From positions 434,001 to 498,000 of the forward strand of contig NZ_FUZQ01000002.1 of assembly GCF_900167525.1 (NCBI RefSeq): DNA of 64,000 bases, in the 5' to 3' direction. The notes below the pieces were generated by a model. The model was given only the letters and a program-made list of their open reading frames with translations, ran no database searches and was not told the DNA's origin. Positions 1 through 64,000 of this stretch are shown here, piece after piece; position 1 is the first letter of the stretch, and each line of letters begins with the position of its first letter. Source of the DNA: Krasilnikoviella flava. Its GTDB lineage: Bacteria; Actinomycetota; Actinomycetes; Actinomycetales; Cellulomonadaceae. The position numbers and the translations under genes were made by a program.

Positions 1-864
1 GCAGGCAACCTGCGGGACTTCGCGTTCCGGGCGTCGGACGACGGTGCCGGCGACGTGACGGCGGGGGAGGACCTCGACTACCGCGGCGCGCCCGCCGGGT
101 ACGCCGACTCGCCGGAGGAGGTCGTCACCTACGTGGACGCGCACGACAACGAGACGCTCTTCGACCTGCTCGCGCTGAAGCTGCCGCGGGAGACGTCGAT
201 GGGCGACCGGGTGCGGATGAACACCGTCTCGCTGGCCACGACGGCGCTGGCCCAGACCCCGACGTTCTGGCACGCGGGCACGGACCTGCTGCGCTCGAAG
301 TCGCTGGACCGCAACTCCTACGACTCAGGCGACTGGTTCAACGCGATCGACTGGTCCGGGCAGGACAACGGCTTCGGCCGGGGGCTGCCCCCGGCGGCGG
401 ACAACGAGGACGCGTGGCCGGTCATGGCCCCGCTGCTGGCGGAGCCTGCGCTCAAGCCCGCGCCGTCCGACATCGCGACCGCGGCGGACGCGGCGCGCGA
501 CCTGCTGGAGCTGCGGTCGTCGACCGACCTGTTCCGGCTCGGCAGCGCGCGGCTGATCGAGCAGAAGGTGTCGTTCCCGGGGGCAGGCCCGGACGCGGTG
601 CCGGGCGTGGTCGCCATGACCGTGGACGACACGGTGGGCCGCGACGTCGACCGTCGCCTCGACGGGCTGCTCACGGTGTTCAACGCGTCGCCCGAGCCCG
701 TGACCCTCGAGCTGTCGGACCTCGCGCGCCGCGACTACCGGCTCTCGGGGGTGCAGCGCACGGGCGCCGACCCCGTGGTGCGCCAGACACGGTGGGACGC
801 GCGGACGGGCACGGTGACGGTGCCGGCGCGGACCGTCGCGGTGCTGGAGGACCCGCAGCGCTGA
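1..864 (+). CDS. Pullulanase-type GH13 enzyme, C-terminal part
   Basis: Partial gene: the frame is open from base 1, so the start lies outside the window. The visible ~287 residues begin inside the catalytic barrel. The motif YVDAHDNETLFD resembles the conserved segment around the third catalytic acid of pullulanases (alpha-1,6-glucosidases). The following stretch (TTALAQTPTFWHAGTDLLRSKS and SGDWFNAIDW) is also typical of that group. A beta-sandwich C-terminal domain ends the protein. The family cleaves alpha-1,6 branches of starch or pullulan; large versions in Gram-positives are usually secreted. No sorting signal is visible at the C-terminus. Cellular location and the nucleophile cannot be checked because the N-terminal part is missing. 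Confidence 0.85.
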   Translation, partial: AGNLRDFAFRASDDGAGDVTAGEDLDYRGAPAGYADSPEEVVTYVDAHDNETLFDLLALKLPRETSMGDRVRMNTVSLATTALAQTPTFWHAGTDLLRSKSLDRNSYDSGDWFNAIDWSGQDNGFGRGLPPAADNEDAWPVMAPLLAEPALKPAPSDIATAADAARDLLELRSSTDLFRLGSARLIEQKVSFPGAGPDAVPGVVAMTVDDTVGRDVDRRLDGLLTVFNASPEPVTLELSDLARRDYRLSGVQRTGADPVVRQTRWDARTGTVTVPARTVAVLEDPQR

Positions 865-893
865 GGGGTGGCGAGCTCGAACGGTCAGGAGTA

Positions 894-917
894 ACTTACC
901 GTTCGTGGCCACTTACC
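894..917 (+). promoter_or_regulatory. Direct repeat at the ArsR gene start, possible operator
   Basis: ACTTACC occurs at 894-900 and again at 911-917, flanking and overlapping the GTG start at 905. TAACTT at 892-897 could serve as a -10 box, and AGGAG lies at 887-891. ArsR-type regulators paired with SRPBCC genes commonly repress themselves, so autoregulation here is plausible. The spacing and sequence are the only evidence. Confidence 0.3.
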
Positions 918-1240
918 ATGATGTCCTCGACGCGCTCGGCGACCCCACCCGCCGTGCCGTCGTGGAGCGCCTGGCCGCCGGTCCCGCCTCCGTCGCGGAG
1001 GTGGCGGCTGCGCTGCCCGTGAGCCGCCCGGCGGTGTCGCAGCACCTCAAGGTGCTGCACGCCGCCGGGCTCGTCGCGTTCGAGCCTGCCGGGACGCGCC
1101 ACCTGTACCGCCTCGAGGCGACCGGGTTCGAGGCGTTGCGCGGGTGGCTCGACGGCTACTGGTCCGGCGTGCTCGGCGCCTTCGCCGCGCATGCGGACCG
1201 CACGGTGCGGAGCATGGACGAGAACAAGGCCGACAGCTGA
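905..1240 (+). CDS. ArsR-family winged-helix regulator
   Basis: 111 residues, GTG start. A compact winged HTH fills most of the protein: LGDPTRRAVVERLA is helix 1, and VSRPAVSQHLKVLHAAGLV carries the recognition helix and the start of the wing. No cysteine cluster for metal sensing is visible, so this looks like the non-metal ArsR group typically paired with an SRPBCC gene. The next gene starts 11 bases downstream and encodes such a protein, so the two form an operon. Direct repeats at the start codon may be its own operator. The ligand is unknown. Confidence 0.85.
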   Translation: MATYHDVLDALGDPTRRAVVERLAAGPASVAEVAAALPVSRPAVSQHLKVLHAAGLVAFEPAGTRHLYRLEATGFEALRGWLDGYWSGVLGAFAAHADRTVRSMDENKADS

Positions 1241-1251
1241 GGAGTGCCGCG

Positions 1252-1692
1252 ATGTCCACCGACGACGTGCTGCGCAGGTCCGTCACCGTCCGGCTCGCGC
1301 CGGACGACGCCTTTCGGCTCTTCACCGCCGGCCTCGCCGAGTGGTGGCCGCTCGACACCCACTCCGTGGGCCGCGTCGACGCCCTCGACGTGGTGCTCGA
1401 GCCAGGCATCGGCGGCCGCCTCGTCGAGACCCTGGCCGACGGCTCCGCCGCGGTCTGGGGCGTGGTCACCCAGTGGGACGCGCCGCGCCGGGTCGCGTTC
1501 ACCTGGCACCCCGGGACGCCGGAGACGGAGGGCACGCTCGTCGAGGTGACCTTCCGTGCTGCGGGCGACGGCACCGAGGTCGAGCTGGCGCACTCCGGCT
1601 GGGCCCGGCGGGCCGACGGCGAGCGGGCCCGGGGCTCCTACGGTTCCGGGTGGGAGCTCGTGCTGGGCCGGTTCGCGGCGACGGCGGGCTGA
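1252..1692 (+). CDS. SRPBCC (AHSA1-like) domain protein
   Basis: 146 residues. The ATG at 1252 follows GGAG at 1241-1244. The sequence fits a single START/Bet v1-like helix-grip domain: an N-terminal strand (VTVRLAPDDAFRLFT), the W-W-P motif (EWWPLDTHSV), a central GGRLVETLADGS hairpin, and a C-terminal helix (GSGWELVLGRFAA). Proteins of this family bind hydrophobic ligands and are often encoded behind a small ArsR regulator, exactly as here. No enzymatic activity can be inferred. It is cytoplasmic, with no signal peptide or membrane segment. Confidence 0.8.
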   Translation: MSTDDVLRRSVTVRLAPDDAFRLFTAGLAEWWPLDTHSVGRVDALDVVLEPGIGGRLVETLADGSAAVWGVVTQWDAPRRVAFTWHPGTPETEGTLVEVTFRAAGDGTEVELAHSGWARRADGERARGSYGSGWELVLGRFAATAG

Positions 1693-2047
1693 CGGCCCTG
1701 CACTGGCTTTGGCCCCCGAAGGAAAGCGACGCGACGTCGCCGGCGTCGTCGTGGTGATGACGCGGCGTCGGCTCGCGAGGCACGCGCGGCGGCGAGGGGG
1801 CGGCAAGGCCGCGGCAAGCCAGGGCATAGCGGGCATTCGACCGCCAAGTACGCCTTCATGCGGGCCGGGGTGACGTCCTGTGACCGGATCGTTATGGCTT
1901 CGTCTCGACAGCCCTTTGACTTCGGAACTCGAACGCAGCAAGGTGTACCGCGGACCGGCTCGGCCGTCCGGGGTGGTTCCCGGCGTCCGGGCGCCGGCGG
2001 CGATGGTCGCCGCCGGGGGACACTCGACGACGAGAAGGAGCGCGAGG
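1693..2047. other. 355-bp gene-free leader region of the ChvE-type operon
   Basis: No ORF with coding character is seen. TTGACT at 1916-1921 is a possible -35 element, but the matching -10 is poor (CAAGGT at 1939). A short dyad, TTCG-N5-CGAA, lies at 1922-1934 and might be a regulator site. A perfect 10-bp hairpin lies at 1994-2016. AAGGAG at 2035-2040 is the ribosome binding site of the next gene. The rest shows nothing recognisable. Confidence 0.5.
1994..2016 (+). promoter_or_regulatory. Perfect hairpin in the 5' leader of the binding-protein gene
   Basis: CCGGCGGCGA (1994-2003) is followed after TGG by its exact complement TCGCCGCCGG (2007-2016). The hairpin ends 18 bases before the Shine-Dalgarno sequence. 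It could stabilise the transcript end or modulate ribosome access. It has no T-run, so it is not a classical terminator. Confidence 0.4.
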
Positions 2048-3205
2048 ATGCGACTCGCCAAGACGATGAGCGCGGTGGCCGCCGGTGCGGTGCTCACGCT
2101 GACCCTGGCCGCGTGCGGCGGGGAGGGTGCCGGAGGCGGCTCCGGCGACAGCGGCGCCGGCGACGGTGACGAGGACGTGAAGGTCGGCGTCGCGATGCCG
2201 ACCCAGACGTACGAGCGCTGGATCCAGGACGGCAACAACGTCAAGAAGGGCCTGGAGGACCTCGGCTACAGCGTGGACCTCCAGTTCGCCAACGACGACA
2301 TCCCCACCCAGACGCAGCAGATCGACTCGATGATCACCGAGGGCGTCGACGTCCTCGTCATCGCGTCGATCGACGGCACCGCGCTGACCAGCCAGCTCGA
2401 CGCGGCCGCCGCGGCGAACATCCCGGTCATCGCGTACGACCGCCTGATCCGCGACAGCGAGAACGTCGACTTCTACACGACGTTCGACAACGAGGCGGTC
2501 GGCGTGGCGCAGGCGAACGCCCTGCTGCGCGGCCTCGGCTACCTCGACAAGGACGACAAGCCCACCGGCGAGAAGGGCCCGTACAACATCGAGCTCTTCG
2601 CCGGGTCGCCCGACGACAACAACGCGGGCTTCTTCTTCGACGGCGCGATGTCGGTGCTCCAGCCGCTCATCGACGACGGCACGATCGTCGTCCCGTCCGG
2701 CCAGACCGACTTCGGCCAGGTCACCACGCAGCGCTGGGAGCTGGAGACCGCCCAGAAGCGCATGGAGGACCTGCTGACCTCCACCTACCAGGGCGGCGAG
2801 AAGCTGGACGGCGTGCTCGCCCCGGCCGACGTGCTCTCCCGCGGCATCATCAACGCGCTCCAGAGCGCGGGCATGGGGCCGACCCTCGACAAGGGCCTGC
2901 CGGTCGTCACCGGCCAGGACGCCGAGATCGCCAACATCAAGCTCATCGACGACGGCGTGGAGTCCTCGACGATCTTCAAGGACACGCGTCTCCTCGCGGA
3001 GCAGGCCGTCAAGGCGACCCAGTCCTTCGTCGAGGGCGAGGAGCCCGAGGCGAACGACACCGAGACGTACGACAACGGCGTGAAGGTCGTGCCGTCGTAC
3101 CTGCTCGAGGTCCAGACGGTGTTCAAGGACGACATCAAGCCCGTGCTGATCGACGCCGGCTACTACACCGCCGACGAGGTCAAGGCCGGTCAGGCGGACG
3201 ACTGA
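2048..3205 (+). CDS. chvE: ChvE-like monosaccharide-binding lipoprotein
   Basis: 385 residues. The ATG at 2048 is preceded by AAGGAG (2035-2040); an upstream in-frame extension lacks a ribosome site and would hide the signal peptide. A lipoprotein signal ends in LTLAAC with lipid-modified Cys23, followed by a Gly/Ser/Asp linker. The rest is a type I periplasmic-binding fold (VGVAMPTQTYERWIQDG, NVDFYTTFDNEAVG, PVVTGQDAEIANI). ChvE/XylF-type proteins bind xylose, arabinose, glucose or galactose and deliver them to a CUT2 ABC importer. The ATPase and permease genes follow. The exact sugar cannot be read from the sequence. Confidence 0.88.
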   Translation: MRLAKTMSAVAAGAVLTLTLAACGGEGAGGGSGDSGAGDGDEDVKVGVAMPTQTYERWIQDGNNVKKGLEDLGYSVDLQFANDDIPTQTQQIDSMITEGVDVLVIASIDGTALTSQLDAAAAANIPVIAYDRLIRDSENVDFYTTFDNEAVGVAQANALLRGLGYLDKDDKPTGEKGPYNIELFAGSPDDNNAGFFFDGAMSVLQPLIDDGTIVVPSGQTDFGQVTTQRWELETAQKRMEDLLTSTYQGGEKLDGVLAPADVLSRGIINALQSAGMGPTLDKGLPVVTGQDAEIANIKLIDDGVESSTIFKDTRLLAEQAVKATQSFVEGEEPEANDTETYDNGVKVVPSYLLEVQTVFKDDIKPVLIDAGYYTADEVKAGQADD

Positions 3206-3226
3206 TCCGCAGGTCATGACCCGCAC

Positions 3227-3283
3227 GGGCAGGCCCGCCCGTCGCCGTTCCCGCTCGGGAGCGGTGGACGGGCGGGCCCGCCC
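3227..3283 (+). other. Intercistronic stem-loop between binding-protein and ATPase genes
   Basis: The arms at 3227-3243 and 3267-3283 are complementary over 17 bases with one G-U pair. Inside the loop a second perfect hairpin, CCGCTC-GG-GAGCGG, lies at 3251-3264. It sits just after the binding-protein stop codon. In sugar ABC operons such structures usually act as partial terminators or RNA-end protectors, so the binding protein is made in excess over the membrane components. That role is inferred. Confidence 0.65.
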
Positions 3284-3346
3284 CCGGGGCCGCCGCGGAC
3301 GCGTCCGACGGCGGCGCACCCCATCGAAGGAGGGACGAGAGCGCAG

Positions 3347-4906
3347 ATGAGCACGATCCTGGAGATGCGCTCCATCACCAAGGAGTTCCCGGGCGTCAAG
3401 GCGCTGTCGGACGTCACCCTCACCGTGGAGCAGGGCGAGATCCACGCCATCTGCGGCGAGAACGGCGCGGGGAAGTCCACGCTCATGAAGGTGCTGTCGG
3501 GCGTCTACCCGCACGGCACGTACGACGGCGAGATCGTCTTCGACGGCGCCCCGGCCGAGTTCGGGTCGATCAACGACTCCGAGCAGCGCGGCATCGTCAT
3601 CATCCACCAGGAGCTCGCCCTGGTGCCGTACCTGTCGGTCGCCGAGAACATCTTCCTCGGCAACGAGACCCGCAACCGGCTCGGCATGATCGACTGGAAC
3701 GCGGCGAACCGGAAGGCCGCGGCGCTGCTCGAGCGTGTGGGCCTCGCCGAGAACCCGACGGTGCCCGTCGGCCAGCTCGGCGTCGGCAAGCAGCAGCTCA
3801 TCGAGATCGCCAAGGCGCTCTCGAAGGAGGTCAAGCTGCTGATCCTCGACGAGCCGACCGCCGCGTTGAACGACGACGACTCCGAGCACCTGCTCGAGCT
3901 GTTGCGCCAGCTCAAGGCGCACGGCATCACGTCGATCATCATCTCCCACAAGCTCAACGAGATCGAGGAGATCGCGGACCGCACGACGATCATCCGCGAC
4001 GGGCGGACGATCGAGACCATCGACATGTCCGAGCCGGGTTCCACCCAGGACCGCATCATCCGCGGCATGGTGGGCCGGGACCTCGAGCACCGCTACCCCG
4101 AGCGGGCGTCCGTCGTGGGCGACGAGGTGCTGCGCGTGGAGCACTGGAACGTCGACCACCCGACGCAGATCGGCCGGCAGATCATCACCGACGCCTCGTT
4201 CAACGTGCGGGCCGGTGAGGTCGTCGGGATCGCAGGCCTCATGGGCGCCGGGCGCACCGAGCTCGCGATGAGCATCTTCGGGCGGACCTACGGGCGCAAC
4301 ATCCGCGGCGAGATCTACAAGGACGGCAAGCCGATCCAGATCCGCAACGTGTCCGAGGCGATCGGCCACAACATCGCCTACGCGACCGAGGACCGCAAGC
4401 ACTACGGCCTCAACCTCATCGACGACATCCGCCACAACATCTCGGCGGCCGGCCTGCCCAAGCTCGCCCCGCGCGGCTGGGTCAACGGCAACGAGGAGCT
4501 CCGGGTCGCCGAGGACTACCGCGGCTCCCTCAACATCAAGACGCCCAACGTCCTGGTCGACGTCGGCAAGCTCTCCGGTGGCAACCAGCAGAAGGTCGTG
4601 CTGTCCAAGTGGCTGTACACCGACCCCGACGTGCTCATCCTCGACGAGCCCACCCGTGGGATCGACGTCGGCGCCAAGTTCGAGATCTACACGATCATCA
4701 ACAAGATGGTCGCCGCGGGGAAGGCGGTCGTCGTCATCTCCTCGGAGCTTCCCGAGCTGCTCGGCATCTGCGACCGCGTGTACACCCTCGCCTTCGGTCG
4801 GATCACCGGTGAGCTCCCCGTCGCCGAGGCGACGCAGGAACGCCTCATGGAGTTCATGACGATCGAGCGCGACCAGCCCCTGCCCACGAAGGAATCCGCC
4901 TCATGA
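3347..4906 (+). CDS. gguA: Multiple-monosaccharide ABC importer, two-domain ATPase (GguA/MmsA type)
   Basis: 519 residues, the usual length of CUT2 double ATPases. The N-half has Walker [10 protein letters not shown], signature-like LGVGKQQL, Walker [12 protein letters not shown] and ISHKLNEI. The C-half has the degenerate Walker [10 protein letters not shown], signature LSGGNQQK and Walker [13 protein letters not shown]. The early motif [13 protein letters not shown] is characteristic of the XylG/GguA branch. It energises sugar uptake with the ChvE-like protein and the following permease, with which it overlaps by four bases (ATGA). AAGGAGG at 3327-3333 precedes the start. Confidence 0.92.
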
Positions 4907-6081
4907 ACGCCATCGACTCGGTCCGGGACATCCTGACCCGGAACATGCGCCAGAGCGGCATCGTCATCGCCTTCGTGGCGATCGTCGTGCTCTTCGCCGC
5001 CCTGAACCCGAACTTCCTCTCGCCGACCAACCTGACGAACATCGTCCTGCAGTACTCGTACATCCTGATCCTCGCGATCGGGATGGTGATGATCATCGTG
5101 GCGGGCCAGATCGACCTGTCCGTCGGCTCGGTCGTCGCCCTCACCGGGGCCGTGAGCGCCGTGGTCGTCGTCCGGCAGGGCCTGCCCTGGTACGTCGGCG
5201 TGCTGGCCGCGCTCTTCGTCGGCCTCCTCGTCGGCATCTGGCAGGGCTTCTGGGTCGCGTACGTCGGGATCCCCGGCTTCATCGTGACCCTCGCCGGCAT
5301 GCTCCTGTTCCGCGGGCTGACGTTCCTCGTCCTCGACAACAAGTCGCTGTCGCCCTTCGGCGGCACCTACTACGACATCGCCAACGGGTTCCTCAACGGC
5401 CTCCTCGGCGGCAACGGGTTCGACGTCTTCACGCTCGTCATCTTCGGCATCGCCGTGGCCGGGTACGCCGTCAGCCAGTGGCGCACGCGCCAGGGCAAGA
5501 TCGCCTACCAGCAGACCGTCGAGTCGATGCCCCTGTTCGTGGCCAAGCTCGTGGCGGTCGCCGTCGTGGTGATGTGGTTCGGGTACCAGCTGTCGATCTC
5601 GCGCGGCCTGCCGATCGTGCTCATCATCCTCGCGGTGCTGATCATCGCCTACACGCTCGTCACCCAGAAGTCGGTGTTCGGCCGGCACGTCTACGCCGTC
5701 GGCGGCAACCGGCACGCGGCAGAGCTGTCCGGCGTCAAGGTCCGGAAGGTCAACTTCTGGATCTTCGTGAACATGGGCGTCCTGGCGTCGGTGGCCGGCG
5801 TGGTCTACTCCTCGCGCATGAACGGTGCCCAGCCGGGCGCCGGCAACATGTTCGAGCTCGACGCGATCGCGGCCTGCTTCATCGGCGGCGCGTCGACCAC
5901 CGGCGGCGTCGGCCGCGTGGGCGGCGCCATGATCGGTGGTCTGATCATGGCCGTCATGTCCAACGGCATGCAGCTGATGGGCGTGCCCCAGTCGATGCAG
6001 CAGGTCGTCAAGGGACTCGTGCTGCTGCTCGCGGTCGCGTTCGACATCTACAACAAGCGTCGCGCCTCGGTGCTGCGCTGA
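4903..6081 (+). CDS. gguB: Multiple-monosaccharide ABC importer permease (GguB/MmsB type)
   Basis: 392 residues, highly hydrophobic, about ten membrane segments. It contains family landmarks of CUT2 permeases: the [15 protein letters not shown] motif near residues 66-80, [18 protein letters not shown] in the cytoplasmic coupling region, and the [15 protein letters not shown] loop. The extra ~60-residue insert between membrane segments ([18 protein letters not shown] to [11 protein letters not shown]) is typical of the GguB/XylH branch. The start overlaps the ATPase stop by four bases, so the pair is translationally coupled. A double hairpin terminator follows. Confidence 0.92.
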
Positions 6082-6087
6082 CCGGGG

Positions 6088-6153
6088 GGTCCGGCCGGGG
6101 CCGGACCACCCGCGCGCCACGCGCGGGGCGGCGGACGACCGCCGCCCCGCGCG
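6088..6153 (+). terminator. Twin hairpin terminator after the GguB-type permease
   Basis: Two perfect hairpins stand back to back. The arms GGTCCGGCC (6088-6096) and GGCCGGACC (6099-6107) flank a 2-base loop. A 15-bp stem (6120-6134 with 6139-6153) has loop ACGA. No T-run follows, as is common in GC-rich actinobacteria. It separates the importer operon from the ROK gene, whose own -10 box lies just downstream. Confidence 0.75.
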
Positions 6154-6164
6154 TCGTCGCACCA

Positions 6165-6180
6165 TAGACTCCCCGGCGTG
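6165..6180 (+). promoter_or_regulatory. -10 box placing the ROK transcript start at its GTG codon
   Basis: TAGACT (6165-6170) fits TANNNT and ends seven bases before the GTG at 6178. A start at the usual distance would give a leaderless mRNA. No convincing -35 element or Shine-Dalgarno sequence is seen in the upstream hairpin DNA. This favours the GTG at 6178 over the in-frame ATG at 6196. Confidence 0.45.
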
Positions 6181-7416
6181 AGAGGACGGCTGCCGATGGT
6201 GGGATCGCAGTCGTCGCTGCGCGAGGCGAACCGCGCCCGCGTCGTCGACGCGGTGAAGCGGCACGGGGGGCTCACGCAGGTCGAGCTCACCGGGGCCACG
6301 GGGCTCTCGCCCGCCACGGTCTCGACCATCGTCAAGGAGCTCGTCGCCGCCGAGCTGGTCGAGGTGCGCAACACGATCCGGTCGGGACGGCGCGCGCAGC
6401 TCGTCACGCTCGCCCACCGCGTGGGGCTCGTCGCCGGCGTCCTGGTGGGCGCCCGGCAGCTCACCGTGGCCGTCGCCGACGTGTCGCACGAGGTGCTCGC
6501 CGAGCAGGTGCTGCCGCTGCCCGCGGAGCACCGCGCCGACACGAGCCTCGACCGCGCGGCACTTCTCGTCGTCGACCTGCTGGAGCGCGTCGGCTCGGAG
6601 CTCGACGAGGTGCTCGGCATCGGCCTCGGGCTGCCGGCGCCGGTCGACGCCGCGAGCGGCCAGGTGACCGTGCGCGGCATCCTCCGGGGCTGGGACGGCG
6701 TGCCGGTGGCCCAGGTGCTGTCCAAGCGGTTGGCCCGGCCCGTGTTCGTGGACAACGACGCGAATCTCGGGGCGCTCGCCGAGAGCACGGTCGGCGCCGC
6801 CCGCGAGGTGCACGACGCCCTGTACGTGCGCGCCGGGCACGGTGTCGGCGCGGGCATCGTGCTGGCCGGCCGGGTGCACCGCGGGGTCGCGGGCACGGCC
6901 GGCGAGATCGGGCACGTCCAGGTGGACCCGGCGGGCAACATCTGCTCGTGCGGCAGCCGCGGCTGCCTGGACACCGTCGTGGGGGACCGGGCGCTGCTCG
7001 AGCCGCTGCGCAGCAGCCACGGGAACCTCACGCTCTCAGACGTCGTGCGGCTGACGAACGAGGACGACCCGGGCTGTCGGGAGATCGTCGCGGACGCCGG
7101 TACGGTGGTGGGCGGCGTCGTGGCCGGGCTGGCGACGTCGCTCAACCCGGAGCTCGTCGTCGTCGGAGGTGTGCTGGCCGCCACGGGCGAGGTGTTCCTC
7201 GGGCCGATGCGCGAGGCGCTGCGCCGCCGGACGCTGCTGCAGCAGGTCACCCCCCTCGAGGTCGTGCCTGCCGCGCTGGGCACGCGCGCCGAGCTGGAGG
7301 GCGCGCTCGCGCTCGCGCTGCAGCACACCGACCTGCTGGAGCAGCCCGACACCGGCCCGAACGGTCCCGGCGACGTCGCCGTGGGCCAGGTCCGCACAGG
7401 AAAGGGGAACCGGTGA
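6178..7416 (+). CDS. ROK-family transcriptional regulator (XylR/NagC type)
   Basis: 412 residues. An N-terminal winged HTH (residues ~17-70, TQVELTGATGLSPATVSTIV) precedes a sugar-kinase-fold ROK domain. The ROK domain shows the VFVDNDANLGALAE segment and the zinc-type cluster CSCGSRGCLD near residues 258-267, with Asp where Glu is usual. Such proteins repress sugar operons and release DNA on binding the sugar. Its position after the ChvE-type importer suggests control of that operon. The start is GTG 6178 by the leaderless promoter; ATG 6196 is the alternative. The gene overlaps the next ATPase gene by four bases. Confidence 0.88.
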   Translation: MRGRLPMVGSQSSLREANRARVVDAVKRHGGLTQVELTGATGLSPATVSTIVKELVAAELVEVRNTIRSGRRAQLVTLAHRVGLVAGVLVGARQLTVAVADVSHEVLAEQVLPLPAEHRADTSLDRAALLVVDLLERVGSELDEVLGIGLGLPAPVDAASGQVTVRGILRGWDGVPVAQVLSKRLARPVFVDNDANLGALAESTVGAAREVHDALYVRAGHGVGAGIVLAGRVHRGVAGTAGEIGHVQVDPAGNICSCGSRGCLDTVVGDRALLEPLRSSHGNLTLSDVVRLTNEDDPGCREIVADAGTVVGGVVAGLATSLNPELVVVGGVLAATGEVFLGPMREALRRRTLLQQVTPLEVVPAALGTRAELEGALALALQHTDLLEQPDTGPNGPGDVAVGQVRTGKGNR

Positions 7417-8147
7417 GGGGACGGACGCCGCTGCTCGCGCTGCGGCAGGTCAGCAGGTACTTCGGTGCCGTCGAGGCCCTCGTCGACGTGGACCTCGAGG
7501 TGCACGCGCACGAGGTGGTCGCCCTGGTCGGGGACAACGGCGCGGGGAAGTCGACGCTCGCCAAGGTCGTGGCGGGCGTGCTGAGCCCCAGCTCGGGGCA
7601 GGTGGAGGTCGACGGCGAGCCCGTGACGATCTCGTCACCGTCCGTGGCGAACCAGCTCGGCGTGGCCAGCGTGTTCCAGGACCTCGCCGTGTGCGAGAAC
7701 CTCGACGTCACGGCCAACGTCTTCCTGGGGCAGGAGCTGCGCGGACGGGCCGGGCTGCTGCGCGACGGGGAGATGGAGACCGAGACCCGGGCCCTGCTGG
7801 AGCACCTCACGATCCGGATCCCGTCGGTGCGCACGCCGCTGCGGCACCTGTCCGCCGGGCAGCGTCAGGCCGTCGTCATCGCGCGGACCCTCATCGGCCA
7901 GCCGCGCATCGTGGTGCTCGACGAGCCGACGGCGGCGCTCTCGGTGGCGCAGACCGCCGAGGTGCTGACCCATATCCAGCGCCTGCGCGAGCTGGGGCTC
8001 GGTGTCATCCTCATCAGCCACAACCTCAACGACGTGCGCGCGGTCTCCGACCGCATCGAGGTGCTGCGGCACGGCCGGAACAACGGGTCGTTCCCGGCGT
8101 CGGCCACCCATGAGGAGATCCTCGCGGCGATCACCGGCGCCGCCTGA
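7413..8147 (+). CDS. Orphan single-domain sugar ABC ATPase
   Basis: 244 residues. One complete ABC domain: Walker A GDNGAGKST, Q-loop VFQDLAV, signature LSAGQRQ, Walker [13 protein letters not shown] and H-loop LISHNLNDV, so ATP hydrolysis should be intact. It resembles the N-terminal half of RbsA or the single-domain FrcA of fructose importers. The GTG at 7413 lies within the ROK gene stop (GTGA overlap) and GGAAAGGGGA precedes it, so it is translationally coupled to the regulator. No permease or binding protein follows; the next gene is a convergent MarR gene. It may work with the GguAB system or with a distant permease. Partner unknown. Confidence 0.85.
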   Translation: MRGRTPLLALRQVSRYFGAVEALVDVDLEVHAHEVVALVGDNGAGKSTLAKVVAGVLSPSSGQVEVDGEPVTISSPSVANQLGVASVFQDLAVCENLDVTANVFLGQELRGRAGLLRDGEMETETRALLEHLTIRIPSVRTPLRHLSAGQRQAVVIARTLIGQPRIVVLDEPTAALSVAQTAEVLTHIQRLRELGLGVILISHNLNDVRAVSDRIEVLRHGRNNGSFPASATHEEILAAITGAA

Positions 8148-8691
8148 CCGGCTCGGACCCCGGGGCAGCCTGCGGCCGGCGGCTGCCGTCCTCCAGGCCG
8201 AAGCGGTCGTGCGGGTCGAGGTGTGCGAGGACCTTGCCGAGCGCGCCCGCGAGGGCGGCGACCTCGTCGGCGTCGAGGTCGTCGAAGACGTCCTCCAGCA
8301 CCGTGCGCGCGTGGCCGGGGGCGCTCGCGACGACCTTGCGCCAGCCGTCCTCGGTGAGGTGGGAGATCGTCGCGCGCCGGTCGTCGGGTGCCGTGCAGCG
8401 CTCGACGTACCCGCGGGCCTCGAGACGCCGGGCGACGTGCGAGAGCCGGGGGAGCGTGGCGCTGGTGAGCCGCGCGAGCTCGGTCATGCGCAGCGCGCGC
8501 TCGGGCGCCTCGGAGAGCATCGCGAGCACCATGTACTCGAAGTGCGTCAGGTCGGAGTCGCGGCGCAGCTGCTGGTCGAGCGCCGCGGGCAGCAGCTCGA
8601 TGACCGCCTGCAGCCGCAGCCACGTGCGCATCTGCTCGGCGTCGAGCCAGCGCGGCTCGTCGGTCGCCGTGGTGCCCCGGGTCGTCGTCAC
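8131..8691 (-). CDS. MarR-family regulator
   Basis: 186 residues from the GTG at 8691, which has AGGAGGG seven bases upstream; an earlier in-frame GTG at 8715 lacks a ribosome site. The winged HTH core is LTHFEYMVLAMLSE, MTELARLTSATLPRLSHVARRLEARGYV and APDDRRATISHLTEDG, typical of MarR dimers. It is divergent from an oxidoreductase-VOC pair, and both are separated by a long inverted repeat likely to be its operator. MarR proteins next to CatE-like dioxygenases often respond to phenolic or quinone stress; that analogy is inference. The 3' end overlaps the ATPase gene by 17 bases. Confidence 0.87.
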   Translation of the reverse strand: MTTTRGTTATDEPRWLDAEQMRTWLRLQAVIELLPAALDQQLRRDSDLTHFEYMVLAMLSEAPERALRMTELARLTSATLPRLSHVARRLEARGYVERCTAPDDRRATISHLTEDGWRKVVASAPGHARTVLEDVFDDLDADEVAALAGALGKVLAHLDPHDRFGLEDGSRRPQAAPGSEPVRRRR

Positions 8692-8726
8692 GTGATCGCC
8701 CTCCTGGTCCGTCACCCCCGAACGAA

Positions 8727-8774
8727 GGTTGACGCTACAACTATAACGGGTCTATGTTGGTTGTAGCGTCAACC
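8727..8774. promoter_or_regulatory. MarR operator and divergent promoter
   Basis: GGTTGACGCTACAAC (8727-8741) is repeated as its exact complement at 8760-8774, with an 18-base spacer. Each arm is itself partly dyad-symmetric (GTTG-N6-CAAC), consistent with two MarR dimers. On the + strand TTGACG (8729-8734), an 18-base spacer and TATGTT (8753-8758) form a good promoter inside the repeat. On the - strand TTGACG also falls in the other arm. Binding would occlude both divergent promoters. Confidence 0.75.
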
Positions 8775-8806
8775 AACCGGGTGGGCGCGGCATCCCAGGA
8801 GGAACG

Positions 8807-9421
8807 ATGGCCACCATCAGCATCATCGGCACGGGCAACATGGGCTCCGCGATCGCGGGCCTGGCGCTCGCCGGCGGGAACGACGTGCAGGTCGTCGCCC
8901 GCGACGCGGCCAAGGCCGCGGCCGTGGACGCCGCCGTCACCGCGACCGCGTTCGGCGAGCCGATCACGGGCGACGTCGTCGTGCTCGCCCTGCCGTACCC
9001 GGCCCTCGAGGACGTCGTCGCGACCTACGGCGACCAGCTCGCCGGGCGCACCGTCGTCGACCTCACCAACCCGCTGGACTTCTCCACCTTCGACTCGCTC
9101 GTCGTGCCTGCCGACTCCTCGGCCGCCGCCGAGCTGGCCGCGAAGCTCCCCGGCGCGTCGGTGCTCAAGGCGTTCAACACGAACTTCGCCGCGACCCTCG
9201 CCAGCGGCACCGTGGGCGGCGTGCCGACGACCGTCCAGGTGGCGGGCGACGACGCGGACGCCAAGGCCGCGTTCGCTGCCGCGTTCGACGGCTCCGCGGT
9301 CCGCGTCGTCGACGCGGGCTCGCTCAGGCGCGCGCGTGAGCTCGAGGCCCTCGGGTTCCTGCAGCTCACCCTCGCCGCCGGTGACAAGACGCAGTGGACC
9401 ACCGGGTTCGCGCTGCTCTGA
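8807..9421 (+). CDS. NADPH-dependent F420 reductase-like oxidoreductase
   Basis: 204 residues. An N-terminal Rossmann motif, IIGTGNMGSAIAGLALAGG, is followed by VVLALPYPALEDV and the LTNPLDFSTFD and KAFNTNFA segments seen in the F420-dependent NADP oxidoreductase/NAD-binding group. AGGAGG lies just upstream of ATG 8807. The family transfers hydride between NADPH and F420 or acts on other small substrates, and many members are uncharacterised. It is the first gene under the MarR-controlled promoter and is followed by a ring-cleaving-type VOC gene, which fits a detoxification operon. The substrate is not readable. Confidence 0.78.
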   Translation: MATISIIGTGNMGSAIAGLALAGGNDVQVVARDAAKAAAVDAAVTATAFGEPITGDVVVLALPYPALEDVVATYGDQLAGRTVVDLTNPLDFSTFDSLVVPADSSAAAELAAKLPGASVLKAFNTNFAATLASGTVGGVPTTVQVAGDDADAKAAFAAAFDGSAVRVVDAGSLRRARELEALGFLQLTLAAGDKTQWTTGFALL

Positions 9422-9459
9422 TCCGACCCGCCCGCCCGCCCCAGCACCAGGAGCCGACC

Positions 9460-10350
9460 ATGCCCACGCCGTCCTCGACCCATCGCACCCCCGACCTCCT
9501 CGCGGCCGAGACCGCGATGGGCGCCGTCACCCTGCACGTGGGCGACCTCGGCGCGATGAGCGCCTACTACCGGGAGGCGATCGCCCTCGAGGAGATCCCG
9601 GCGCTCGGGGCTCCCGACCGGGTGGTGCTGGGGCGCGGCAGCACCCCGGTCGTCGCGCTGCAGCACACGCCGGGACTGCCCCCGACGTCCCGCCACCAGG
9701 CCGGCCTGTTCCACACGGCGGTCCTGTTCGACACCGAGGAGGCGCTCGCCGCCGCCGTCGCGCACGCCGCGCAGCACCCGCTGTCGCGGTTCGCCGGGAA
9801 CGCGGACCACTGGGTGTCGCGCGCGTTCTACTTCACCGACCCGGAGGACAACGGCATCGAGCTGTACTGGGACCGGCCGCGGGACACCTGGCAGCACGAC
9901 GGCGGGGGCCGCGTGTCGATGGGCTCCGACTGGTTCGACCCGCAGGAGTTCCTGCGGCGGAACCTCACGGAGGGCGCGATGTCCGGCGCGGCCGGGCAGG
10001 CCGCCCAGGTCGGGCACGTCCACCTCCAGGTGGGCGACATCCCGACGGCGCAGAAGTTCTACGTCGACACCCTCGGCTTCGAGGTCATGGCCACGTTCCA
10101 CGGCGCCCTGTTCGTCGCGGCCGGCGGCTACCACCACCACATGGCGATGAACACCTGGAACAGCGCGGGCGCCGGCCCGCGGGCCGCCACGCTCGGCCTC
10201 GGGCAGGTGGCGCTCACGGTGCCCACGCGCGACGAGGTCGGCGCCCTCGCGGACCGCCTGCGGCACGCGGGCGTCGAGGTGCGCGACGACGGGCGGACCC
10301 TGCGGTTCGACGACCCGTGGAGCACCCTCGTCGAGGTGTCCGTGGCCTGA
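9460..10350 (+). CDS. Two-domain VOC protein, CatE-like extradiol dioxygenase
   Basis: 296 residues; ATG 9460 with CAGGAG just upstream. Two vicinal-oxygen-chelate modules are visible. The first has GAVTLHVGDL, GLFHTAVLF and NGIELYWD; the second has VGHVHLQVGDI, the YHHHMAMN segment and STLVEVSV. His and Glu at these places form the metal site of catechol 2,3-dioxygenase-like proteins. Length and layout match Bacillus CatE. The MarR regulator and F420-reductase-like partner are consistent with defence against catechols or quinones (inference). The gene ends 12 bases before the convergent purU gene, with no room for a hairpin. Confidence 0.82.
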   Translation: MPTPSSTHRTPDLLAAETAMGAVTLHVGDLGAMSAYYREAIALEEIPALGAPDRVVLGRGSTPVVALQHTPGLPPTSRHQAGLFHTAVLFDTEEALAAAVAHAAQHPLSRFAGNADHWVSRAFYFTDPEDNGIELYWDRPRDTWQHDGGGRVSMGSDWFDPQEFLRRNLTEGAMSGAAGQAAQVGHVHLQVGDIPTAQKFYVDTLGFEVMATFHGALFVAAGGYHHHMAMNTWNSAGAGPRAATLGLGQVALTVPTRDEVGALADRLRHAGVEVRDDGRTLRFDDPWSTLVEVSVA

Positions 10351-10362
10351 CTGGCCCCGTCG

Positions 10363-11220
10363 TCAGCGGAAGACGACCGTGCGGTGGCCGTCGAGCAGCA
10401 CGCGGTGCTCGGCGTGCCACCGCACGGCGCGCGCGAGGGTGCGGCGCTCGACGTCCTCGCCGATCGCGACGAGGTCGGCGACCGCCCGCGAGTGGTCGAC
10501 GCGCTCGACGTCCTGCTCGATGATCGGGCCCTCGTCGAGGTCGCCCGTCACGTAGTGGGACGTCGCGCCGATGAGCTTGACGCCGCGGTCGTGCGCCTGC
10601 GCGTACGGGCGGGCGCCCTTGAAGCTGGGCAGGAACGAGTGGTGGATGTTGATGACCTGGCCCTCGAGGTCGCGGCACAGCTCGTCCGACAGGATCTGCA
10701 TGTACCGGGCGAGGACGACCAGCTCCACGTCGAGCTCCGCGACCAGCTCCCGCAGCCGGTCCTCCGCCCGCGCCTTCGTGTCCTTCGTGACGGGCACGTG
10801 GTGGAACGGCTTGCCGTAGAACGCGGCCATGTCCGCCAGGTCCGGGTGGTTGCCGACGACGCCGACGGCGTCGACCGGCATGCCCTGGTACCGCTCGCGG
10901 TACAGGAGGTCCACCAGGCAGTGCGGCGCCTTGCTGACCAGCACCAGCGTGCGCAGGCGGCGGCCGACGACGTCCAGCTGCCAGGTCATGCCGAACCGCT
11001 CCGTGACGGGTGCGAGCGCGGCGGTCAGCGCCTCGCGGCCCGCCTCCGCCTCGACCTGCAGCTCCACCTGCACGCGCATGAAGAACAGGCCCGACGCCGG
11101 GTCGCCGAACTGCTGGGACTCCGTGATGTTGCCGTCGTGCGCGGCCAGCACGCCCGCCACGGCGTGCACGATCCCGGGGCGGTCGGGGCAGGAGAGCGTC
11201 AGCACCCATTCGGTCGTCAC
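10363..11220 (-). CDS. purU: Formyltetrahydrofolate deformylase
   Basis: 285 residues from a GTG start at 11220. An N-terminal ACT domain (residues ~1-85, LTLSCPDRPGIVHAVAG) is fused to a formyltransferase-fold catalytic domain. The latter has the catalytic segment VINIHHSFLPSFKGARPY and the SHYVTGDLDEGPIIEQD stretch containing the conserved His and Asp. It hydrolyses 10-formyl-THF to THF and formate, balancing one-carbon pools. Length and domain order are standard for the family. It stands alone between convergent and divergent neighbours. Confidence 0.95.
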   Translation of the reverse strand: MTTEWVLTLSCPDRPGIVHAVAGVLAAHDGNITESQQFGDPASGLFFMRVQVELQVEAEAGREALTAALAPVTERFGMTWQLDVVGRRLRTLVLVSKAPHCLVDLLYRERYQGMPVDAVGVVGNHPDLADMAAFYGKPFHHVPVTKDTKARAEDRLRELVAELDVELVVLARYMQILSDELCRDLEGQVINIHHSFLPSFKGARPYAQAHDRGVKLIGATSHYVTGDLDEGPIIEQDVERVDHSRAVADLVAIGEDVERRTLARAVRWHAEHRVLLDGHRTVVFR

Positions 11221-11289
11221 CCGCCCATTGTCACCGACGGCGCCGGGCGCGCGACGACACGTCCGCCGTCCGTCTGCCACGATGTCCCC

Positions 11290-11844
11290 ATGAGCAAGGC
11301 ACCCGGCACCGACGCCCAGGAAGACCAGCGCGAGAGCGGAGGCGACACGCTGCGCATCGCGCTCGTCGACGACGCCCAGGCGGGCGAGCTGCTGACGCTG
11401 CGTCGGGCGGCGTTCGTCAGCGAGGCGCAGCTGTACGACGACCCGCACATCCCGCCGCTGACGCAGACGCTGCACGAGCTGCGCGACGACATGGCGCGCG
11501 ACGACGTCGTGACCGTGGGCGCGTGGGAGGGGCACCGCCTCGTCGGGTCGCTGCGCCTCGAGATCGAGGGCGCCCGCGCCACGCTCGGCCGGCTCGCCGT
11601 GGCCCCGGACCAGCAGGCCAGGGGCATCGGCACGTCCCTGATGTTCGCGATCCTCAAGTTCCTGCCGTCCGAGGTGACGGAGGTGTGGGCGTTCACGGGC
11701 AAGGACTCCAAGCGCAACCTCGCCATGTACACCAAGCACGGTTACGAGGAGCAGTACGACCGGGCGGCGGGCAAGCTCACGCTCACCTACCTGCGCCGGG
11801 TCCTCGACGAGGTCGACGCGAGGAACGCGGCGCAGGAGCGATGA
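11290..11844 (+). CDS. GNAT-family N-acetyltransferase
   Basis: 184 residues. The GNAT core is clear: RLVGSLRLEIEGARATLGRLAVAP forms the beta4 region, and QQARGIGTSLMFAIL is the acetyl-CoA-binding Q/R-x-x-G-x-G/A loop. The C-terminal NLAMYTKHGYEEQYD is the usual GNAT strand-helix ending. A charged N-terminal extension of ~20 residues carries no signal. The stop overlaps the start of the following LacI gene (ATGA), so the two are coupled. The substrate is unknown. Confidence 0.85.
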   Translation: MSKAPGTDAQEDQRESGGDTLRIALVDDAQAGELLTLRRAAFVSEAQLYDDPHIPPLTQTLHELRDDMARDDVVTVGAWEGHRLVGSLRLEIEGARATLGRLAVAPDQQARGIGTSLMFAILKFLPSEVTEVWAFTGKDSKRNLAMYTKHGYEEQYDRAAGKLTLTYLRRVLDEVDARNAAQER

Positions 11845-12926
11845 CCGACGCCGGCGGACGGGCTGCCGCGCGTCCTCGGTCGCGCCGCCCGTCCATGGCC
11901 GACGTCGCCGCCGTCGCGGGGGTCTCCCACCAGACGGTCTCCCGGGTGCTGAACGAGCACCCGAGCGTGCGCAGCGAGACCCGCGAGCGGGTGCTGGACG
12001 CCATCGCGAGCCTGGGCTACCGGCGCAACAGCGCCGCACGGGCGCTCGCCACCGCGCGCTCCGCGACCCTCGGGGTCGTGACGACGGGCTCGGCGCTGTT
12101 CGGGCCCACCAGCACGCTCATCGCGATCGAGGGTGCGGCGCGCGACCAGGGCTACTACGTGTCGGTCGCGACGCTGCGGACGTACGACGCCGAGGCGATG
12201 CACGAGGCCCTGGAGCACTTCATGGACCAAGGCGTGGAGGCGATCGTCGTCATCGCGCCGCAGGACGACGTGGCGGCGGCGGTGGAGTCGTTCCGTGCGC
12301 CCGTGCCGGTGCTGGTGGTCGCCGCGCTGGAGAGGCTGCCGAGGGACGTGGGCACCACCGCGGCCGCCGGCCCGACGACGCTGTCGCTCGCCGTCGACCA
12401 GCGCGCCGGGGCGCGCGCGGCGACGGAGCACCTGCTCGACCTCGGCCACGGCGACGTGCTGCACGTGGCCGGGCCGCAGGACTGGTTCGACGCCCGCGAG
12501 CGCGCCGCCGGCTGGCGTGAGGCGCTCGAGGCGCGCGGGCTCGCGCCGACCCGCCCGCGGTACTGCTCCTGGTCGGCGGAGGACGGGTACACCGCGGGCC
12601 GCGACCTCGCCGAGGCCGTCGTCGCCCACGAGGGGCCGACGGCGGTGTTCGCGGGGAACGACCAGCTCGCGCTCGGGATGCTGCGGGCCTTCTGGGAGCG
12701 CGGGCTCTCGGTGCCGGACGACGTGTCCGTGGTGGGGTTCGACGACGTGGCGGGCGCGGCGTACTTCGTGCCCCCGCTGACCACGGTGCGTCAGCCCTTC
12801 GGGGTGCTGGGGGAGCGCAGCGTGGCGATGGTGGTGGCGGCCCTCGCCGGCGCGCGCGTGCCGACGGAGCGCATCGCGCCCCGGCTCGTGGTGCGGTCGA
12901 GCACGGCGGCGCCGCCGGTCCGCTGA
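11841..12926 (+). CDS. LacI-family regulator next to the secreted GH43 gene
   Basis: 361 residues, ATG overlapping the GNAT stop. The HTH (residues ~20-65) has recognition helix SHQTVSRVLN and hinge helix YRRNSAARALA. The periplasmic-binding-like effector domain follows, with DQRAGARAATEHLLDLGH, FAGNDQLALGML and VPDDVSVVGFDDVA. Such proteins repress carbohydrate genes and respond to sugars or oligosaccharides. Directly downstream is a GH43 gene whose leader holds the best copy of the TCTACAACGATGTAGA palindrome. It is one candidate reader of that site; the LacI at 43605 is the other. Confidence 0.88.
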   Translation: MTDAGGRAAARPRSRRPSMADVAAVAGVSHQTVSRVLNEHPSVRSETRERVLDAIASLGYRRNSAARALATARSATLGVVTTGSALFGPTSTLIAIEGAARDQGYYVSVATLRTYDAEAMHEALEHFMDQGVEAIVVIAPQDDVAAAVESFRAPVPVLVVAALERLPRDVGTTAAAGPTTLSLAVDQRAGARAATEHLLDLGHGDVLHVAGPQDWFDARERAAGWREALEARGLAPTRPRYCSWSAEDGYTAGRDLAEAVVAHEGPTAVFAGNDQLALGMLRAFWERGLSVPDDVSVVGFDDVAGAAYFVPPLTTVRQPFGVLGERSVAMVVAALAGARVPTERIAPRLVVRSSTAAPPVR

Positions 12927-12938
12927 CGGACGACTCGT

Positions 12939-12967
12939 TGACCGCCGTCGTGGCGGCTGGGTAGATT
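12939..12967 (+). promoter_or_regulatory. Promoter of the secreted GH43 gene
   Basis: TTGACC (12939-12944), a 17-base spacer and TAGATT (12962-12967) make a strong sigma-70-type promoter. Transcription should begin near 12974, placing the palindromic operator at 12983-12998 about ten bases downstream of the start. Confidence 0.7.
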
Positions 12968-12982
12968 CGGCGCGTCCGCAGT

Positions 12983-12998
12983 TCTACATCGTTGTAGA
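12983..12998. promoter_or_regulatory. Perfect LacI-type operator of the arabinan regulon (site 1)
   Basis: TCTACATCGTTGTAGA: the outer six bases pair perfectly around TCGT, and the reverse strand reads TCTACAACGATGTAGA. It abuts the Shine-Dalgarno sequence AGGAG (12998-13002), so a bound repressor would block early elongation and ribosome access. Related copies lie at 26508, 40162, 52136, 52215 and 52342, all beside arabinoside hydrolase or importer genes. Confidence 0.75.
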
Positions 12999-13007
12999 GG
13001 AGCCATG

Positions 13008-14435
13008 ATGCACAGATCTCTCAGGCGGGTCCGGACCGCGGCCGCCGGGGCGCTGACGGCGGCGCTGCTGGCGACGTCGCTGGTCGCGGCCACGACCGTC
13101 GGCCCGGCCTTCGGCGCGGCCGAACGCGCCCGGCCGGTCACTGCTCCGGTCGGCGGCCTCTCGGTGACCGGCGAGACCTCGCCGGTGCACGACCCGGCGC
13201 TCGTCGTCGGCGACGACGGCACCTGGCGTGTGTACACCACGGGCCTGGTGAACCGGGAGAACGGTGGCACGATCCAGATGTGGTCGAGCCACGACGAGGG
13301 CGTGACCTGGGCCTACGACGGCACCGTCTGGGACGAGATCCCGGCGTGGATCGACGAGCGCTTCGCCGGGCCGGACGGCGCGGGCGTGCTGCCCGACAAC
13401 CTGTGGGCGCCCGAGGTCTACGAGCACGACGGCACGTACTACCTCTACTACTCGGCGTCGCGCTTCGGCACGAACACGTCGGTCACCGCCCTGGCCACCA
13501 ACACGACGCTCGACCCGGACGACCCCGACTACGCGTGGGTCGACCAGGGTCCCGTGATCAGCTCGCCGCACGACATCGCCGGCGGGAAGACGTTCAACGC
13601 CATCGACGCGGGCATCGTCGAGGGGGCGGACGGAACCCCGTACATGGCGATCGGCTCCTACTGGTACGGCATCTTCCTGGTCGAGCTCGAGTGGCCGGGC
13701 GGCAAGCTCGCCGACGGCGCGCTGGAGAACGCCACGCACCTCGTGGACCGCAAGATGCCGGGCAACCCGGTCGAGGCGCCGTACATCACCGAGCGCGACG
13801 GCTGGTACTACCTGTTCGTGTCGTTCGACGCCTGCTGCCGGGGCCTGGACAGCACCTATCAGGTGGCGGTCGGTCGGTCGCGGGACGTCGCGGGGCCCTA
13901 TCTCGACCAGGACGGGAAGGATCTGGCCGACGGTGGCGGCACGGTGCTGCTCTCCTCGCACGGGGCGGTCGTGGGGCCGGGCGGCCAGTCGGTGTCCGAC
14001 GGCGTCCTCGCGTTCCACTTCTACGACGGCGCGAATGCCGAGATCCCGGGCTTCCCGACGCTCGGCCTGCAGCGCCTGGACTGGGAGGACGGCTGGCCCG
14101 TGGTGGACCAGACCGTCGAGGAGCCGGTCGTGACACAGGGGCCGCGCGACGCGACGGTCCGGGGGAACCGCCCGGCGACGTTCGAGGTCCGGGTGTCCGG
14201 CACGCCGGCGCCGGTCGTGACGTGGGAGGTCTCCGACGACGACGGCGCGACCTGGACGGCGGCCCCCGTCGCCGCCGCGCGCGCCGTCGACGGCACCGCG
14301 AGCTGGACCGTCAAGCACGCCGGCCGCGACCGGGACGGGCTGCTCGTGCGCGCCGTCGTCGCGAACGCCCACGGCGCCGTGCGCAGCGAGCCCGCCCGGC
14401 TCGACGTCCTCCGCCCGGGCGGCCCCGCGAGGTAG
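13008..14435 (+). CDS. Secreted GH43 arabinanase/arabinofuranosidase with Ig-like C-terminus
   Basis: 475 residues from ATG 13008 (AGGAG five bases upstream; ATG 13005 is the alternative). A signal peptide covers residues ~1-40 (LTAALLATSLVAATTVGPAFGA). The five-bladed GH43 domain has candidate catalytic Asp62 (HDPALVVG), Asp200 (NAIDAGIVE) and Glu256 (PVEAPYI). A C-terminal Ig-like domain (~375-470, GNRPATFEVRVSGTPAPVV) probably aids attachment. Layout fits endo-1,5-alpha-L-arabinanase or exo-arabinosidase. Its stop codon lies inside the first core of the 20-bp-period repeat array. The upstream palindrome ties it to the arabinan regulon. Confidence 0.87.
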   Translation: MHRSLRRVRTAAAGALTAALLATSLVAATTVGPAFGAAERARPVTAPVGGLSVTGETSPVHDPALVVGDDGTWRVYTTGLVNRENGGTIQMWSSHDEGVTWAYDGTVWDEIPAWIDERFAGPDGAGVLPDNLWAPEVYEHDGTYYLYYSASRFGTNTSVTALATNTTLDPDDPDYAWVDQGPVISSPHDIAGGKTFNAIDAGIVEGADGTPYMAIGSYWYGIFLVELEWPGGKLADGALENATHLVDRKMPGNPVEAPYITERDGWYYLFVSFDACCRGLDSTYQVAVGRSRDVAGPYLDQDGKDLADGGGTVLLSSHGAVVGPGGQSVSDGVLAFHFYDGANAEIPGFPTLGLQRLDWEDGWPVVDQTVEEPVVTQGPRDATVRGNRPATFEVRVSGTPAPVVTWEVSDDDGATWTAAPVAAARAVDGTASWTVKHAGRDRDGLLVRAVVANAHGAVRSEPARLDVLRPGGPAR

Positions 14436-14596
14436 TCGAGATCCCCGCGAGGTAGTTCGAGACGTCACGAGGTAGTTCAGAATGCGGTGAGGTAGTTCTG
14501 AGTTCCGCGAGGTAGTCGGAAAGCTCGCGAGGTAGTCCGGGCCCGAACTACCTCGCGGGGGTCTCGACTACCTCGCGGGGATCTGAACTACCTCGC
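14427..14596. repeat. Nine 10-bp cores at exact 20-bp period with an orientation flip
   Basis: GCGAGGTAGT or a one-base variant occurs at 14427, 14447, 14467, 14487, 14507 and 14527. Its reverse complement ACTACCTCGC then occurs at 14547, 14567 and 14587. Every step is exactly 20 bases, with 10-base variable spacers. Bases 14427-14456 are complementary to 14547-14576 (29 of 30) and also to 14567-14596 (28 of 30), so alternative long stems can form. The first core supplies the GH43 stop codon. It may be a complex terminator, a protein-binding array, or an element made by repeated duplication. No known family is recognised. Confidence 0.85.
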
Positions 14597-14599
14597 AGG

Positions 14600-14629
14600 T
14601 TGGGTCCTCCCGCATGTGAGCGCTAACAT
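14600..14629 (+). promoter_or_regulatory. Promoter and operator of the arabinose catabolic operon
   Basis: TTGGGT (14600-14605), an 18-base spacer and TAACAT (14624-14629) form a promoter. ATGTGAGCGCTAACAT (14614-14629) is a near-palindrome covering the -10 box. It shares TGTKA-N4-TMACA with the two sites before the YtfQ-type gene, suggesting one LacI-family AraR-like repressor for both. Confidence 0.65.
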
Positions 14630-14716
14630 CGATCAGACACCCGGGTCGTGCGCCGGCTGGAAGCTGCGCGACGACGGAACTCGACGACGCCCCGTGCGGG
14701 CGGGGACGGAGCAACG

Positions 14717-16348
14717 ATGGCGGAGCAGGGCGCGCGGCCGGACGGCGGGGCCGGCATCCGGGCGGCGATCACCGCCGGGGAGGCGACGCTGGGCATCGAG
14801 CTCGGATCCACCAACATCAAGGCGTGCCTGATCGGCCCCGACCACACGCCGATCGCGAGCGGCTCGCACGGGTGGGAGAACGAGCTGGTCGACGGCGTGT
14901 GGACCTACTCGCTCGACACGGTGCACGCGGGGCTGCAGGGTGCCTATGCCGCGCTCGTGGCCGACGTCGAGGAGCGCCACGGCGTGCGTCCCACGACCTA
15001 CGCGGCCCTCGGCGTCTCCGCCATGATGCACGGCTACCTGCCGTTCGACGCCGACGGCGGGCTGCTGGTGCCGTTCCGGACCTGGCGCAACACCAGCACC
15101 GGGCCGGCGGCCACGGAGCTGTCCGCGCTGTTCGGGCACAACATCCCGCTGCGCTGGTCCATCGCGCACCTCTACCAGGCGATCCTCGACGACGAGCCGC
15201 ACGTGCCACAGGTGGCGTCGTTCACCACGCTCGCCGGCTACGTGCACCGCGCCCTGACCGGGCGGCACGTGCTCGGCGTCGGCGACGCGTCGGGCATGTT
15301 CCCGATCGACCCCGCCACGGGCGACTACGACGCCCGGATGCTCGAGCAGTTCCGGCACCTGGCCGCCGCCAAGCGGCCGGGCCTGCACGTGGAGGGCCTG
15401 CTGCCGCAGGTGCTCACCGCGGGCGAGGACGCCGGCCGGCTCACCCCCGAGGGCGCCGCGCTGCTCGACCCCACGGGCACCCTGCTGCCGGGAGTGCTGC
15501 TCTGCCCGCCCGAGGGCGACGCCGGGACCGGCATGGTCGCCACCGGCTCGGTGGCGCCGCGCACCGGCAACATCAGCGCGGGCACGTCGATCTTCGCCAT
15601 GGTCGTGCTCGAGCAGCCGCTGACCAGCGTGCACCACGAGCTCGACCTGGTCACCACCCCTGCCGGCGACCTCGTGGCGATGGTGCACTGCAACAACGGC
15701 GCCAGCGAGCTCGATGCGTGGGCCGGCGTCTTCGGCCAGTTCGCGGCCGCGCTCGGGGCGCCGGCCGAGCCGGACGCCGTCTTCGGCGCGTTGTTCCGGG
15801 CGGCGCTCGACGGCGCGTCCGACGGCGGCGGGCTGCTCGCCTACAACTACCTCGCCGGCGAGCCGATCACCGGTCTCGACGAGGGCCGCCCGCTCGTGGT
15901 GCGCACCCCCGACAGCCGCCTCACGCTGGCGAACTTCGCGCGCACGCAGCTCTACGGCGTGTTCGGCACCCTCGCCCTCGGCATGCGCGTGCTGCACGGC
16001 GAGGGCGTCGCGATCGACACGATGTTCGCGCACGGCGGCCTGTTCAAGACGGCGGGCGTGGCGCAGCGCCTGCTCGCCGGCGCGATCGACGCCCCGGTGG
16101 CCGTCGGTCAGACCGCGGGGGAGGGCGGGGCCTGGGGAATCGCCGTCCTCGCGGCCTACGCCGCTGCCCGCGCCGAGTCGGGCGACGCCGCGCCCGCCCT
16201 CGACACCTACCTGACCGAGCGCGTCTTCGCCGGCGTCGAGCTCGACGTCGCCGAGCCGGACGCCGCCGACGTGGCGGGCTTCGCCGCCTACCTGGAGCGG
16301 TACTCCGCCGGCCTCGCGGTCGAGCGGGCCGCCACCCAGGCGCTGTGA
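14717..16348 (+). CDS. FGGY-family kinase, probable L-ribulokinase
   Basis: 543 residues. FGGY features: the phosphate-binding LGIELGSTNIKACLIG near residue 24, MMHGYLPFD and FRTWRNTST in the sugar-binding domain, TGNISAGTSIFAM, and a C-terminal GGLFKTAGVAQRLLAGA. The sequence is closer in style to xylulokinase-like FGGY proteins than to classical AraB. Its position directly before araD and araA, with no AraB in the window, argues that it phosphorylates L-ribulose to L-ribulose 5-phosphate. The start at ATG 14717 has only a weak GGGACGGAG upstream. The araD gene follows 50 bases later. Confidence 0.83.
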   Translation: MAEQGARPDGGAGIRAAITAGEATLGIELGSTNIKACLIGPDHTPIASGSHGWENELVDGVWTYSLDTVHAGLQGAYAALVADVEERHGVRPTTYAALGVSAMMHGYLPFDADGGLLVPFRTWRNTSTGPAATELSALFGHNIPLRWSIAHLYQAILDDEPHVPQVASFTTLAGYVHRALTGRHVLGVGDASGMFPIDPATGDYDARMLEQFRHLAAAKRPGLHVEGLLPQVLTAGEDAGRLTPEGAALLDPTGTLLPGVLLCPPEGDAGTGMVATGSVAPRTGNISAGTSIFAMVVLEQPLTSVHHELDLVTTPAGDLVAMVHCNNGASELDAWAGVFGQFAAALGAPAEPDAVFGALFRAALDGASDGGGLLAYNYLAGEPITGLDEGRPLVVRTPDSRLTLANFARTQLYGVFGTLALGMRVLHGEGVAIDTMFAHGGLFKTAGVAQRLLAGAIDAPVAVGQTAGEGGAWGIAVLAAYAAARAESGDAAPALDTYLTERVFAGVELDVAEPDAADVAGFAAYLERYSAGLAVERAATQAL

Positions 16349-16398
16349 CGACCGCGACGATCCCGCCCCACCACCCCCGAGAGACGAAAGAGAACCCG

Positions 16399-17094
16399 AT
16401 GCCGATCACCGAGGTCCCCGCGCACCTGCGGGCCGCCGTCGACGCCGCCAAGGAGAAGGTCGCGGCCCTGCACGCCGAGCTGCCCCGCTGGGAGCTCGTC
16501 GTGTGGACGGCCGGCAACGTGTCCGAGCGGGTGAGCAACCCCGACGGCGACGACCTGCTCGTCATCAAGCCGTCCGGCGTCGCGTACGACGACATCACGC
16601 CCGGGTCGATGGTGGTCTGCGACCTGGAGGGGAACCTTGTCGAGGGCGACCGCTCGCCGTCGTCCGACACCGCGGCGCACGCCTACGTGTACACCCACAT
16701 GCCCGAGGTGGGCGGCGTCGTGCACACGCACTCCACCTACGCGACGGCCTGGGCCGCGCGTGCCGAGGAGATCCCCTGCGTGCTCACGATGATGGCCGAC
16801 GAGTTCGGCGGCCCCGTCCCCGTGGGCCCGTTCGCGATCATCGGCGACGACTCCATCGGCCGCGGCATCGTCGAGACCCTCAGCGGTCACCGCAGCCCGG
16901 CCGTCCTGATGCGCAACCACGGCCCGTTCACCATCGGCAAGGACGCCCGCGCCGCGGTGAAGGCCGCCGTGATGGTCGAGGAGGTGGCCCGCACGGTGCA
17001 CGTGTCGCGCCAGCTCGGCGAGCCGCTGCCCATCGCCCAGGAGCACGTCGACTCCCTGTACGCCCGCTACCAGAACGTGTACGGCCAGCACTGA
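16399..17094 (+). CDS. araD: L-ribulose-5-phosphate 4-epimerase
   Basis: 231 residues, standard length for the class II aldolase/AraD family. Visible motifs are [10 protein letters not shown] and [14 protein letters not shown] at the N-terminus, the zinc ligands in [13 protein letters not shown], and the [10 protein letters not shown] segment. It converts L-ribulose 5-phosphate to D-xylulose 5-phosphate, the last step of the arabinose pathway. It lies between the FGGY kinase and araA in one operon. A stem-loop separates it from araA. Confidence 0.94.
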
Positions 17095-17105
17095 TCCCCG
17101 TCACC

Positions 17106-17144
17106 GGTCGAGCCTGACGAGCCCTGGTCTCGACGGGCTCGACC
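17106..17144 (+). other. Intercistronic hairpin of the GGTCGAGCC family
   Basis: GGTCGAGCC (17106-17114) pairs with GGCTCGACC (17136-17144). The 3' half contains GGTCTCGACGGGCTCGACC, which closely matches the bidirectional terminator at 61423-61476. A dispersed hairpin element inside an operon may attenuate araA or protect upstream RNA. It does not abolish operon structure, since araA has its own AAGGAG. Confidence 0.55.
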
Positions 17145-17179
17145 ACCGGCCACGAAGACCTCCGAAGGAGAAACACCCC

Positions 17180-18691
17180 ATGAGCAAGCCGTACGCCGAC
17201 CGCGAGGTCTGGTTCTTCACCGGCAGCCAGGACCTGTACGGGCCCGAGACGCTGGAGCAGGTCGCCCAGCAGTCGCAGGAGGTCGCCCGCGCGCTCGACG
17301 CGTCGTCCGACGTGCCCGCGACCGTCGTCTGGAAGCCCGTGCTCAAGGACGCGGACTCGATCCGCCGCGCGATGCTGGACGCGAACGCGGACGACAAGGT
17401 GCTCGGCGTCATCACGTGGATGCACACCTTCAGCCCGGCGAAGATGTGGATCGGGGGCCTCGACGCGCTGCGCAAGCCGCTGCTGCACCTGCACACGCAG
17501 GCGAACGTCGAGCTGCCGTGGGCGGACATCGACTTCGACTTCATGAACCTCAACCAGGCCGCGCACGGCGACCGGGAGTACGCCTACCTGGCCACGCGCC
17601 TGGGCGTCGCGCGCACCACGGTCGTGGGCCACGCGTCGAACCCGGCCGTGACCCGCCGCGTCGGCACCTGGGTGCGCGGCGCCGCGGGCTGGGCCGCCAC
17701 GCACGAGCTGAAGCTGGTGCGCTTCGGCGACAACATGCGCAACGTCGCGGTCACCGAGGGCGACAAGACCGAGGCCGAGCTGCGCTTCGGCGTCTCGGTG
17801 AACACCTGGGGCGTCAACGACCTCGTCGCAGCCGTCGACGCCGTGGACGACGCCGCGATCGACGCGCTCGTCGCGGAGTACGAGGAGCTCTACGACGTCG
17901 TCCCCGAGCTCCGCGAGGGCGGCGAGCGGCACGAGTCGCTGCGCTACGCGGCCCGCCAGGAGATCGCGATGGAGGCGTTCCTGACGGAGCGCGGCGCCAA
18001 GGCGTTCACCACGAACTTCGAGGACCTCGGCGCCCTGCGCCAGCTGCCCGGCATCGCCGTGCAGCGCCTCATGGGCAAGGGGTACGGCTTCGGCGCCGAG
18101 GGCGACTGGAAGACCGCCGTCCTGGTGCGGGCCGCCAAGGTCATGGGCGAGGGGCTGCCCGGCGGCGCCTCCCTGATGGAGGACTACACCTACGACCTCA
18201 CCCCGGGTGCGGAGCTCATCCTCGGCGCGCACATGCTCGAGGTGTGCCCGTCCCTCACGACGTCGAAGCCCCGCGTGGAGATCCACCCGCTCGGCATCGG
18301 CGGCAAGGAGGACCCGGTCCGCATGGTCTTCGACGCCGACGCGACCGCGGGTGCCGTCGTCGTCTCGCTGGCCGACATGCGCGACCGCTTCCGCCTCACC
18401 GCGAACGTCGTCGACGTCGTCCCGCCCACGCAGGACCTGCCGAACCTGCCCGTGGCCCGCGCCGTCTGGACCCCGCGCCCCGACTTCACCACCTCCGCCG
18501 AGGCCTGGCTGACCGCCGGGGGCGCGCACCACACGGTGATGTCGACCGCCGCGGGCATCGAGGCGTTCGAGGTGTTCGCGAACATCGCGCGCACCGAGCT
18601 CCTCGTGATCGACGAGGACACCACGCGTCGCGGCTTCGCCGACCAGGTGCGCTGGAACCAGGTGTACTACCGCCTCGCTCAGGGGCTCTGA
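17180..18691 (+). CDS. araA: L-arabinose isomerase
   Basis: 503 residues, the usual length. ATG 17180 with GAAGGAG just upstream. The N-terminus [19 protein letters not shown] is diagnostic. Metal/catalytic site motifs are [11 protein letters not shown] and LMEDYTYDL (the two Glu), [10 protein letters not shown] and [10 protein letters not shown] (the two His). It interconverts L-arabinose and L-ribulose, the first catabolic step, in the cytoplasm. It is the last gene of the kinase-araD-araA operon and is followed by an inverted repeat and the LacI gene. Confidence 0.97.
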
Positions 18692-18696
18692 GCGCG

Positions 18697-18729
18697 ACCG
18701 CCGGTCCGATACCGGCGGTTCGGTAGGCT
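18697..18729 (+). promoter_or_regulatory. Hairpin after araA and -10 box of the LacI gene
   Basis: ACCGCCGGT (18697-18705) and ACCGGCGGT (18711-18719) are complementary with loop CCGAT, six bases after the araA stop, so this may terminate the operon. TAGGCT (18724-18729) fits a -10 box for the LacI gene at 18788. The inverted repeat would then cover its -35 and spacer, so it could also be an autoregulatory operator. The two readings cannot be separated from sequence alone. Confidence 0.5.
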
Positions 18730-18787
18730 GACGCCGCCGAGCCGCCGGTCGGCCGTCCGGCGGACGAACTCGAGGGAGAGGCCCCGC

Positions 18788-19807
18788 ATGGCGAGTCCCG
18801 CCGAGAAGCCGAACATCCGGCAGGTCGCGCAGCTCGCCGGTGTCTCGCACATGACGGTGTCGCGGGTGCTCAACGACCACCCGAACATCCGCGAGGCGAC
18901 CCGGCGTCGGGTCGAGGAGGCCATCGACCAGCTCGGCTACCGGCCGAACATGACGGCCCGGGCCCTGGCCACCCAGCGCAGCCGCCGCATCGGCGTCCTC
19001 GTGGAGAGCGCGGCGACGTTCGGGCCGACCAGCACGCTGTACGCCGTCGAGTCCGCCGCCCGCGCGTCCGGGTACGTGGTGAGCTCTGTGCTCCTGCGGG
19101 CCGGGGAGGAGATCACCCCCCAGGAGGCCGTCGACCACCTCATCGCGCAGGGCGTCGACGCGCTCTGCGTCGTGGCGCCCCGGTCGTCGTCGATCGCCGC
19201 GCTGCGCCGCATCGCCGTCGGCGTCCCGGTGCTCGTCGTCAAGCCCGACAAGGACCCGACGTTCCTCACCGTCACCGTCGACCAGCAGGCCGGGACGACG
19301 CTCGCCGTCGACCACCTCGTCTCCCTCGGGCACCGGGACATCCTGCACCTGGCCGGCCCGCTCGACTGGCTCGACGCCCGCACGCGCGAGCGGTCGTTCC
19401 ACGCCCGGGCGAAGTCGTGGGGGCTCCGGGAGCGACCCATCGTGGTGGGGGACTGGACGGCGGACTTCGCGTACGACTTCGCACGCGGGATCCGCGAGCT
19501 GCCGGAGTACACCGCGATCTTCGCCGCGAACGACGACATGGCCGTCGGCCTCGTGCACGGGCTGCACGACCGGGGCTTCTCGGTGCCGGACGACGTCAGC
19601 GTCGTCGGCTTCGACGACATCCCCCTGGCGCGGCACGTCATCCCCCCGCTGACGACCGTGCGGCAGAACTTCCACGCGCTGGGCGTCTCGGTGGTCGACG
19701 TCCTGCGTTCCGCGATCGAGGAGCAGGAGATCCCGACGGTCACGAAGATCCCCCCGGAGCTCGTCGCGCGGGCGTCGAGCGCCGCACCACGGAAGGCCGC
19801 CCGTTGA
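18788..19807 (+). CDS. LacI-family regulator, candidate arabinose repressor
   Basis: 339 residues. The HTH has recognition helix SHMTVSRVLN and hinge YRPNMTARALA. The effector domain has VTVDQQAGTTLAVDHLVSLGH, FAANDDMAVGLVHG and VPDDVSVVGFDDIP. It sits between the araA operon and the YtfQ-type importer, both of which carry TGTKA-N4-TMACA palindromes, so it is the best candidate AraR-like repressor. It is closely similar in layout to the LacI at 11841 (FGPTSTL motif in both). The stop overlaps the TTG start of the next ATPase gene, so the two are coupled. Confidence 0.88.
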   Translation: MASPAEKPNIRQVAQLAGVSHMTVSRVLNDHPNIREATRRRVEEAIDQLGYRPNMTARALATQRSRRIGVLVESAATFGPTSTLYAVESAARASGYVVSSVLLRAGEEITPQEAVDHLIAQGVDALCVVAPRSSSIAALRRIAVGVPVLVVKPDKDPTFLTVTVDQQAGTTLAVDHLVSLGHRDILHLAGPLDWLDARTRERSFHARAKSWGLRERPIVVGDWTADFAYDFARGIRELPEYTAIFAANDDMAVGLVHGLHDRGFSVPDDVSVVGFDDIPLARHVIPPLTTVRQNFHALGVSVVDVLRSAIEEQEIPTVTKIPPELVARASSAAPRKAAR

Positions 19808-21372
19808 CCTCGCGGCCCGGGGCACCGGTGGTCGAGATGCACGGGATCACCGTGGCGCTCGGCGGGGTGCGGGTCCTCGACGACGTGAACCTGGTGCTCC
19901 GGCCTGGCGAGGTGCACGCGCTCATGGGGGAGAACGGCGCGGGCAAGTCGACGCTCATCGGCGCGCTGACCGGGACGGTGCCGCTCCTGGCGGGCGACGT
20001 CGTGGTCGACGGCGCCCCCACCACGCCGACGAGCGTCGCCCGCAGCCGCGCGGACGGCATCGCGACCGTCTTCCAGGAGACGCACCTGAGCCCCCACCTG
20101 ACCGTCGCCGAGAACGTCATGATCGGGCACGAGGTGCGCGGCTGGTTCGGCATCGACTGGGGCCGGACCAGGGAGCGCGCGTCGGCCGCCCTCGCCGCGC
20201 TGGGGCTCGAGGACATCGACCCGCGCGCGCCGCTCTCGGCGCTGTCGCCCGCGACCAAGCAGCTCGTGGCGGTCGCCCGGGCGATCGTCCTCGAGCCCCG
20301 GGTGCTCGTGCTCGACGAGCCGACGTCGAGCCTGGACGCCGACGAGGCCGCCCGACTGCTCGGCGTCGTGCGCCGCCTGTGCGACCAGGGCGTGGCGGTG
20401 CTCTTCGTCTCGCACTTCCTGGAGCAGGTCTTCGAGGTGAGCGACCGGATGACGGTGCTGCGGGGCGGCCGCGTCGTGGCGGAGTACCGGACGGCGGAGG
20501 TCGAGCGGGCCGAGCTGATCTCCAAGATGCTCGGCGAGGACATCGACGCGCTCCAGGCGCTGCGCTCGCAGCGGCTGGCGCACCACTACGCGGGGTCGGG
20601 CGAGGCGACCCTCCGGGCGGCGTCCCTCGGCCGTCAGGGCGTCCTCGAGCCGACCGACCTCGAGCTGTCCCGGGGCGAGGTCGTCGGGTTCGCGGGGCTG
20701 CGCGGCTCCGGGCGCACCGAGCTCGCCCGGCTGATGAGCGGGGCGGAGCGCGCCGACCGCGGGGAGCTGTGGCTGGACGGGGCCCGGGTGCAGCTCCGCA
20801 GCCCGGGGGTGGCCCTGCGGCACCGGATCGCGATGTCGAGCGAGAACGTGCGGGACGACGGCATCGTCGCGGGGCTCACGGTGCGGGAGAACATCGTGCT
20901 GGCGCTGCAGGCGCTCCGCGGCTGGTCGCGGCCGCTGTCGCGCGGCGAGCAGGACGCCGTCGTCGACACGTATCTCGACGCGCTGCACCTGTCGGCCGAC
21001 GACCTGGACCGGCCCGCCGGTGAGCTGTCAGGGGGCACGCAGCAGAAGGTGCTGCTCGCCCGGCTGCTGGCCACGCGGCCGCACGTCCTGATCCTCGACG
21101 AGCCGACGCGCGGCATCGACATCGCGGCCAAGCTGGAGATCCAGCGCCGGGTGGCGCGGCTGGCCGGCGAGGGCGTCGCCGTCGTGTTCATCTCCTCCCA
21201 GCTCGAGGAGGTGGTGCGCCTCGCCGACCGCATCGTGGTGCTCAAGGACCGCGAGAAGATCGGCGAGCTGAGCAACGGGCCGGGCGTCACGGTCGACACC
21301 ATCGTCGAGATGATCGCCGCGGACGTCGACGAGCTCGACGAGCTCGACGAGCTCGACCCCGGCGACTCCTGA
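19804..21372 (+). CDS. Orphan two-domain CUT2 sugar ABC ATPase
   Basis: 522 residues from TTG 19804, overlapping the LacI stop (TTGA) with GGAAGG upstream; GTG 19829 is a later alternative. The N-half has Walker [10 protein letters not shown], a degenerate signature LSPATKQ and Walker B VLVLDEPTSSLD. The C-half has GLRGSGRTE, LSGGTQQK and [12 protein letters not shown]. It resembles YtfR/RbsA. The complete YtfQRT-YjfF-type operon downstream has its own ATPase, so this gene is a second ATPase tied to the regulator. The C-terminus ends in an acidic DELDELDELD repeat. Its transport partner is unclear. Confidence 0.87.
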   Translation: MTSRPGAPVVEMHGITVALGGVRVLDDVNLVLRPGEVHALMGENGAGKSTLIGALTGTVPLLAGDVVVDGAPTTPTSVARSRADGIATVFQETHLSPHLTVAENVMIGHEVRGWFGIDWGRTRERASAALAALGLEDIDPRAPLSALSPATKQLVAVARAIVLEPRVLVLDEPTSSLDADEAARLLGVVRRLCDQGVAVLFVSHFLEQVFEVSDRMTVLRGGRVVAEYRTAEVERAELISKMLGEDIDALQALRSQRLAHHYAGSGEATLRAASLGRQGVLEPTDLELSRGEVVGFAGLRGSGRTELARLMSGAERADRGELWLDGARVQLRSPGVALRHRIAMSSENVRDDGIVAGLTVRENIVLALQALRGWSRPLSRGEQDAVVDTYLDALHLSADDLDRPAGELSGGTQQKVLLARLLATRPHVLILDEPTRGIDIAAKLEIQRRVARLAGEGVAVVFISSQLEEVVRLADRIVVLKDREKIGELSNGPGVTVDTIVEMIAADVDELDELDELDPGDS

Positions 21373-21446
21373 CGGTATCCACACCACTCGCGGGGTGCCG
21401 GTGGCGGCGTTACGGAACCGTGACGTCCAATCCTGGACCCGCTCTA

Positions 21447-21483
21447 TGTGACCGGTCACAACTCCGCTATGTTAACGGTCACA
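21447..21483. promoter_or_regulatory. Tandem operators before the YtfQ-type importer
   Basis: TGTGACCGGTCACA (21447-21460) is a perfect palindrome. TGTTAACGGTCACA (21470-21483) is a near-copy centred 23 bp away. Both fit TGTKA-N4-TMACA, as does the site before the arabinose operon. TATGTT at 21468-21473 is a likely -10 box overlapping the second site, so binding would block transcription. Confidence 0.72.
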
Positions 21484-21557
21484 ACAAGCGTTGCCGGAGG
21501 GTCAGAGCAGACCCACGGACCGGGCTACCGGTCGGCCGGCGTCTCGAGGAGGAGATC

Positions 21558-22565
21558 ATGAGCACAAACTTCCGGCGCGCCGGAGCGGCGCTCTTCGCCG
21601 CCACCCTCACGGCCGCCACGCTGGTCGCGTGCAGCAGCGAGCAGGCGCCCCAGGGCGGCGGGGACGGCGGCGGCGAGTCCGCCGCGGCCTCGGACACGAT
21701 CGTCCTCGGCTTCTCGCAGGTCGGGGCGGAGTCCGGCTGGCGCGCGGCCAACACCAAGTCCATCCAGGACACGCTGACGACGGAGAACGGCTTCGACCTC
21801 AAGTTCTCCGACGCGCAGCAGAAGCAGGAGAACCAGATCCAGGCGATCCGGTCGTACATCCAGCAGCAGGTCGACGTCATCGCCTTCTCGCCGGTCGTCG
21901 AGACCGGCTGGGACGCGGTGCTCGAGGAGGCCAAGGCCGCGGAGATCCCGGTGATCCTCACCGACCGCGCCGTCGACAGCGAGGACGACACCCTCTACGA
22001 GTCCTTCATCGGCTCCGACTTCGTCGAGGAGGGCAAGCGCGCCGGCGACTGGGCCGTGGAGCAGTACGACGGCGAGGGCTACAAGGCCGTCGAGCTGCAG
22101 GGCACCACCGGCGCCGCGCCCATGATCGACCGGCAGCAGGGCTTCGCCGACGCGATCGCGGGCAGCGACATCGAGATGATCGACTCACAGACCGGCAACT
22201 TCACCCGCACCGAGGGCAAGCAGGTGATGGAGGGCTTCCTGCAGAAGTACGACGACATCGACCTCGTCTTCGCGCACAACGACGACATGGGCCTGGGCGC
22301 GATCGAGGCGATCGAGGCCGCCGGGAAGGTGCCCGGCAAGGACATCAAGATCATCACCGTCGACGGCGTCAAGGACGGGATGCAGGCCCTCGCCGACGGC
22401 AAGATCAACTACATCGTCGAGTGCAACCCGCTGCTCGGCCCGGACCTCGCGGAGATCGCGAAGAAGGTCGTCGCGGGTGAAGAGGTCGAGAAGCGCATCG
22501 TCACCCAGGACGAGGCGTTCGACCAGGAGGCGGCGAAGGCGGCCCTGCCGGACCGCCAGTACTGA
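21558..22565 (+). CDS. ytfQ: YtfQ-like sugar-binding lipoprotein
   Basis: 335 residues. ATG 21558 has GAGGAGG immediately upstream. A lipoprotein signal ends at Cys25 (ATLVAC), followed by a Gly/Ser-rich linker. The type I binding fold has VLGFSQVGAESGWRAANT, AFSPVVETGWD, ILTDRAVDSEDD and FAHNDDMGLGAIEAIE, the YtfQ signature series. E. coli YtfQ binds galactofuranose, while homologous Shewanella systems import arabinose. Next to an arabinose operon and under a shared operator, arabinose is the likeliest substrate (inference). Tandem 13-bp repeats span its stop codon. Confidence 0.87.
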   Translation: MSTNFRRAGAALFAATLTAATLVACSSEQAPQGGGDGGGESAAASDTIVLGFSQVGAESGWRAANTKSIQDTLTTENGFDLKFSDAQQKQENQIQAIRSYIQQQVDVIAFSPVVETGWDAVLEEAKAAEIPVILTDRAVDSEDDTLYESFIGSDFVEEGKRAGDWAVEQYDGEGYKAVELQGTTGAAPMIDRQQGFADAIAGSDIEMIDSQTGNFTRTEGKQVMEGFLQKYDDIDLVFAHNDDMGLGAIEAIEAAGKVPGKDIKIITVDGVKDGMQALADGKINYIVECNPLLGPDLAEIAKKVVAGEEVEKRIVTQDEAFDQEAAKAALPDRQY

Positions 22566-22588
22566 CCGTCGGTACTGACCGTCGGTAC
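22559..22588 (+). repeat. 13-bp tandem repeat across the ytfQ stop codon
   Basis: GTACTGACCGTCG is repeated perfectly at 22559-22571 and 22572-22584, followed by GTAC. The first copy contains the stop codon, and the second supplies an identical stop-like TGA. It looks like a local slippage duplication; no function is evident. Confidence 0.8.
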
Positions 22589-22602
22589 GCTCCACCGAGA
22601 CC

Positions 22603-22645
22603 CGCGGTGGGTGCGGTGCGGGACGCCCGCGCCACACCCACCGCG
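22603..22645 (+). other. Intercistronic stem-loop between ytfQ- and ytfR-type genes
   Basis: CGCGGTGGGTG (22603-22613) pairs perfectly with CACCCACCGCG (22635-22645). The loop contains a smaller GCGGG-ACG-CCCGC hairpin. It lies directly after the binding-protein gene, like the structure at 3227-3283, and probably limits expression of the downstream membrane components. Confidence 0.65.
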
Positions 22646-22663
22646 CTCCACGGAAGGTCAAGG

Positions 22664-24235
22664 ATGACGCCATCGGACGCCGGCGCGGCCGGCAGCACCC
22701 CCGACGCCCGGCCCCAGGACGTGCGCCCCGTCGTCGAGATGACCGGGATCTCCATCGAGTTCCCCGGCGTCAAGGCGCTCGACGGCGTGGACCTCCGGCT
22801 CCTGCCCGGCGAGGTGCACGCCCTCATGGGCGAGAACGGCGCGGGGAAGTCCACGCTGATCAAGGCGCTCACGGGCGTCTACGGCATCGACTCCGGCGAG
22901 ATCCTCGTCGACGGCGAGCCGCACCGGTTCTCCGGCCCGGGCGAGGCGCAGGCCGCGGGGATCGCCACCGTGTACCAGGAGGTCAACCTCTGCGAGAACC
23001 TCACAGTCGCGGAGAACATCATGCTCGGCAACGAGCCCCGGCGGTTCGGTGCCATCGACTGGCCCCGCACGCGCCGCCGGGCGGCAGAGCACCTCGCGAC
23101 CATGGGGCTCGACGTCGACCCCGCTTCGTCGCTCGGCTCGCACTCGATCGCCGTGCAGCAGCTCGTCGCGATCAGCCGCGCCATGGTGGTGGACGCCAAG
23201 GTGCTCATCCTCGACGAGCCGACGTCGAGCCTCGACGCCGACGAGGTCGCGCGGCTCTTCGACGTCGTGCGGCGGCTGCGCGACCAGGGCGTGGCGATCC
23301 TGTTCGTCTCGCACTTCATCGAGCAGGTCTTCGACCTGTCGGACCGCATGACGGTGCTGCGCAACGGCGCCCGGGTGGGGGAGTACCGCACCGCCGAGCT
23401 CAGCCGCACGGAGCTCGTCTCGCGGATGATCGGCCGGTCCATGGAGGTGCTCGAGGACCTGGAGGTCCGCACCGAGCACACCGTCGACACGGCCCAGGGC
23501 GCGCCCTTCGTCCAGGCCGTCGGGCTCGGGCGTCGCGGCTCCGTGCAGGCCTTCGACCTGGACGTCCACGAGGGCGAGGTCGTGGGTCTGGCCGGCCTGC
23601 TCGGCTCCGGCCGCACGGAGGTGGCCAGGCTGCTCGCCGGGGCGGACCGCGCCGACACCGGCACGCTCTCCGTCAAGGGCACCCTCACGCGACTGCGCAC
23701 CCCGCGCGCGGCGATCGAGCGCAAGATCGCGTTCTCCTCCGAGGACCGCAAGGGCGAGGGCGTGGTCGGCGACCTGACGGTGCGCGAGAACATCGTGCTC
23801 GGCCTCCAGGCGGAGCGCGGCTGGCTGCGTCCGCTGCCCGGCAGGCAGGTCGACGAGATCGTGCACCGGTACATCGAGGCGCTGAACATCCGGCCCGCCA
23901 ACCCCGACGCGCTGCTCCGCAACCTCTCGGGCGGCAACCAGCAGAAGGTGCTCCTGGCCCGCTGGCTCGCGACCGCGCCCGAGCTGTTCATCCTCGACGA
24001 GCCGACGCGCGGCATCGACGTCGGGGCCAAGGCGGAGATCCAGCGCCTGGTGTCCGACCTCGCCGGGCGCGGCATGGCGGTGCTCTTCATCTCCGCCGAG
24101 CTCGAGGAGGTGGTGCGGCTCAGCCACCGCATCGCCGTCATGCGCGACCGGCGGAAGGTCGCCGAGCTGACCAACACCGACACCGTCGGCGTCGACGACG
24201 TCGTCGAGCTCATCGCGAGCGGAGGGGACCGCTGA
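22664..24235 (+). CDS. ytfR: YtfR-like two-domain sugar ABC ATPase
   Basis: 523 residues. N-half: [45 protein letters not shown] and VSHFIEQV. C-half: [32 protein letters not shown] and ISAELEEV. These are the expected intact N-domain and degenerate C-domain Walker A of CUT2 ATPases. It energises the YtfT/YjfF permease pair. Its stop and the permease start share one base (TGATG). It is paralogous to the orphan ATPase 1.3 kb upstream but has the canonical C-domain signature. Confidence 0.92.
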   Translation: MTPSDAGAAGSTPDARPQDVRPVVEMTGISIEFPGVKALDGVDLRLLPGEVHALMGENGAGKSTLIKALTGVYGIDSGEILVDGEPHRFSGPGEAQAAGIATVYQEVNLCENLTVAENIMLGNEPRRFGAIDWPRTRRRAAEHLATMGLDVDPASSLGSHSIAVQQLVAISRAMVVDAKVLILDEPTSSLDADEVARLFDVVRRLRDQGVAILFVSHFIEQVFDLSDRMTVLRNGARVGEYRTAELSRTELVSRMIGRSMEVLEDLEVRTEHTVDTAQGAPFVQAVGLGRRGSVQAFDLDVHEGEVVGLAGLLGSGRTEVARLLAGADRADTGTLSVKGTLTRLRTPRAAIERKIAFSSEDRKGEGVVGDLTVRENIVLGLQAERGWLRPLPGRQVDEIVHRYIEALNIRPANPDALLRNLSGGNQQKVLLARWLATAPELFILDEPTRGIDVGAKAEIQRLVSDLAGRGMAVLFISAELEEVVRLSHRIAVMRDRRKVAELTNTDTVGVDDVVELIASGGDR

Positions 24236-25359
24236 TGCCCACCTCGCCCACGCCGTCGACGGCCTCGGCGGCCGCCGACGCCTCCGGAGGGTTCGGCGCC
24301 GTCGTGCGCCACCCGCTGTTCTGGCCGGTGGTCGCGCTCGTCGCGCTGCTCGCGGTCAACACGGCCGTCCGCCCGGGCTTCCTGTCCGTCTCGATCCTGG
24401 ACGACCACCTCTTCGGGTCCCCGATCGACATCCTGCGCAACTGCGCCCCGCTCATGCTGGTCGCGCTCGGCATGTCGCTGGTGATCGCCACCCGCGGCAT
24501 CGACCTGTCCGTGGGCGCGGTGGTCGCGATCTCGGGCGCGGTGGCGCTCACGTTCATCGCGGGCGCGCCGGACCCGGCGTCGACGACGACCGTCTTCCTG
24601 GCGATCGGCATGGCCCTCGTGCTCGGCCTGGTCCTCGGGGTGTGGAACGGGTTCCTCGTGTCCGTGCTCGGGATCCAGCCGATCATCGCCACGCTGATCC
24701 TCATGACCGCGGGGCGCGGCGTCGCGATGCTCATCACCGAGGGCCAGATCACCACGGTCACGAGCGCCCCGTTCAAGACGCTCGGCGCCGGGTACTGGCT
24801 CGGGCTGCCCGTCGCGACCCTGGTCGCGTTCGGCGTGTTCGGGCTGGTCGCGCTGCTGGTGCGGCGCACGGCGCTGGGGATGCTCGTCGAGTCGGTGGGC
24901 ATCAACCCGGCCGCGAGCCGGCTCGCCGGCGTGCGGGCGCGGACCATCGTGTGGACGGTCTTCGCGCTGTCGGGCCTCTTCTCCGGCCTCGCCGGCCTGA
25001 TCCTCTCGTCGAACGTCATGGCGGCCGACGCGAACAACGCCGGCCTGTTCATCGAGCTCGACGCGATCCTCGCCGTCGTGATCGGCGGCACGTCGCTGGC
25101 CGGGGGCAAGTTCTCGCTCTCCGGCACGTTCGTCGGCGTGCTCATCATCGCGACGCTGTCGCTCACGGTGACGAACGTCGGGATCTCGCCGCTCGTGACG
25201 CCGCTGTTCAAGGCGCTCGTGGTCGCCGCGGTGACGCTGCTCCAGTCGCCCGCGATGCGGCGCAAGCTCGCCGAGCGCACCCGACGACGCGGCAGGACGG
25301 CGCCGGTCCCGCCGTCGGACAAGCCCGCGGACGTCTCCACGGACAAGGTGGTGGCCTGA
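24235..25359 (+). CDS. ytfT: YtfT-like sugar ABC permease
   Basis: 374 residues, about ten membrane segments. CUT2 permease motifs are RGIDLSVGAVVAISGA, the coupling region VESVGINPAASRLAGVRA, and VIGGTSLAGGKFSLSGT. A cytoplasmic basic tail follows the last helix. It pairs with the next permease to form a heterodimeric channel, as in YtfT-YjfF. TGATG overlaps at both ends couple it to the ATPase and to the second permease. Confidence 0.92.
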   Translation: MPTSPTPSTASAAADASGGFGAVVRHPLFWPVVALVALLAVNTAVRPGFLSVSILDDHLFGSPIDILRNCAPLMLVALGMSLVIATRGIDLSVGAVVAISGAVALTFIAGAPDPASTTTVFLAIGMALVLGLVLGVWNGFLVSVLGIQPIIATLILMTAGRGVAMLITEGQITTVTSAPFKTLGAGYWLGLPVATLVAFGVFGLVALLVRRTALGMLVESVGINPAASRLAGVRARTIVWTVFALSGLFSGLAGLILSSNVMAADANNAGLFIELDAILAVVIGGTSLAGGKFSLSGTFVGVLIIATLSLTVTNVGISPLVTPLFKALVVAAVTLLQSPAMRRKLAERTRRRGRTAPVPPSDKPADVSTDKVVA

Positions 25360-26381
25360 TGACGACCCTCGCATCCTCGCGCCCCGGGGCGCCGTCCCCG
25401 GACCGCGTGCCCTCCGTCGGCCGGCGCCTGCGCGTCGACCGCCGGTACCTGCCGGTTGTCGGCACCCTCGTGGTGTTCGTGCTGCTGCTCGTGGTGGGCG
25501 GCGCCCGCTACGACAACTTCCTGTCCGTGGGCGTGCTCGCGAACCTGTTCATCAACAACGCGTTCCTCATCGTGCTGGCGGTCGGGATGACCTTCGTCAT
25601 CCTCACGGGCGGTATCGACCTCTCGGTCGGCTCGGTGCTGGCGCTGTCCGGCGTGACCGCCGCCTACCTGCTGCAGGCGGGCGTCCCGGCCGGGGTCGTG
25701 ATCCCGCTGGTCGTGCTGGTCGGCTCGCTGATCGGTCTCCTCGTGGGCGCGATGGTGCACGTCTTCGAGGTGCAGCCGTTCATCGCGACGCTCGCGGCGA
25801 TGTTCTTCGCCCGCGGGCTGTGCTTCCTCATCGCCCCGGAGTCGATCCCGATCGACGACGAGACCTTCGTCGCCCTGGCCTCCTGGGACACCTGGGCGGG
25901 CGGGCAGTGGCGGATCACGTCGAGCGTCGTGATCGCTCTGGTCGTGGTGGCGGTGGCGTTCTACCTGCTGCACTACACGCAGTTCGGGCGCACGGTGTAC
26001 GCCATCGGCGGCGGGGAGCAGTCGGCCAAGCTCATGGGCCTGCCCGTCGCGCGCACCAAGGTGCTGGTGTACGTCATCAGCGGCACGTGCGCCGGCCTCG
26101 GCGGCCTGCTGTTCGCGATGTTCTCGCGGTCGGGCTACTCCCTGACCGGCGTGGGCATGGAGCTCGATGCGATCGCGGCCGTCGTCATCGGCGGCACGCT
26201 GCTCACCGGCGGCACCGGGTTCGTGCTCGGGTCGGTGCTCGGCGTCCTCGTGCTCGGCCTCATCCAGACGATCATCACCTTCGAGGGCACCCTCAGCTCG
26301 TGGTGGACCAAGATCGTCATCGGCGCGCTGCTGCTGGTCTTCGTGGTCCTGCAGCGGCTGCTCGCGCTACGGCGCTCCTAG
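25359..26381 (+). CDS. yjfF: YjfF-like sugar ABC permease
   Basis: 340 residues, about ten membrane segments. Motifs are [37 protein letters not shown] and VVIGGTLLTGGTGFVLGS. The N-terminal ~30 residues are basic and cytoplasmic. It is the second subunit of the importer channel and the last gene of the operon. A 13-bp stem terminator-like hairpin follows at 26407-26449. Confidence 0.92.
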   Translation: MTTLASSRPGAPSPDRVPSVGRRLRVDRRYLPVVGTLVVFVLLLVVGGARYDNFLSVGVLANLFINNAFLIVLAVGMTFVILTGGIDLSVGSVLALSGVTAAYLLQAGVPAGVVIPLVVLVGSLIGLLVGAMVHVFEVQPFIATLAAMFFARGLCFLIAPESIPIDDETFVALASWDTWAGGQWRITSSVVIALVVVAVAFYLLHYTQFGRTVYAIGGGEQSAKLMGLPVARTKVLVYVISGTCAGLGGLLFAMFSRSGYSLTGVGMELDAIAAVVIGGTLLTGGTGFVLGSVLGVLVLGLIQTIITFEGTLSSWWTKIVIGALLLVFVVLQRLLALRRS

Positions 26382-26406
26382 CCGTCCCTCGGCCGAGCGC
26401 CCGTCC

Positions 26407-26449
26407 GGGCGGCCGGGCCCGTGGCAGGTCGCCGTCGGCCCGGCCGTCC
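26407..26449 (+). terminator. Terminator hairpin after the YjfF-type gene
   Basis: Arms GGGCGGCCGGGCC (26407-26419) and GGCCCGGCCGTCC (26437-26449) pair over 13 bases with one G-U and a 17-base loop. No T-run follows. It separates the importer from the GH43-GH51 gene. Confidence 0.6.
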
Positions 26450-26507
26450 CACGCAACCTCGCACCCGCACCCCCGCACCTGTACGACGACGTACTCGACA
26501 CGGAGGA

Positions 26508-26523
26508 TCTACAACGATGCACA
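26508..26523. promoter_or_regulatory. Arabinan-regulon operator on the start codon (site 2)
   Basis: TCTACAACGATGCACA matches the perfect site TCTACAACGATGTAGA at 14 of 16 positions. The ATG inside it is the actual start codon of the GH43-GH51 gene (26517). A bound repressor would cover both start codon and spacer. GGAGG lies at 26502-26506. Confidence 0.55.
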
Positions 26524-29500
26524 TCCCATCCCGATGGTCCACGCCCCTGGCGGTGGGCCTCGCCCTCGTGCTGCCCGCCACGGCGGCCGCGGCCGTCCCG
26601 CCGCGAGCGGCCCCCGCGCCGTCCGCCGTTGCCGACGATGCGTACGGCGCCTATGTCTTCCCGTACTTCGCCGGCGAGCAGGACGGCGGGGAGAAGATCT
26701 ACCTGGCCGTCAGCGAGGCCGACGACCCGACTGCGTGGCAGACGCTCAACGACGGCGAGCCCGTCCTCGAGTCCACCCTCGGTACCGAGGGCCTGCGCGA
26801 CCCGTTCCTCACCCGCAACCCGGAGACCGGCACGTACTACCTGCTCGCCACCGACCTGAAGATCGCGGGCGGCGGGAGCTTCGGCGACGCCCAGGAGACC
26901 GGCAGCCGGTCGATGATGGTGTGGTCCTCGGACGACCTGATCCACTGGTCCGACCAGCAGGAGGTCGAGGTCGCGCCGCCGAACGCCGGCAACCTCTGGG
27001 CGCCAGAGGCGACCTGGGACGCCGAGGCCGGGCAGTTCGTCGTCTACTGGGCGTCCGCCCTGTACCCGGCCGACGTCGCGCCCGAGGACCGCGACATCGC
27101 GACGTCGTACCAGCGGATGCTGTCCGCCACCACGCCTGACTTCTCCGCGGGCAGCTTCTCCGAGCCGCAGGTCTGGATCGACGAGAAGCGCGGTGCCGGG
27201 CGCGGGATGATCGACTCGACGATCGCCGAGGACGACGGCACCTATTACCGGTTCACCAAGGACGAGGCGGACATGACGGTCCGCGAGGAGTCGTCCGACG
27301 ACCTGTCCCGCACGCAGGGCGTGACCGACGGCGACGGCTGGGACCTGATCGCCGAGCACGTGGGCGTCGGCGAGCCCAACCCGTGGGGCGGCGAGTTCAC
27401 CGCGGGGGAGGGCCCCACGGTCTTCCCGTCTTTGACCGACGACTCCTGGTACATGATGATCGACCAGCCGTCCTACCACGGCGGCCAGGGGTACATGCTG
27501 TTCCGCAGCGACGACCTGGCGAGCGGCGACTGGACGTCGGTGCCCGACGCCGCGCTGCCGAGCCACCCGCGGCACGGCACGGTGCTGCCGATCACGACGG
27601 CCGAGCAGCAGGGGCTGATCGAGGCCCTTCCGCCCGGAGAGCCGGAGGTCGTCGAGCAGCGGCTCACCATCGACACGGCGTCCGAGCGCACGGAGATGAG
27701 CGACGACCTCTACGGCGTGTTCTACGAGGACATCAACTACGCCGCCGACGGCGGCCTGTACGCCGAGCTGGTCCGCAACCGGTCGTTCGAGTTCGCACGC
27801 GAGGACAACGCGGCGTTCACCGGCATGACCGGCTGGGAGCAGACCGGCGGCGGCGCGGTCGCCGTCGAGTCCGAGCGCGGCGAGTGGCTGAACGACAGCA
27901 ACCGGCACTACCTCACGGTGACGTCGGACGGCACCACCGGCGTCTCGAACGCCTCGTACAACGAGGGGGTCGCGCTCGAGGATGGCGCGTCGTACGACTT
28001 CTCCGTCTGGGCGCGCAGCGACGTCGCGCAGGACCTCACGGCGACCCTCGTCTCCCCCGACGGTGCGACGGCGTACGGCACCGCGACCGTCGCCGTGGAC
28101 GCCTCCGACGAGTGGGCGCAGTACACGGCGACCGTGACAGCGTCCGCGACGACGGACGCCGCGCGCCTGCGCGTGACCTCGGGCGCCGCGAGCACCCTGC
28201 GCCTGGACATGGTGTCGCTGTTCCCGCAGGACACGTGGGTGGGCCCGGTCAACGGCAAGAGCACGCTGCGCAAGGACCTCGCCGAGAAGGTCGCGGAGCT
28301 CGACCCGAGCTTCCTGCGGTTCCCGGGCGGGTGCGTCACCAACGTCGGCACCTTCGACTCCTACCTCGACTCCGACGGCCAGGACCGGCAGCGGACGTAC
28401 CAGTGGAAGGAGACCGTCGGCCCGGTCGAGGAGCGCCCGACCAACTGGAACTTCTGGGGCTACAACCAGTCCTACGGCATCGGCTACCTCGAGTACCTGG
28501 AGTTCGCCGAGGACCTCGGCGCCTTCGCGCTGCCCGTGGTGTCCGTGGGTGCCAACGGCTGCGGGTCGCGCATCCCGGAGATGACCGACGACCAGCGCCC
28601 GCGCTGGATCCAGGACACCCTCGACCTCATCGAGTTCGCCACCGGCGGCACGGACACCGAGTGGGGCGCGAAGCGTGCCGAGCTCGGGCACCCCGAGCCG
28701 TTCGACCTGCCGTACATCGGCCTGGGCAACGAGGAGAACACGCCGAAGTTCCAGGAGAACTTCCCGGCCTTCCGCGACGCCATCGAGGCGGAGTTCCCCG
28801 ACGTCACGGTGATCTCCAACTCCGGGCCCGACGACGCCGGCACCCGCTTCGACGAGCTGTGGGACTTCAACCGCGAGCAGGGCGTCGCGATGGTCGACGA
28901 GCACTACTACAACGACCCGTCGTGGTTCCTGCAGAACTCCGAGCGGTACGACTCGTACGACCGGTCGGGCCCGCACGTCTTCCTCGGCGAGTACGCGTCG
29001 AAGGGCAACACCTTCGGCAACGCGCTCGCGGAGGCGGCGTACATGACGGGCCTGGAGCGCAACTCCGACGTCGTGGAGCTGGCCTCGTACGCGCCGATGT
29101 TCGCCAACGAGGACTACGTGCAGTGGTCGCCGGACATGATGTGGTTCGACAACGACGAGTCGTGGGGCTCGGTGAACTACTACACCCAGCAGCTGTTCAT
29201 GACGAACACCGGCGACGAGGTCGTGCCGTCCGAGCTCGGCGACGGGCCCGACGTCGTCCCGCCGGACGTCGACGGCGGCGTGTTCCTGTCGACGTGGCTG
29301 ACGCAGGCCGCGTACGACGACGTGCGGGTCACCGACGACGCGACCGGCGACGTCCTGTTCTCGGACACGTTCGACGACGCGTCACGGTGGGAGGCCCAGC
29401 GGGGTGACTGGTCCGTGGCCGACGGCGCGTACGTGCAGTCGGACGCGGGCGTCGAGGACGCGCGCAGCGTCGTCACCGGCGCCTACGACGAGGACTGGCA

Positions 29501-30413
29501 CGACTACACGATGGAGGTCACGGCCCGGAAGACCGGCGGCGCCGAGGGGTTCCTCATCGGGTTCGGCGCGAGCGCGAGCGACGACTTCTACTGGTGGAAC
29601 CTGGGCGGCTGGGGCAACACCCGGTCGGTGCTGGAGCGCGCGGACGGCGCGCGCCAGGGCGAGGTCGCCGCGGCGGAGTCCTTCACGCCGCTGGAGAACG
29701 GTCGTGACTACCGGATCAAGATCGTCGTGGAGGGCCGCACGATCCAGCTCTACCTCGACGGCGAGCTGCAGCTGACGCACACCGAGCCGGTGACCAAGTC
29801 GCTGTTCCAGGTCGTGACCCACGACGAGGAGACCGGCGAGCTGGTCGCCAAGGTGGTCAACGTCGGCGACGCCGTGGCGCGCACCGACGTCGAGGTGGCG
29901 GGCGGGTTCGAGCCGGCCGCGACAGCGCGGGTCACGGAGATGACGGCCGACCCGTCGGCGACCAACACGAAGACGCGGCCCGAGCGCGTCGTGCCGGTCG
30001 ACCGGACGTTCGAGGGTGCGGGGAGCTCGTTCACCTACGACTTCCCGGCGCACTCGATCACGTTCCTGCGGCTCGCCCCGGACGGTTCGGGGGAGACCGG
30101 GGGCACGGCCAGCGCGGTGCGGGCGCAGGTGAGGCCCGCGTCGGTCGCGGCCGGGACCGACGCGCGCGTCGACGTGACGGTCGCTGCGGCCCAGGGCCGC
30201 GGGTCCGCGCGGCGGGCTACCGGCGAGGTGACGGTCGCCCTCGGCGGGCGGACCGTCACGGCCGAACTGGAGCGGGGTCGCGCCACCGTGACCGTGCCGA
30301 CGCGTGGCGTCGACCGGGGTCGGCACGACGTCGTCGTCCGCTACGGCGGAGACGCGCGCTACGCGCCGAGCGAAGTGACGACGGGGCTCACGGTCCGGGC
30401 AGCGAGGCGATAG
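26517..30413 (+). CDS. Secreted bifunctional GH43-GH51 arabinofuranosidase with accessory domains
   Basis: 1298 residues. Signal peptide ~1-35. A GH43-type propeller spans ~42-370, with candidate catalytic Asp95 (GLRDPFLTR), Glu164 (WAPEATWD) and Asp233 (GMIDSTIAED). From ~380 a GH51 module begins. It contains a CBM4-like insertion (~421-568), acid/base Glu739 (GLGNEEN) and nucleophile Glu825 (FLGEYASKG). A LamG-like sandwich (~945-1090) is inserted before the GH51 C-terminal strands. An Ig-like repeat (~1196-1298) ends the protein. It should release arabinose from arabinan or arabinoxylan outside the cell. The two activities are inferred, not proven. No cell-wall anchor is seen. Confidence 0.88.
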   Translation: MHIPSRWSTPLAVGLALVLPATAAAAVPPRAAPAPSAVADDAYGAYVFPYFAGEQDGGEKIYLAVSEADDPTAWQTLNDGEPVLESTLGTEGLRDPFLTRNPETGTYYLLATDLKIAGGGSFGDAQETGSRSMMVWSSDDLIHWSDQQEVEVAPPNAGNLWAPEATWDAEAGQFVVYWASALYPADVAPEDRDIATSYQRMLSATTPDFSAGSFSEPQVWIDEKRGAGRGMIDSTIAEDDGTYYRFTKDEADMTVREESSDDLSRTQGVTDGDGWDLIAEHVGVGEPNPWGGEFTAGEGPTVFPSLTDDSWYMMIDQPSYHGGQGYMLFRSDDLASGDWTSVPDAALPSHPRHGTVLPITTAEQQGLIEALPPGEPEVVEQRLTIDTASERTEMSDDLYGVFYEDINYAADGGLYAELVRNRSFEFAREDNAAFTGMTGWEQTGGGAVAVESERGEWLNDSNRHYLTVTSDGTTGVSNASYNEGVALEDGASYDFSVWARSDVAQDLTATLVSPDGATAYGTATVAVDASDEWAQYTATVTASATTDAARLRVTSGAASTLRLDMVSLFPQDTWVGPVNGKSTLRKDLAEKVAELDPSFLRFPGGCVTNVGTFDSYLDSDGQDRQRTYQWKETVGPVEERPTNWNFWGYNQSYGIGYLEYLEFAEDLGAFALPVVSVGANGCGSRIPEMTDDQRPRWIQDTLDLIEFATGGTDTEWGAKRAELGHPEPFDLPYIGLGNEENTPKFQENFPAFRDAIEAEFPDVTVISNSGPDDAGTRFDELWDFNREQGVAMVDEHYYNDPSWFLQNSERYDSYDRSGPHVFLGEYASKGNTFGNALAEAAYMTGLERNSDVVELASYAPMFANEDYVQWSPDMMWFDNDESWGSVNYYTQQLFMTNTGDEVVPSELGDGPDVVPPDVDGGVFLSTWLTQAAYDDVRVTDDATGDVLFSDTFDDASRWEAQRGDWSVADGAYVQSDAGVEDARSVVTGAYDEDWHDYTMEVTARKTGGAEGFLIGFGASASDDFYWWNLGGWGNTRSVLERADGARQGEVAAAESFTPLENGRDYRIKIVVEGRTIQLYLDGELQLTHTEPVTKSLFQVVTHDEETGELVAKVVNVGDAVARTDVEVAGGFEPAATARVTEMTADPSATNTKTRPERVVPVDRTFEGAGSSFTYDFPAHSITFLRLAPDGSGETGGTASAVRAQVRPASVAAGTDARVDVTVAAAQGRGSARRATGEVTVALGGRTVTAELERGRATVTVPTRGVDRGRHDVVVRYGGDARYAPSEVTTGLTVRAARR

Positions 30414-30429
30414 CGCGCGAGAGGCGAAC

Positions 30430-30492
30430 CGGCGAGCGTCTCTGATGGCCAGGAATCGACCCATGACTCCTGACCACCGGAGACGCTCGCCG
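30430..30492 (+). terminator. Long hairpin terminator after the GH43-GH51 gene
   Basis: The 25-base arms 30430-30454 and 30468-30492 pair at 22 positions (13 perfect outer pairs), with a 13-base loop. It lies 17 bases past the stop codon. No T-run follows. It isolates the malR-like gene from read-through. Confidence 0.7.
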
Positions 30493-30522
30493 CTGTCCGC
30501 CCGTCGCGCGACGAGGACGACA

Positions 30523-30571
30523 CGCAAGCGCTGCAAGAAGCGCAAGCCGCTTGCATGATCGCGTGTACAGT
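30523..30571 (+). promoter_or_regulatory. MalR-type operator array and -10 box
   Basis: CGCAAG (30523), TGCAAG (30532), CGCAAG (30541) and the inverted CTTGCA (30550) stand at exact 9-base steps. The last two form the dyad GCAAG-CCG-CTTGC. Repeated TTGCAG-like half sites are known for actinobacterial MalR. TACAGT (30566-30571) is a -10 box, and ATG 30579 lies at the expected transcript start. The regulator probably controls itself here. Confidence 0.65.
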
Positions 30572-30578
30572 CGACGGC

Positions 30579-31595
30579 ATGTCGAGACGACTGGCCGACG
30601 TGGCCGCGAAGGTGGGGGTCAGCGAGGCGACCGTCAGCCGTGTGCTCAACGGGAAGCCCGGGGTGTCGCAGTCGACCCGGGACGCCGTGCTCACGGCGCT
30701 GGATGTGCTCGGGTACGAGCGCCCCACCAAGCTGCGCGGCGACCGGCCGCGGCTGGTCGGGCTCGTGCTGCCGGAGCTGGCGAACCCGATCTTCCCCGCG
30801 TTCGCGGAGGTGGTCGGGGGCGCGCTCGCGCAGCAGGGCTTCACGCCCGTGCTGTGCACGCGCACGGCGGGCGGCATCTCGGAGGCCGAGTACATCGACC
30901 TGCTGCTGGGCCAGCAGGTCTCGGGCGTCATCTTCGCGGGCGGCTTCTACGCCGAGCGCGAGGCCGACCATGCGCACTACGAGCGGCTGCAGGCGCTGAG
31001 CCTGCCCGTGGTGCTCATCAACGCGTCGATCGAGAGCCTCGACTTCCCGCACGTCTCCTGCGACGACCTGATCGCGACCCACCAGGCCCTGGAGCACCTC
31101 GTGTCCATGGGGCACACGCGGATCGGCCTGTTGCTGGGCCCGCGCGACCACGTGCCGTCCGAGCGCAAGCTCGCGGCCGCGCGCCGGTTCGCGCAGCGGC
31201 ACGGCGTCGACCTGCCCGACGAGCTGGTGGTGCACAGCCAGTACTCGCTGGAGAGCGGCCAGGCCGCGACGGGCCGTCTCCTCGACGCCGGCGCGACGGC
31301 GATCCTGTGCGCCTCCGACCCCCTTGCCCTCGGCGCGGTGCGTGCGGTGCGGCGCGCCGGGCTGGAGGTGCCGCGCGACGTGTCGGTGGTCGGCTATGAC
31401 GACTCCGCGCTGATGAACTCCACCGACCCGGCGCTCACCACGGTCCGGCAGCCGATCGACGCGATGGGCCGGGCCGCGGTCGACATCCTCGCGAGCATGA
31501 TCGCCGGCGCCACCGTCTCGCACGACGAGCTGCTCTTCGAGCCGGAGCTCGTCGTGCGGCGCTCGACGGCTGCGGCCCCGCGCCCCGCGGGCTGA
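30579..31595 (+). CDS. malR: MalR-like LacI-family regulator
   Basis: 338 residues from ATG 30579, favoured because -10 box TACAGT places the transcript start there; ATG 30555 lies inside the operator array. The HTH has recognition helix SEATVSRVLN and a hinge of the YERPTKL type. The effector domain has LVLPELANPIFPAFAEVVG, LLLGPRDHVPSERKLAAA and VPRDVSVVGYDDSA. These match actinobacterial MalR-type repressors of maltose/alpha-glucoside genes. It precedes a GH13 alpha-glucosidase and an ABC importer, which supports the role. A hairpin follows the gene. Confidence 0.82.
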   Translation: MSRRLADVAAKVGVSEATVSRVLNGKPGVSQSTRDAVLTALDVLGYERPTKLRGDRPRLVGLVLPELANPIFPAFAEVVGGALAQQGFTPVLCTRTAGGISEAEYIDLLLGQQVSGVIFAGGFYAEREADHAHYERLQALSLPVVLINASIESLDFPHVSCDDLIATHQALEHLVSMGHTRIGLLLGPRDHVPSERKLAAARRFAQRHGVDLPDELVVHSQYSLESGQAATGRLLDAGATAILCASDPLALGAVRAVRRAGLEVPRDVSVVGYDDSALMNSTDPALTTVRQPIDAMGRAAVDILASMIAGATVSHDELLFEPELVVRRSTAAAPRPAG

Positions 31596-31617
31596 CGCAC
31601 CGCGCCCCGACCGGACA

Positions 31618-31650
31618 GCCGGGCGGACGACCCTGTGTCGCCCGCCCGGC
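31618..31650 (+). terminator. Terminator after the malR-like gene
   Basis: GCCGGGCGG (31618-31626) pairs with CCGCCCGGC (31642-31650); inner bases extend the stem imperfectly. A few T residues occur downstream (CCTTTGTTC). The GH13 promoter begins 60 bases further on, so the regulator and the operon are separate transcription units. Confidence 0.65.
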
Positions 31651-31713
31651 CCTTCACGCGTGCGCCTTTGTTCGCACTCTATGTCGCGGTTTGGTAACGC
31701 TGGTGTCAATTTC

Positions 31714-31742
31714 TTGCGTTGTCTACGTCGCATCATTACTGT
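31714..31742 (+). promoter_or_regulatory. Promoter of the alpha-glucosidase/importer operon
   Basis: TTGCGT (31714-31719), a 17-base spacer and TACTGT (31737-31742) form a good promoter. CTTGCG at 31713-31718 matches the half sites of the array before malR and covers the -35 box. This is where a MalR-type repressor would be expected to act. The inferred leader is about 30 bases. Confidence 0.6.
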
Positions 31743-31778
31743 CCTGCCCATCGACGACGACGTGGAAGGGGCTCATCG

Positions 31779-33446
31779 GTGAGCAACGAGCAGGACGCCG
31801 AGTGGTGGCGCAGCGCAGTGATCTATCAGGTCTACCCGCGCTCCTTCGCCGACGGGAACGGTGACGGCACGGGCGACCTGGCCGGCGTGCGCCGTCGCCT
31901 CGGGTACCTGCGCGACCTCGGGGTGGACGCGCTCTGGTTCACCCCCTGGTACGTGTCGCCGCTCGCGGACGGCGGGTACGACGTCGCCGACTACCGCGCG
32001 ATCGACCCGCAGTTCGGCACGCTCGCCGAGGCGGAGGCCCTCATCACCGAAGCCCGCGAGCTGGGGATCCGCACGATCGTCGACGTCGTGCCCAACCACG
32101 TCTCTGCCGAGCACCCGTGGTTCCGCGCGGCGCTCGCCGCCGGCCCGGGCTCGCCCGAGCGCGAGCGGTTCTGGTTCGCCGACGGCAAGGGTCCGGGCGG
32201 CGACGAGATGCCGACCCGGTGGGTGTCGAGCTTTCAGGGCGACACCTGGACCCGGACGACGAACCCGGACGGCACGCCCGGCGAGTGGTACCTGCACCTG
32301 TTCACCCCGGAGCAGCCGGACCTCAACTGGAACCACCCCGACGTCCGGCGCGAGCACGAGGACGTGCTGCGCTTCTGGTTCGACCGCGGCGCCGCGGGCA
32401 TCCGCATCGACTCTGCGGCCCTGCCCGTGAAGGACCCCGCGCTGCCGGAGGTGCCGGACACCTGGGGTGCGGGGGAGCACCCGCACCTCGACCGCGACGA
32501 GCTCCACGACGTGTACCGGTCGTGGCGGGCCGTGGCCGACGGGTACGCCGACGCCCGCGTGCTGGTCGGGGAGATCTGGCTGCCCGACCCGGCGCGGTTC
32601 GCGCGCTACCTGCGTCCCGACGAGATGCACACGGCGTTCAACTTCGACTTCATGACGCGGTCGTGGGACGCCAAGGAGCTGCGGGAGGCGATCCGCACCA
32701 CCCTCGAGGCGCACGCGCCGGTCGGCGCGCCCGCGACGTGGGTGCTCTCCAACCACGACATCACCCGGCCCACCACCCGGTACGGACGGGAGGACAGCGC
32801 GTTCGACTTCGCCCGCAAGCAGTTCGGCACCCCCACCGACGTCGAGCTCGGCACCCGCCGAGCGCGGGCCGCCGCCCTGCTCACCGGCGCGCTGCCCGGC
32901 TCGCTCTACGTCTACCAGGGCGACGAGCTCGGGCTGCCCGAGGTCGAGCTGCCGGTGGCCGCGATCGAGGACCCGATGCACTTCCGCTCCGGCGGCGTCG
33001 ACCCCGGCCGGGACGGCTGCCGCGTGCCGCTGCCGTGGACGCGCGAGGGAGTCTCGTGCGGCTTCGGTCCCGACGACGGCGCCGCGCCGTGGCTGCCGCA
33101 GCCGGCCGGCTGGGGCGCTCTCTCGGTCGAGGCGCAGGCCGCCGACCCGGGCTCGATGCTCTCCCTGTACCGCCGGATGCTCGCGCTACGGCGCGCGGAG
33201 CCGGCCCTGCACTCCAGCCGGTTCGCGTGGGTGGACCTGCCCGACGCCTCGGGCGACGTCCTGGCGTTCGAGCGCGCCGCCGGCGGCGACGTCGTCGGGT
33301 GCGTCGTCAATCTCGGCGACTCCCCGGTCGTGCTTCCCGAGGACGCCGCGACCCTGCTGACCAGCGCGCCGCCCACGGCGTCGACCGACGGCGTCGTTCC
33401 TCCCGACGTCGCCGTCTGGTACCGCGTCGCCCGACGCCGTCCCTGA
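31779..33446 (+). CDS. GH13 alpha-glucosidase
   Basis: 555 residues from GTG 31779 with GGAAGGGG upstream. GH13 regions: VIYQVYPRSFADGNGDGTGDL at the N-terminus; region I DVVPNH; nucleophile Asp211 (GIRIDSAAL); acid/base Glu265 (VGEIWLP); and Asp327 (LSNHDITRP). There is no signal peptide, so it is cytoplasmic. The pattern fits oligo-1,6-/alpha-glucosidases that split imported maltose, isomaltose or similar. It is followed after 45 bases by its importer genes and preceded by the malR-like gene. The precise linkage preference is not readable. Confidence 0.92.
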   Translation: MSNEQDAEWWRSAVIYQVYPRSFADGNGDGTGDLAGVRRRLGYLRDLGVDALWFTPWYVSPLADGGYDVADYRAIDPQFGTLAEAEALITEARELGIRTIVDVVPNHVSAEHPWFRAALAAGPGSPERERFWFADGKGPGGDEMPTRWVSSFQGDTWTRTTNPDGTPGEWYLHLFTPEQPDLNWNHPDVRREHEDVLRFWFDRGAAGIRIDSAALPVKDPALPEVPDTWGAGEHPHLDRDELHDVYRSWRAVADGYADARVLVGEIWLPDPARFARYLRPDEMHTAFNFDFMTRSWDAKELREAIRTTLEAHAPVGAPATWVLSNHDITRPTTRYGREDSAFDFARKQFGTPTDVELGTRRARAAALLTGALPGSLYVYQGDELGLPEVELPVAAIEDPMHFRSGGVDPGRDGCRVPLPWTREGVSCGFGPDDGAAPWLPQPAGWGALSVEAQAADPGSMLSLYRRMLALRRAEPALHSSRFAWVDLPDASGDVLAFERAAGGDVVGCVVNLGDSPVVLPEDAATLLTSAPPTASTDGVVPPDVAVWYRVARRRP

Positions 33447-33454
33447 CCGACAAG

Positions 33455-33480
33455 CACCGACCGCACCGACCGCACCGACC
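33455..33480 (+). repeat. 9-bp tandem repeat before the importer binding-protein gene
   Basis: CACCGACCG is repeated almost three times (33455-33480) immediately before the AAGGAG ribosome site at 33481. It contains no start codon or clear structure. Slippage is the simplest explanation. Confidence 0.75.
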
Positions 33481-33491
33481 AAGGAGTGACG

Positions 33492-34886
33492 ATGAAGTCA
33501 TCACGCCGCAAGACCGCCCTCGTGCTCGTGGGCGCGATGACCGTGAGCGCGCTCACGGCCTGCAGCTCTTCCGACGACGACGGCGGCCTGACCCCCGCCG
33601 AGGCCTCGGCCGCCGCCGACGAACCCGTGACCATCCAGGTCGCGATCGACGAAGGTCTCGAGCAGGGCGCGATCGACGCGTTCGACACGCGGATCGCGGA
33701 GTTCGAGGAGGAGAACCCGAACATCACGGTCGAGCGCCAGGAGTACACCTGGGTGGGCACGACGTTCGCCGCCGACCTGGCGGGCGGCACCCTGCCCGAC
33801 GTGTTCACCGTGCCGTTCACGGACGGCCGCGGGCTGATCGAGCGGCAGCAGGTCGCCGACATCTCCGCGCTGGTCGACGAGCTGCCCTACGCGGAGGCCT
33901 TCAACCCGAACATCGCGGCCGCCGGGCAGGGCCCCGACGGCGGGCAGCAGGCGATCCCGATCGCGGCCTACGGCCAGGCCGTCCACTACAACCGCGGCAT
34001 CTTCACCGAGGCGGGGCTCGACCCGGACGACCCGCCGACCACCTGGGACGAGGTCCGGGCGGCGGCGAGGACGATCAGCGAGAAGACCGACGCCACAGGG
34101 TTCGCGGAGATGACGAAGTCCAACACCGGCGGCTGGATCCTCACCACCCTCGTCTACGCGATGGGCGGGCGCGCCCAGACCGTCGACGGCGACACGACCA
34201 CCGCCACGATCGACACCCCGGAGTACCGCGAGGCGCTGCAGTACCTGCACGACCTGCGCTGGGAGGACGACTCCATGGGCGACGAGTTCCTCTACGACTG
34301 GGCCACCAGCCACGCCGACTTCGGTGCCGGCAAGATCGGCATGTTCGTCTCTGGCGGCGGCGACTACGGCAACCTCGCCACCCAGAACGCGATGAACCCC
34401 GACGACTACGGCGTCACCGCGCTCCCGCTCGAGGGCGAGGACGGCGCGGTGCTCGGCGGTGGCACCCTCGCCGCGGTGAACGCCAAGGCCACGGACGCCG
34501 AGCAGGCGGCAGCGGTGAGGTGGATCGACTTCTACTACATGTCGAAGCTGACCGACGAGGACGCCGCCGTCGCGGACGCGCAGGCCACCGCCGACCAGGG
34601 GCAGCCTGTCGGCGTCCCGATCCTGCCGGTCTTCGACCAGGGGACCGAGGACGCGCGCCGGGAGTGGATCGCGGACCTCACCAACGTGCCGTTGGACCAG
34701 TTCGCGCCCTACAGCGACCGCGTGGTCGACCAGCCGCTCGAGGCCGAGCCCCCGGTCGCCACGCAGGACCTGTACGCCGCGCTCGACCCGGTGGTGCAGG
34801 CCGTCCTGACCGACGAGGGGGCCGACGTCGACGCCCTGCTGGCCGACGCCCAGGCGGGCGTGCAGACGCTGATCGACCGCGGCTGA
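33492..34886 (+). CDS. Alpha-glucoside ABC importer, binding lipoprotein
   Basis: 464 residues from ATG 33492 (AAGGAG five bases upstream). Lipoprotein signal ends at Cys24 (VSALTAC). The protein has a family 1 solute-binding fold: ITVERQEYTWVGTTFAADLAGGTLPDVF, AAYGQAVHYNRGIF, PPTTWDEVRAAARTI and GKIGMFVSGGGDYGN. It should deliver alpha-glucosides such as maltose or trehalose to the two permeases that follow. No ATPase gene is present, as usual for CUT1 systems sharing an MsiK-type ATPase. The stop overlaps the next start by one base (TGATG). Confidence 0.88.
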   Translation: MKSSRRKTALVLVGAMTVSALTACSSSDDDGGLTPAEASAAADEPVTIQVAIDEGLEQGAIDAFDTRIAEFEEENPNITVERQEYTWVGTTFAADLAGGTLPDVFTVPFTDGRGLIERQQVADISALVDELPYAEAFNPNIAAAGQGPDGGQQAIPIAAYGQAVHYNRGIFTEAGLDPDDPPTTWDEVRAAARTISEKTDATGFAEMTKSNTGGWILTTLVYAMGGRAQTVDGDTTTATIDTPEYREALQYLHDLRWEDDSMGDEFLYDWATSHADFGAGKIGMFVSGGGDYGNLATQNAMNPDDYGVTALPLEGEDGAVLGGGTLAAVNAKATDAEQAAAVRWIDFYYMSKLTDEDAAVADAQATADQGQPVGVPILPVFDQGTEDARREWIADLTNVPLDQFAPYSDRVVDQPLEAEPPVATQDLYAALDPVVQAVLTDEGADVDALLADAQAGVQTLIDRG

Positions 34887-35854
34887 TGGCGTTGACCACC
34901 GTCCGGACGCCGGAGGCCGTGCTGCGGGCCGAGACCCCGCAGCGCGGCCCCGGCCGTGCGCCCCGCCGTCGCACCCCGCTCACGTGGGTGCGCGGCGGCG
35001 GGCTGAGCACGCTCGTCCTCGCCCTGCCGCTGCTCGTCGTCTTCGGGCTGTTCTCGTGGTTCCCGATCGTCCGCGCGGTCGTGATGAGCTTCCAGTCCAC
35101 CAATCTCGTCACGCCGGCCGAGTGGGTCGGCCTGGAGAACTTCCAGTACGTGCTGGCCGACCCGCTGCTGCCCCAGGCGGCGACGAACACGCTGTACTTC
35201 GCGCTGCTGGCGCTCGTCTTCGGCTACCCCGTGCCGTTGGTCGCCGCCGTGCTGATGAGCGAGGTGAAGCGGATGCGCGGGCTGTACGCCGCGCTGGCGT
35301 ACCTGCCCGTCGTCGTGCCGCCGGTGGTCGCGGTGCTGCTGTGGAAGACCTTCTACGACGCGTCCGACACCGGCGTGTTCAACACGATCGCCGGCTGGTT
35401 CGGCCTCGGCCCGTTCCCGTGGCTGCAGGACCAGGCGTGGGCCATGCCGTCGCTGGTCCTCGAGGCCACGTGGGCGGCCGCCGGCGGCACGGTGATCATC
35501 TACCTCGCGGCGCTCACCGGAGTCCCGCCCGAGCTGTACGACGCCGCCGAGGTGGACGGCGCCGGGGTCTGGCGCAAGGTCTGGCACGTCACCCTGCCGC
35601 AGCTGCGCGGCGTGCTGTTCGTGACGTTCATCCTGCAGATCATCGGCACCGCCCAGGTCTTCACCGAGCCGTACCTGTTCACCGGGGGCGGGCCCGCGAA
35701 CTCGACCACGACGATCCTGCTGATGATCTACCACTATGCCTTCGGGGGGCGCGGCGACTACGGCGCCGCGACGGCGCTGAGCCTGATGCTCGCCGTCGTG
35801 CTCGCCGTCCTGTCCGCCGTGTACTTCAAGCTGACCTCGAGGTGGAGCAGCTGA
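34886..35854 (+). CDS. CUT1 sugar ABC permease, MalF type
   Basis: 322 residues, about six membrane segments after a basic N-terminus. The coupling motif is YDAAEVDGAGVWRKVWHVTLPQL, the EAA loop of CUT1 permeases. The YLPVVVPPVVAVLLWKTFY segment is also typical. It overlaps both neighbours by one base and forms the channel with the next protein for the alpha-glucoside importer. Confidence 0.9.
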   Translation: MALTTVRTPEAVLRAETPQRGPGRAPRRRTPLTWVRGGGLSTLVLALPLLVVFGLFSWFPIVRAVVMSFQSTNLVTPAEWVGLENFQYVLADPLLPQAATNTLYFALLALVFGYPVPLVAAVLMSEVKRMRGLYAALAYLPVVVPPVVAVLLWKTFYDASDTGVFNTIAGWFGLGPFPWLQDQAWAMPSLVLEATWAAAGGTVIIYLAALTGVPPELYDAAEVDGAGVWRKVWHVTLPQLRGVLFVTFILQIIGTAQVFTEPYLFTGGGPANSTTTILLMIYHYAFGGRGDYGAATALSLMLAVVLAVLSAVYFKLTSRWSS

Positions 35855-36801
35855 TGACCGCCGTCACCACTCCCGCACCCCGCCCGCCGGCCGCCCGACG
35901 GGGCCGGACGCCCGTACCGGCCGACCCGGACCGCGGCATCGTCTCCGTCGCGGACCGCCGCCGGCGCGGCGTGCGCTGGCCGCTGCGCGCGTCGCACGTG
36001 CTGCTCCTGGTCTCGCTCGTCGTCGTCGGCCTCGGGCCGATCCTGTGGCTCGCGAAGGCCGCGGTGACGCCCACCCAGGACACGCTGCGCACCCCGCTGG
36101 CGCTCTTCCCGCACGGCGTCGACTGGGCGAACCTGTCGGAGGCCTGGACCCGGTTCGAGATCGACCACTACTTCGGCAACACCATGTGGCTGGCCCTCGG
36201 GTCGTGGGCGGTGCAGCTGGTGGTCGCCGTGAGCGGCGGCTACGTGCTGTCCGTGCTGCGGCCCGCCTACGGCAAGGTGCTCACCGCCCTGGTGCTGAGC
36301 ACGCTCTTCGTGCCCGCCGTGGTGCTGCTCGTCCCGCTCTACCTGACCGTGCTCGACGTGCCGTTCGCACACGTGTCGCTCATCAACAGCTTCTGGGCGG
36401 TGTGGCTGCCCGCCGGCGCGAGCGCGTTCAACGTGCTGCTCGTCAAGCGGTTCTTCGACAACCTGCCCCGGGAGATCTTCGAGGCGGCCCGGGTCGACGG
36501 TGCGGGTCCGTTCCGGGTCGGGTGGTCGATCGTCGTCCCGATGTCCAAGCCGATCCTGGGCGTGGTGTCGGTGTTCGCCTTCATCTCCGCCTGGAAGGAC
36601 TTCCTCTGGCCGCTGCTGGTGCTGCGCGACGTCGACAAGCAGCCCCTGTCGGTGCGGCTGCCCGCGTTGGAGTCGTACGTGGAGCTCGATGTGTTCCTCG
36701 CGGCGCTCGCGATCTCCACCGCCATCCCGATCGTCATCTTCCTGATCTTCCAGCGCACGTTCCTGCAGGGCGCGGGGCTCGGGGGAGCGGTCAAGGGCTG
36801 A
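35854..36801 (+). CDS. CUT1 sugar ABC permease, MalG type
   Basis: 315 residues. A ~40-residue basic/Pro-rich N-terminus precedes about six membrane segments. The EAA loop reads FEAARVDGAGPFRVGWSIVVPM, and the C-terminal FQRTFLQGAGLGGAVKG is the classical MalG-like ending. It is the last gene of the GH13-importer operon. No strong hairpin follows in the 86 bases before the next gene. Confidence 0.9.
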   Translation: MTAVTTPAPRPPAARRGRTPVPADPDRGIVSVADRRRRGVRWPLRASHVLLLVSLVVVGLGPILWLAKAAVTPTQDTLRTPLALFPHGVDWANLSEAWTRFEIDHYFGNTMWLALGSWAVQLVVAVSGGYVLSVLRPAYGKVLTALVLSTLFVPAVVLLVPLYLTVLDVPFAHVSLINSFWAVWLPAGASAFNVLLVKRFFDNLPREIFEAARVDGAGPFRVGWSIVVPMSKPILGVVSVFAFISAWKDFLWPLLVLRDVDKQPLSVRLPALESYVELDVFLAALAISTAIPIVIFLIFQRTFLQGAGLGGAVKG

Positions 36802-36887
36802 ATTCGCCGGTCGTACCAGGTCGGCGATTGACTCCCGCTTCGTCCTGATGCTGCGATATGGGCTGATCACCACACTCCGGAGGAAAT

Positions 36888-38414
36888 GTGACCCAGTCCG
36901 ACACGACCGCCGCCTCGCGCGGCGGCCGGCCCGCCGTGCGCTACCGCGGTCGGCACCTGCCGATGGTCGCGGTCGTCGTCGCCGCCACCATCGCGACCGC
37001 CCTGGCGTACAGCGGCATGGTGCTGTTCGGCCTGGAGGTCGCGGGCATGTCGCCCGCGGAGGCATACGCCCTCGCGGGCTTCCTCGAGGTCAGCCTCGTC
37101 GCCGTCGCGCTCATGGCGCGCAACGCCGCCCTCGAGGGCCGACCGTACGGCGTGCTCCTGACGCTGACCTGGATCCTGTCGGGCACGTCCGGCATGTTCG
37201 CGGCGCTGCACGAGATCGCGGTGCCGGACGCGAGCACGCCGTACATGGTGGCGTTCCGGTTCGTGCCGCCGCTGGTCGCCGCCCTGATGTGGCACCTCGC
37301 TCTCGTGGGCGAGCGGCACCTCGTCACGGGGCACACGCTCGACGAGCGACGGCGTGAGCATCGCGTGCACCAGTACGTCACGGCTCTCGAGCTGTGGCGC
37401 GACGCGCGCCTGGACGGCGCCGGTACGCACCGCGGCATGCGCAAGGTGCGCGCGGCGCACAGCCGCCAGCGGGCCGCACGGGACGCCGCCCTGAAGCTGC
37501 TGACCGTCGAGGACTTCGAGCGGCGGATGCAGGTCTGGGTGGAGCGCCTCGAGGCCGCCGAGCGGCACGGCAACCGCCTCGACCTCATCGGTGCCACCTC
37601 GGTCGAGCGGGGCGTCGTCCGCGGTACGGCGATCGCGCCGGCGCGCGCCGTCCCGGCGCTCGCGGCGGCGTTCTCGAGCGAGCGCGCCTCCGACGGCGCG
37701 CCCTCGGCGGCGGCCGCGGTGGCGACCGCCGAGGACCGTGTGCCGGTGGTCACGACGACGGCCCCGGACGACGTCGACGTCGCGGGGGAGAGCGTCACGC
37801 TCACGGACGCGGCGGCTCTGACGGACCCGGAGCCGTCCGCGACGGCGTCGCCGGCCGACGCGCCGTCGATCCCGGAGGGCGGCTGGGCCGACGACGACGC
37901 GGACGACGGGTTCGCCGACGAGTTCCGGTCGGCGCTGACCGGCGGGACTCCCGTGGTGCGTCCCGACGAGCGCCCCGCCACGGAGGAGGTCGTCGAGCAG
38001 GACCACGACGAGGCCGTCGCGGTGGACCGTGACGCGGCGGCCGGGCTGCCCGGCACGCGCGAGCCGCTCCCGGAGACGGGCCACACCCGGCGGGTCGAGG
38101 TGTTCGACCTGCTCCGGGAGTCCGACCCGGCGCTGGGCGGCGCCATCGCCCAGCGGTCCGCGTTCCTCACCGCTCACGGTGACTCGTCTCCCGACGCCAC
38201 GACGACGCTTGCCGAGACCGACGTCGTGGTCGCGGAGGACGCAACCCCGGAGTGGCTCCCCGACACGTCGACCGAGGACCGGCCGGAGTCCGACCGGGAC
38301 CAGCGCATCATCGACCTCGCCGCCGACGGGCTGAGCCAGCGTGAGATCGCCGACCGTGTCGACGTGTCACGGGCAACGGTGGGCCGCGTCATGCGCAGGT
38401 ACGCCCCGGCCTGA
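36888..38414 (+). CDS. Membrane protein with C-terminal helix-turn-helix
   Basis: 508 residues from GTG 36888 with GGAGG close upstream. Residues ~20-145 hold four membrane helices (VAVVVAATIATALAYSGMVLF, LEVSLVAVALMARNA, LLTLTWILSGTSGMFAAL, PPLVAALMWHLALVG), resembling the DUF2637-type membrane domain of actinobacterial plasmid/ICE proteins. A basic region (~150-240) follows, then a long acidic disordered linker (~250-450). The end is an HTH, IIDLAADGLSQREIADRVDVSRATVGRVM. A membrane-tethered DNA-binding protein is suggested. The ligand, the targets and whether it belongs to a mobile-element remnant are unknown. Confidence 0.6.
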   Translation: MTQSDTTAASRGGRPAVRYRGRHLPMVAVVVAATIATALAYSGMVLFGLEVAGMSPAEAYALAGFLEVSLVAVALMARNAALEGRPYGVLLTLTWILSGTSGMFAALHEIAVPDASTPYMVAFRFVPPLVAALMWHLALVGERHLVTGHTLDERRREHRVHQYVTALELWRDARLDGAGTHRGMRKVRAAHSRQRAARDAALKLLTVEDFERRMQVWVERLEAAERHGNRLDLIGATSVERGVVRGTAIAPARAVPALAAAFSSERASDGAPSAAAAVATAEDRVPVVTTTAPDDVDVAGESVTLTDAAALTDPEPSATASPADAPSIPEGGWADDDADDGFADEFRSALTGGTPVVRPDERPATEEVVEQDHDEAVAVDRDAAAGLPGTREPLPETGHTRRVEVFDLLRESDPALGGAIAQRSAFLTAHGDSSPDATTTLAETDVVVAEDATPEWLPDTSTEDRPESDRDQRIIDLAADGLSQREIADRVDVSRATVGRVMRRYAPA

Positions 38415-38450
38415 GACGACGCGGACCGAGCACGCGTCGGCCACCGGACG

Positions 38451-38518
38451 CGGCGTCGAACATGCAGCTGCGCTCGTTCTCAGCACTGAGAACGAGCGCA
38501 GCTGCATGTTCGACGCCG
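38451..38518. terminator. 68-bp palindrome between convergent genes
   Basis: Arms 38451-38483 and 38486-38518 are perfectly complementary over 33 bases with only CA between them. It lies in the 113-bp gap between the membrane-HTH gene and the convergent GH51 gene, so a bidirectional terminator is the likely role. Such a long perfect dyad is also a strong cruciform candidate. The arm sequence is not repeated elsewhere in the window. Confidence 0.75.
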
Positions 38519-38527
38519 GGAGGAGCC

Positions 38528-40117
38528 TCAGGCGCGCGCGAACGTCCCGGCGAAGGCGGTCCACGATTCCGGCGCGAGGCGCACGCGGGTGGTGCCGCCC
38601 TCGACCGGCGACGCGGCGGCCGCGACGTCGACGACGGACCAGCAGGCCTCGGCGACCTTGGCGGCGTGCTCGGGGCCCTCGACGGCGGGCTCGTGGTCCG
38701 CGACCATCTGCCATCCCTCGGTGAGGCCGAGCGCGGCGCCGACGTGCGCCAGCTCCACCTCGACCACCCGGTCGGACCGGTTGGTGAGGAACAGGCCGAG
38801 CGAGCCGTCGTCGTCCACCGTCGCGGCGGCCGTCACGACCGGGGCCGCACCGTGCTGCGCGGTGTCGTAGGTCGGCGCGTCCACGCGCACGTCGAGCGCA
38901 GTGCCGCGGGCCAGGCGCGACGTCGTCGCGAACGGGTGGAAGGTGGGCTGGCGCCACGCCTCGCCGCCCGGGGAGGTCATGATCGGCGCGATGACGTTGA
39001 CGAGCTGCGCGAGGCACGCCACGGGCACGCGGTCGGCGTGGTTGAGCAGGGTGACCATGAGGTCGCCCACCACGACGGCGTCGAGGCCGGAGTAGACGTC
39101 CTCGATGATGCGCGGGGCGTCGCGCTGGATCGGCAGGTTCTCCTCCCCGCCGAAGCGGGTCGTGTTGTACCAGACGTTCCACTCGTCGAAGCTGATGGTG
39201 ATCGCCTTGTCGCTGCGCCGCTCGGCGCCCACGGCGTCGGCGGAGGCCACGACCCGGTCGATGAACCGGTCCATGGCGGTGCCCGACGCGAGGAAGGACG
39301 CGCGGTCGCCGCCGACCTCCTCGTAGTAGGCGTGCATCGAGATGTGGTCGACCAGGTCGTACGTGTACGACAGGACGGTGCGCTCCCACTCGCCGAACGT
39401 GGGCATCTGCATGGACGACGAGCCGCAGACGATCAGCGAGATCGACGGGTCGACGAGCTTCATGGCCTTGCCGGCCTCGGCGGCGAGCTTGCCGTACTCG
39501 TGGGCGTCCTTCTGCCCGATCTGCCACGGGCCGTCCATCTCGTTGCCGAGGCACCAGAGCGTGACGCCGTAGGGCTTCTCGCGCCCGTTGGCGATGCGCA
39601 GGTCGGCCCAGCGGGTGCCCGCCTCGCCGTTGCAGTACTCGACCAGGGCGGCGGCGGCCGCGACGCCGCGCGTGCCGAGGTTCACCGCCATCATCGGCTC
39701 GACGCCCTCGCGCTCGGCCCACTGCAGGAACTCGTCGGTGCCGACGAGGTTCGGCTCGACGGTGCGCCACGCGAGGTCGAGGAACGGCTTGCGCTGCTCG
39801 ACCGGGCCGACGGCGTCCTCCCACACGTAGTTGGAGACGAAGTTGCCGCCGGGGTAGCGCACCATCCCCGCGCCGAGCTCTTGGACCAGGTCGGCGACGT
39901 CCCGGCGGAAGCCGTGCTCGTCGGCGGCGGGGTGGCCCGGCTCGAAGATGCCGGTGTAGACGGCGCGGCCGAGGTGCTCGACGAACGAGCCGAACAGGCG
40001 CCGGTCGACGGCGCCGCGCCGGAAGTCGGGGTGCAGGGTGACGCGGGCTCCGGTGGCGCCGTCGGTGGCGTCGGGAGCGGTGGAGTCGGGGCGGACATCG
40101 GTCTGGGGAGCCGTCAT
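38528..40117 (-). CDS. abfA: Intracellular GH51 alpha-L-arabinofuranosidase
   Basis: 529 residues, no signal peptide. GAGGAA precedes ATG 40117. GH51 hallmarks are RLFGSFVEHLGRAVYTGIFE at the N-terminus, MVRYPGGNFVSNYVWED, acid/base Glu193 (CLGNEMDGPW) and nucleophile Glu312 (ISFDEWNVWY). The C-terminal beta-domain ends the protein. An N-terminal ~25-residue Asp/Thr/Ala extension looks disordered. It removes arabinose from imported arabino-oligosaccharides. It is divergent from the AraN-like importer, with operator site 3 between them. Confidence 0.93.
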   Translation of the reverse strand: MTAPQTDVRPDSTAPDATDGATGARVTLHPDFRRGAVDRRLFGSFVEHLGRAVYTGIFEPGHPAADEHGFRRDVADLVQELGAGMVRYPGGNFVSNYVWEDAVGPVEQRKPFLDLAWRTVEPNLVGTDEFLQWAEREGVEPMMAVNLGTRGVAAAAALVEYCNGEAGTRWADLRIANGREKPYGVTLWCLGNEMDGPWQIGQKDAHEYGKLAAEAGKAMKLVDPSISLIVCGSSSMQMPTFGEWERTVLSYTYDLVDHISMHAYYEEVGGDRASFLASGTAMDRFIDRVVASADAVGAERRSDKAITISFDEWNVWYNTTRFGGEENLPIQRDAPRIIEDVYSGLDAVVVGDLMVTLLNHADRVPVACLAQLVNVIAPIMTSPGGEAWRQPTFHPFATTSRLARGTALDVRVDAPTYDTAQHGAAPVVTAAATVDDDGSLGLFLTNRSDRVVEVELAHVGAALGLTEGWQMVADHEPAVEGPEHAAKVAEACWSVVDVAAAASPVEGGTTRVRLAPESWTAFAGTFARA

Positions 40118-40161
40118 GGGTCTCACGTTCCTCGTTGAAGTGGGCGATGGTGAAGCCACCG

Positions 40162-40177
40162 TGTACAACGATGTAGA
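40162..40177. promoter_or_regulatory. Arabinan-regulon operator between abfA and importer (site 3)
   Basis: TGTACAACGATGTAGA matches the perfect site at 15 of 16 positions. It lies in the 135-bp divergent gap between the GH51 and importer genes. TTGACT on the minus strand (40182-40177) overlaps it and may be the -35 of abfA. One repressor could thus control both directions. Confidence 0.7.
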
Positions 40178-40252
40178 GTCAATCACGGTCGCCGCACGCG
40201 GCACCAATCGGCGCAGGAAGGTCTGGGCCGGACGACTCGAGGAGGAATCGGC

Positions 40253-41602
40253 ATGCGCAGAGGCTTGCGACGAGCCGTGGCGGCATCGGCCGCCGGGCTG
40301 GCGGGCCTGTCGCTCGCGGCGTGCGCGCCGGGCGGCGACGGGGCCCCGGCGGACAACACCAGCTGCACCAACGAGATCAAGGTGCCGGACGCCACCCGCG
40401 TCACGCTGTGGGCCTGGTACCCCGCCGTCGAGCAGATCGTGGACACGTTCAACGCCCAGCACGACGACGTCCAGATCTGCTGGACCAACGCGGGTCAGGG
40501 CGCCGACGAGTACGGCAAGTTCTCCACCGCCCTCGAGGCGGGCACCGGGGCGCCCGACGTCATCCAGCTCGAGTCCGAGATCCTGCCGACGTACACGATC
40601 CTGGACGGGCTGACCGACCTCGCGCCGTACGGCGCCGACGAGCTCGAGGACCAGTTCCCCGCCGGCGCCTGGTCGGACGTGTCGAGCGGCGACGCGGTGC
40701 ACGCGATCCCCGTGGACGGCGGCCCCGTGGGCATGCTGTACCGGGCCGACATCTTCGAGAAGTACGGCGTCGAGCCGCCGACCACCTGGGACGAGTTCGC
40801 CCGGGCCGCGCAGGACCTGCGCGACGCCGGCTACGACGGCTACATCACCAACTACGCGACCAACGGCGGCGCGTTCAACTACGCGCTGTTCGCGCAGGCC
40901 GGCTGGGCGCCGTTCGACTACGACCCCGCCGAGCGCGACCAGATCGGCATCGACGTCGACACCCCCGAGGCGCGCCAGGTGCTCTCCTACTGGGAGGACC
41001 TCATCGACCGCGGCCTCGTGTCCAGCGACGACGCGTTCACCAGCGACTACAACACGTCCCTGGTGGACGGCACCTACGCCGTCTACATCGCTGCTGCCTG
41101 GGGCCCCGGTTACCTCGAGGGCCTGTCCGACGCCGACTCCGGCGCCGCGTGGAAGGCTGCGCCGCTGCCCCAGTGGGACCCGGCGGAACCGGTGCAGGTG
41201 AACCAGGGCGGCTCGGCCCTCGCCGTCACGTCGCAGGCGAAGGACCCGGAGGCGGCCGCGACCGTCGCCATGGAGCTGTTCGACGACGAGGAGACGTGGA
41301 AGATCGGCGTCGAGGACGCCGGCCTGTTCCCGCTGTGGAACCTCGCGCTCGACGCGGACTGGTTCACCGACCGCCGCTACCCGTTCTTCGGCGGGCAGCA
41401 GGTGAACCGCGACGTGTTCCTCGACGCCGCCGCGCAGTACCCGGGCTTCACCTTCAGCCCGTTCCAGGTGTACGCGTACGACCGCCAGACCATGGCCCTC
41501 TACGACATGGTCGAGGGGCCCGCGACCGCCGCCGACGCTCTGGCGACCGTCCAGGACAGCCTGGTGCGGTACGCCGAGCAGCAGGGCTTCACGGTCCGGT
41601 GA
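40253..41602 (+). CDS. Arabino-oligosaccharide-binding lipoprotein (AraN-like)
   Basis: 449 residues. Lipoprotein signal ends at Cys24 (LSLAAC). Family 1 solute-binding features: VTLWAWYPAVEQIVDTFN, ALEAGTGAPDVIQLESEI, IPVDGGPVGMLYRADIFEKYG and PPTTWDEFARAAQDLRDAGY. It is followed by two CUT1 permease genes and no ATPase. Divergence from abfA under a shared operator suggests arabino-oligosaccharides as substrate. GAGGA lies ~10 bases before ATG 40253. Confidence 0.85.
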   Translation: MRRGLRRAVAASAAGLAGLSLAACAPGGDGAPADNTSCTNEIKVPDATRVTLWAWYPAVEQIVDTFNAQHDDVQICWTNAGQGADEYGKFSTALEAGTGAPDVIQLESEILPTYTILDGLTDLAPYGADELEDQFPAGAWSDVSSGDAVHAIPVDGGPVGMLYRADIFEKYGVEPPTTWDEFARAAQDLRDAGYDGYITNYATNGGAFNYALFAQAGWAPFDYDPAERDQIGIDVDTPEARQVLSYWEDLIDRGLVSSDDAFTSDYNTSLVDGTYAVYIAAAWGPGYLEGLSDADSGAAWKAAPLPQWDPAEPVQVNQGGSALAVTSQAKDPEAAATVAMELFDDEETWKIGVEDAGLFPLWNLALDADWFTDRRYPFFGGQQVNRDVFLDAAAQYPGFTFSPFQVYAYDRQTMALYDMVEGPATAADALATVQDSLVRYAEQQGFTVR

Positions 41603-41657
41603 CGAGCATCCGACGACAAGCAGAGTCCCGATCCGATTCACGACACGGGAGCACCCG

Positions 41658-42611
41658 ATGACCTCGACGACGACGGAGCGGGCCGCGGCGCCCGCCCGGC
41701 CCGGGCGCCGGCGCGGCGGGCCGAGCCTGCTGGACACGAAGCGGCAGTGGTGGGGGTGGCTCTTCCTCGCCCCCTTCACCGTGGTGTTCGTGCTGTTCCT
41801 GCTGGTGCCGCTGGCATACGCCTTCTGGCTCAGCCTGCACACCAAGGGCATCGCCACCGGCGGCGAGAGCGTCTTCACCGGCGTCGCGAACTACGTGCGC
41901 GTGTTCACCGACGCGGACTTCCTGTCCGGCATGGCGCGCGTGGGCAAGTTCGTGCTGGTGATGGTGCCGGTGCAGATCGGCCTCGCCGTCGCGATCGCGC
42001 TGGTGCTCGACACGCTGGCCACCCGGCTGTCGAAGGCCTCGCGGCTGCTGGTCTTCGTGCCCTACGCGATCCCGGCCGTCATCGGCGCGCTCATGTGGGG
42101 CTTCCTGTACAGCCCGCGGTTCGGCCCCGCGAACGACATCTTCGGGTTCTTCGGGCTGGACGCCCCGGACTTCCTCAGCCGGGACCTGATCTTCGGCTCC
42201 CTGGTCAACATCGTGACCTGGCAGTGGGTGGGCTATTACATGATCATCGTCTACGCGGCGCTGCGGGCCATCGACCCGTCGGTGTACGAGGCCGCGCGCC
42301 TCGACGGCGCCGGCGACCGGCAGATCGCGTTCCGGATCAAGATCCCGATGATCGCGTCGTCGATGGTGATGATCGTGGTGTTCGCCCTCATCGGCACCCT
42401 GCAGTTCTTCACCGAGCCGACGGTGCTGCGGTCGGTCGCGCAGGGCGCGATCCCCACGACCTACACCCCGAACATGTACGCGTACTCGATGGCGTTCTCC
42501 TACAGCCAGTTCAACTACGCCTCCACGATCGCGTTCGCGCTGGGGATCCTCGTGTTCATCGGGTCGTACATCTTCCTGTACGCCACTCGCAAGCAGAGCG
42601 GACTGAAGTGA
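41658..42611 (+). CDS. CUT1 ABC permease (AraP-like)
   Basis: 317 residues, about six membrane segments after a basic N-terminus (AAPARPGRRRGG). The EAA loop is YEAARLDGAGDRQIAFRIKIPMI. The sequence VFVPYAIPAVIGALMWGFLYSP is typical of MalF-type subunits of oligosaccharide importers. It shares one base with the next gene (TGATG), coupling the two halves of the channel. Confidence 0.9.
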   Translation: MTSTTTERAAAPARPGRRRGGPSLLDTKRQWWGWLFLAPFTVVFVLFLLVPLAYAFWLSLHTKGIATGGESVFTGVANYVRVFTDADFLSGMARVGKFVLVMVPVQIGLAVAIALVLDTLATRLSKASRLLVFVPYAIPAVIGALMWGFLYSPRFGPANDIFGFFGLDAPDFLSRDLIFGSLVNIVTWQWVGYYMIIVYAALRAIDPSVYEAARLDGAGDRQIAFRIKIPMIASSMVMIVVFALIGTLQFFTEPTVLRSVAQGAIPTTYTPNMYAYSMAFSYSQFNYASTIAFALGILVFIGSYIFLYATRKQSGLK

Positions 42612-43525
42612 TGACGACGGCGACGACGCAGCAGACCTCTCCGCACGCGGCGGGGCGCCGGGCGGGCAGGCGTGCCGGCGGGCCGCGGCGGATCGGGTCC
42701 CACCTGTTCCTGCTCCTCGCGGTGCTGTACTTCATCGTGCCGCTGTGGTGGCTGGTGGTCGGGTCGACGAAGACGAACAGCGGCCTGTTCGTCGGCTCCG
42801 GCGGCGCCCTGTGGTTCAACGACGAGTTCGCGCTGTGGGACAACGTGCAGCAGCTCTTCACGTACCAGGGCGGGATCTACTGGACCTGGATGCGCAACTC
42901 CTTCGTGTACGCGATCGTCGGGGGCGTCGGGTCCACGGTGCTCGCCGTCCTGGCGGGGTACGCCCTGGCCAAGTACCGGTTCCGCGGGCGCAACCTCTAC
43001 TTCTCCATGCTGCTCGGCTCCGTGATGGTGCCCCTGACGGCGCTGACCATCCCCACGTTCGTCCTGCTCAGCCAGCTCGGCATGATCAACACGATGTGGG
43101 CCGTGATCCTGCCGTCCCTGCTCAGCCCGATCGGCGTCTACCTCGTGCGCGTGTACGCGGTCGACGCCATCCCGGACGAGATGCTCGACGCCGGGCGGGT
43201 CGACGGCGCGGGGGAGCTGCGCCTGTTCTTCCGCGTCGCGCTGCCGCTGCTGCGGCCGGCCTTCGTCACCGTGCTGCTGCTCACGACCGTCGCGACGTGG
43301 AACAACTTCTTCCTGCCGCTGGCGGTGCTGCGCGACCCGCAGCTGCTGCCCGTCACCGTGGGCATCAACCAGTGGCAGGCGCTGTCGAACGCGGGCGCGG
43401 GCGGCGAGCAGGTGTGGAACCTCATCACCACCGGGGCGCTGGTGTCGATCCTGCCGCTGATCGTGGCGTTCCTCGGCCTGCAGAAGTACTGGCAGGGCGG
43501 CCTGTCCCTCGGGTCGATCAAGTGA
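42611..43525 (+). CDS. CUT1 ABC permease (AraQ-like)
   Basis: 304 residues, about six membrane segments. The EAA loop is LDAGRVDGAGELRLFFRVALPLL. The N-terminal region is His/Arg-rich and cytoplasmic, and the protein ends in LQKYWQGGLSLGSIK, the usual MalG-type tail. It is the last importer gene. A small hairpin and the LacI gene follow. Confidence 0.9.
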   Translation: MTTATTQQTSPHAAGRRAGRRAGGPRRIGSHLFLLLAVLYFIVPLWWLVVGSTKTNSGLFVGSGGALWFNDEFALWDNVQQLFTYQGGIYWTWMRNSFVYAIVGGVGSTVLAVLAGYALAKYRFRGRNLYFSMLLGSVMVPLTALTIPTFVLLSQLGMINTMWAVILPSLLSPIGVYLVRVYAVDAIPDEMLDAGRVDGAGELRLFFRVALPLLRPAFVTVLLLTTVATWNNFFLPLAVLRDPQLLPVTVGINQWQALSNAGAGGEQVWNLITTGALVSILPLIVAFLGLQKYWQGGLSLGSIK

Positions 43526-43546
43526 CCGCCGCCGCCGGGCGCCGAG

Positions 43547-43563
43547 GGCCGTCCCGTACGGCC
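43547..43563 (+). terminator. Short hairpin after the AraQ-like gene
   Basis: GGCCGT (43547-43552) and ACGGCC (43558-43563) pair with loop CCCGT. The stem is short and no T-run follows, so termination may be partial. TACGCT at 43571-43576 could be the -10 box of the following LacI gene. Confidence 0.35.
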
Positions 43564-43604
43564 GGTGCCCTACGCTGTGGGGGGCGAACGGGGAGGTGAG
43601 CGGC

Positions 43605-44693
43605 ATGCGCGTGACCATGCACGACGTGGCTCAGCGGGCGGGCGTGTCGATCAAGACCGTCTCGAACGTCGTCAACGGGTACCCGCACATCCGGCCCGAG
43701 ACGCGCGAGCGCGTCGAGGACGCGATCGAGCACCTCGGCTACCGCCTCAACACGACGGCCCGGAACCTGCGCACGCAGCGCACGGACATGATCACGCTCG
43801 CCGTGCCGGAGCTGCGCCTGCCGTACTTCGCCGAGCTCGCGGACTCCGTGATCCGCTCGGCCGAGGAGCAGGGCCTCACCGTGCTCATCGAGCAGACCGG
43901 TTCGGTGCGCGAGCGCGAGATCGAGCTGCTGGACGGCCGCCGACGGCACCTCACGGACGGCGTGATCTTCTCGCCCCTGGCGCTCGGTCAGGACGACGTC
44001 GGGCTGTTCGCGGTGGACTTCCCGCTCGTGGTGCTGGGCGAACGCGTCTTCGACGCCCCCGCCGACCACGTGACGATGAACAACGTCGCCGCCGCCCGCG
44101 CGGCCACCCTGCACCTCGCGTCCCTGGGCCGGCGGCGCATCGCCGTCGTCGGCGCGCACGAGGGCGAGCTGGTCGGCTCGGCGGCGCTGCGCACCGAGGG
44201 CTACCGCCAGGGCCTCCGGGCCGCCGGGCTGCCGTACGACCCGACGCTCGTCGGCGAGGCCGGGCTGTGGCACCGCTCCACCGGTTCCGAGGCCATGGGC
44301 CGCCTGCTCGACTCGGGCGTCGAGATCGACGCCGTCTTCGCCCTCAACGACGCCATGGCGCTCGGCGCGCTGCACGCGCTGCACGCGCGCCGGATCGACG
44401 TGCCGGGCGACGTCGCGCTGATCGGCTTCGACGACGTGGACGACGTGCGCTACTCCGTGCCGACCATCAGCTCCGTGGACCCGGGGCGCGAGCAGATCGC
44501 CCGCACGGCGGTGGACCTGCTCGTCGAGCGCATCGCCGACGGCGACGAGCGGCCGTTCCGCCGGGTGATCCCGGACTCGCGCGTGGTGGGCCGCGAGTCC
44601 ACGGGGGACGCGACGGAGGGCAGCGAGACGGTGGTCGCCATGCAGCCCGGGGGCAACGAGGAGATCGAGGCGCCGGTCAGCGCGACGGCGTGA
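43605..44693 (+). CDS. LacI-family regulator of the arabino-oligosaccharide genes
   Basis: 362 residues from ATG 43605, with GGAGG eight bases upstream. The HTH has recognition helix SIKTVSNVVN and a hinge of the YRLNTTARNLR type, differing from the other three LacI proteins here. The effector domain has LAVPELRLPYFAELADSVI, FALNDAMALGALHAL and VPGDVALIGFDDVD. A ~30-residue C-terminal tail is acidic and Gly-rich. Position next to the AraNPQ-like operon makes it the leading candidate reader of the TACAACGATGTA palindromes. The 3' end overlaps the convergent MFS gene by 17 bases. Confidence 0.87.
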   Translation: MRVTMHDVAQRAGVSIKTVSNVVNGYPHIRPETRERVEDAIEHLGYRLNTTARNLRTQRTDMITLAVPELRLPYFAELADSVIRSAEEQGLTVLIEQTGSVREREIELLDGRRRHLTDGVIFSPLALGQDDVGLFAVDFPLVVLGERVFDAPADHVTMNNVAAARAATLHLASLGRRRIAVVGAHEGELVGSAALRTEGYRQGLRAAGLPYDPTLVGEAGLWHRSTGSEAMGRLLDSGVEIDAVFALNDAMALGALHALHARRIDVPGDVALIGFDDVDDVRYSVPTISSVDPGREQIARTAVDLLVERIADGDERPFRRVIPDSRVVGRESTGDATEGSETVVAMQPGGNEEIEAPVSATA

Positions 44694-45954
44694 GGACCCG
44701 CGGCCCGGGCATGTCGCGCATCCCGCGCAACGGGCTCCGCAGGGCGCTCAGGCAGGCGAGGCAGTGCACCGCCGCCATGAGCAGCATGGTCTCGCGCACG
44801 CCCACCAGCTCGCCGAGCGCCCCGGCGGCCAGGGCCGCCAGCGGCATGGTGCCGAAGTTGACGAACTGGCTCGTCGTGACGACGCGACCCATGAGCGGCT
44901 GCGGCACGTAGCGCTGCCGCCACGCCCCGCGCAGCACGTTCCCGGCCACCACCGCGAGCCCGACGAGGAAGAGCCCGGCGACGGTCCACGCGACCCGGCC
45001 GCCGTCGCCCCCGAGGCCCACGAGGAGCGCGGGCGGGCCGCCCGCGGCGATGAGCAGCATGGTCGCGCGAGCACTGCCGAGGCGTCCGCTGAGCCACGTC
45101 GCCACGGTGGCGCCGAGCAGGCCGCCGCACGCTCCGACGGTCATCACCACGCCGAGGGCGGACGGGCCGAGGCCGACGGTGTCCACGAGGAAGAGCACCA
45201 GCAGGGCGCCGTAGCCCGTGAGCCCGAAGTTGGAGATGCCGCCCACGACGACGAACCAGCGCAGGTACCGGTCCGAGGCGACGAACGCGACGCCCTCGCG
45301 GATGCGCACCCGCAGCGGGGCGGCGGGCGGGCGCTCCGGCGCGCTCGTGGTCCGCACCCGCCAGAGGCAGACGGCCGAGACGACGAAGCTCACGGCGTCG
45401 AGGACCAGGCCGAGGGCCGCACCGAGCGCCTGTGCCATCACGCCTCCGAGGCCCGGTCCGGCGACCTGCATGGCGGACTCGGTGCCGAGCAGGCGGGCGT
45501 TGGCGGCCTCGAGCTGCGGCCCCGGCACGACCTGGGGCAGCAGCACCGCGTACGCGGTGCGGAAGAAGACCGAGGTGACGCCCGCGGCCAGTGCCGCGCC
45601 GACCAGGTGCGGCAGCGTCAGCGCGTCGAGGGCCGTGGCGACGGGCACGCTCCCGATGGCCGCCGCGGCGACGAGGTCCGCCACGATCATGACCCGGCGG
45701 GCGGGGAGCCGGTCGACCCACGCACCCGCCGGCAGGCCGACGACGAGCCACGGCAGCCACGCCGCCGCGGTGAGGACGCCCACGACGATGGCGCCGGCGT
45801 CGAGCTCGAGCACCGCGACGAGCGGGAGCAGCACCGAGGTGGTCGCGTTGCCCAGCACGCTGACGCCCTCGCCGAGCCAGAGCCGCCGGAAGCTCGCGTT
45901 GCGGGCGAGCGCGACGCCGTCGACGTCGGTGCCCGCTCCCGTGGCGGCGGTCAT
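44677..45954 (-). CDS. MFS transporter, drug/efflux type
   Basis: 425 residues, 10-12 membrane helices, from ATG 45954. It begins NASFRRLWLGEGVSVLGNATTSVLLPLVAV, the N-terminal pattern of MFS_3/enterobactin-exporter-like efflux proteins. The loop between helices 2 and 3 has WVDRLPARRVMIVADL (motif A-like), and GALLVLFLVDTVGLGPSALGVVMT lies in the second half. The start overlaps the stop of the upstream ArsR gene (ATGA), so the regulator and pump are coupled. The substrate is unknown. Confidence 0.85.
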   Translation of the reverse strand: MTAATGAGTDVDGVALARNASFRRLWLGEGVSVLGNATTSVLLPLVAVLELDAGAIVVGVLTAAAWLPWLVVGLPAGAWVDRLPARRVMIVADLVAAAAIGSVPVATALDALTLPHLVGAALAAGVTSVFFRTAYAVLLPQVVPGPQLEAANARLLGTESAMQVAGPGLGGVMAQALGAALGLVLDAVSFVVSAVCLWRVRTTSAPERPPAAPLRVRIREGVAFVASDRYLRWFVVVGGISNFGLTGYGALLVLFLVDTVGLGPSALGVVMTVGACGGLLGATVATWLSGRLGSARATMLLIAAGGPPALLVGLGGDGGRVAWTVAGLFLVGLAVVAGNVLRGAWRQRYVPQPLMGRVVTTSQFVNFGTMPLAALAAGALGELVGVRETMLLMAAVHCLACLSALRSPLRGMRDMPGPRVLTPSR

Positions 45955-46577
45955 GGCTGCGCGGGGAACCCGCGGCCGAAGACGAGCACGGGCTCGCGCT
46001 CGCCGCCGTCGTCCGGGCGCGGGCGTTGCGCCCATCGCACCAGGACGGCGGTGATCTCCTCGCCGAGCTCGGCGAGCTCGGCGGGAGTCAGGTGCAGCCA
46101 CGTCTCGGTGGCGAACGCGGAGCGGTCCCACTCGGGCGCGGACTCGGCGTTCGCCTGCCACGCGCGGACGCGGTCGAACTGGCGCTGCAGGTGCAGCGCC
46201 TCGGCCGCCTGGGCCGCCGCGACGGCCGCGGTGTCCTCAGCGAACTCGTGGCGCGACCAGCGCAGCCGCGGCGCGACGAGGCGCCACCAGCGCTCGCGGC
46301 GGTCGCGGGCGAGCTCGGGCGCCTCTGCCACCAGGCCGGCGTCGTGCAGCACCTTGAGGTGGTGGCTGGCGCTGCCGACGGCCTGACCGGTGCGGCGGGC
46401 GAGCTCGGAGGCGGTGGACGGCCCGTCGACCTTGAGGGCGTCCATGAGGCGCGCGCGGTACGGGTGAGCCAGCGCGGCGAGTGCCTTGGCCTCGGTGACG
46501 GTGCGGGCGGGGGCCGGCGAGGGGTCGCCGCCCGCGGGGGCGGGTTCGGGCGCGGGTCCGGTCGGCAACGGTGTCAT
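45951..46577 (-). CDS. ArsR-type HTH regulator of the MFS gene
   Basis: 208 residues from ATG 46577, which coincides with the predicted transcript start. A Pro/Ala-rich N-terminus (~25 residues) precedes the winged HTH (ALAALAHPYRARLMDALKV, TASELARRTGQAVGSASHHLKVLHDAGLV). A helical C-terminal half contains WLHLTPAELAELGEEITAVLV. No metal-binding Cys pair is seen. It is the first gene of a two-gene unit with the MFS pump and probably represses it through the inverted repeat upstream. Confidence 0.84.
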   Translation of the reverse strand: MTPLPTGPAPEPAPAGGDPSPAPARTVTEAKALAALAHPYRARLMDALKVDGPSTASELARRTGQAVGSASHHLKVLHDAGLVAEAPELARDRRERWWRLVAPRLRWSRHEFAEDTAAVAAAQAAEALHLQRQFDRVRAWQANAESAPEWDRSAFATETWLHLTPAELAELGEEITAVLVRWAQRPRPDDGGEREPVLVFGRGFPAQP

Positions 46578-46583
46578 GCCGCC

Positions 46584-46624
46584 ACCGTAGACCCACAAGG
46601 AGTGTTGTACAAGAGATCTTGTGG
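46584..46624 (-). promoter_or_regulatory. Leaderless promoter and operator of the ArsR-MFS unit
   Basis: On the minus strand TTGTAC (46612-46607), a 17-base spacer and TACGGT (46589-46584) form a clear promoter. The start falls at about 46577, the A of the ATG, so the mRNA should be leaderless. CCACAAG (46593-46599) and CTTGTGG (46618-46624) form an inverted repeat around TTGTACAA, a plausible operator spanning -35 and spacer. Confidence 0.7.
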
Positions 46625-46632
46625 ATTGGCCC

Positions 46633-47346
46633 TCAGTGGACCGGGCTGTCCTCCGCGACCTGCGCGTCGATGCGGCCGAGCCGGTCGGCGGCCAGCAGGC
46701 CGGTGGCCCACAGCCAGAAGCCAGGGCCGACGAGGACGGCGAGCAGGGGCAGCGCCCAGGCGGCGGCGAGCGTGGCGGCGGCCACGACGAGCACGGCGAC
46801 CGACGTCGCCGGGCCCAGCAGCGGGAGCAGCAGCAGGAACCGCCACGTCTCCGCCGGCCCGCGCGAGTAGCGCGTCGCGACTGCCGGCCAGAAGGCGAGG
46901 ACGACGAGGCCCCACGCGCCGACGACGAGCAGGCCGCCCTGCAGGAACGCGCGCGCCGGGCCGTCGAGCAGGCCCAGTGCGACACCGTCGAACCACAGCA
47001 GGGCGGCGACGAGCCAGACGGGCGCGAAGAGCGCGGTGGTGCGTCCGAAACCGTCGCGCCAGCTGCGCCAGAACGTGCGCCAGGGCGTGGGCTCCGCGGT
47101 CATCCTCGCGGTCACGACGCCGCCGGCCCGCAGGGCCGGGCCCAGGCCGAGCAGCACGCCCCCGGCCAGGGTGCCCAGCGCCACCATGACGGACACCTCG
47201 ACGAGGAGGGTCGCCCAGCGCAGCGCGAGCATGACGCCGCCCGCCCAGCCGGGCACCTCCGCCTCGGCGACGGCGGTGCGCACGTTGCCTTCGGCGGTGG
47301 CGGTGGCGGTGGCGGCGGCGGGGTCGGGTCGGACGGGCGCCGTCAC
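46633..47346 (-). CDS. DUF624 (YesL-type) membrane protein
   Basis: 237 residues from GTG 47346, overlapping the GH43 stop by four bases. It has about five or six membrane helices. The patterns GGVLLGLGPALRAGGVV, WRSWRDGFGRTTALFAPVWLV and GFWLWATGLLAADRLG fit the DUF624/YesL family, small membrane proteins encoded in Gram-positive oligosaccharide-importer operons. Their function is not established. It is the last gene of the minus-strand importer operon. Convergence with nothing on this side leaves only 55 bases to the ArsR gene start. Confidence 0.75.
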   Translation of the reverse strand: MTAPVRPDPAAATATATAEGNVRTAVAEAEVPGWAGGVMLALRWATLLVEVSVMVALGTLAGGVLLGLGPALRAGGVVTARMTAEPTPWRTFWRSWRDGFGRTTALFAPVWLVAALLWFDGVALGLLDGPARAFLQGGLLVVGAWGLVVLAFWPAVATRYSRGPAETWRFLLLLPLLGPATSVAVLVVAAATLAAAWALPLLAVLVGPGFWLWATGLLAADRLGRIDAQVAEDSPVH

Positions 47347-48731
47347 GGGAGCCTCGTCGCGAGGGTGACGCGGCCCGTGTCGTCGAGCGTCTCGAGGCAC
47401 ACGGTGGCGCGGTCGCGCACGGCGTCCCAGGCCGGATGCACGACGGCGGCCACGGCCGCGCCGTCGGAGGCCGTCCAGGCGAACCGCCCGCCGCCCAGAG
47501 GGCGCACCAGCGCGCGAGCCTCCAGGGGCCCGACCGCGCCGTCCTGCACGTGCGTCGGGTCGGCGCCGGGCGTGAGGCGCTCCCACGCGCCGTCGAGGAC
47601 GGCGGGGTCGTCGGGCCACCGGGACTCGTCGTCCACCTCCCGGCCCGGGCCGGCCCACGGCTGCGGGGAGACCAGGGGCCAGCCGTCGTGCGTCCACACG
47701 AGGCGCCGCAGCTGGAGGCGGTGCTCGGTGGGGGCGTCGGCGTCGCGCACGTGGTGCACCAGGAGCTGGCGCACGTGCGCGCCCGCGTCCGGTGCCGCGG
47801 CGGGCACCCGCTCGGTGAGCACCGACGCGTGGCCGGGCGCGAGGATCCCGGGCCCGCCGGCGAGGCGGTGCCCGGACAGCACGGGCACCCCGACAGCCCA
47901 GGGGTCGGCATCGACGTCGGTCATGAGGCGCCCGGCGCGGTCGCGGTAGGGCCCGGTGACGGCGTCGCCGACGGCCGACCGGAGGTGATAGCTGCCCCCG
48001 AGCGAGTCGTACGAGACGAGCAGCGCCCAGCCGCCGCCGGGCCGCGGGAGGACGAACGCCCCCTCGACCGCGCCGTCGGCCGTCCGCGCCCGGCGTGCCA
48101 GGAGGCGACCGGGAGCGGCGTGCAGCCGGCCCGGGGCGGGCGTGAGGCCCTCCGCCACGAGCCCCGTGCCGGCGTCGAGCGGGAGCGCGTGGATGCCACC
48201 GAAGAACGACCCGTACACGAGCCACTGCGTGCCGTCTGGCTCGGTCACCACGTTGGCGTCGATCGCGTTCGGGTGGCCGAGCCCCGCGGGCGGGTCGACG
48301 TGCTCGCTCGCGACGACGATGCCGCGGTCGGTCCACGGCCCGCCCGGGTGCGGAGCGTCGGCCAGCCCGATCGCGGAGCGGCGGGAGCCGAACGTCGAAG
48401 CGGAGTAGTACATCCGCCACGTGCCGCCCGTGCCGCCCGTCGGCCCGACGTGCACGACCTCGGGCGCCCACAGCCCTTCGGCGCCGGACCACGCGGCCGC
48501 GGGCGCCGGCACGCCGGGCAGCGCCCACCCGTGGTAGTCCCAGGTCACGAGGTCGCTCGAGCGGCGTACCTGCACGCCCCCGCGCACCGGCCCGTCGGAG
48601 CGCGCGTCGGTCGAGAAGAGCCAGTAGACGCCGTCGTCGTCCCGCACCGCGGTCGGGTCGTGCACGTGGCGCCCTCCCCAGGCCGAGGTGTCGGGCGCGG
48701 GCGCGGAGGGTTCGGTCGTCGTGCCGGTCAT
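47343..48731 (-). CDS. Cytoplasmic GH43 arabinosidase
   Basis: 462 residues, no signal peptide. GH43 propeller with Asp25 (VHDPTAVRDD), LWAPEVVHVG, NAIDANVVTEPDG (second Asp) and VEGAFVLPRPG (candidate general acid Glu). This layout matches endo-arabinanase/arabinosidase-type GH43. A C-terminal extension (~330-462) forms a second beta domain. It lies in the operon between the permease genes and the DUF624 gene, so it probably acts on imported arabino-oligosaccharides. One base separates it from the upstream permease stop. Confidence 0.85.
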   Translation of the reverse strand: MTGTTTEPSAPAPDTSAWGGRHVHDPTAVRDDDGVYWLFSTDARSDGPVRGGVQVRRSSDLVTWDYHGWALPGVPAPAAAWSGAEGLWAPEVVHVGPTGGTGGTWRMYYSASTFGSRRSAIGLADAPHPGGPWTDRGIVVASEHVDPPAGLGHPNAIDANVVTEPDGTQWLVYGSFFGGIHALPLDAGTGLVAEGLTPAPGRLHAAPGRLLARRARTADGAVEGAFVLPRPGGGWALLVSYDSLGGSYHLRSAVGDAVTGPYRDRAGRLMTDVDADPWAVGVPVLSGHRLAGGPGILAPGHASVLTERVPAAAPDAGAHVRQLLVHHVRDADAPTEHRLQLRRLVWTHDGWPLVSPQPWAGPGREVDDESRWPDDPAVLDGAWERLTPGADPTHVQDGAVGPLEARALVRPLGGGRFAWTASDGAAVAAVVHPAWDAVRDRATVCLETLDDTGRVTLATRLP

Positions 48732-48732
48732 G

Positions 48733-49638
48733 TCAGCCCTTCGTGCCGGTGAGGGCGACGGACTCGATGATCTGCCGCTGGAAGACGAGGAAGACCACGA
48801 GGATGGGCAGCACGGCGACGACCGACGCGGCCATGATCAGCGGGTAGTCGCGCTGGGTCGCGTACTGCACGTTCATGTTGGCGATGACCACCTGCAGCGT
48901 CTGCCGCTCCGGCGTGTTCAGGTAGAGGATCGGCGCCAGGTAGTCGTTCCAGACCGCCATGAACCACAGGATGAACTGGGCGGCGACGGCCGGGCGGATG
49001 ATCGGCATGATCATGCGCCAGAAGATCTGCCAGTAGGAGGCGCCGTCGATCTTCGCGGCCTCGACGAGGGAGTCGGGCACGCTCGACAGGTACTGCCGCA
49101 GGAAGAAGATCATCACGATGTTGCCGAAGATGGCCGGGACGATGAGCGGCCACAGCGTGTCCACCCAGCCGATCTTCGAGAACATCACGAACTGCGGGAT
49201 CATGATCGTCGGGAACGGGATCATGATGCCGGTGAGCAGGCCGATGAAGATGGCGTTCTTGAACGGCATCCGCATCTTGGCGAGGGCGAACGCCGCGAGC
49301 GAGCACGTGAACGTCCCGATCACCGTGACGCTGAGCGACACGATCAGGCTGTTCGTGATGCCGTCGAGGACGTAGGAGTCCGTCCACATGCGGACGTACG
49401 TGTCCCACTGGGGCACCTCCGGGATCCACACCGGGGGCAGGGCGAAGACCTCGAGCTTCGTCTTCAGGGACGTGGAGAGCATCCACACCAGCGGGGCGAT
49501 CATGAAGACCGCGCCCGCCGCGAGGACGATCCACACGATCGTGTCGGTGAGGCGCGAGCGTGCCGTGCGGCCGAGGCGCGCGCCCGTCGGTGCGGAGGAC
49601 GGGGTGCCGGTCGTGCTGCCGAGCGTCGTGGTGGTCAT
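48733..49638 (-). CDS. CUT1 ABC permease, MalG type
   Basis: 301 residues, about six membrane helices. The EAA loop is VEAAKIDGASYWQIFWRMIMPII and the tail is FQRQIIESVALTGTKG, a standard MalG-like end. CAGGGAG precedes ATG 49638. It is the third gene of the minus-strand operon binding protein-permease-permease-GH43-DUF624. Confidence 0.91.
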   Translation of the reverse strand: MTTTTLGSTTGTPSSAPTGARLGRTARSRLTDTIVWIVLAAGAVFMIAPLVWMLSTSLKTKLEVFALPPVWIPEVPQWDTYVRMWTDSYVLDGITNSLIVSLSVTVIGTFTCSLAAFALAKMRMPFKNAIFIGLLTGIMIPFPTIMIPQFVMFSKIGWVDTLWPLIVPAIFGNIVMIFFLRQYLSSVPDSLVEAAKIDGASYWQIFWRMIMPIIRPAVAAQFILWFMAVWNDYLAPILYLNTPERQTLQVVIANMNVQYATQRDYPLIMAASVVAVLPILVVFLVFQRQIIESVALTGTKG

Positions 49639-49653
49639 GGTGTCTCCCTGGCC

Positions 49654-50622
49654 TCAGTCGACGACGAAGCCGGCGTTGCGCCGGTTCAGCCGGAACTGGA
49701 TGAGCGTGATGACGAGGATGAGGAGCCCCAGCACCACCGACATCGCGGTGGCGTAGCCCATCTGCTGGTACCGGAACGCCTGGAGCCAGATGTGGTAGAC
49801 GACGGACGCCGTGGAGTACTCCGGCCCGCCGGTGGGCGTCATGATCTGGATCTCGATGAAGATCATGGCGCCGCCGATGACCTGCGTGACGATGAGGAAG
49901 AACGTCACCGGCTGCACCATCGGCAGCGTGATCGAGCGGAACTTCTGCCAGCCGCCGGCGCCGTCGAGCTCGGCCGCCTCGTAGAGGGAGCGCGGCACGG
50001 ACTGGATCGCGGCCAGGTACAGCAGCATCGAGTACCCGAGCCCCTTCCAGACCGCCATCATGATGATCGCGGGCTTGGCCCAGGCGGGGTCGGCCAGCCA
50101 GTTCGGGCCCTCGATCCCGAAGATCGCGAGGAACTGGTTCACCAGGCCGAAGTCGCCGTTGTACGCCCACTGCCACAGGATCGCGATCGCGGCGATGGAC
50201 GAGATGACGGGGACGTAGTAGATGGCGCGGAACGCGGCGCGTCCGAAGATCTTGCGGTTCATCATGACGGCGAGCGCGAGCGAGATCGCGAGCCCGATCG
50301 GGATGCCGATCATGTAGAAGAACGTGTTGAACAGCGTCTGGCGGAAGCGCTCGTCACCCAGCAGGGCGACGTAGTTGTCGAGCCCGATGAACTGCATCGG
50401 GCCGAGGCCGTTCCACCGGGTCAGCGACGCGTACAGGGCGAACCCGGTGGGGTAGAGGATGAAGAGCAGGTAGCCGAGCACGGGCGCCGCGACGAAGAGC
50501 AGCGCCCACCTCTTCTCGGTGCGGTGGAGCCGCGAGGTCCCGCCGCGTCGGGGCGGTGCGGGGGCGGGGTCCGGCGCCGGGGGGCGGGTGTCGGCCGTGG
50601 CCGGCGTGGCGGTGGACGTCAT
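49654..50622 (-). CDS. CUT1 ABC permease, MalF type
   Basis: 322 residues from ATG 50622 with AAGGAG upstream; longer in-frame extensions run into the binding-protein gene and are rejected. A Pro-rich N-terminus is followed by about six helices. The EAA loop is YEAAELDGAGGWQKFRSITLPMV. It pairs with the MalG-type protein encoded 15 bases downstream. No ATPase gene is present in the operon. Confidence 0.91.
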   Translation of the reverse strand: MTSTATPATADTRPPAPDPAPAPPRRGGTSRLHRTEKRWALLFVAAPVLGYLLFILYPTGFALYASLTRWNGLGPMQFIGLDNYVALLGDERFRQTLFNTFFYMIGIPIGLAISLALAVMMNRKIFGRAAFRAIYYVPVISSIAAIAILWQWAYNGDFGLVNQFLAIFGIEGPNWLADPAWAKPAIIMMAVWKGLGYSMLLYLAAIQSVPRSLYEAAELDGAGGWQKFRSITLPMVQPVTFFLIVTQVIGGAMIFIEIQIMTPTGGPEYSTASVVYHIWLQAFRYQQMGYATAMSVVLGLLILVITLIQFRLNRRNAGFVVD

Positions 50623-50656
50623 CGCAGACTCCTTCGTCCAGGAACGTGCGGGGAGC

Positions 50657-50692
50657 GCGGCGCGGCGGCCCGGGGCGGGCCGGCCGCGCCGC
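50657..50692 (-). other. Intercistronic stem-loop after the binding-protein gene
   Basis: GCGGCGCGGC (50657-50666) pairs perfectly with GCCGCGCCGC (50683-50692), and the stem continues inward with GGCCC/GGGCC. On the minus strand it follows the binding-protein stop and precedes the first permease. This is the same arrangement as at 3227-3283 and 22603-22645. Confidence 0.65.
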
Positions 50693-50714
50693 GAGGGGGC
50701 GTCGTGGTCGGGCG

Positions 50715-52079
50715 TCAGGGGGCGGAGCCGGCCGCGGCGGCCTGCTCGGCCTGCGCGATCGACTGGTCGAGCAGCTCCTGCATCCGCGGCTGCACCTCGG
50801 CCAGGTAGTCGGCGGCCTTCTGCTTGCCGTCGATCACCGGCTGGATGCCGACCCAGAGCTCGTCGTACCACTCGGCGCCGTAGGTGAACGACGCCGGCAT
50901 CTCGCGCCCGTAGTCCTCGGCGATGTCGAGGAACTCCTGGCGGTTCTTCGGCTCGAGCGAGTCGTCCTTCTCGACCTCGCCGGCCCATTCCTTGGCGGTG
51001 TCGATCCGGTTGGGGATCTGGACGTTGGCGTCGACGAGGGTCTGCTGCGCCGCCTCGTCCGTGGAGAGGTACGTCGCCAGCTTCACGGCGTCCTCGGGCG
51101 CGTCCGTGGTGTTCGAGACGCCGATGCCGAGCGATCCGACCCAGGTGGCGGGCTCGCCGGTCTTGCCGACGGGCCAGGGCATGAGGTCGTACTCGAAGTC
51201 GAGGTCGTTGTAGGCGCTCATGTCCCAGGGGCCGACGGGGAAGAAGCCGATCTCCCCGGCCATGAAGCGCTGGTAGGTGTCGAGCGTCTGTGCCTGCTCG
51301 GGGTTCGGGGTGACGCCCTCCGCGGTGAGGTCGGCGATGAACTGGATCGCCTCGGCGAACTCGGGGGTGTCGACGGTGACCTGCGTGTGGTCCTCGTTGG
51401 TCCAGTCGCCGCCGTTGCTCCACACGAAGGCCTGCGAGTTCCACTGGACGTTGAGGCCGGTGCCCCACCGGTCCGTCTCGCCGTCGCCGTCGGTGTCCTG
51501 GGTGAGCTTCTTGCAGATGTCGAGCCACTCGTCCCAGGTGAGGGGCTCGTCCGGGTCGGGCCGGTCGACGCCGGCCTCCTTCAGCATGTCCGCGTTGTAG
51601 CCGAAGGCGAAGGGCCCGATGTCCTTGGGCAGGCCGTAGAGCTTGCCGTCGGGGGTGCCCTGGGTCGTGCCGTCGAAACGGTAGGAGTCGACGCCGTAGG
51701 GCCAGATGTTGTCGAGGTCGACGCCCTGCTCGGCGACCTGGTCCGTGATGTCCATGAGGACGCCGGAGCCGACGTACGACTGCAGGCTGGCCTGCTCGAT
51801 GTAGAAGACGTCGGGGACCTTGTTGCCGGCGACGGCGGCCTGGAGCTTCTGGGCGTACTGGTCCGCGGAGGTGACGATCATCTTGACCTTCACGCCCGTG
51901 TCCTCGGTGAAGCGGTCGATGGCCTCCTGGTACGCCTTCTTCTCGTCGTCTCCGCCGCGGAACATGAACGTGAGCGTGTCGTCGTCGGCGCCGCTCCCGC
52001 CGCCGGAGCCGCAGGCGGCGAGCGTGCTGGCGGCCACCAGGGCGGTGGCGATGCCGGCGATCAGGCGTGACTTCCTCAT
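50715..52079 (-). CDS. Oligosaccharide-binding lipoprotein
   Basis: 454 residues from ATG 52079 (GAGAGGA seven bases upstream; GTG 52082 adds one residue). Lipoprotein signal ends at Cys23 (ASTLAAC). Family 1 solute-binding features: LTFMFRGGDDEKKAYQEAID, VPDVFYIEQASLQSYVGSG, YGLPKDIGPFAFGYNADMLKE and GEIGFFPVGPWDMSAYN. It heads the second oligosaccharide importer operon, which also encodes a cytoplasmic GH43. Two operator copies flank its promoter. Arabino-oligosaccharides are the likely ligand (inference). Confidence 0.87.
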   Translation of the reverse strand: MRKSRLIAGIATALVAASTLAACGSGGGSGADDDTLTFMFRGGDDEKKAYQEAIDRFTEDTGVKVKMIVTSADQYAQKLQAAVAGNKVPDVFYIEQASLQSYVGSGVLMDITDQVAEQGVDLDNIWPYGVDSYRFDGTTQGTPDGKLYGLPKDIGPFAFGYNADMLKEAGVDRPDPDEPLTWDEWLDICKKLTQDTDGDGETDRWGTGLNVQWNSQAFVWSNGGDWTNEDHTQVTVDTPEFAEAIQFIADLTAEGVTPNPEQAQTLDTYQRFMAGEIGFFPVGPWDMSAYNDLDFEYDLMPWPVGKTGEPATWVGSLGIGVSNTTDAPEDAVKLATYLSTDEAAQQTLVDANVQIPNRIDTAKEWAGEVEKDDSLEPKNRQEFLDIAEDYGREMPASFTYGAEWYDELWVGIQPVIDGKQKAADYLAEVQPRMQELLDQSIAQAEQAAAAGSAP

Positions 52080-52135
52080 CACGGGGTCCTCTCGGAGATC
52101 CGGGCCGTGGCCGGGGCGGCGTCGCCCCGGAACGG

Positions 52136-52230
52136 TTTACATCGATGAAGAGCCATCGACGGCGCCCAATGTGACACGCGTCGCAGGTCGCGGTCAAGTG
52201 GCCCAGGTCACGGAGTTGCATCGATGAAGA
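52136..52230. promoter_or_regulatory. Importer promoter flanked by two operators (sites 4 and 5)
   Basis: Read on the minus strand, TCTTCATCGATGTAAA (52151-52136) and TCTTCATCGATGCAAC (52230-52215) share the CATCGATG core. They match the perfect site at 13 and 11 of 16 positions. Their centres are 79 bp apart, one about ten bases after the inferred transcript start and one about 60 before it. Repression by looping is possible. Confidence 0.6.
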
Positions 52231-52305
52231 GTCGGGTGCGGCAGCGGGCTCGGGGAGGTGTCGTCGGTCGGGCCGCTGCTCGAGCGGCCCGGACGGCGTG
52301 CGCGG

Positions 52306-52357
52306 TTGACCCGGGGTCGCGCCGCCCGGCAGGATGGCGGCCCTACAACGATGTATC
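52306..52357 (+). promoter_or_regulatory. GH27 promoter and operator (site 6)
   Basis: TTGACC (52306-52311), an 18-base spacer and CAGGAT (52330-52335) make a plausible promoter starting near 52342. CCTACAACGATGTATC (52342-52357) begins there and matches the perfect operator at 13 of 16 positions. The layout mirrors that of the GH43 gene at 13008, with the operator just downstream of the start. Confidence 0.6.
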
Positions 52358-52390
52358 CGCACGCTCCGACGCGTGCGACGAGGGGGAGCG

Positions 52391-53791
52391 ATGCCGCGCC
52401 AGGAAAGCCGCCGAGTGGACCCGCGGGCCGCGGCGTCCCGCCCTCCGATGGGTTGGAACTCGTGGGACAGCTACGGCACCACGGTCACCGAGGACGAGGT
52501 GCTGGCCAACGCGCGCTTCCTGGCCGACCACGACGGTGGCGCGCTGGCCGCCGCCGGCTGGGACACCGTCGTCGTCGACATCCAGTGGTACGAGCCGACC
52601 GCCCGCCCCGGCGGCTACAACGACGCCGCCCCCGTGCTGTTCGACGACCAGGGCTTCCTGCAGCCGGTGCCCGCGCGCTTCCCGTCCTCCGTGGGCGGTC
52701 ACGGGTTCGCCCCGCTCGCCGCCGCCGTGCACGACCTCGGCCTACGGTTCGGCATCCACCTCATGCGCGGCATCGCGCGTCGCGCGGTGGAGGCCGACCT
52801 GCCCGTGCCCGGCACGCCGTACCGCACGGGCGAGATCGCCGACACCACCAGCACCTGCGCCTGGAACTCCGACTGCTACGGCCTGCGGCACGACCACCCC
52901 GGCGCGCAGCCGTGGCTCGATGCGATGGTCGACCACGTCGTCGGCTGGGGCGTCGACTTCCTCAAGGTCGACGACATGCTCGCGCCCTATCATCGGGACG
53001 CGGTCGAGGCGCTGTCGCTCGCCGTCCGGCGTGCCGAGCTGCGGCACGGGCGGCGCGTCGTCGTCTCCCTGTCGCCCGGCACCGAGCTGTCGCTCGCCCA
53101 CCTCGAGCACCTGCGCGAGCACGCCGACATGTGGCGCGTCTCCGACGACCTGTGGGACCGCTGGCCCGACGTCGAGGCGCAGCTCGGGCGCATGGCCCGC
53201 TGGGCCCCGCACTCCGGGCCCGCGGGCTGGGCCGACGCCGACATGCTGCCCCTCGGGCGCATCGGGGTGCGCGCCGAGCGCGGTGAGCCGCGGCACTCGC
53301 TGCTCACCACCGACGAGCGCCGCGCCATGCTCAGCCTGTGGTGCCTCGCCCGCTCGCCGCTGTTCGTCGGCGGCGACCTGCCCACCTCCGACGCCGCCAC
53401 CGTCGCGGACCTGGCCCACCCCGGCGTGCTCGAGGTCGCGCACCGGTCGGCCGGCGGCCGTGAGCTGCTGCGCGAGGGGGAGCCGGGCGCCGAGACCGTC
53501 GTCTGGGGCGCCGCCACCGACGACGCCTCCGCACGCTGGGTCGGTGTCTTCAGCACCGCGGCCGAGGCCCGCCGGGTCCGCGTGCGGGCCGCCTCCGCGG
53601 GGCTGCCCGGGTGCCCGGCCGCCGTCGTCGACGTGTGGACCGGCGAGCACGTGCGCCTGCTGCCCGCGGACGCCGCGACCGGCGGCGACACCGTGCTCGA
53701 CGTCGAGGTCCCGGCGCACGGCGTGCGCCTCCTGCGCCTCGACGGACCGACGTCGTGGTCGGCAGGGGACCGGGGCGGACGGATCGGCTAG
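52391..53791 (+). CDS. Cytoplasmic GH27 enzyme (alpha-galactosidase or beta-L-arabinopyranosidase)
   Basis: 466 residues from ATG 52391 with AGGGGGAG just upstream; no signal peptide. GH27 features: [19 protein letters not shown] at the N-terminus, nucleophile Asp194 (FLKVDDML), acid/base candidate Asp253 (WRVSDDLW), and [22 protein letters not shown]-terminal beta-domain follows. The family includes alpha-galactosidases and beta-L-arabinopyranosidases. Control by the arabinan-regulon operator favours an arabinose-related substrate, but sequence alone does not decide. The glyA -10 box overlaps its stop codon. Confidence 0.82.
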
Positions 53792-53903
53792 GATCGCGAG
53801 GGTCGCGACTGGCGTACAGGTGGATCACCACCGGGGAGCGACGCGCTGTGCTGACGACGGGTCGTTCGCCTGGGCCCGGTCGTCGTCCGACACCTCGCCG
53901 GGC
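53789..53903 (+). promoter_or_regulatory. ZTP (pfl) riboswitch before glyA-folD
   Basis: TAGGAT (53789-53794) is a -10 box that would start RNA near 53801. The RNA then shows the conserved ZTP/pfl blocks in order: ACTGGCG (53808-53814), ATCACCACCGGGGAGCG (53824-53840) and CGCCTGGGC (53867-53875). GCCCGG (53874-53879) can pair with CCGGGC (53898-53903), overlapping the last block, a plausible terminator or antisense switch. ZTP riboswitches sense the purine precursor ZMP/ZTP when 10-formyl-THF is short, and are known before folate genes such as glyA and folD. Confidence 0.85.
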
Positions 53904-53962
53904 TGAGGCCTCTCGACGCCCGGCACGTCCGACCGCCGTCCGACACAGCAGGAGAACGCCGC

Positions 53963-55246
53963 ATGAGCACTCCCGATCCCACGTTCAACGCGCCCCTGGC
54001 CGAGCTCGACCCCGAGATCGCGGCCGTCCTCGACGGGGAGCTGGCCCGCCAGCGCGACACCCTCGAGATGATCGCGAGCGAGAACTTCGTCCCGCGCGCC
54101 GTGCTGCAGGCCCAGGGCTCCGTCCTGACCAACAAGTACGCCGAGGGCTACCCCGGCCGCCGGTACTACGGCGGCTGCGAGCAGGTCGACATCGCGGAGA
54201 ACCTCGCGATCGCCCGCGCCAAGGACCTGTTCGGCGCCGAGGCAGCCAACGTGCAGCCCCACTCCGGCGCCCAGGCCAACGCCGCCGTGCTGCACGCCCT
54301 CATCAACGCCGGCGACAAGATCCTCGGCCTCGAGCTGGCCCACGGCGGCCACCTCACGCACGGCATGAAGATCAACTTCTCCGGAAAGCTCTACGACGTC
54401 GGCGCCTACGGCGTCGACCCGCAGTCGTACCGCATCGAGATGGACGAGGTGCGCAAGCGCGCCCTCGAGCACCGCCCGGACGTCATCATCGCCGGCTGGT
54501 CCGCCTACCCGCGCCACCTCGACTTCGCCGCGTTCCGCGAGATCGCGGACGAGGTCGGCGCCAAGCTCTGGGTCGACATGGCGCACTTCGCCGGCCTCGT
54601 GGCCGCGGGCCTGCACCCGAGCCCTGTGCCGCACGCCGACGTCGTGTCCTCCACGGTGCACAAGACCATCGGCGGCCCGCGCTCCGGCTTCATCCTGAGC
54701 AAGGAGGAGCACGCCAAGAAGATCAACTCGGCCGTGTTCCCGGGGCAGCAGGGCGGCCCGCTCATGCACGTCATCGCCGCCAAGGCCGTGGCGTTCAAGA
54801 TCGCGGGCACGGACACGTTCACGGAGCGCCAGGAGCGCACGCTGCGCGGCGCGCAGATCATCGCCGAGCGCCTGTCCCAGGCCGACGTCGCCGAGCAGGG
54901 CGTGTCAGTCCTCACCGGCGGCACCGACGTGCACCTGGTGCTCGTGGACCTGCGGAACTCGGCGCTCGACGGCCAGCAGGCGGAGGACCTCCTGCACGAC
55001 GCCGGCATCACCGTGAACCGCAACGCCGTGCCGTTCGACCCGCGTCCGCCCCGCGTCACCTCCGGCCTGCGCATCGGCACGCCGGCGCTCGCCACCCGCG
55101 GATTCGGCGACGCCGAGTTCACGGAGGTCGCCGACATCATCGCCGTCGCCCTGCGCGACGGTGCCGCGGCCGACGTCGACGGCCTCGCGGCCCGCGTCGC
55201 GAAGCTCACCGCCGACTTCCCGCTCTACCCCGGGCTGCAGCAGTGA
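53963..55246 (+). CDS. glyA: Serine hydroxymethyltransferase
   Basis: 427 residues, standard length. The PLP-binding Lys234 lies in [15 protein letters not shown]. Other hallmarks are ETLDMIASENF-like [35 protein letters not shown] and [12 protein letters not shown]. It converts serine and THF to glycine and 5,10-methylene-THF. AGGAG precedes ATG 53963. It overlaps folD by four bases (GTGA), and both lie behind the ZTP riboswitch, so one-carbon status sets their expression. Confidence 0.97.
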
Positions 55247-56124
55247 CGGCGCAGGTCCTGGACGGCAAGGCCACCGCGGCGACGATCAAGGCGGAGCTGC
55301 GCGAGCGCGTCGACGCGCTGCGCGAGCGCGGCGTCGTGCCGGGCCTCGGCACGCTCCTCGTCGGCGAGGACCCGGGATCGCAGTGGTACGTGGCCGGCAA
55401 GCACCGCGACTGCGCGGAGGTGGGCATCGAGTCCATCCGCGAGGACCTGCCCGCCACCGCCACGCAGGAGGAGATCGAGGCGGCGGTCCGGCGCCTCAAC
55501 GAGGACCCGGCGTGCACGGGCTTCATCGTCCAGCTCCCGCTGCCCCAGGGCATCGACACCAACCGGGTGCTCGAGCTCGTCGACCCGGACAAGGACGCCG
55601 ACGGCCTGCACCCGACCAATCTCGGCCGGCTCGTGCTGCGCGTCAACGAGGAGGTCACGTCCCCGCTGCCGTGCACGCCGCGGGGCATCATCGACCTGCT
55701 GCTGCGCCACGACGTCGACCTGAAGGGCAAGGAGGTCGTGGTCGTGGGCCGCGGCGTGACCGTGGGCCGCTCGATCGGCCTGCTGCTCACGCGCCGCGCC
55801 GTCAACGCCACGGTGACGCTCACGCACACGGGCACCACCGACCTGCCGGCCCTCGTGAAGCGGGCCGACGTCGTGGTGGCGGCCGCAGGTGTCAAGGGCA
55901 TCGTCACGGCCGACATGGTCAAGCCGGGCGCCGTCCTCGTCGACGTCGGCGTCTCGCGGGAGACCGACCCGGAGACGGGGAAGTCGCGTGTGGTGGGCGA
56001 CATCGACCCCGCCGCCCGGGAGGTCGCGTCCTGGTACTCGCCCAACCCCGGCGGCGTCGGGCCGATGACGCGCGCCATGCTGCTGGCCAACGTCGTGGAC
56101 ACCGCGGAGCGCCAAGCAGGCTGA
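55243..56124 (+). CDS. folD: Methylenetetrahydrofolate dehydrogenase/cyclohydrolase
   Basis: 293 residues from GTG 55243, overlapping the glyA stop. Catalytic Lys lies in [16 protein letters not shown] (Tyr-x-x-x-Lys). Other motifs are [13 protein letters not shown], the NADP-binding [16 protein letters not shown] and the C-terminal [18 protein letters not shown]. It oxidises 5,10-methylene-THF and hydrolyses the product to 10-formyl-THF, the metabolite whose shortage the upstream riboswitch reports. Confidence 0.97.
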
Positions 56125-56151
56125 CCGACCCCGCCGCACGCCGAGTGAGAC

Positions 56152-56217
56152 CGCGTGTCGTGCCGAGATAGAGCGACACGCGCTCTATCTCGGCACGACA
56201 CGCGCTCTATCTCGGCA
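56152..56217 (+). terminator. Hairpin plus 22-bp tandem element after folD
   Basis: Arms 56152-56175 and 56181-56204 are perfectly complementary (24 bp) with loop ACACG. The 3' arm belongs to a 22-bp tandem: ACACGCGCTCTATCTCGGCA occurs at 56176-56195 and again at 56198-56217. The second copy ends next to the PPK2 start region. The hairpin should terminate the glyA-folD transcript; the extra copy offers an alternative 3' arm. Confidence 0.75.
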
Positions 56218-56228
56218 ATGATCGGCCC

Positions 56229-57092
56229 ATGATCGCGAAGAGCCAGCGTGGGTGGTCGGGCGAGCCGGGCGAGCTGCTGAGGGTGGGAGCGGGGTTCCGC
56301 CTCGCGGACGTCGACCCGGACGCCAAGCCGGGGTACGGCAGGAAGAAGAAGGACGGCGCGGCCGATCTGCTCGCCGGCGAGCAGGAGCTCGACGAGCTGC
56401 AGGAACGGCTGTACGCCCAGAGCCGTGAGGACCCGTCCGCGCCCGCCGTGCTGCTGGTGCTGCAGGCCATGGACTCCGCGGGCAAGGGCGGCATCGTGCG
56501 GCACGTCATCGGGGCCACGGACCCGCAGGGCATCCACCTGGTGGCGTTCAAGAAGCCGACGCCCGAGGAGCTCGAGCACGACTTCCTGTGGCGGGTCGAG
56601 AAGGAGGTGCCCGGCGCGGGCTACATCGGCGTCTTCGACCGCTCCCACTACGAGGACGTGCTCATCGGGAAGGTGCGCGAGCTCGCGCCGCCCGAGGAGA
56701 TCGAGCGGCGCTACGGCGCGATCAACGACTTCGAGGAGCGCCTCGTGGCGCGCGGCGTGCGGATCGTCAAGGTGATGCTGCACATCTCGCCCGAGGAGCA
56801 GAAGGCGCGGCTCGGCGAGCGCCTCGAGCGTCCCGACAAGCACTGGAAGTACAACCCGGGCGACGTCGACGAGCGGCTGCTGTGGCCGCGGTACATGGAG
56901 GCGTTCCAGACCGTCTTCGAGCGCACGTCCACCGACCGTGCGCCCTGGCACGTGATCCCGGCGAACGCCAAGTGGTACGCGCGCCTGGCGGTCCAGGCGC
57001 TGCTGCTGGACGCCCTGGAGGGCATCGACCCGCAGTGGCCGGCCGCGACGTTCGACGTCGAGCACGAGAAGGCGCGCCTCGCGGCGTCGTGA
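56229..57092 (+). CDS. PPK2-family polyphosphate:nucleotide phosphotransferase
   Basis: 287 residues. Walker A-like MDSAGKGGIVRHV (near residue 82) and Walker B-like GVFDRSHYEDVLIGKV are diagnostic. They are followed by the lid KHWKYNPGDVDER and the APWHVIPANAKWYARL motif of PPK2. The enzyme moves phosphate between polyphosphate and nucleotides, probably to phosphorylate AMP or ADP. The N-terminal ~75 residues form the usual helical extension (ELDELQERLYAQ). It stands alone after the folD terminator and is convergent with the GT2 gene, only three bases away. Confidence 0.92.
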   Translation: MIAKSQRGWSGEPGELLRVGAGFRLADVDPDAKPGYGRKKKDGAADLLAGEQELDELQERLYAQSREDPSAPAVLLVLQAMDSAGKGGIVRHVIGATDPQGIHLVAFKKPTPEELEHDFLWRVEKEVPGAGYIGVFDRSHYEDVLIGKVRELAPPEEIERRYGAINDFEERLVARGVRIVKVMLHISPEEQKARLGERLERPDKHWKYNPGDVDERLLWPRYMEAFQTVFERTSTDRAPWHVIPANAKWYARLAVQALLLDALEGIDPQWPAATFDVEHEKARLAAS

Positions 57093-57095
57093 CGG

Positions 57096-58541
57096 TCAGC
57101 CCGTCGAGGCCTGCCCGGCCACCGGCTCGACATCGTCGGGCAGGTTCGCGTCCAGCGGCTCGCGGTCGGTCTTGGTCCAGCTGCGCCGGCCCGCCAGCTC
57201 CCGGACCAGCGCCACCGTGACGACGGGCCAGAGCAGCCACGTGTAGAGCATGTACGGGATCAGCCCGAACACGGCGCGCAGGAGCGGGTGCCGGCCGGGC
57301 TCCGACGTCATGAGGAGCGTGAGGAAGCCCGGCACCAGCGTGAGCGTCGCGAAGAACACCAGCGACGGCCACCAGCCGGAGTAGAACGGCACATCGCCGA
57401 ACAGCCAGAACGCCAGCGACAGCACCAGGCCGAGACCCATGAGCAGCTGCAGCAGGGGCATGAGCAGGTAGGCGACGTGGTCGAGCCGTGCCCCCACCGA
57501 CACCGGCGTGCGCAGCGCGCCCCGCAGCAGCGAGAACGACTGCCAGTTGCCCTGCGCCCAGCGCACCCGCTGCTTGAACAGTCGCCGCAGCCGGGTCACC
57601 CCCTGCTGGTCCACGCTGGTCAGCACCGTCTGCCGGCCGCGCCAGCCGGCGCGGATCAGCCGCACGCCGATGTCCTGGTCCTCGGTGAGGCGGTCGCGCC
57701 ACGGGCCGCGCGCGACACCCGGCGGCAGCTTCTCGGTGACGACGACGTCGTCCAGCGCCGCGAGCCGCACGTACTGGCCGTTGCCGCCCATGTTCGCCGT
57801 GCCCCAGGCGGAGCGGCCCAGCTGGTAGACGTACGCCATCACCCCGAACTCGACGTCCTGGCCCCAGGTGAGGTAGTGCCGGCGGTTGTAGATGCGCACC
57901 AGCGCCTGCACACCGCCCACCCGCTCGTCGGAGAAGGTGCCGGCAAGCGCCCGCGGCGCGTCCGGCGGGATCCGTCCGTCGGCGTCCACGACGCCCACGA
58001 CGACGCGCGTCGTCGGCCAGTCGGCGTACGGGCCGGCGAGGACCTCGTCGTGGATGAACTCCCAGGCGTCGTCGAGGCCGGCGGACTTGCCCACCCGGGC
58101 GTTCGGGAGCTCACGACGCAGCACCTTGAGCTCGGGCACCTGGGCGCGCAGGCGGGCGAGCACCTCGGGCGTGCCGTCGTCCGACCCGTCGTCGATGACG
58201 ACGATCGCCTTGTGCGTCGCCTCGACAGCGACGAGGCGGCTCACGCTGTCGGCGATCGTCACCTCCTCGTTCAGCGCGGGGACGACGAAGACCCACAGGT
58301 AGTCGCCCTCGTGCGCCGCCTCGACGTCCCGGCGCTGGCGGCGGCGCTCGAACCACGCGCGCACCACCAGCAGCAGGATCACCAGCACCGTGATCAGCGT
58401 CAGGACGAGCAGGAACCACATGAGCACCTGCACTGCCGGCGGCATGCCGCGGTAGGGGTCCCACCAGGGCGCGGTGGCGGCGGCCGAGCTCGCGGTGCTG
58501 GCGACGGCCGTCGTGCCCGCGAGGGTCGCGACGCCGGTCAC
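57096..58541 (-). CDS. Processive GT2 glycosyltransferase, membrane-embedded
   Basis: 481 residues from GTG 58541, overlapping the wecB stop by four bases. N-terminal helix (VLMWFLLVLTLITVLVILLLVV), then a GT2 domain: VPALNEEVTIADSVSRLVAV, VIDDGSDDGTPEVLA, VGVVDADGRIPP (DxD-like), TEDQDIGVRLI (catalytic TED) and QRVRWAQGN (QxxRW). Three or four C-terminal helices follow. These are features of cellulose/hyaluronan/PNAG synthase-like polymerases. Coupling to wecB suggests an exopolysaccharide or wall polymer using UDP-GlcNAc or UDP-ManNAc (inference). Confidence 0.88.
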   Translation of the reverse strand: MTGVATLAGTTAVASTASSAAATAPWWDPYRGMPPAVQVLMWFLLVLTLITVLVILLLVVRAWFERRRQRRDVEAAHEGDYLWVFVVPALNEEVTIADSVSRLVAVEATHKAIVVIDDGSDDGTPEVLARLRAQVPELKVLRRELPNARVGKSAGLDDAWEFIHDEVLAGPYADWPTTRVVVGVVDADGRIPPDAPRALAGTFSDERVGGVQALVRIYNRRHYLTWGQDVEFGVMAYVYQLGRSAWGTANMGGNGQYVRLAALDDVVVTEKLPPGVARGPWRDRLTEDQDIGVRLIRAGWRGRQTVLTSVDQQGVTRLRRLFKQRVRWAQGNWQSFSLLRGALRTPVSVGARLDHVAYLLMPLLQLLMGLGLVLSLAFWLFGDVPFYSGWWPSLVFFATLTLVPGFLTLLMTSEPGRHPLLRAVFGLIPYMLYTWLLWPVVTVALVRELAGRRSWTKTDREPLDANLPDDVEPVAGQASTG

Positions 58542-59917
58542 ACGGTCCCCTGCGCGTACGGGTCGGCGGCCGACTTCGACTTGATGACGACGTCCTCGAC
58601 GTCCTGCGCCACGTGGTCCACGGGCACGGGCTCGCGGATGAACACCGGGCCCTCGATGCTGTCGGTGCGCTCGAAACCCGCCCATTCCAGCACCTGGGAG
58701 CGCACGAAGCTCAGGCCCGACATGTGCGGCACCGGGGTGTTGAACACCAGGTGCTCCGCGGCGGCGACGATGCGCTCCGCGGCGTGGCCGTCGCCGTAGG
58801 GGTTGGCCTGCCGGGAGAACGCCGCGTGCGCCGCGGGGTCGTCGAGGACGCGGCTCGCCGCGGCGACGATCCGGTCCGGGTCGGTCCCCACCAGCTCGAG
58901 CGTGCCGGCCTCGACGCCCTCCGTGCGCTCCGTCGTCGTCCGTGCCACGAGCACGGGCACGCCGAAGGTGGGGGCCTCCTCCTGGATGCCACCGGAGTCG
59001 GTCACGACGAGGTACGAGCGGGCCAGCAGCCGCGCGAACGTCTGGTACTCCATCGGGTCGGTGAGCACCACACCGGGCACGTCCTTCAGGCCTTCCCGCA
59101 CCGCGTCCGCCACCCGGGGGTTGGCGTGCACCGGGACCACGAACCGCACGTCCGGGTACGCGTCCGCGAGGCGGTGCACGGCCGACATGATGTTGCTGAT
59201 GCCGCCGCCCCAGTTCTCCCGGCGGTGCGCGGTGACGGTCACGACCCGCGACGTCGTGTCCTCCTCGAGCCACGCGAGCTCCGGCCGCCCGTACGGCACC
59301 TGCCGGGCCGCTGCCCACTGCAGCGCGTCGATGCCGGTGTTCCCGGTGACGAAGGTGCGGCCGATCTCGACGCCCTCGCGCACGAGGTTCTGCACGTTGC
59401 TGCGCGTCGGGGCCGCGTGGAAGGAGGCGATGCGGCCGATGAGCTGGCGGTTGAGCTCCTCCGGGAACGGGGACAGCGTCGTGCCGGTCCGCAGGCCCGC
59501 CTCCACGTGCACGACGGGGATGCGCAGGTGGAAGGCGGCGACGGCGGCCGCCGCGGCGCTCGAGGTGTCGCCGTGCACGACGCAGGCGGCCGGGTAGTGG
59601 TCCTCGCGGACCCGGCCGCTGATGTGCTCCGGCGGCGGCCCGTACCGCCCGGTGACGAACTCGTCGAGGCGGGCGATCACCGACGACGAGAGCTGGTTCA
59701 GCGTGAGCCCTGGCCGGCCGACGCCGAGGTCGCCGGCGACCTCGCACCCGGTCTCCTGCAGCACGTAGTCGACGAGCTCTTTGTGCTGCCCGGTCGTGAC
59801 GACGACGGGCCGTAGCCGGGGATGCTCCTGCAGGCGCTGGATCAGGGGGAACAGCTTGATCGCCTCCGGGCGGGTGCCCAGCACGACCAGGATCTCGGGG
59901 CTGACAGGAAGCGGCAT
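58538..59917 (-). CDS. wecB: UDP-N-acetylglucosamine 2-epimerase with C-terminal extension
   Basis: 459 residues; the usual WecB length is about 375. The core has LVVLGTRPEAIKLFPLI, VVHGDTSSAAAAAVAAFHL, VVHVEAGLRTG, FVTGNTGIDAL, VTAHRRENWG and VVTDSGGIQEEAP, all conserved epimerase motifs. The extra ~60 C-terminal residues (starting near NTPVPHMSGL, ending AADPYAQGTV) are rich in V, D and E and contain no recognised domain. It makes UDP-ManNAc from UDP-GlcNAc. The stop overlaps the GT2 start, so the pair is coupled. Confidence 0.92.
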   Translation of the reverse strand: MPLPVSPEILVVLGTRPEAIKLFPLIQRLQEHPRLRPVVVTTGQHKELVDYVLQETGCEVAGDLGVGRPGLTLNQLSSSVIARLDEFVTGRYGPPPEHISGRVREDHYPAACVVHGDTSSAAAAAVAAFHLRIPVVHVEAGLRTGTTLSPFPEELNRQLIGRIASFHAAPTRSNVQNLVREGVEIGRTFVTGNTGIDALQWAAARQVPYGRPELAWLEEDTTSRVVTVTAHRRENWGGGISNIMSAVHRLADAYPDVRFVVPVHANPRVADAVREGLKDVPGVVLTDPMEYQTFARLLARSYLVVTDSGGIQEEAPTFGVPVLVARTTTERTEGVEAGTLELVGTDPDRIVAAASRVLDDPAAHAAFSRQANPYGDGHAAERIVAAAEHLVFNTPVPHMSGLSFVRSQVLEWAGFERTDSIEGPVFIREPVPVDHVAQDVEDVVIKSKSAADPYAQGTV

Positions 59918-60043
59918 GTCTCTACCTTCGTCGAGCGAGCGGCGGGTGCGGCGCACCCGCACCGATGACTTACGGTTCGTCGCCCGGTCGGAAGGAGGGC
60001 GCACCGGCCGCGAGGGACGGTGCCCGTCGGAGGGAGGGCGGCC

Positions 60044-60526
60044 ATGGTGACCGCACGCACGCACCTGTGGTTCGGCAACAACCGCGCGCACGAGGCGGCG
60101 GCCTTCTACGCGGAACACATCCCGGGGTCGTCGGTGGAGTCGGTGCTCACGTCGCCCGAGGGGGTGCCGGGGGCCGAGGCCGGCGAACCGTTCGTCGTCG
60201 AGTTCACGGTAGCGGGGCTTCCTGTGACCGGGCTGAACGCCGGCCCGGAGTTCCAGCTGAACGAGGCCTTCAGCTTCTACCTCCGCGTCGACTCGCAGGA
60301 GGAGGTGGACCGCTACTGGGAGGTGCTCACCTCCGACGGCGGGGAGCCCGGGCCCTGCGGGTGGTGCAAGGACCGGTTCGGCATCTCGTGGCAGGTGATC
60401 CCGAAGCAGCTGGAGGAGCTGTCGGGCGACTACACCACCGAGGCGAACCTGCGCACCATGAACGCGATGCTGCAGATGGGCAAGATCGACGTCGCCGCTC
60501 TGGAGGCCGCCTACCGCGGGGAGTGA
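60044..60526 (+). CDS. PhnB-like VOC-family protein
   Basis: 160 residues from ATG 60044 with GGAGGGAGGG upstream. One VOC module pair: THLWFGNNRAHEAAAFYAEHIPGS, GLNAGPEFQLNEAFSFYLRVD, and the signature GGEPGPCGWCKDRFGISWQVIP of the PhnB/3-demethylubiquinone methyltransferase-like group. The function of this group is mostly unknown. It is divergent from wecB; a small perfect hairpin (GCGGGTGC-GGC-GCACCCGC, 59942-59960) and TACGGT (59971-59976) lie in the gap. Exonuclease III follows after 48 bases. Confidence 0.83.
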   Translation: MVTARTHLWFGNNRAHEAAAFYAEHIPGSSVESVLTSPEGVPGAEAGEPFVVEFTVAGLPVTGLNAGPEFQLNEAFSFYLRVDSQEEVDRYWEVLTSDGGEPGPCGWCKDRFGISWQVIPKQLEELSGDYTTEANLRTMNAMLQMGKIDVAALEAAYRGE

Positions 60527-60574
60527 CGCACCCGACGCCGGCGCCCGCGGGAGGTGTCGGCGTCCTGTGATGGG

Positions 60575-61405
60575 ATGTCGGGCGTGCTGACCGTCGCCAC
60601 CGCCAACGTCAACGGCATCCGTGCCGCCTTCCGCCGCAACATGCCCGCCTGGATCGCCGCCCGCGCGCCCGACGTGCTGCTGCTGCAGGAGGTGCGGGCT
60701 CCCGACGAGCTGGTGCACGAGTACCTCGAGGGCTGGCACGTGGCGCATCTGCCCAGCGAGATCAAGGGGCGCGCCGGCGTCGCCGTCGCGTCGCGGCTGC
60801 CCCTGCACGCCGTGCGCGCGGGCCTGGCACCCCACGGCCCGGACGGCGGGTCCGAGCCGCCCGTGGACACCGGCCGTTGGGTGGAGGCAGACGTCGAGCT
60901 GCCCGGCGGCGGGCTGCTCACCGCCGTCTCGGCGTACCTGCACTCGGGCTCCAACGCCCCGGGGCAGGAGCACACGATGGCCGCCAAGTACGCGCACCTC
61001 GACAAGGTCACCGCCCGGCTCGCCGAGCTCGCCGCCGCCGAGCACCCCGCGGTGGTGGCCGGCGACCTCAACATCGCCCACCGCAACGCCGACATCGCGA
61101 ACTGGAAGGGCAACCTCAAGAACGCAGGCTTCCTGCCGCAGGAGAGGGCGTACGTCGACCGCTGGCTCGGCGAGCTCGGCTGGGCCGACCTCGGCCGCGC
61201 GCACGGCGGGGACGGGCCGGGGCCGTACACGTGGTGGTCGTGGCGCGGGCAGTCGTACGTCAACGACCGCGGCTGGCGCATCGACTACCAGCTCGCCAAC
61301 CCGGCCCTCGCCGCCCGGGCCGTCAAGGTGGAGGTCGACCGCGCCCCCACCTACGAGGAGCGCTGGTCCGACCACGCCGCCGTGGTCGCCACCTACGACC
61401 TCTGA
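60575..61405 (+). CDS. xth: Exodeoxyribonuclease III (AP endonuclease)
   Basis: 276 residues from ATG 60575; GTG 60584 is a possible later start. The EEP-fold motifs are complete: VATANVNGIRAAF, LLLQEVRAPDE (metal Glu), VAGDLNIAHRNADI (Asp/Asn), GWRIDYQLANP and WSDHAAVVATY (catalytic His). It removes 3' blocks and nicks abasic sites in base-excision repair. It is convergent with the phosphatase gene; a bidirectional terminator separates them. Confidence 0.94.
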   Translation: MSGVLTVATANVNGIRAAFRRNMPAWIAARAPDVLLLQEVRAPDELVHEYLEGWHVAHLPSEIKGRAGVAVASRLPLHAVRAGLAPHGPDGGSEPPVDTGRWVEADVELPGGGLLTAVSAYLHSGSNAPGQEHTMAAKYAHLDKVTARLAELAAAEHPAVVAGDLNIAHRNADIANWKGNLKNAGFLPQERAYVDRWLGELGWADLGRAHGGDGPGPYTWWSWRGQSYVNDRGWRIDYQLANPALAARAVKVEVDRAPTYEERWSDHAAVVATYDL

Positions 61406-61422
61406 CCTCCGAGGCCCGGCGC

Positions 61423-61476
61423 CGACGGTCGAGCCCGTCGAGACCACGGTCGGGGTCTCGACAGGCTCGACCGACG
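61423..61476. terminator. Bidirectional terminator of the GGTCTCGAC-GGCTCGACC family
   Basis: The arms 61423-61445 and 61454-61476 (23 bases each) are complementary at 21 positions, with a short loop. It lies exactly between the convergent exonuclease III and phosphatase genes. The same sequence motif occurs in the araD-araA gap (17106-17144), so it is a dispersed hairpin element rather than a unique terminator. Confidence 0.75.
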
Positions 61477-61478
61477 GA

Positions 61479-62798
61479 CTACCTCCGGGGGAACATCGCG
61501 CGCTGCACGGCGTCGTGGACGTCGGTGTTGAGCTGCGGCCCGGACAGCCGCTCGGCTCCCGGCCCCTGCGCCGTGATCGGTGTCGCCTCGCCGGTGTGTC
61601 CGCCCGTGGTCCAGTCGACGGTGAACTCGAGGTCGGTGCCCGGGACGGGGAACGGGCCGTCCTCGGCCGTGGCGCCCTCGCCCGACTCGTCCTCGGGGTC
61701 GACGTTCTCGATCGCGAGCCCGCCCGTGGCGTGGTCGCCGACGACGAGCACCAGCGTGTCGCGGTGCTTCTTCTGGAAGTCGAGCGCGAGCGCGACGGTC
61801 TCGTCGAGCGACCGGCCCGCCTCGATCGTGCGCGTGGCGTTGCTCCGATGGGCGAACTCGTCGATCGCCTCCTCCTCGAGGAAGAGGAAGAACCCGTCGC
61901 GGTCGCGCTGGAGCACCTCCAGCGCCTTGGCCGCCATGTCGACCAGCGGCACCTCGGGGGAGTAGACGTCCCCCTCGCCCTCGTTCGCCTGCTGGAACAT
62001 CTCCTCGTTCGCGAACAGGCCGAGCAGCCGCCGGCCGTCCGCGTCGGCGAGGCCCTCGGCGTCGCTCACGTAGGTGTACCCGAGCTCCTGGGCGCGCTCG
62101 ACGAGGTTGCCCTCCGTGCCCTTGCTCTGCTCCTCGGGGTCCTCCGCGGGGTTGTCGGGCCAGGCGCCCGGCTCGCCCTCCGGGTACCAGAAGTCCTCGC
62201 CACCGCCCAGCAGCACGTCGGGCCGGGACTCCTCCAGGTACTGCCGCGCGATCTCGCTCTGGTCGTACCGGTCGGTGACGTGCGCGCCGAACGCGGCCGG
62301 GCTGGCGTCGGTGACCTGCGCCGTCGAGACGAGGCCGGTGGCCTTGCCCGCGCGCCGCGCGTCCTCGAGCAGCGTCGGCACGGGGTTGCCGTCCGCGTCG
62401 ACGCCGACGGCGCCGTTGAACGTGCGGACCCCGGTGGCGAAGGCGGTCGCCCCGGCGGCCGAGTCCGTCACCGCGTCCTCGGGGTCGGCGGAGTCGGTCG
62501 CGGTCCAGCCGGCCTCGTCCAGGGAGTCCATGACCAGGTGGCCGTCCTTGCCCACGGTCGCGAGCCGGATCAGCTCGCGTGCGGCCAGCCCCATGCCGTC
62601 GCCCTGGAGCACGATGACGTTGCGGGCCCGGTCCTTGCCGTGCCGCCCGTCGCGGTCGCCGCCGTGCCCCCGGGCGTCGGCCGTGCTCGCGGGCCGGTCG
62701 TCTCCGCCGGTGGCCGTCGCGCCGACCGCCGCACCCGCGGCGACCAGTGCGGTGAGTGCCGCCGTGCCGGCGCGGCGGATCGTGGTGCGTGCTGCCAT
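61479..62798 (-). CDS. Secreted alkaline phosphatase
   Basis: 439 residues from ATG 62798 with GAGGAGG upstream. A signal peptide (~1-30, AALTALVAAGAAVGATATG) is followed by a His/Asp/Arg-rich linker. The alkaline phosphatase core has VIVLQGDGMGLAARE (metal Asp), nucleophile Ser in VTDSAAGATAFATG, FLFLEEEAIDEFAHRSN and VVGDHATGG. The C-terminal His in WTTGGHTGEATP completes the site. It releases phosphate from organic esters outside the cell. It has no anchor and is probably PhoA-type. Phosphate control cannot be judged without a clear Pho box. Confidence 0.92.
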   Translation of the reverse strand: MAARTTIRRAGTAALTALVAAGAAVGATATGGDDRPASTADARGHGGDRDGRHGKDRARNVIVLQGDGMGLAARELIRLATVGKDGHLVMDSLDEAGWTATDSADPEDAVTDSAAGATAFATGVRTFNGAVGVDADGNPVPTLLEDARRAGKATGLVSTAQVTDASPAAFGAHVTDRYDQSEIARQYLEESRPDVLLGGGEDFWYPEGEPGAWPDNPAEDPEEQSKGTEGNLVERAQELGYTYVSDAEGLADADGRRLLGLFANEEMFQQANEGEGDVYSPEVPLVDMAAKALEVLQRDRDGFFLFLEEEAIDEFAHRSNATRTIEAGRSLDETVALALDFQKKHRDTLVLVVGDHATGGLAIENVDPEDESGEGATAEDGPFPVPGTDLEFTVDWTTGGHTGEATPITAQGPGAERLSGPQLNTDVHDAVQRAMFPRR

Positions 62799-62919
62799 CG
62801 CTCCTCCTCGAACGATCGGGACGGCGACGCTCGTGCCGCCGTTCCCCCGCACCGTAGGCAGGTGCCCGCGTCACCGGCATCCGGGGGCGGCAGCGCAGGT
62901 CGGAGCCGGTGGAGACCAG

Positions 62920-62940
62920 GCCGGGCCCGCCAGGCCCGGC
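62920..62940 (-). terminator. Terminator hairpin after galK
   Basis: GCCGGGCC (62920-62927) and GGCCCGGC (62933-62940) pair perfectly with loop CGCCA. On the minus strand it lies 14 bases past the galK stop and before the phosphatase gene, so the two are probably separate transcripts. Confidence 0.6.
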
Positions 62941-62954
62941 GGGGAGGGGAGCGG

Positions 62955-64000
62955 TCAGGCGGTGCGGCCCGCCGCGGCCGACGGCGGGGCGACGAGGAAG
63001 CCGGGCGAGCGCAGCCCGGCGGCGTCGAACGCGGCCTGCACGGCTGCCACGACGGCGTCGACCTCGTCGGCGCGGACCAGCGCGATCGTCGAGCCACCGA
63101 AACCGCCGCCCGTCATGCGCGCGCCGACCGCGCCCGCCGCGAGGCAGGAGTCGACCGACAGGTCGGTCTCGGTCACGGTGACCTCGTAGTCGTCGCGCAG
63201 CGACGCGTGGGAGGCGTTCATGAGCGGCCCGACCTCGGCGACGCGGCCCGCGCGCACCAGGTCGGCGAACTCGGCCGTGCGCGCCGTCTCGGTGACGACG
63301 TGGCGCACCCGCCGGCGCAGCACGCCGTCGGCGTCGTGCGGCTCCAGCGCGGCGAGCGCCTCGTCGAGACCCTCGGGCGTGACGGCGCGCAGGTTCGCCA
63401 GGCCGAGCAGGCGAGCGGCGTCCTCGCAGGACGCGCGGCGCGCGGCGTACTGCCCGTCGACCAGCTGGTGCGGCGCGCGCGTGTCGATCACGAGCAGCTC
63501 GAGCCCGGCGGCGGCGACGTCGAAGGGGATGGGGGCGGCGTTCTCGAGCGGGCCGAGCTCCGGGCGACAGTCCAGCAGCAGGGCGTGGCCCGGCCGTGAC
63601 CGCAGCGACGCGGCCTGGTCGAGGCCACCCGTGGCGGCCCCGGCGATCTCGTTCTCGGCGCGGATGCATGCCGCGGCGAGCTGGACGCGCCCCGCGTCGT
63701 CGCCGCCGAGCCCCAGCCCGAGCAGGTCGTCGAGCGCGACGGCGAACGCGCACTCCAGCGCCGCCGAGCTCGACAGCGAGGCGCCGAACGGGACGCACGA
63801 GTCGACGACGGCGTCGAAGCCGCGCACCGGGTGCCCGGCCTGCGCCAGGGCCCAGGCGACGCCCGCCACGTAGGCGCCCCAGCCCTCGACCTGCCCGGGC
63901 ACGACGTCGGCCAGCCGCATCTCCCACGGGGCGTCGGTCTGCGCCGACGCCACCCGCACCGCGTCGTCGTCCCGCAGCCGCAGCGCGACGAACGTGCGGT
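62955..64000 (-). CDS. galK: Galactokinase, C-terminal ~348 residues
   Basis: Partial gene: the frame is open to the right edge and the N-terminal GEHTDY region lies outside. The visible part has FVALRLRDDD at the edge, the GHMP ATP-binding motif VPFGASLSSSAALE, AENEIAGAATGGLDQ with the catalytic-base Asp, and the third GHMP motif ARMTGGGFGGSTIAL. It phosphorylates galactose in the Leloir pathway. Neighbouring gal genes, if any, lie beyond the window. Confidence 0.93.
   Translation of the reverse strand, partial: RTFVALRLRDDDAVRVASAQTDAPWEMRLADVVPGQVEGWGAYVAGVAWALAQAGHPVRGFDAVVDSCVPFGASLSSSAALECAFAVALDDLLGLGLGGDDAGRVQLAAACIRAENEIAGAATGGLDQAASLRSRPGHALLLDCRPELGPLENAAPIPFDVAAAGLELLVIDTRAPHQLVDGQYAARRASCEDAARLLGLANLRAVTPEGLDEALAALEPHDADGVLRRRVRHVVTETARTAEFADLVRAGRVAEVGPLMNASHASLRDDYEVTVTETDLSVDSCLAAGAVGARMTGGGFGGSTIALVRADEVDAVVAAVQAAFDAAGLRSPGFLVAPPSAAAGRTA

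Follow-up and report, generated by a model that had tools for sequence, protein, structure and literature searches.

Short, oriented sequence words repeated at a strict step behind stop codons form a genome-wide family of arrays in the actinobacterial genome that holds the window (the whole 64,000-nucleotide stretch of DNA analysed here), and relatives in the genus build the same architecture from other words, namely GAGGTAGG, GAGGTAGC, GAGTCAG and, at 22 bp, GAGATAG. Comparing these genomes, we tentatively read the elements as polar site arrays that would be recognised by a co-evolving trans-acting factor, probably in transcript 3′-end formation. Termination or insulation would, we infer, be the most natural job for sites at gene ends.

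The window array and its genomic family

An earlier note on this DNA had described nine cores with a 20-bp period and a change of orientation, and every feature that it listed is present in the sequence. The core starts lie at 14427 + 20n (n = 0-8), in a single 20-bp register that is kept across the flip at 14547. The complementarity of 14427-14456 had been given exactly, at 29/30 positions to 14547-14576 and 28/30 to 14567-14596, and the first core does provide the stop codon of the arabinanase-like gene, its TAG at 14433-14435 closing the open reading frame 13005-14435. GCGAGGTAGT is exact in 7/9 cores, those at 14467 and 14487 having one mismatch each, outside GAGGTAGT. The features of the window are as follows.

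11895-12926: LacI-family gene.
13005..14435, + strand: upstream gene of the GH43 family (arabinanase-like) with a weak Ig-like match (open reading frame, domain match).
14427..14536, + strand: sense arm, six GAGGTAGT units at exact 20-bp steps (sequence).
14433..14435, + strand: stop TAG of the upstream gene, inside the first core (sequence, open reading frame).
14537..14546, no strand: centre CCGGGCCCGA, 10 bp separating the last + core from the first - core (sequence).
14547..14596, - strand: reverse arm, three ACTACCTC units at 20-bp steps (sequence).
14615..14629, no strand: TGTGAGCGCTAACAT motif before araB, outside the array (sequence, relatives).
14717..16348, + strand: downstream gene, an FGGY kinase (araB-like), first of the arabinose genes (open reading frame, domain match).
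56163..56216, no strand: second array type, one GAGATAG (+) and two CTATCTC (-) at 20- and 22-bp steps.

Sixty first-order Markov sequences of 64 kb yielded zero GAGGTAG core pairs at 20 bp. A simple scan of 14350-14900 found neither sigma-70 promoters nor T-run terminators, and nothing in window positions 14000-15000 scored above the Rfam gathering score (best 26 bits vs 108 needed). Past the array, the genes run FGGY kinase (araB-like), aldolase class II gene, araA. The array ends 18 bp before the TGTGAGCGCTAACAT motif at 14615-14629, which we take to resemble a LacI-family operator and which shows at most one change in any of 15 relatives inspected upstream of araB. Nothing suggests that the array is tied to the arabinose operon: similar arrays follow many other genes, and by eye only G010 among 15 relatives has one upstream of araB. 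The second array type lies 40 bp behind a + gene, and its word is that of the arrays in the relative G009.

Across the window's genome (G000, 4.85 Mb, 10 contigs), GAGGTAGT-N12-GAGGTAGT occurs 80 times forward and 68 times in reverse (148 pairs), and the same pattern read backwards gave 0 and 0. The junction from a + to a - core has 36 matches, some of them overlapping within one array. We fetched 36 stretches of G000 holding 41 arrays with at least two exact cores; all array sets used here are partial and their loci were chosen for holding arrays, examples of unfetched G000 arrays being those at C10 530955, 865264 and 903587. Two-armed arrays of this sample all run + then -; the one exception, L048, has mismatched outer cores that overlap a called gene in part. 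The step is strict, with 128/134 chained steps at 20 bp and 19 and 21 bp rare. Register across the flip is kept in the window and is not a general rule, since G000 centre gaps measure 4, 5, 9, 10, 11, 14, 19, 20 and 29-47 bp. Among these centres are palindromes (TCGA and others resembling GGTCTGGTCC or TCGTGACATCGCGTCACGA) as well as longer hairpins. The 12-bp spacers have a strong consensus and are more alike within than between arrays; spacers and centres reappear at different loci, and the consensus of the 20-bp unit is not a palindrome. At three loci (L029 4973-5088, L061 5011-5088 and L095 5045-5179) a long near-perfect hairpin occupies the array centre, a terminator-like stem that the arms lengthen or flank.

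Gene contexts were assigned with a purpose-written codon-usage gene caller rather than from annotation; it called 93.6% of the window coding. Seven genomes gave 117 array rows holding three or more exact cores: 55 two-sided arrays, 46 one-sided arrays and 16 rows that form eight split pairs, the members of each lying under 300 bp apart and running + then -. With split pairs merged, 46/109 arrays are one-armed by exact cores. The first arm is + in 51/55 two-sided arrays, and three of the four that begin with a - core have that core inside or adjoining a called gene. Two-sided or split arrays (n = 63) occupy 37 convergent, 26 tandem and 0 divergent gaps; the array-free gaps of at least 60 bp at G000 loci (n = 125) are 7 convergent, 69 tandem and 49 divergent. 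Among 130 gene ends with a sense arm behind them, the first core starts within 15 bp of the gene end in 86, and a core supplies the TAG stop in 40. One-sided arrays are sense in 18 vs antisense in 3 tandem contexts, and in convergent contexts the nearer gene end is sense in 14 and antisense in 6; four lie in divergent gaps and one has no assigned context. GAGGTAG arms mostly point the same way as the gene that they follow, and orientation is looser in G003 and G008. We considered whether orientation is a by-product of supplying stop codons but did not adopt this view, because GAGTCAG, which holds the stop TGA on its other strand, forms some antisense and many sense arms.

At one orthologous locus, five genomes have a + arm and a - arm about 1.1-1.2 kb apart around one gene (L043 4440-5668, L089 3757-5094, L091 4407-5746, L150 7864-9217 and L101 242-1502). 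The enclosed gene is moderately conserved, at roughly 54-59% identity in most species pairs. In G010 (L090 4074-4738), a gene of about 160 amino acids likewise stands between + and - arms, and its homologue adjoins a GAGTCAG array in G003 (L224). A general rule of cassettes, with arms + then - around one gene, was discarded, as several of its cases are one orthologous locus.

Words, species and conserved loci

The search of relatives for cores at a 20-bp period, as the earlier note had advised, recovered exact GAGGTAGT pairs in 6/18 genus genomes and other words elsewhere. Requiring three cores and allowing three mismatches raised this to 12/18, because relatives use another base and spacer start. 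The 10-bp core described for the window stands there, but the core common to most relatives is GAGGTAG, and the base after it is a species dialect. The words are listed below by genome.

G001 and G005: GAGGTAGGCAAC.
G015-G017: GAGGTAGCGC.
G004: GAGGTAG with A or C next.
G010: GAGGTAGTAC.
G003, G008 and G013: GAGTCAG.
G009 (80-kb sample): GAGATAGAG at 22 bp.
G011: GAGGTAG at 20 bp and GAGATAG at 22 bp.
G000: a few GAGATAG arrays beside GAGGTAG.

All words share the skeleton CGAG-N-Y-AG. GAGTCAG triples number 242 in G003, 229 in G008 and 55 in G013, with zero in the other 15 genus genomes; outside the genus there was one, in one further genome of 220 searched. The eighth base is near-uniform, being G in 100/102 distinct units of G005, C in 21/21 of G003 and T in 109/112 of G000, the last figure partly reflecting selection, as those loci were picked with GAGGTAGT. 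The words are not strictly exclusive: G003 has three GAGGTAGT pairs, and both G011 and G000 hold GAGATAG arrays. Overall, 15/18 genus genomes carry arrays and three (G002, G006 and G014) are seemingly without. None of these array kinds was found in G006 or G014 and one degenerate triple in G002, whose whole-genome search covered two words only; GAGATAG arrays were not counted genome-wide. The distribution of the words agrees for the most part with the clades of an araB protein tree, several of whose forks are weak. There are apparent losses, and GAGTCAG appears in two places, in G003 with G008 and separately in G013 beside G001 and G005.

Conservation was the ground on which the earlier note had let the array stand or fall, and it was borne out in part: the arrays keep their place behind the gene and, within a species, their step, but not their number of units, which varies freely. 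Flanking proteins of 137 array loci in 16 genomes (some fetches overlapping; cut-off above 58% identity) link 26 orthologous locus groups that carry arrays in at least two genomes through at least one flanking protein, two of these groups merging neighbouring loci. GAGGTAG and GAGTCAG are mixed in 8/26 groups, and both flanking genes match in 7/8 of those. One group, again with both flanks matching, sets a 20-bp G000 array against a 22-bp G011 array (L039, L082). Similarly, 4/6 distinct fetched G013 loci have an array of another word in G000, G001, G005 or G017, a count made with only part of each genome's arrays at hand and no formal null. By our estimate, arrays occupy no more than a few per cent of gene ends, so that chance would give few shared loci. 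These groups of mixed word and step indicate that loci were kept while the word and period of their arrays changed. Synteny between G011 contig 16 and G000 contig 9, suggested by a common spacer, gave no blastn hit and was dropped.

The locus of one gene (L094), compared in 17 genomes, has an array behind the stop codon in eight, spelled GAGGTAG in G012, G007, G005, G001 and G017 and GAGTCAG in G003, G008 and G013. By eye, the last core of these arrays, except in G017, lies a few bases before a similar stem of the GTCCACA-TGTGGAC type. G004 has one core there and the other eight genomes none, most of them with a similar stem alone. Behind L094-type genes of G015 and G004 (L178 and L179), the stem region contains TTGTCCACA or TTATCCACA, which to us is reminiscent of a DnaA box. 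At the araB locus, the G000 and G010 arrays differ by eye in spacers and unit number; G011 shares the upstream gene but shows a plain long hairpin there instead of an array.

Beyond the genus, the count of matches carries no weight. The pattern CGAGNYAG, searched in 396 genomes of the order at 19-22 bp steps only, occurs in 20 of them, 6 in the genus and 14 outside; its backwards control occurs in 19, 18 of them outside the genus, so the outside count does not exceed the control and proves nothing there. Several of the other matches look by eye like ordinary repeats. Two-armed arrays with 19-bp steps were recognised by eye in two genomes of the same family (G068, G169) and two of another (G427, G501), and G142, of another genus in the same family, has GAGGTAGTAC arrays at 20-21 bp. 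Spread outside the family of the genus amounts to only a few cases seen by eye. The sole phage match, 40 bp long at E 5e-3 and of little weight, was to a Gordonia phage, and a plasmid search returned zero matches. A viral-contig match (L025 10750-10800), with five TGCGAGGTAG copies at 10-bp steps, was judged an unrelated 10-bp tandem repeat; its word is that of the arrays, repeated at half their step, which may be coincidence.

A proposed reader in trans and its alternatives

The word is conserved, the step strict and the arrays polar; they stand behind the stop codon, and fixed loci were respelled in a coordinated way. Together, these traits suggest a reader acting in trans. Such a factor would read the word itself, given that many separate loci have changed spelling together, and it may bind cooperatively along one face of the DNA, 20-22 bp being about two helical turns. 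The outcome would be a defined transcript end, reached through a polar roadblock or an aid to termination, and a convergent gene pair would have an arm for each gene and be insulated both ways. Alternatively, the factor may bind nascent RNA. The earlier note had offered both a cooperative protein-binding array and a switching RNA terminator. A bound factor appears to fit the comparative data best, with the 20-bp step strict; a terminator is plausible too, as two-sided arrays fold very well, but there was no sign of switching. The factor reading is weakened by the fact that two-sided arrays outfold core-keeping shuffles, as a pure RNA hairpin would, that a hairpin behind the array is not general and that the words are not strictly exclusive. 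The three genomes seemingly without arrays, the looser orientation in G003 and G008 and the two places of GAGTCAG on the tree weaken it further.

The arrays are clearly shaped by copying from locus to locus as well, and since spacers and centres recur, the uniformity of the word could come from such copying rather than from selection. This gives some weight to an explanation that we nevertheless find unlikely, in which the arrays are REP/MITE-like repeats, mobile but non-autonomous or else gene-converting, that come to rest at gene ends because they do least harm there, each species amplifying its own lineage. Spacers and centres common to several loci, the species-specific consensus and the uneven presence within the genus would all follow, and because three successive 20-bp units give TAG in all three frames, a sense insertion behind or into a gene end would be harmless. 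Copying does not readily explain, however, why the same gene ends keep arrays across species despite differing word and period, and the unit is non-palindromic. The RAYT transposase (Y1_Tnp, PF01797), the one transposase searched, was found in 0/18 genus genomes, with the control positive in 5/14 known genomes.

A purely structural RNA, whose arms would pair into one long hairpin and, unaided by a dedicated factor, either terminate transcription intrinsically in both directions or stabilise the mRNA 3′ end, seems to us a rather poor prospect, although folding of two-sided arrays speaks for it. The folding energy of the window array is -130.7 kcal/mol (z -9.8). Against shuffles that preserve the cores, the folding of 31 two-sided arrays is far stronger (mean z -3.98; 29 below -1). 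Many centres are palindromic with differing sequences, the arrays favour convergent locations, and at the araB locus, by eye, G011 has a plain hairpin where G000 and G010 have the array. Against this, the 46/109 one-armed arrays largely overlap a set of 60 arms that fold no better than shuffles (mean z -0.20 overall and -0.12 in the 44 that lack an opposing arm within 300 bp), although some one-armed arrays, such as L029, may have degenerate opposite arms. Some loci have a hairpin behind the array, but the 100 nt past one-sided arms (mean z -0.89, 14/60 below -2) are as structured as those past array-free gene ends (mean z -0.90, 7/43 below -2), so by this measure a trailing hairpin is not general. 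Nested opposing spacers match no better (7.19/12, n = 36) than non-nested ones (7.17/12, n = 76), both lying above the 6.33/12 found between arrays, which fits local duplication more than selected pairing. Finally, pairing alone needs no common word at all loci of a genome.

We give little credence to a recognition watermark like the DNA uptake sequences (DUS), in which the word would mark a cell's own DNA for uptake or recombination. Dialects that largely track clades around the common skeleton recall the Neisseriaceae, whose DUS dialects, according to PMC3630211, also share a core, follow phylogeny, occur as inverted pairs at terminators and mostly contain a stop codon. Outside arrays, GAGGTAGT is in mild excess in G000, at 21 vs a mean of 3.1 for permuted motifs. 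Yet DUS copies number thousands per genome according to the same paper, whereas CGAGGTAG outside arrays occurs 53 times in about 441 kb of G000, 50 of them coding, and 45 times in about 246 kb of G005 vs 19 in 220 kb of G006, G014 and G002. Functionless tandem repeats, arising by slippage at non-coding gene ends, would account for free variation in unit number and for spacers more alike within than between arrays, but with a nearly invariant core among varying spacers, a strict step and loci kept through a coordinated change of spelling, they are the least credible explanation of all.

Returning to the trans-acting factor, a wider claim is conceivable, if doubtful: that the arrays represent a bacterial class of factor-dependent polar 3′-end elements, in which the specificity of a rapidly evolving DNA- or RNA-binding reader shifted several times within the genus, the arrays were re-spelled accordingly at the same loci and one clade was re-spaced between 20 and 22 bp. 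If so, the two-armed CGAG-N-Y-AG arrays of other genera would be further dialects. If a factor does read the arrays, they would constitute a sequence-specific system of 3′-end formation or termination whose natural dialects are ready-made swap experiments, and we know of no such system in bacteria. Even without a factor, coordinated word replacement at conserved loci would be an unusual form of concerted evolution, testable across species.

Comparison with known systems

REP/BIME elements with their RAYT share several traits with the arrays, being genome-wide, present in many copies, extragenic, downstream of genes and arranged in inverted pairs, and the arrays contain GTAG. They differ in that no RAYT was found in the genus and the arrays have a non-palindromic unit (a REP is a palindrome of 20-40 bp), keep a strict tandem step and change word between species at conserved loci. 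We do not assign the arrays to REP/RAYT: extragenic copies lie downstream of genes, but the enzyme was not found and the unit lacks the palindrome. GTAG repeats are reported from Proteobacteria, Cyanobacteria, Chloroflexi and the PVC group in PMC3733652, and the string "actinobacter" is absent from its main text. DUS resemble the arrays in their short word, common core and dialects, which for the arrays largely track phylogeny on one araB tree; the array word, however, is clustered at a fixed step and hardly dispersed, single cores being only mildly in excess and nearly all coding, and we do not assign the arrays to DUS. Among the matches listed by a search of the open-access PMC literature, which leaves subscription journals and preprints outside its scope, none describes these arrays, and the kind is apparently undescribed so far.

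CRISPR arrays also combine short repeats, variable spacers and a fixed step. The arrays described here differ in their 12-bp spacers with a strong consensus, where CRISPR spacers have none, in their short word, their many loci and their flip of orientation, and we do not assign them to CRISPR. Intrinsic terminators likewise stand behind stop codons, and two-sided arrays fold strongly, some arrays enclosing or preceding a hairpin; one-sided arrays, in contrast, are unstructured, and one word serves all loci. An analogy, and only that, can be drawn with the terminator arrays of eukaryotic rDNA (Sal-box/TTF-I and Reb1-type roadblocks), tandem oriented sites that a DNA-binding factor reads: in both cases, short sites stand in tandem and in one orientation behind a transcription unit.
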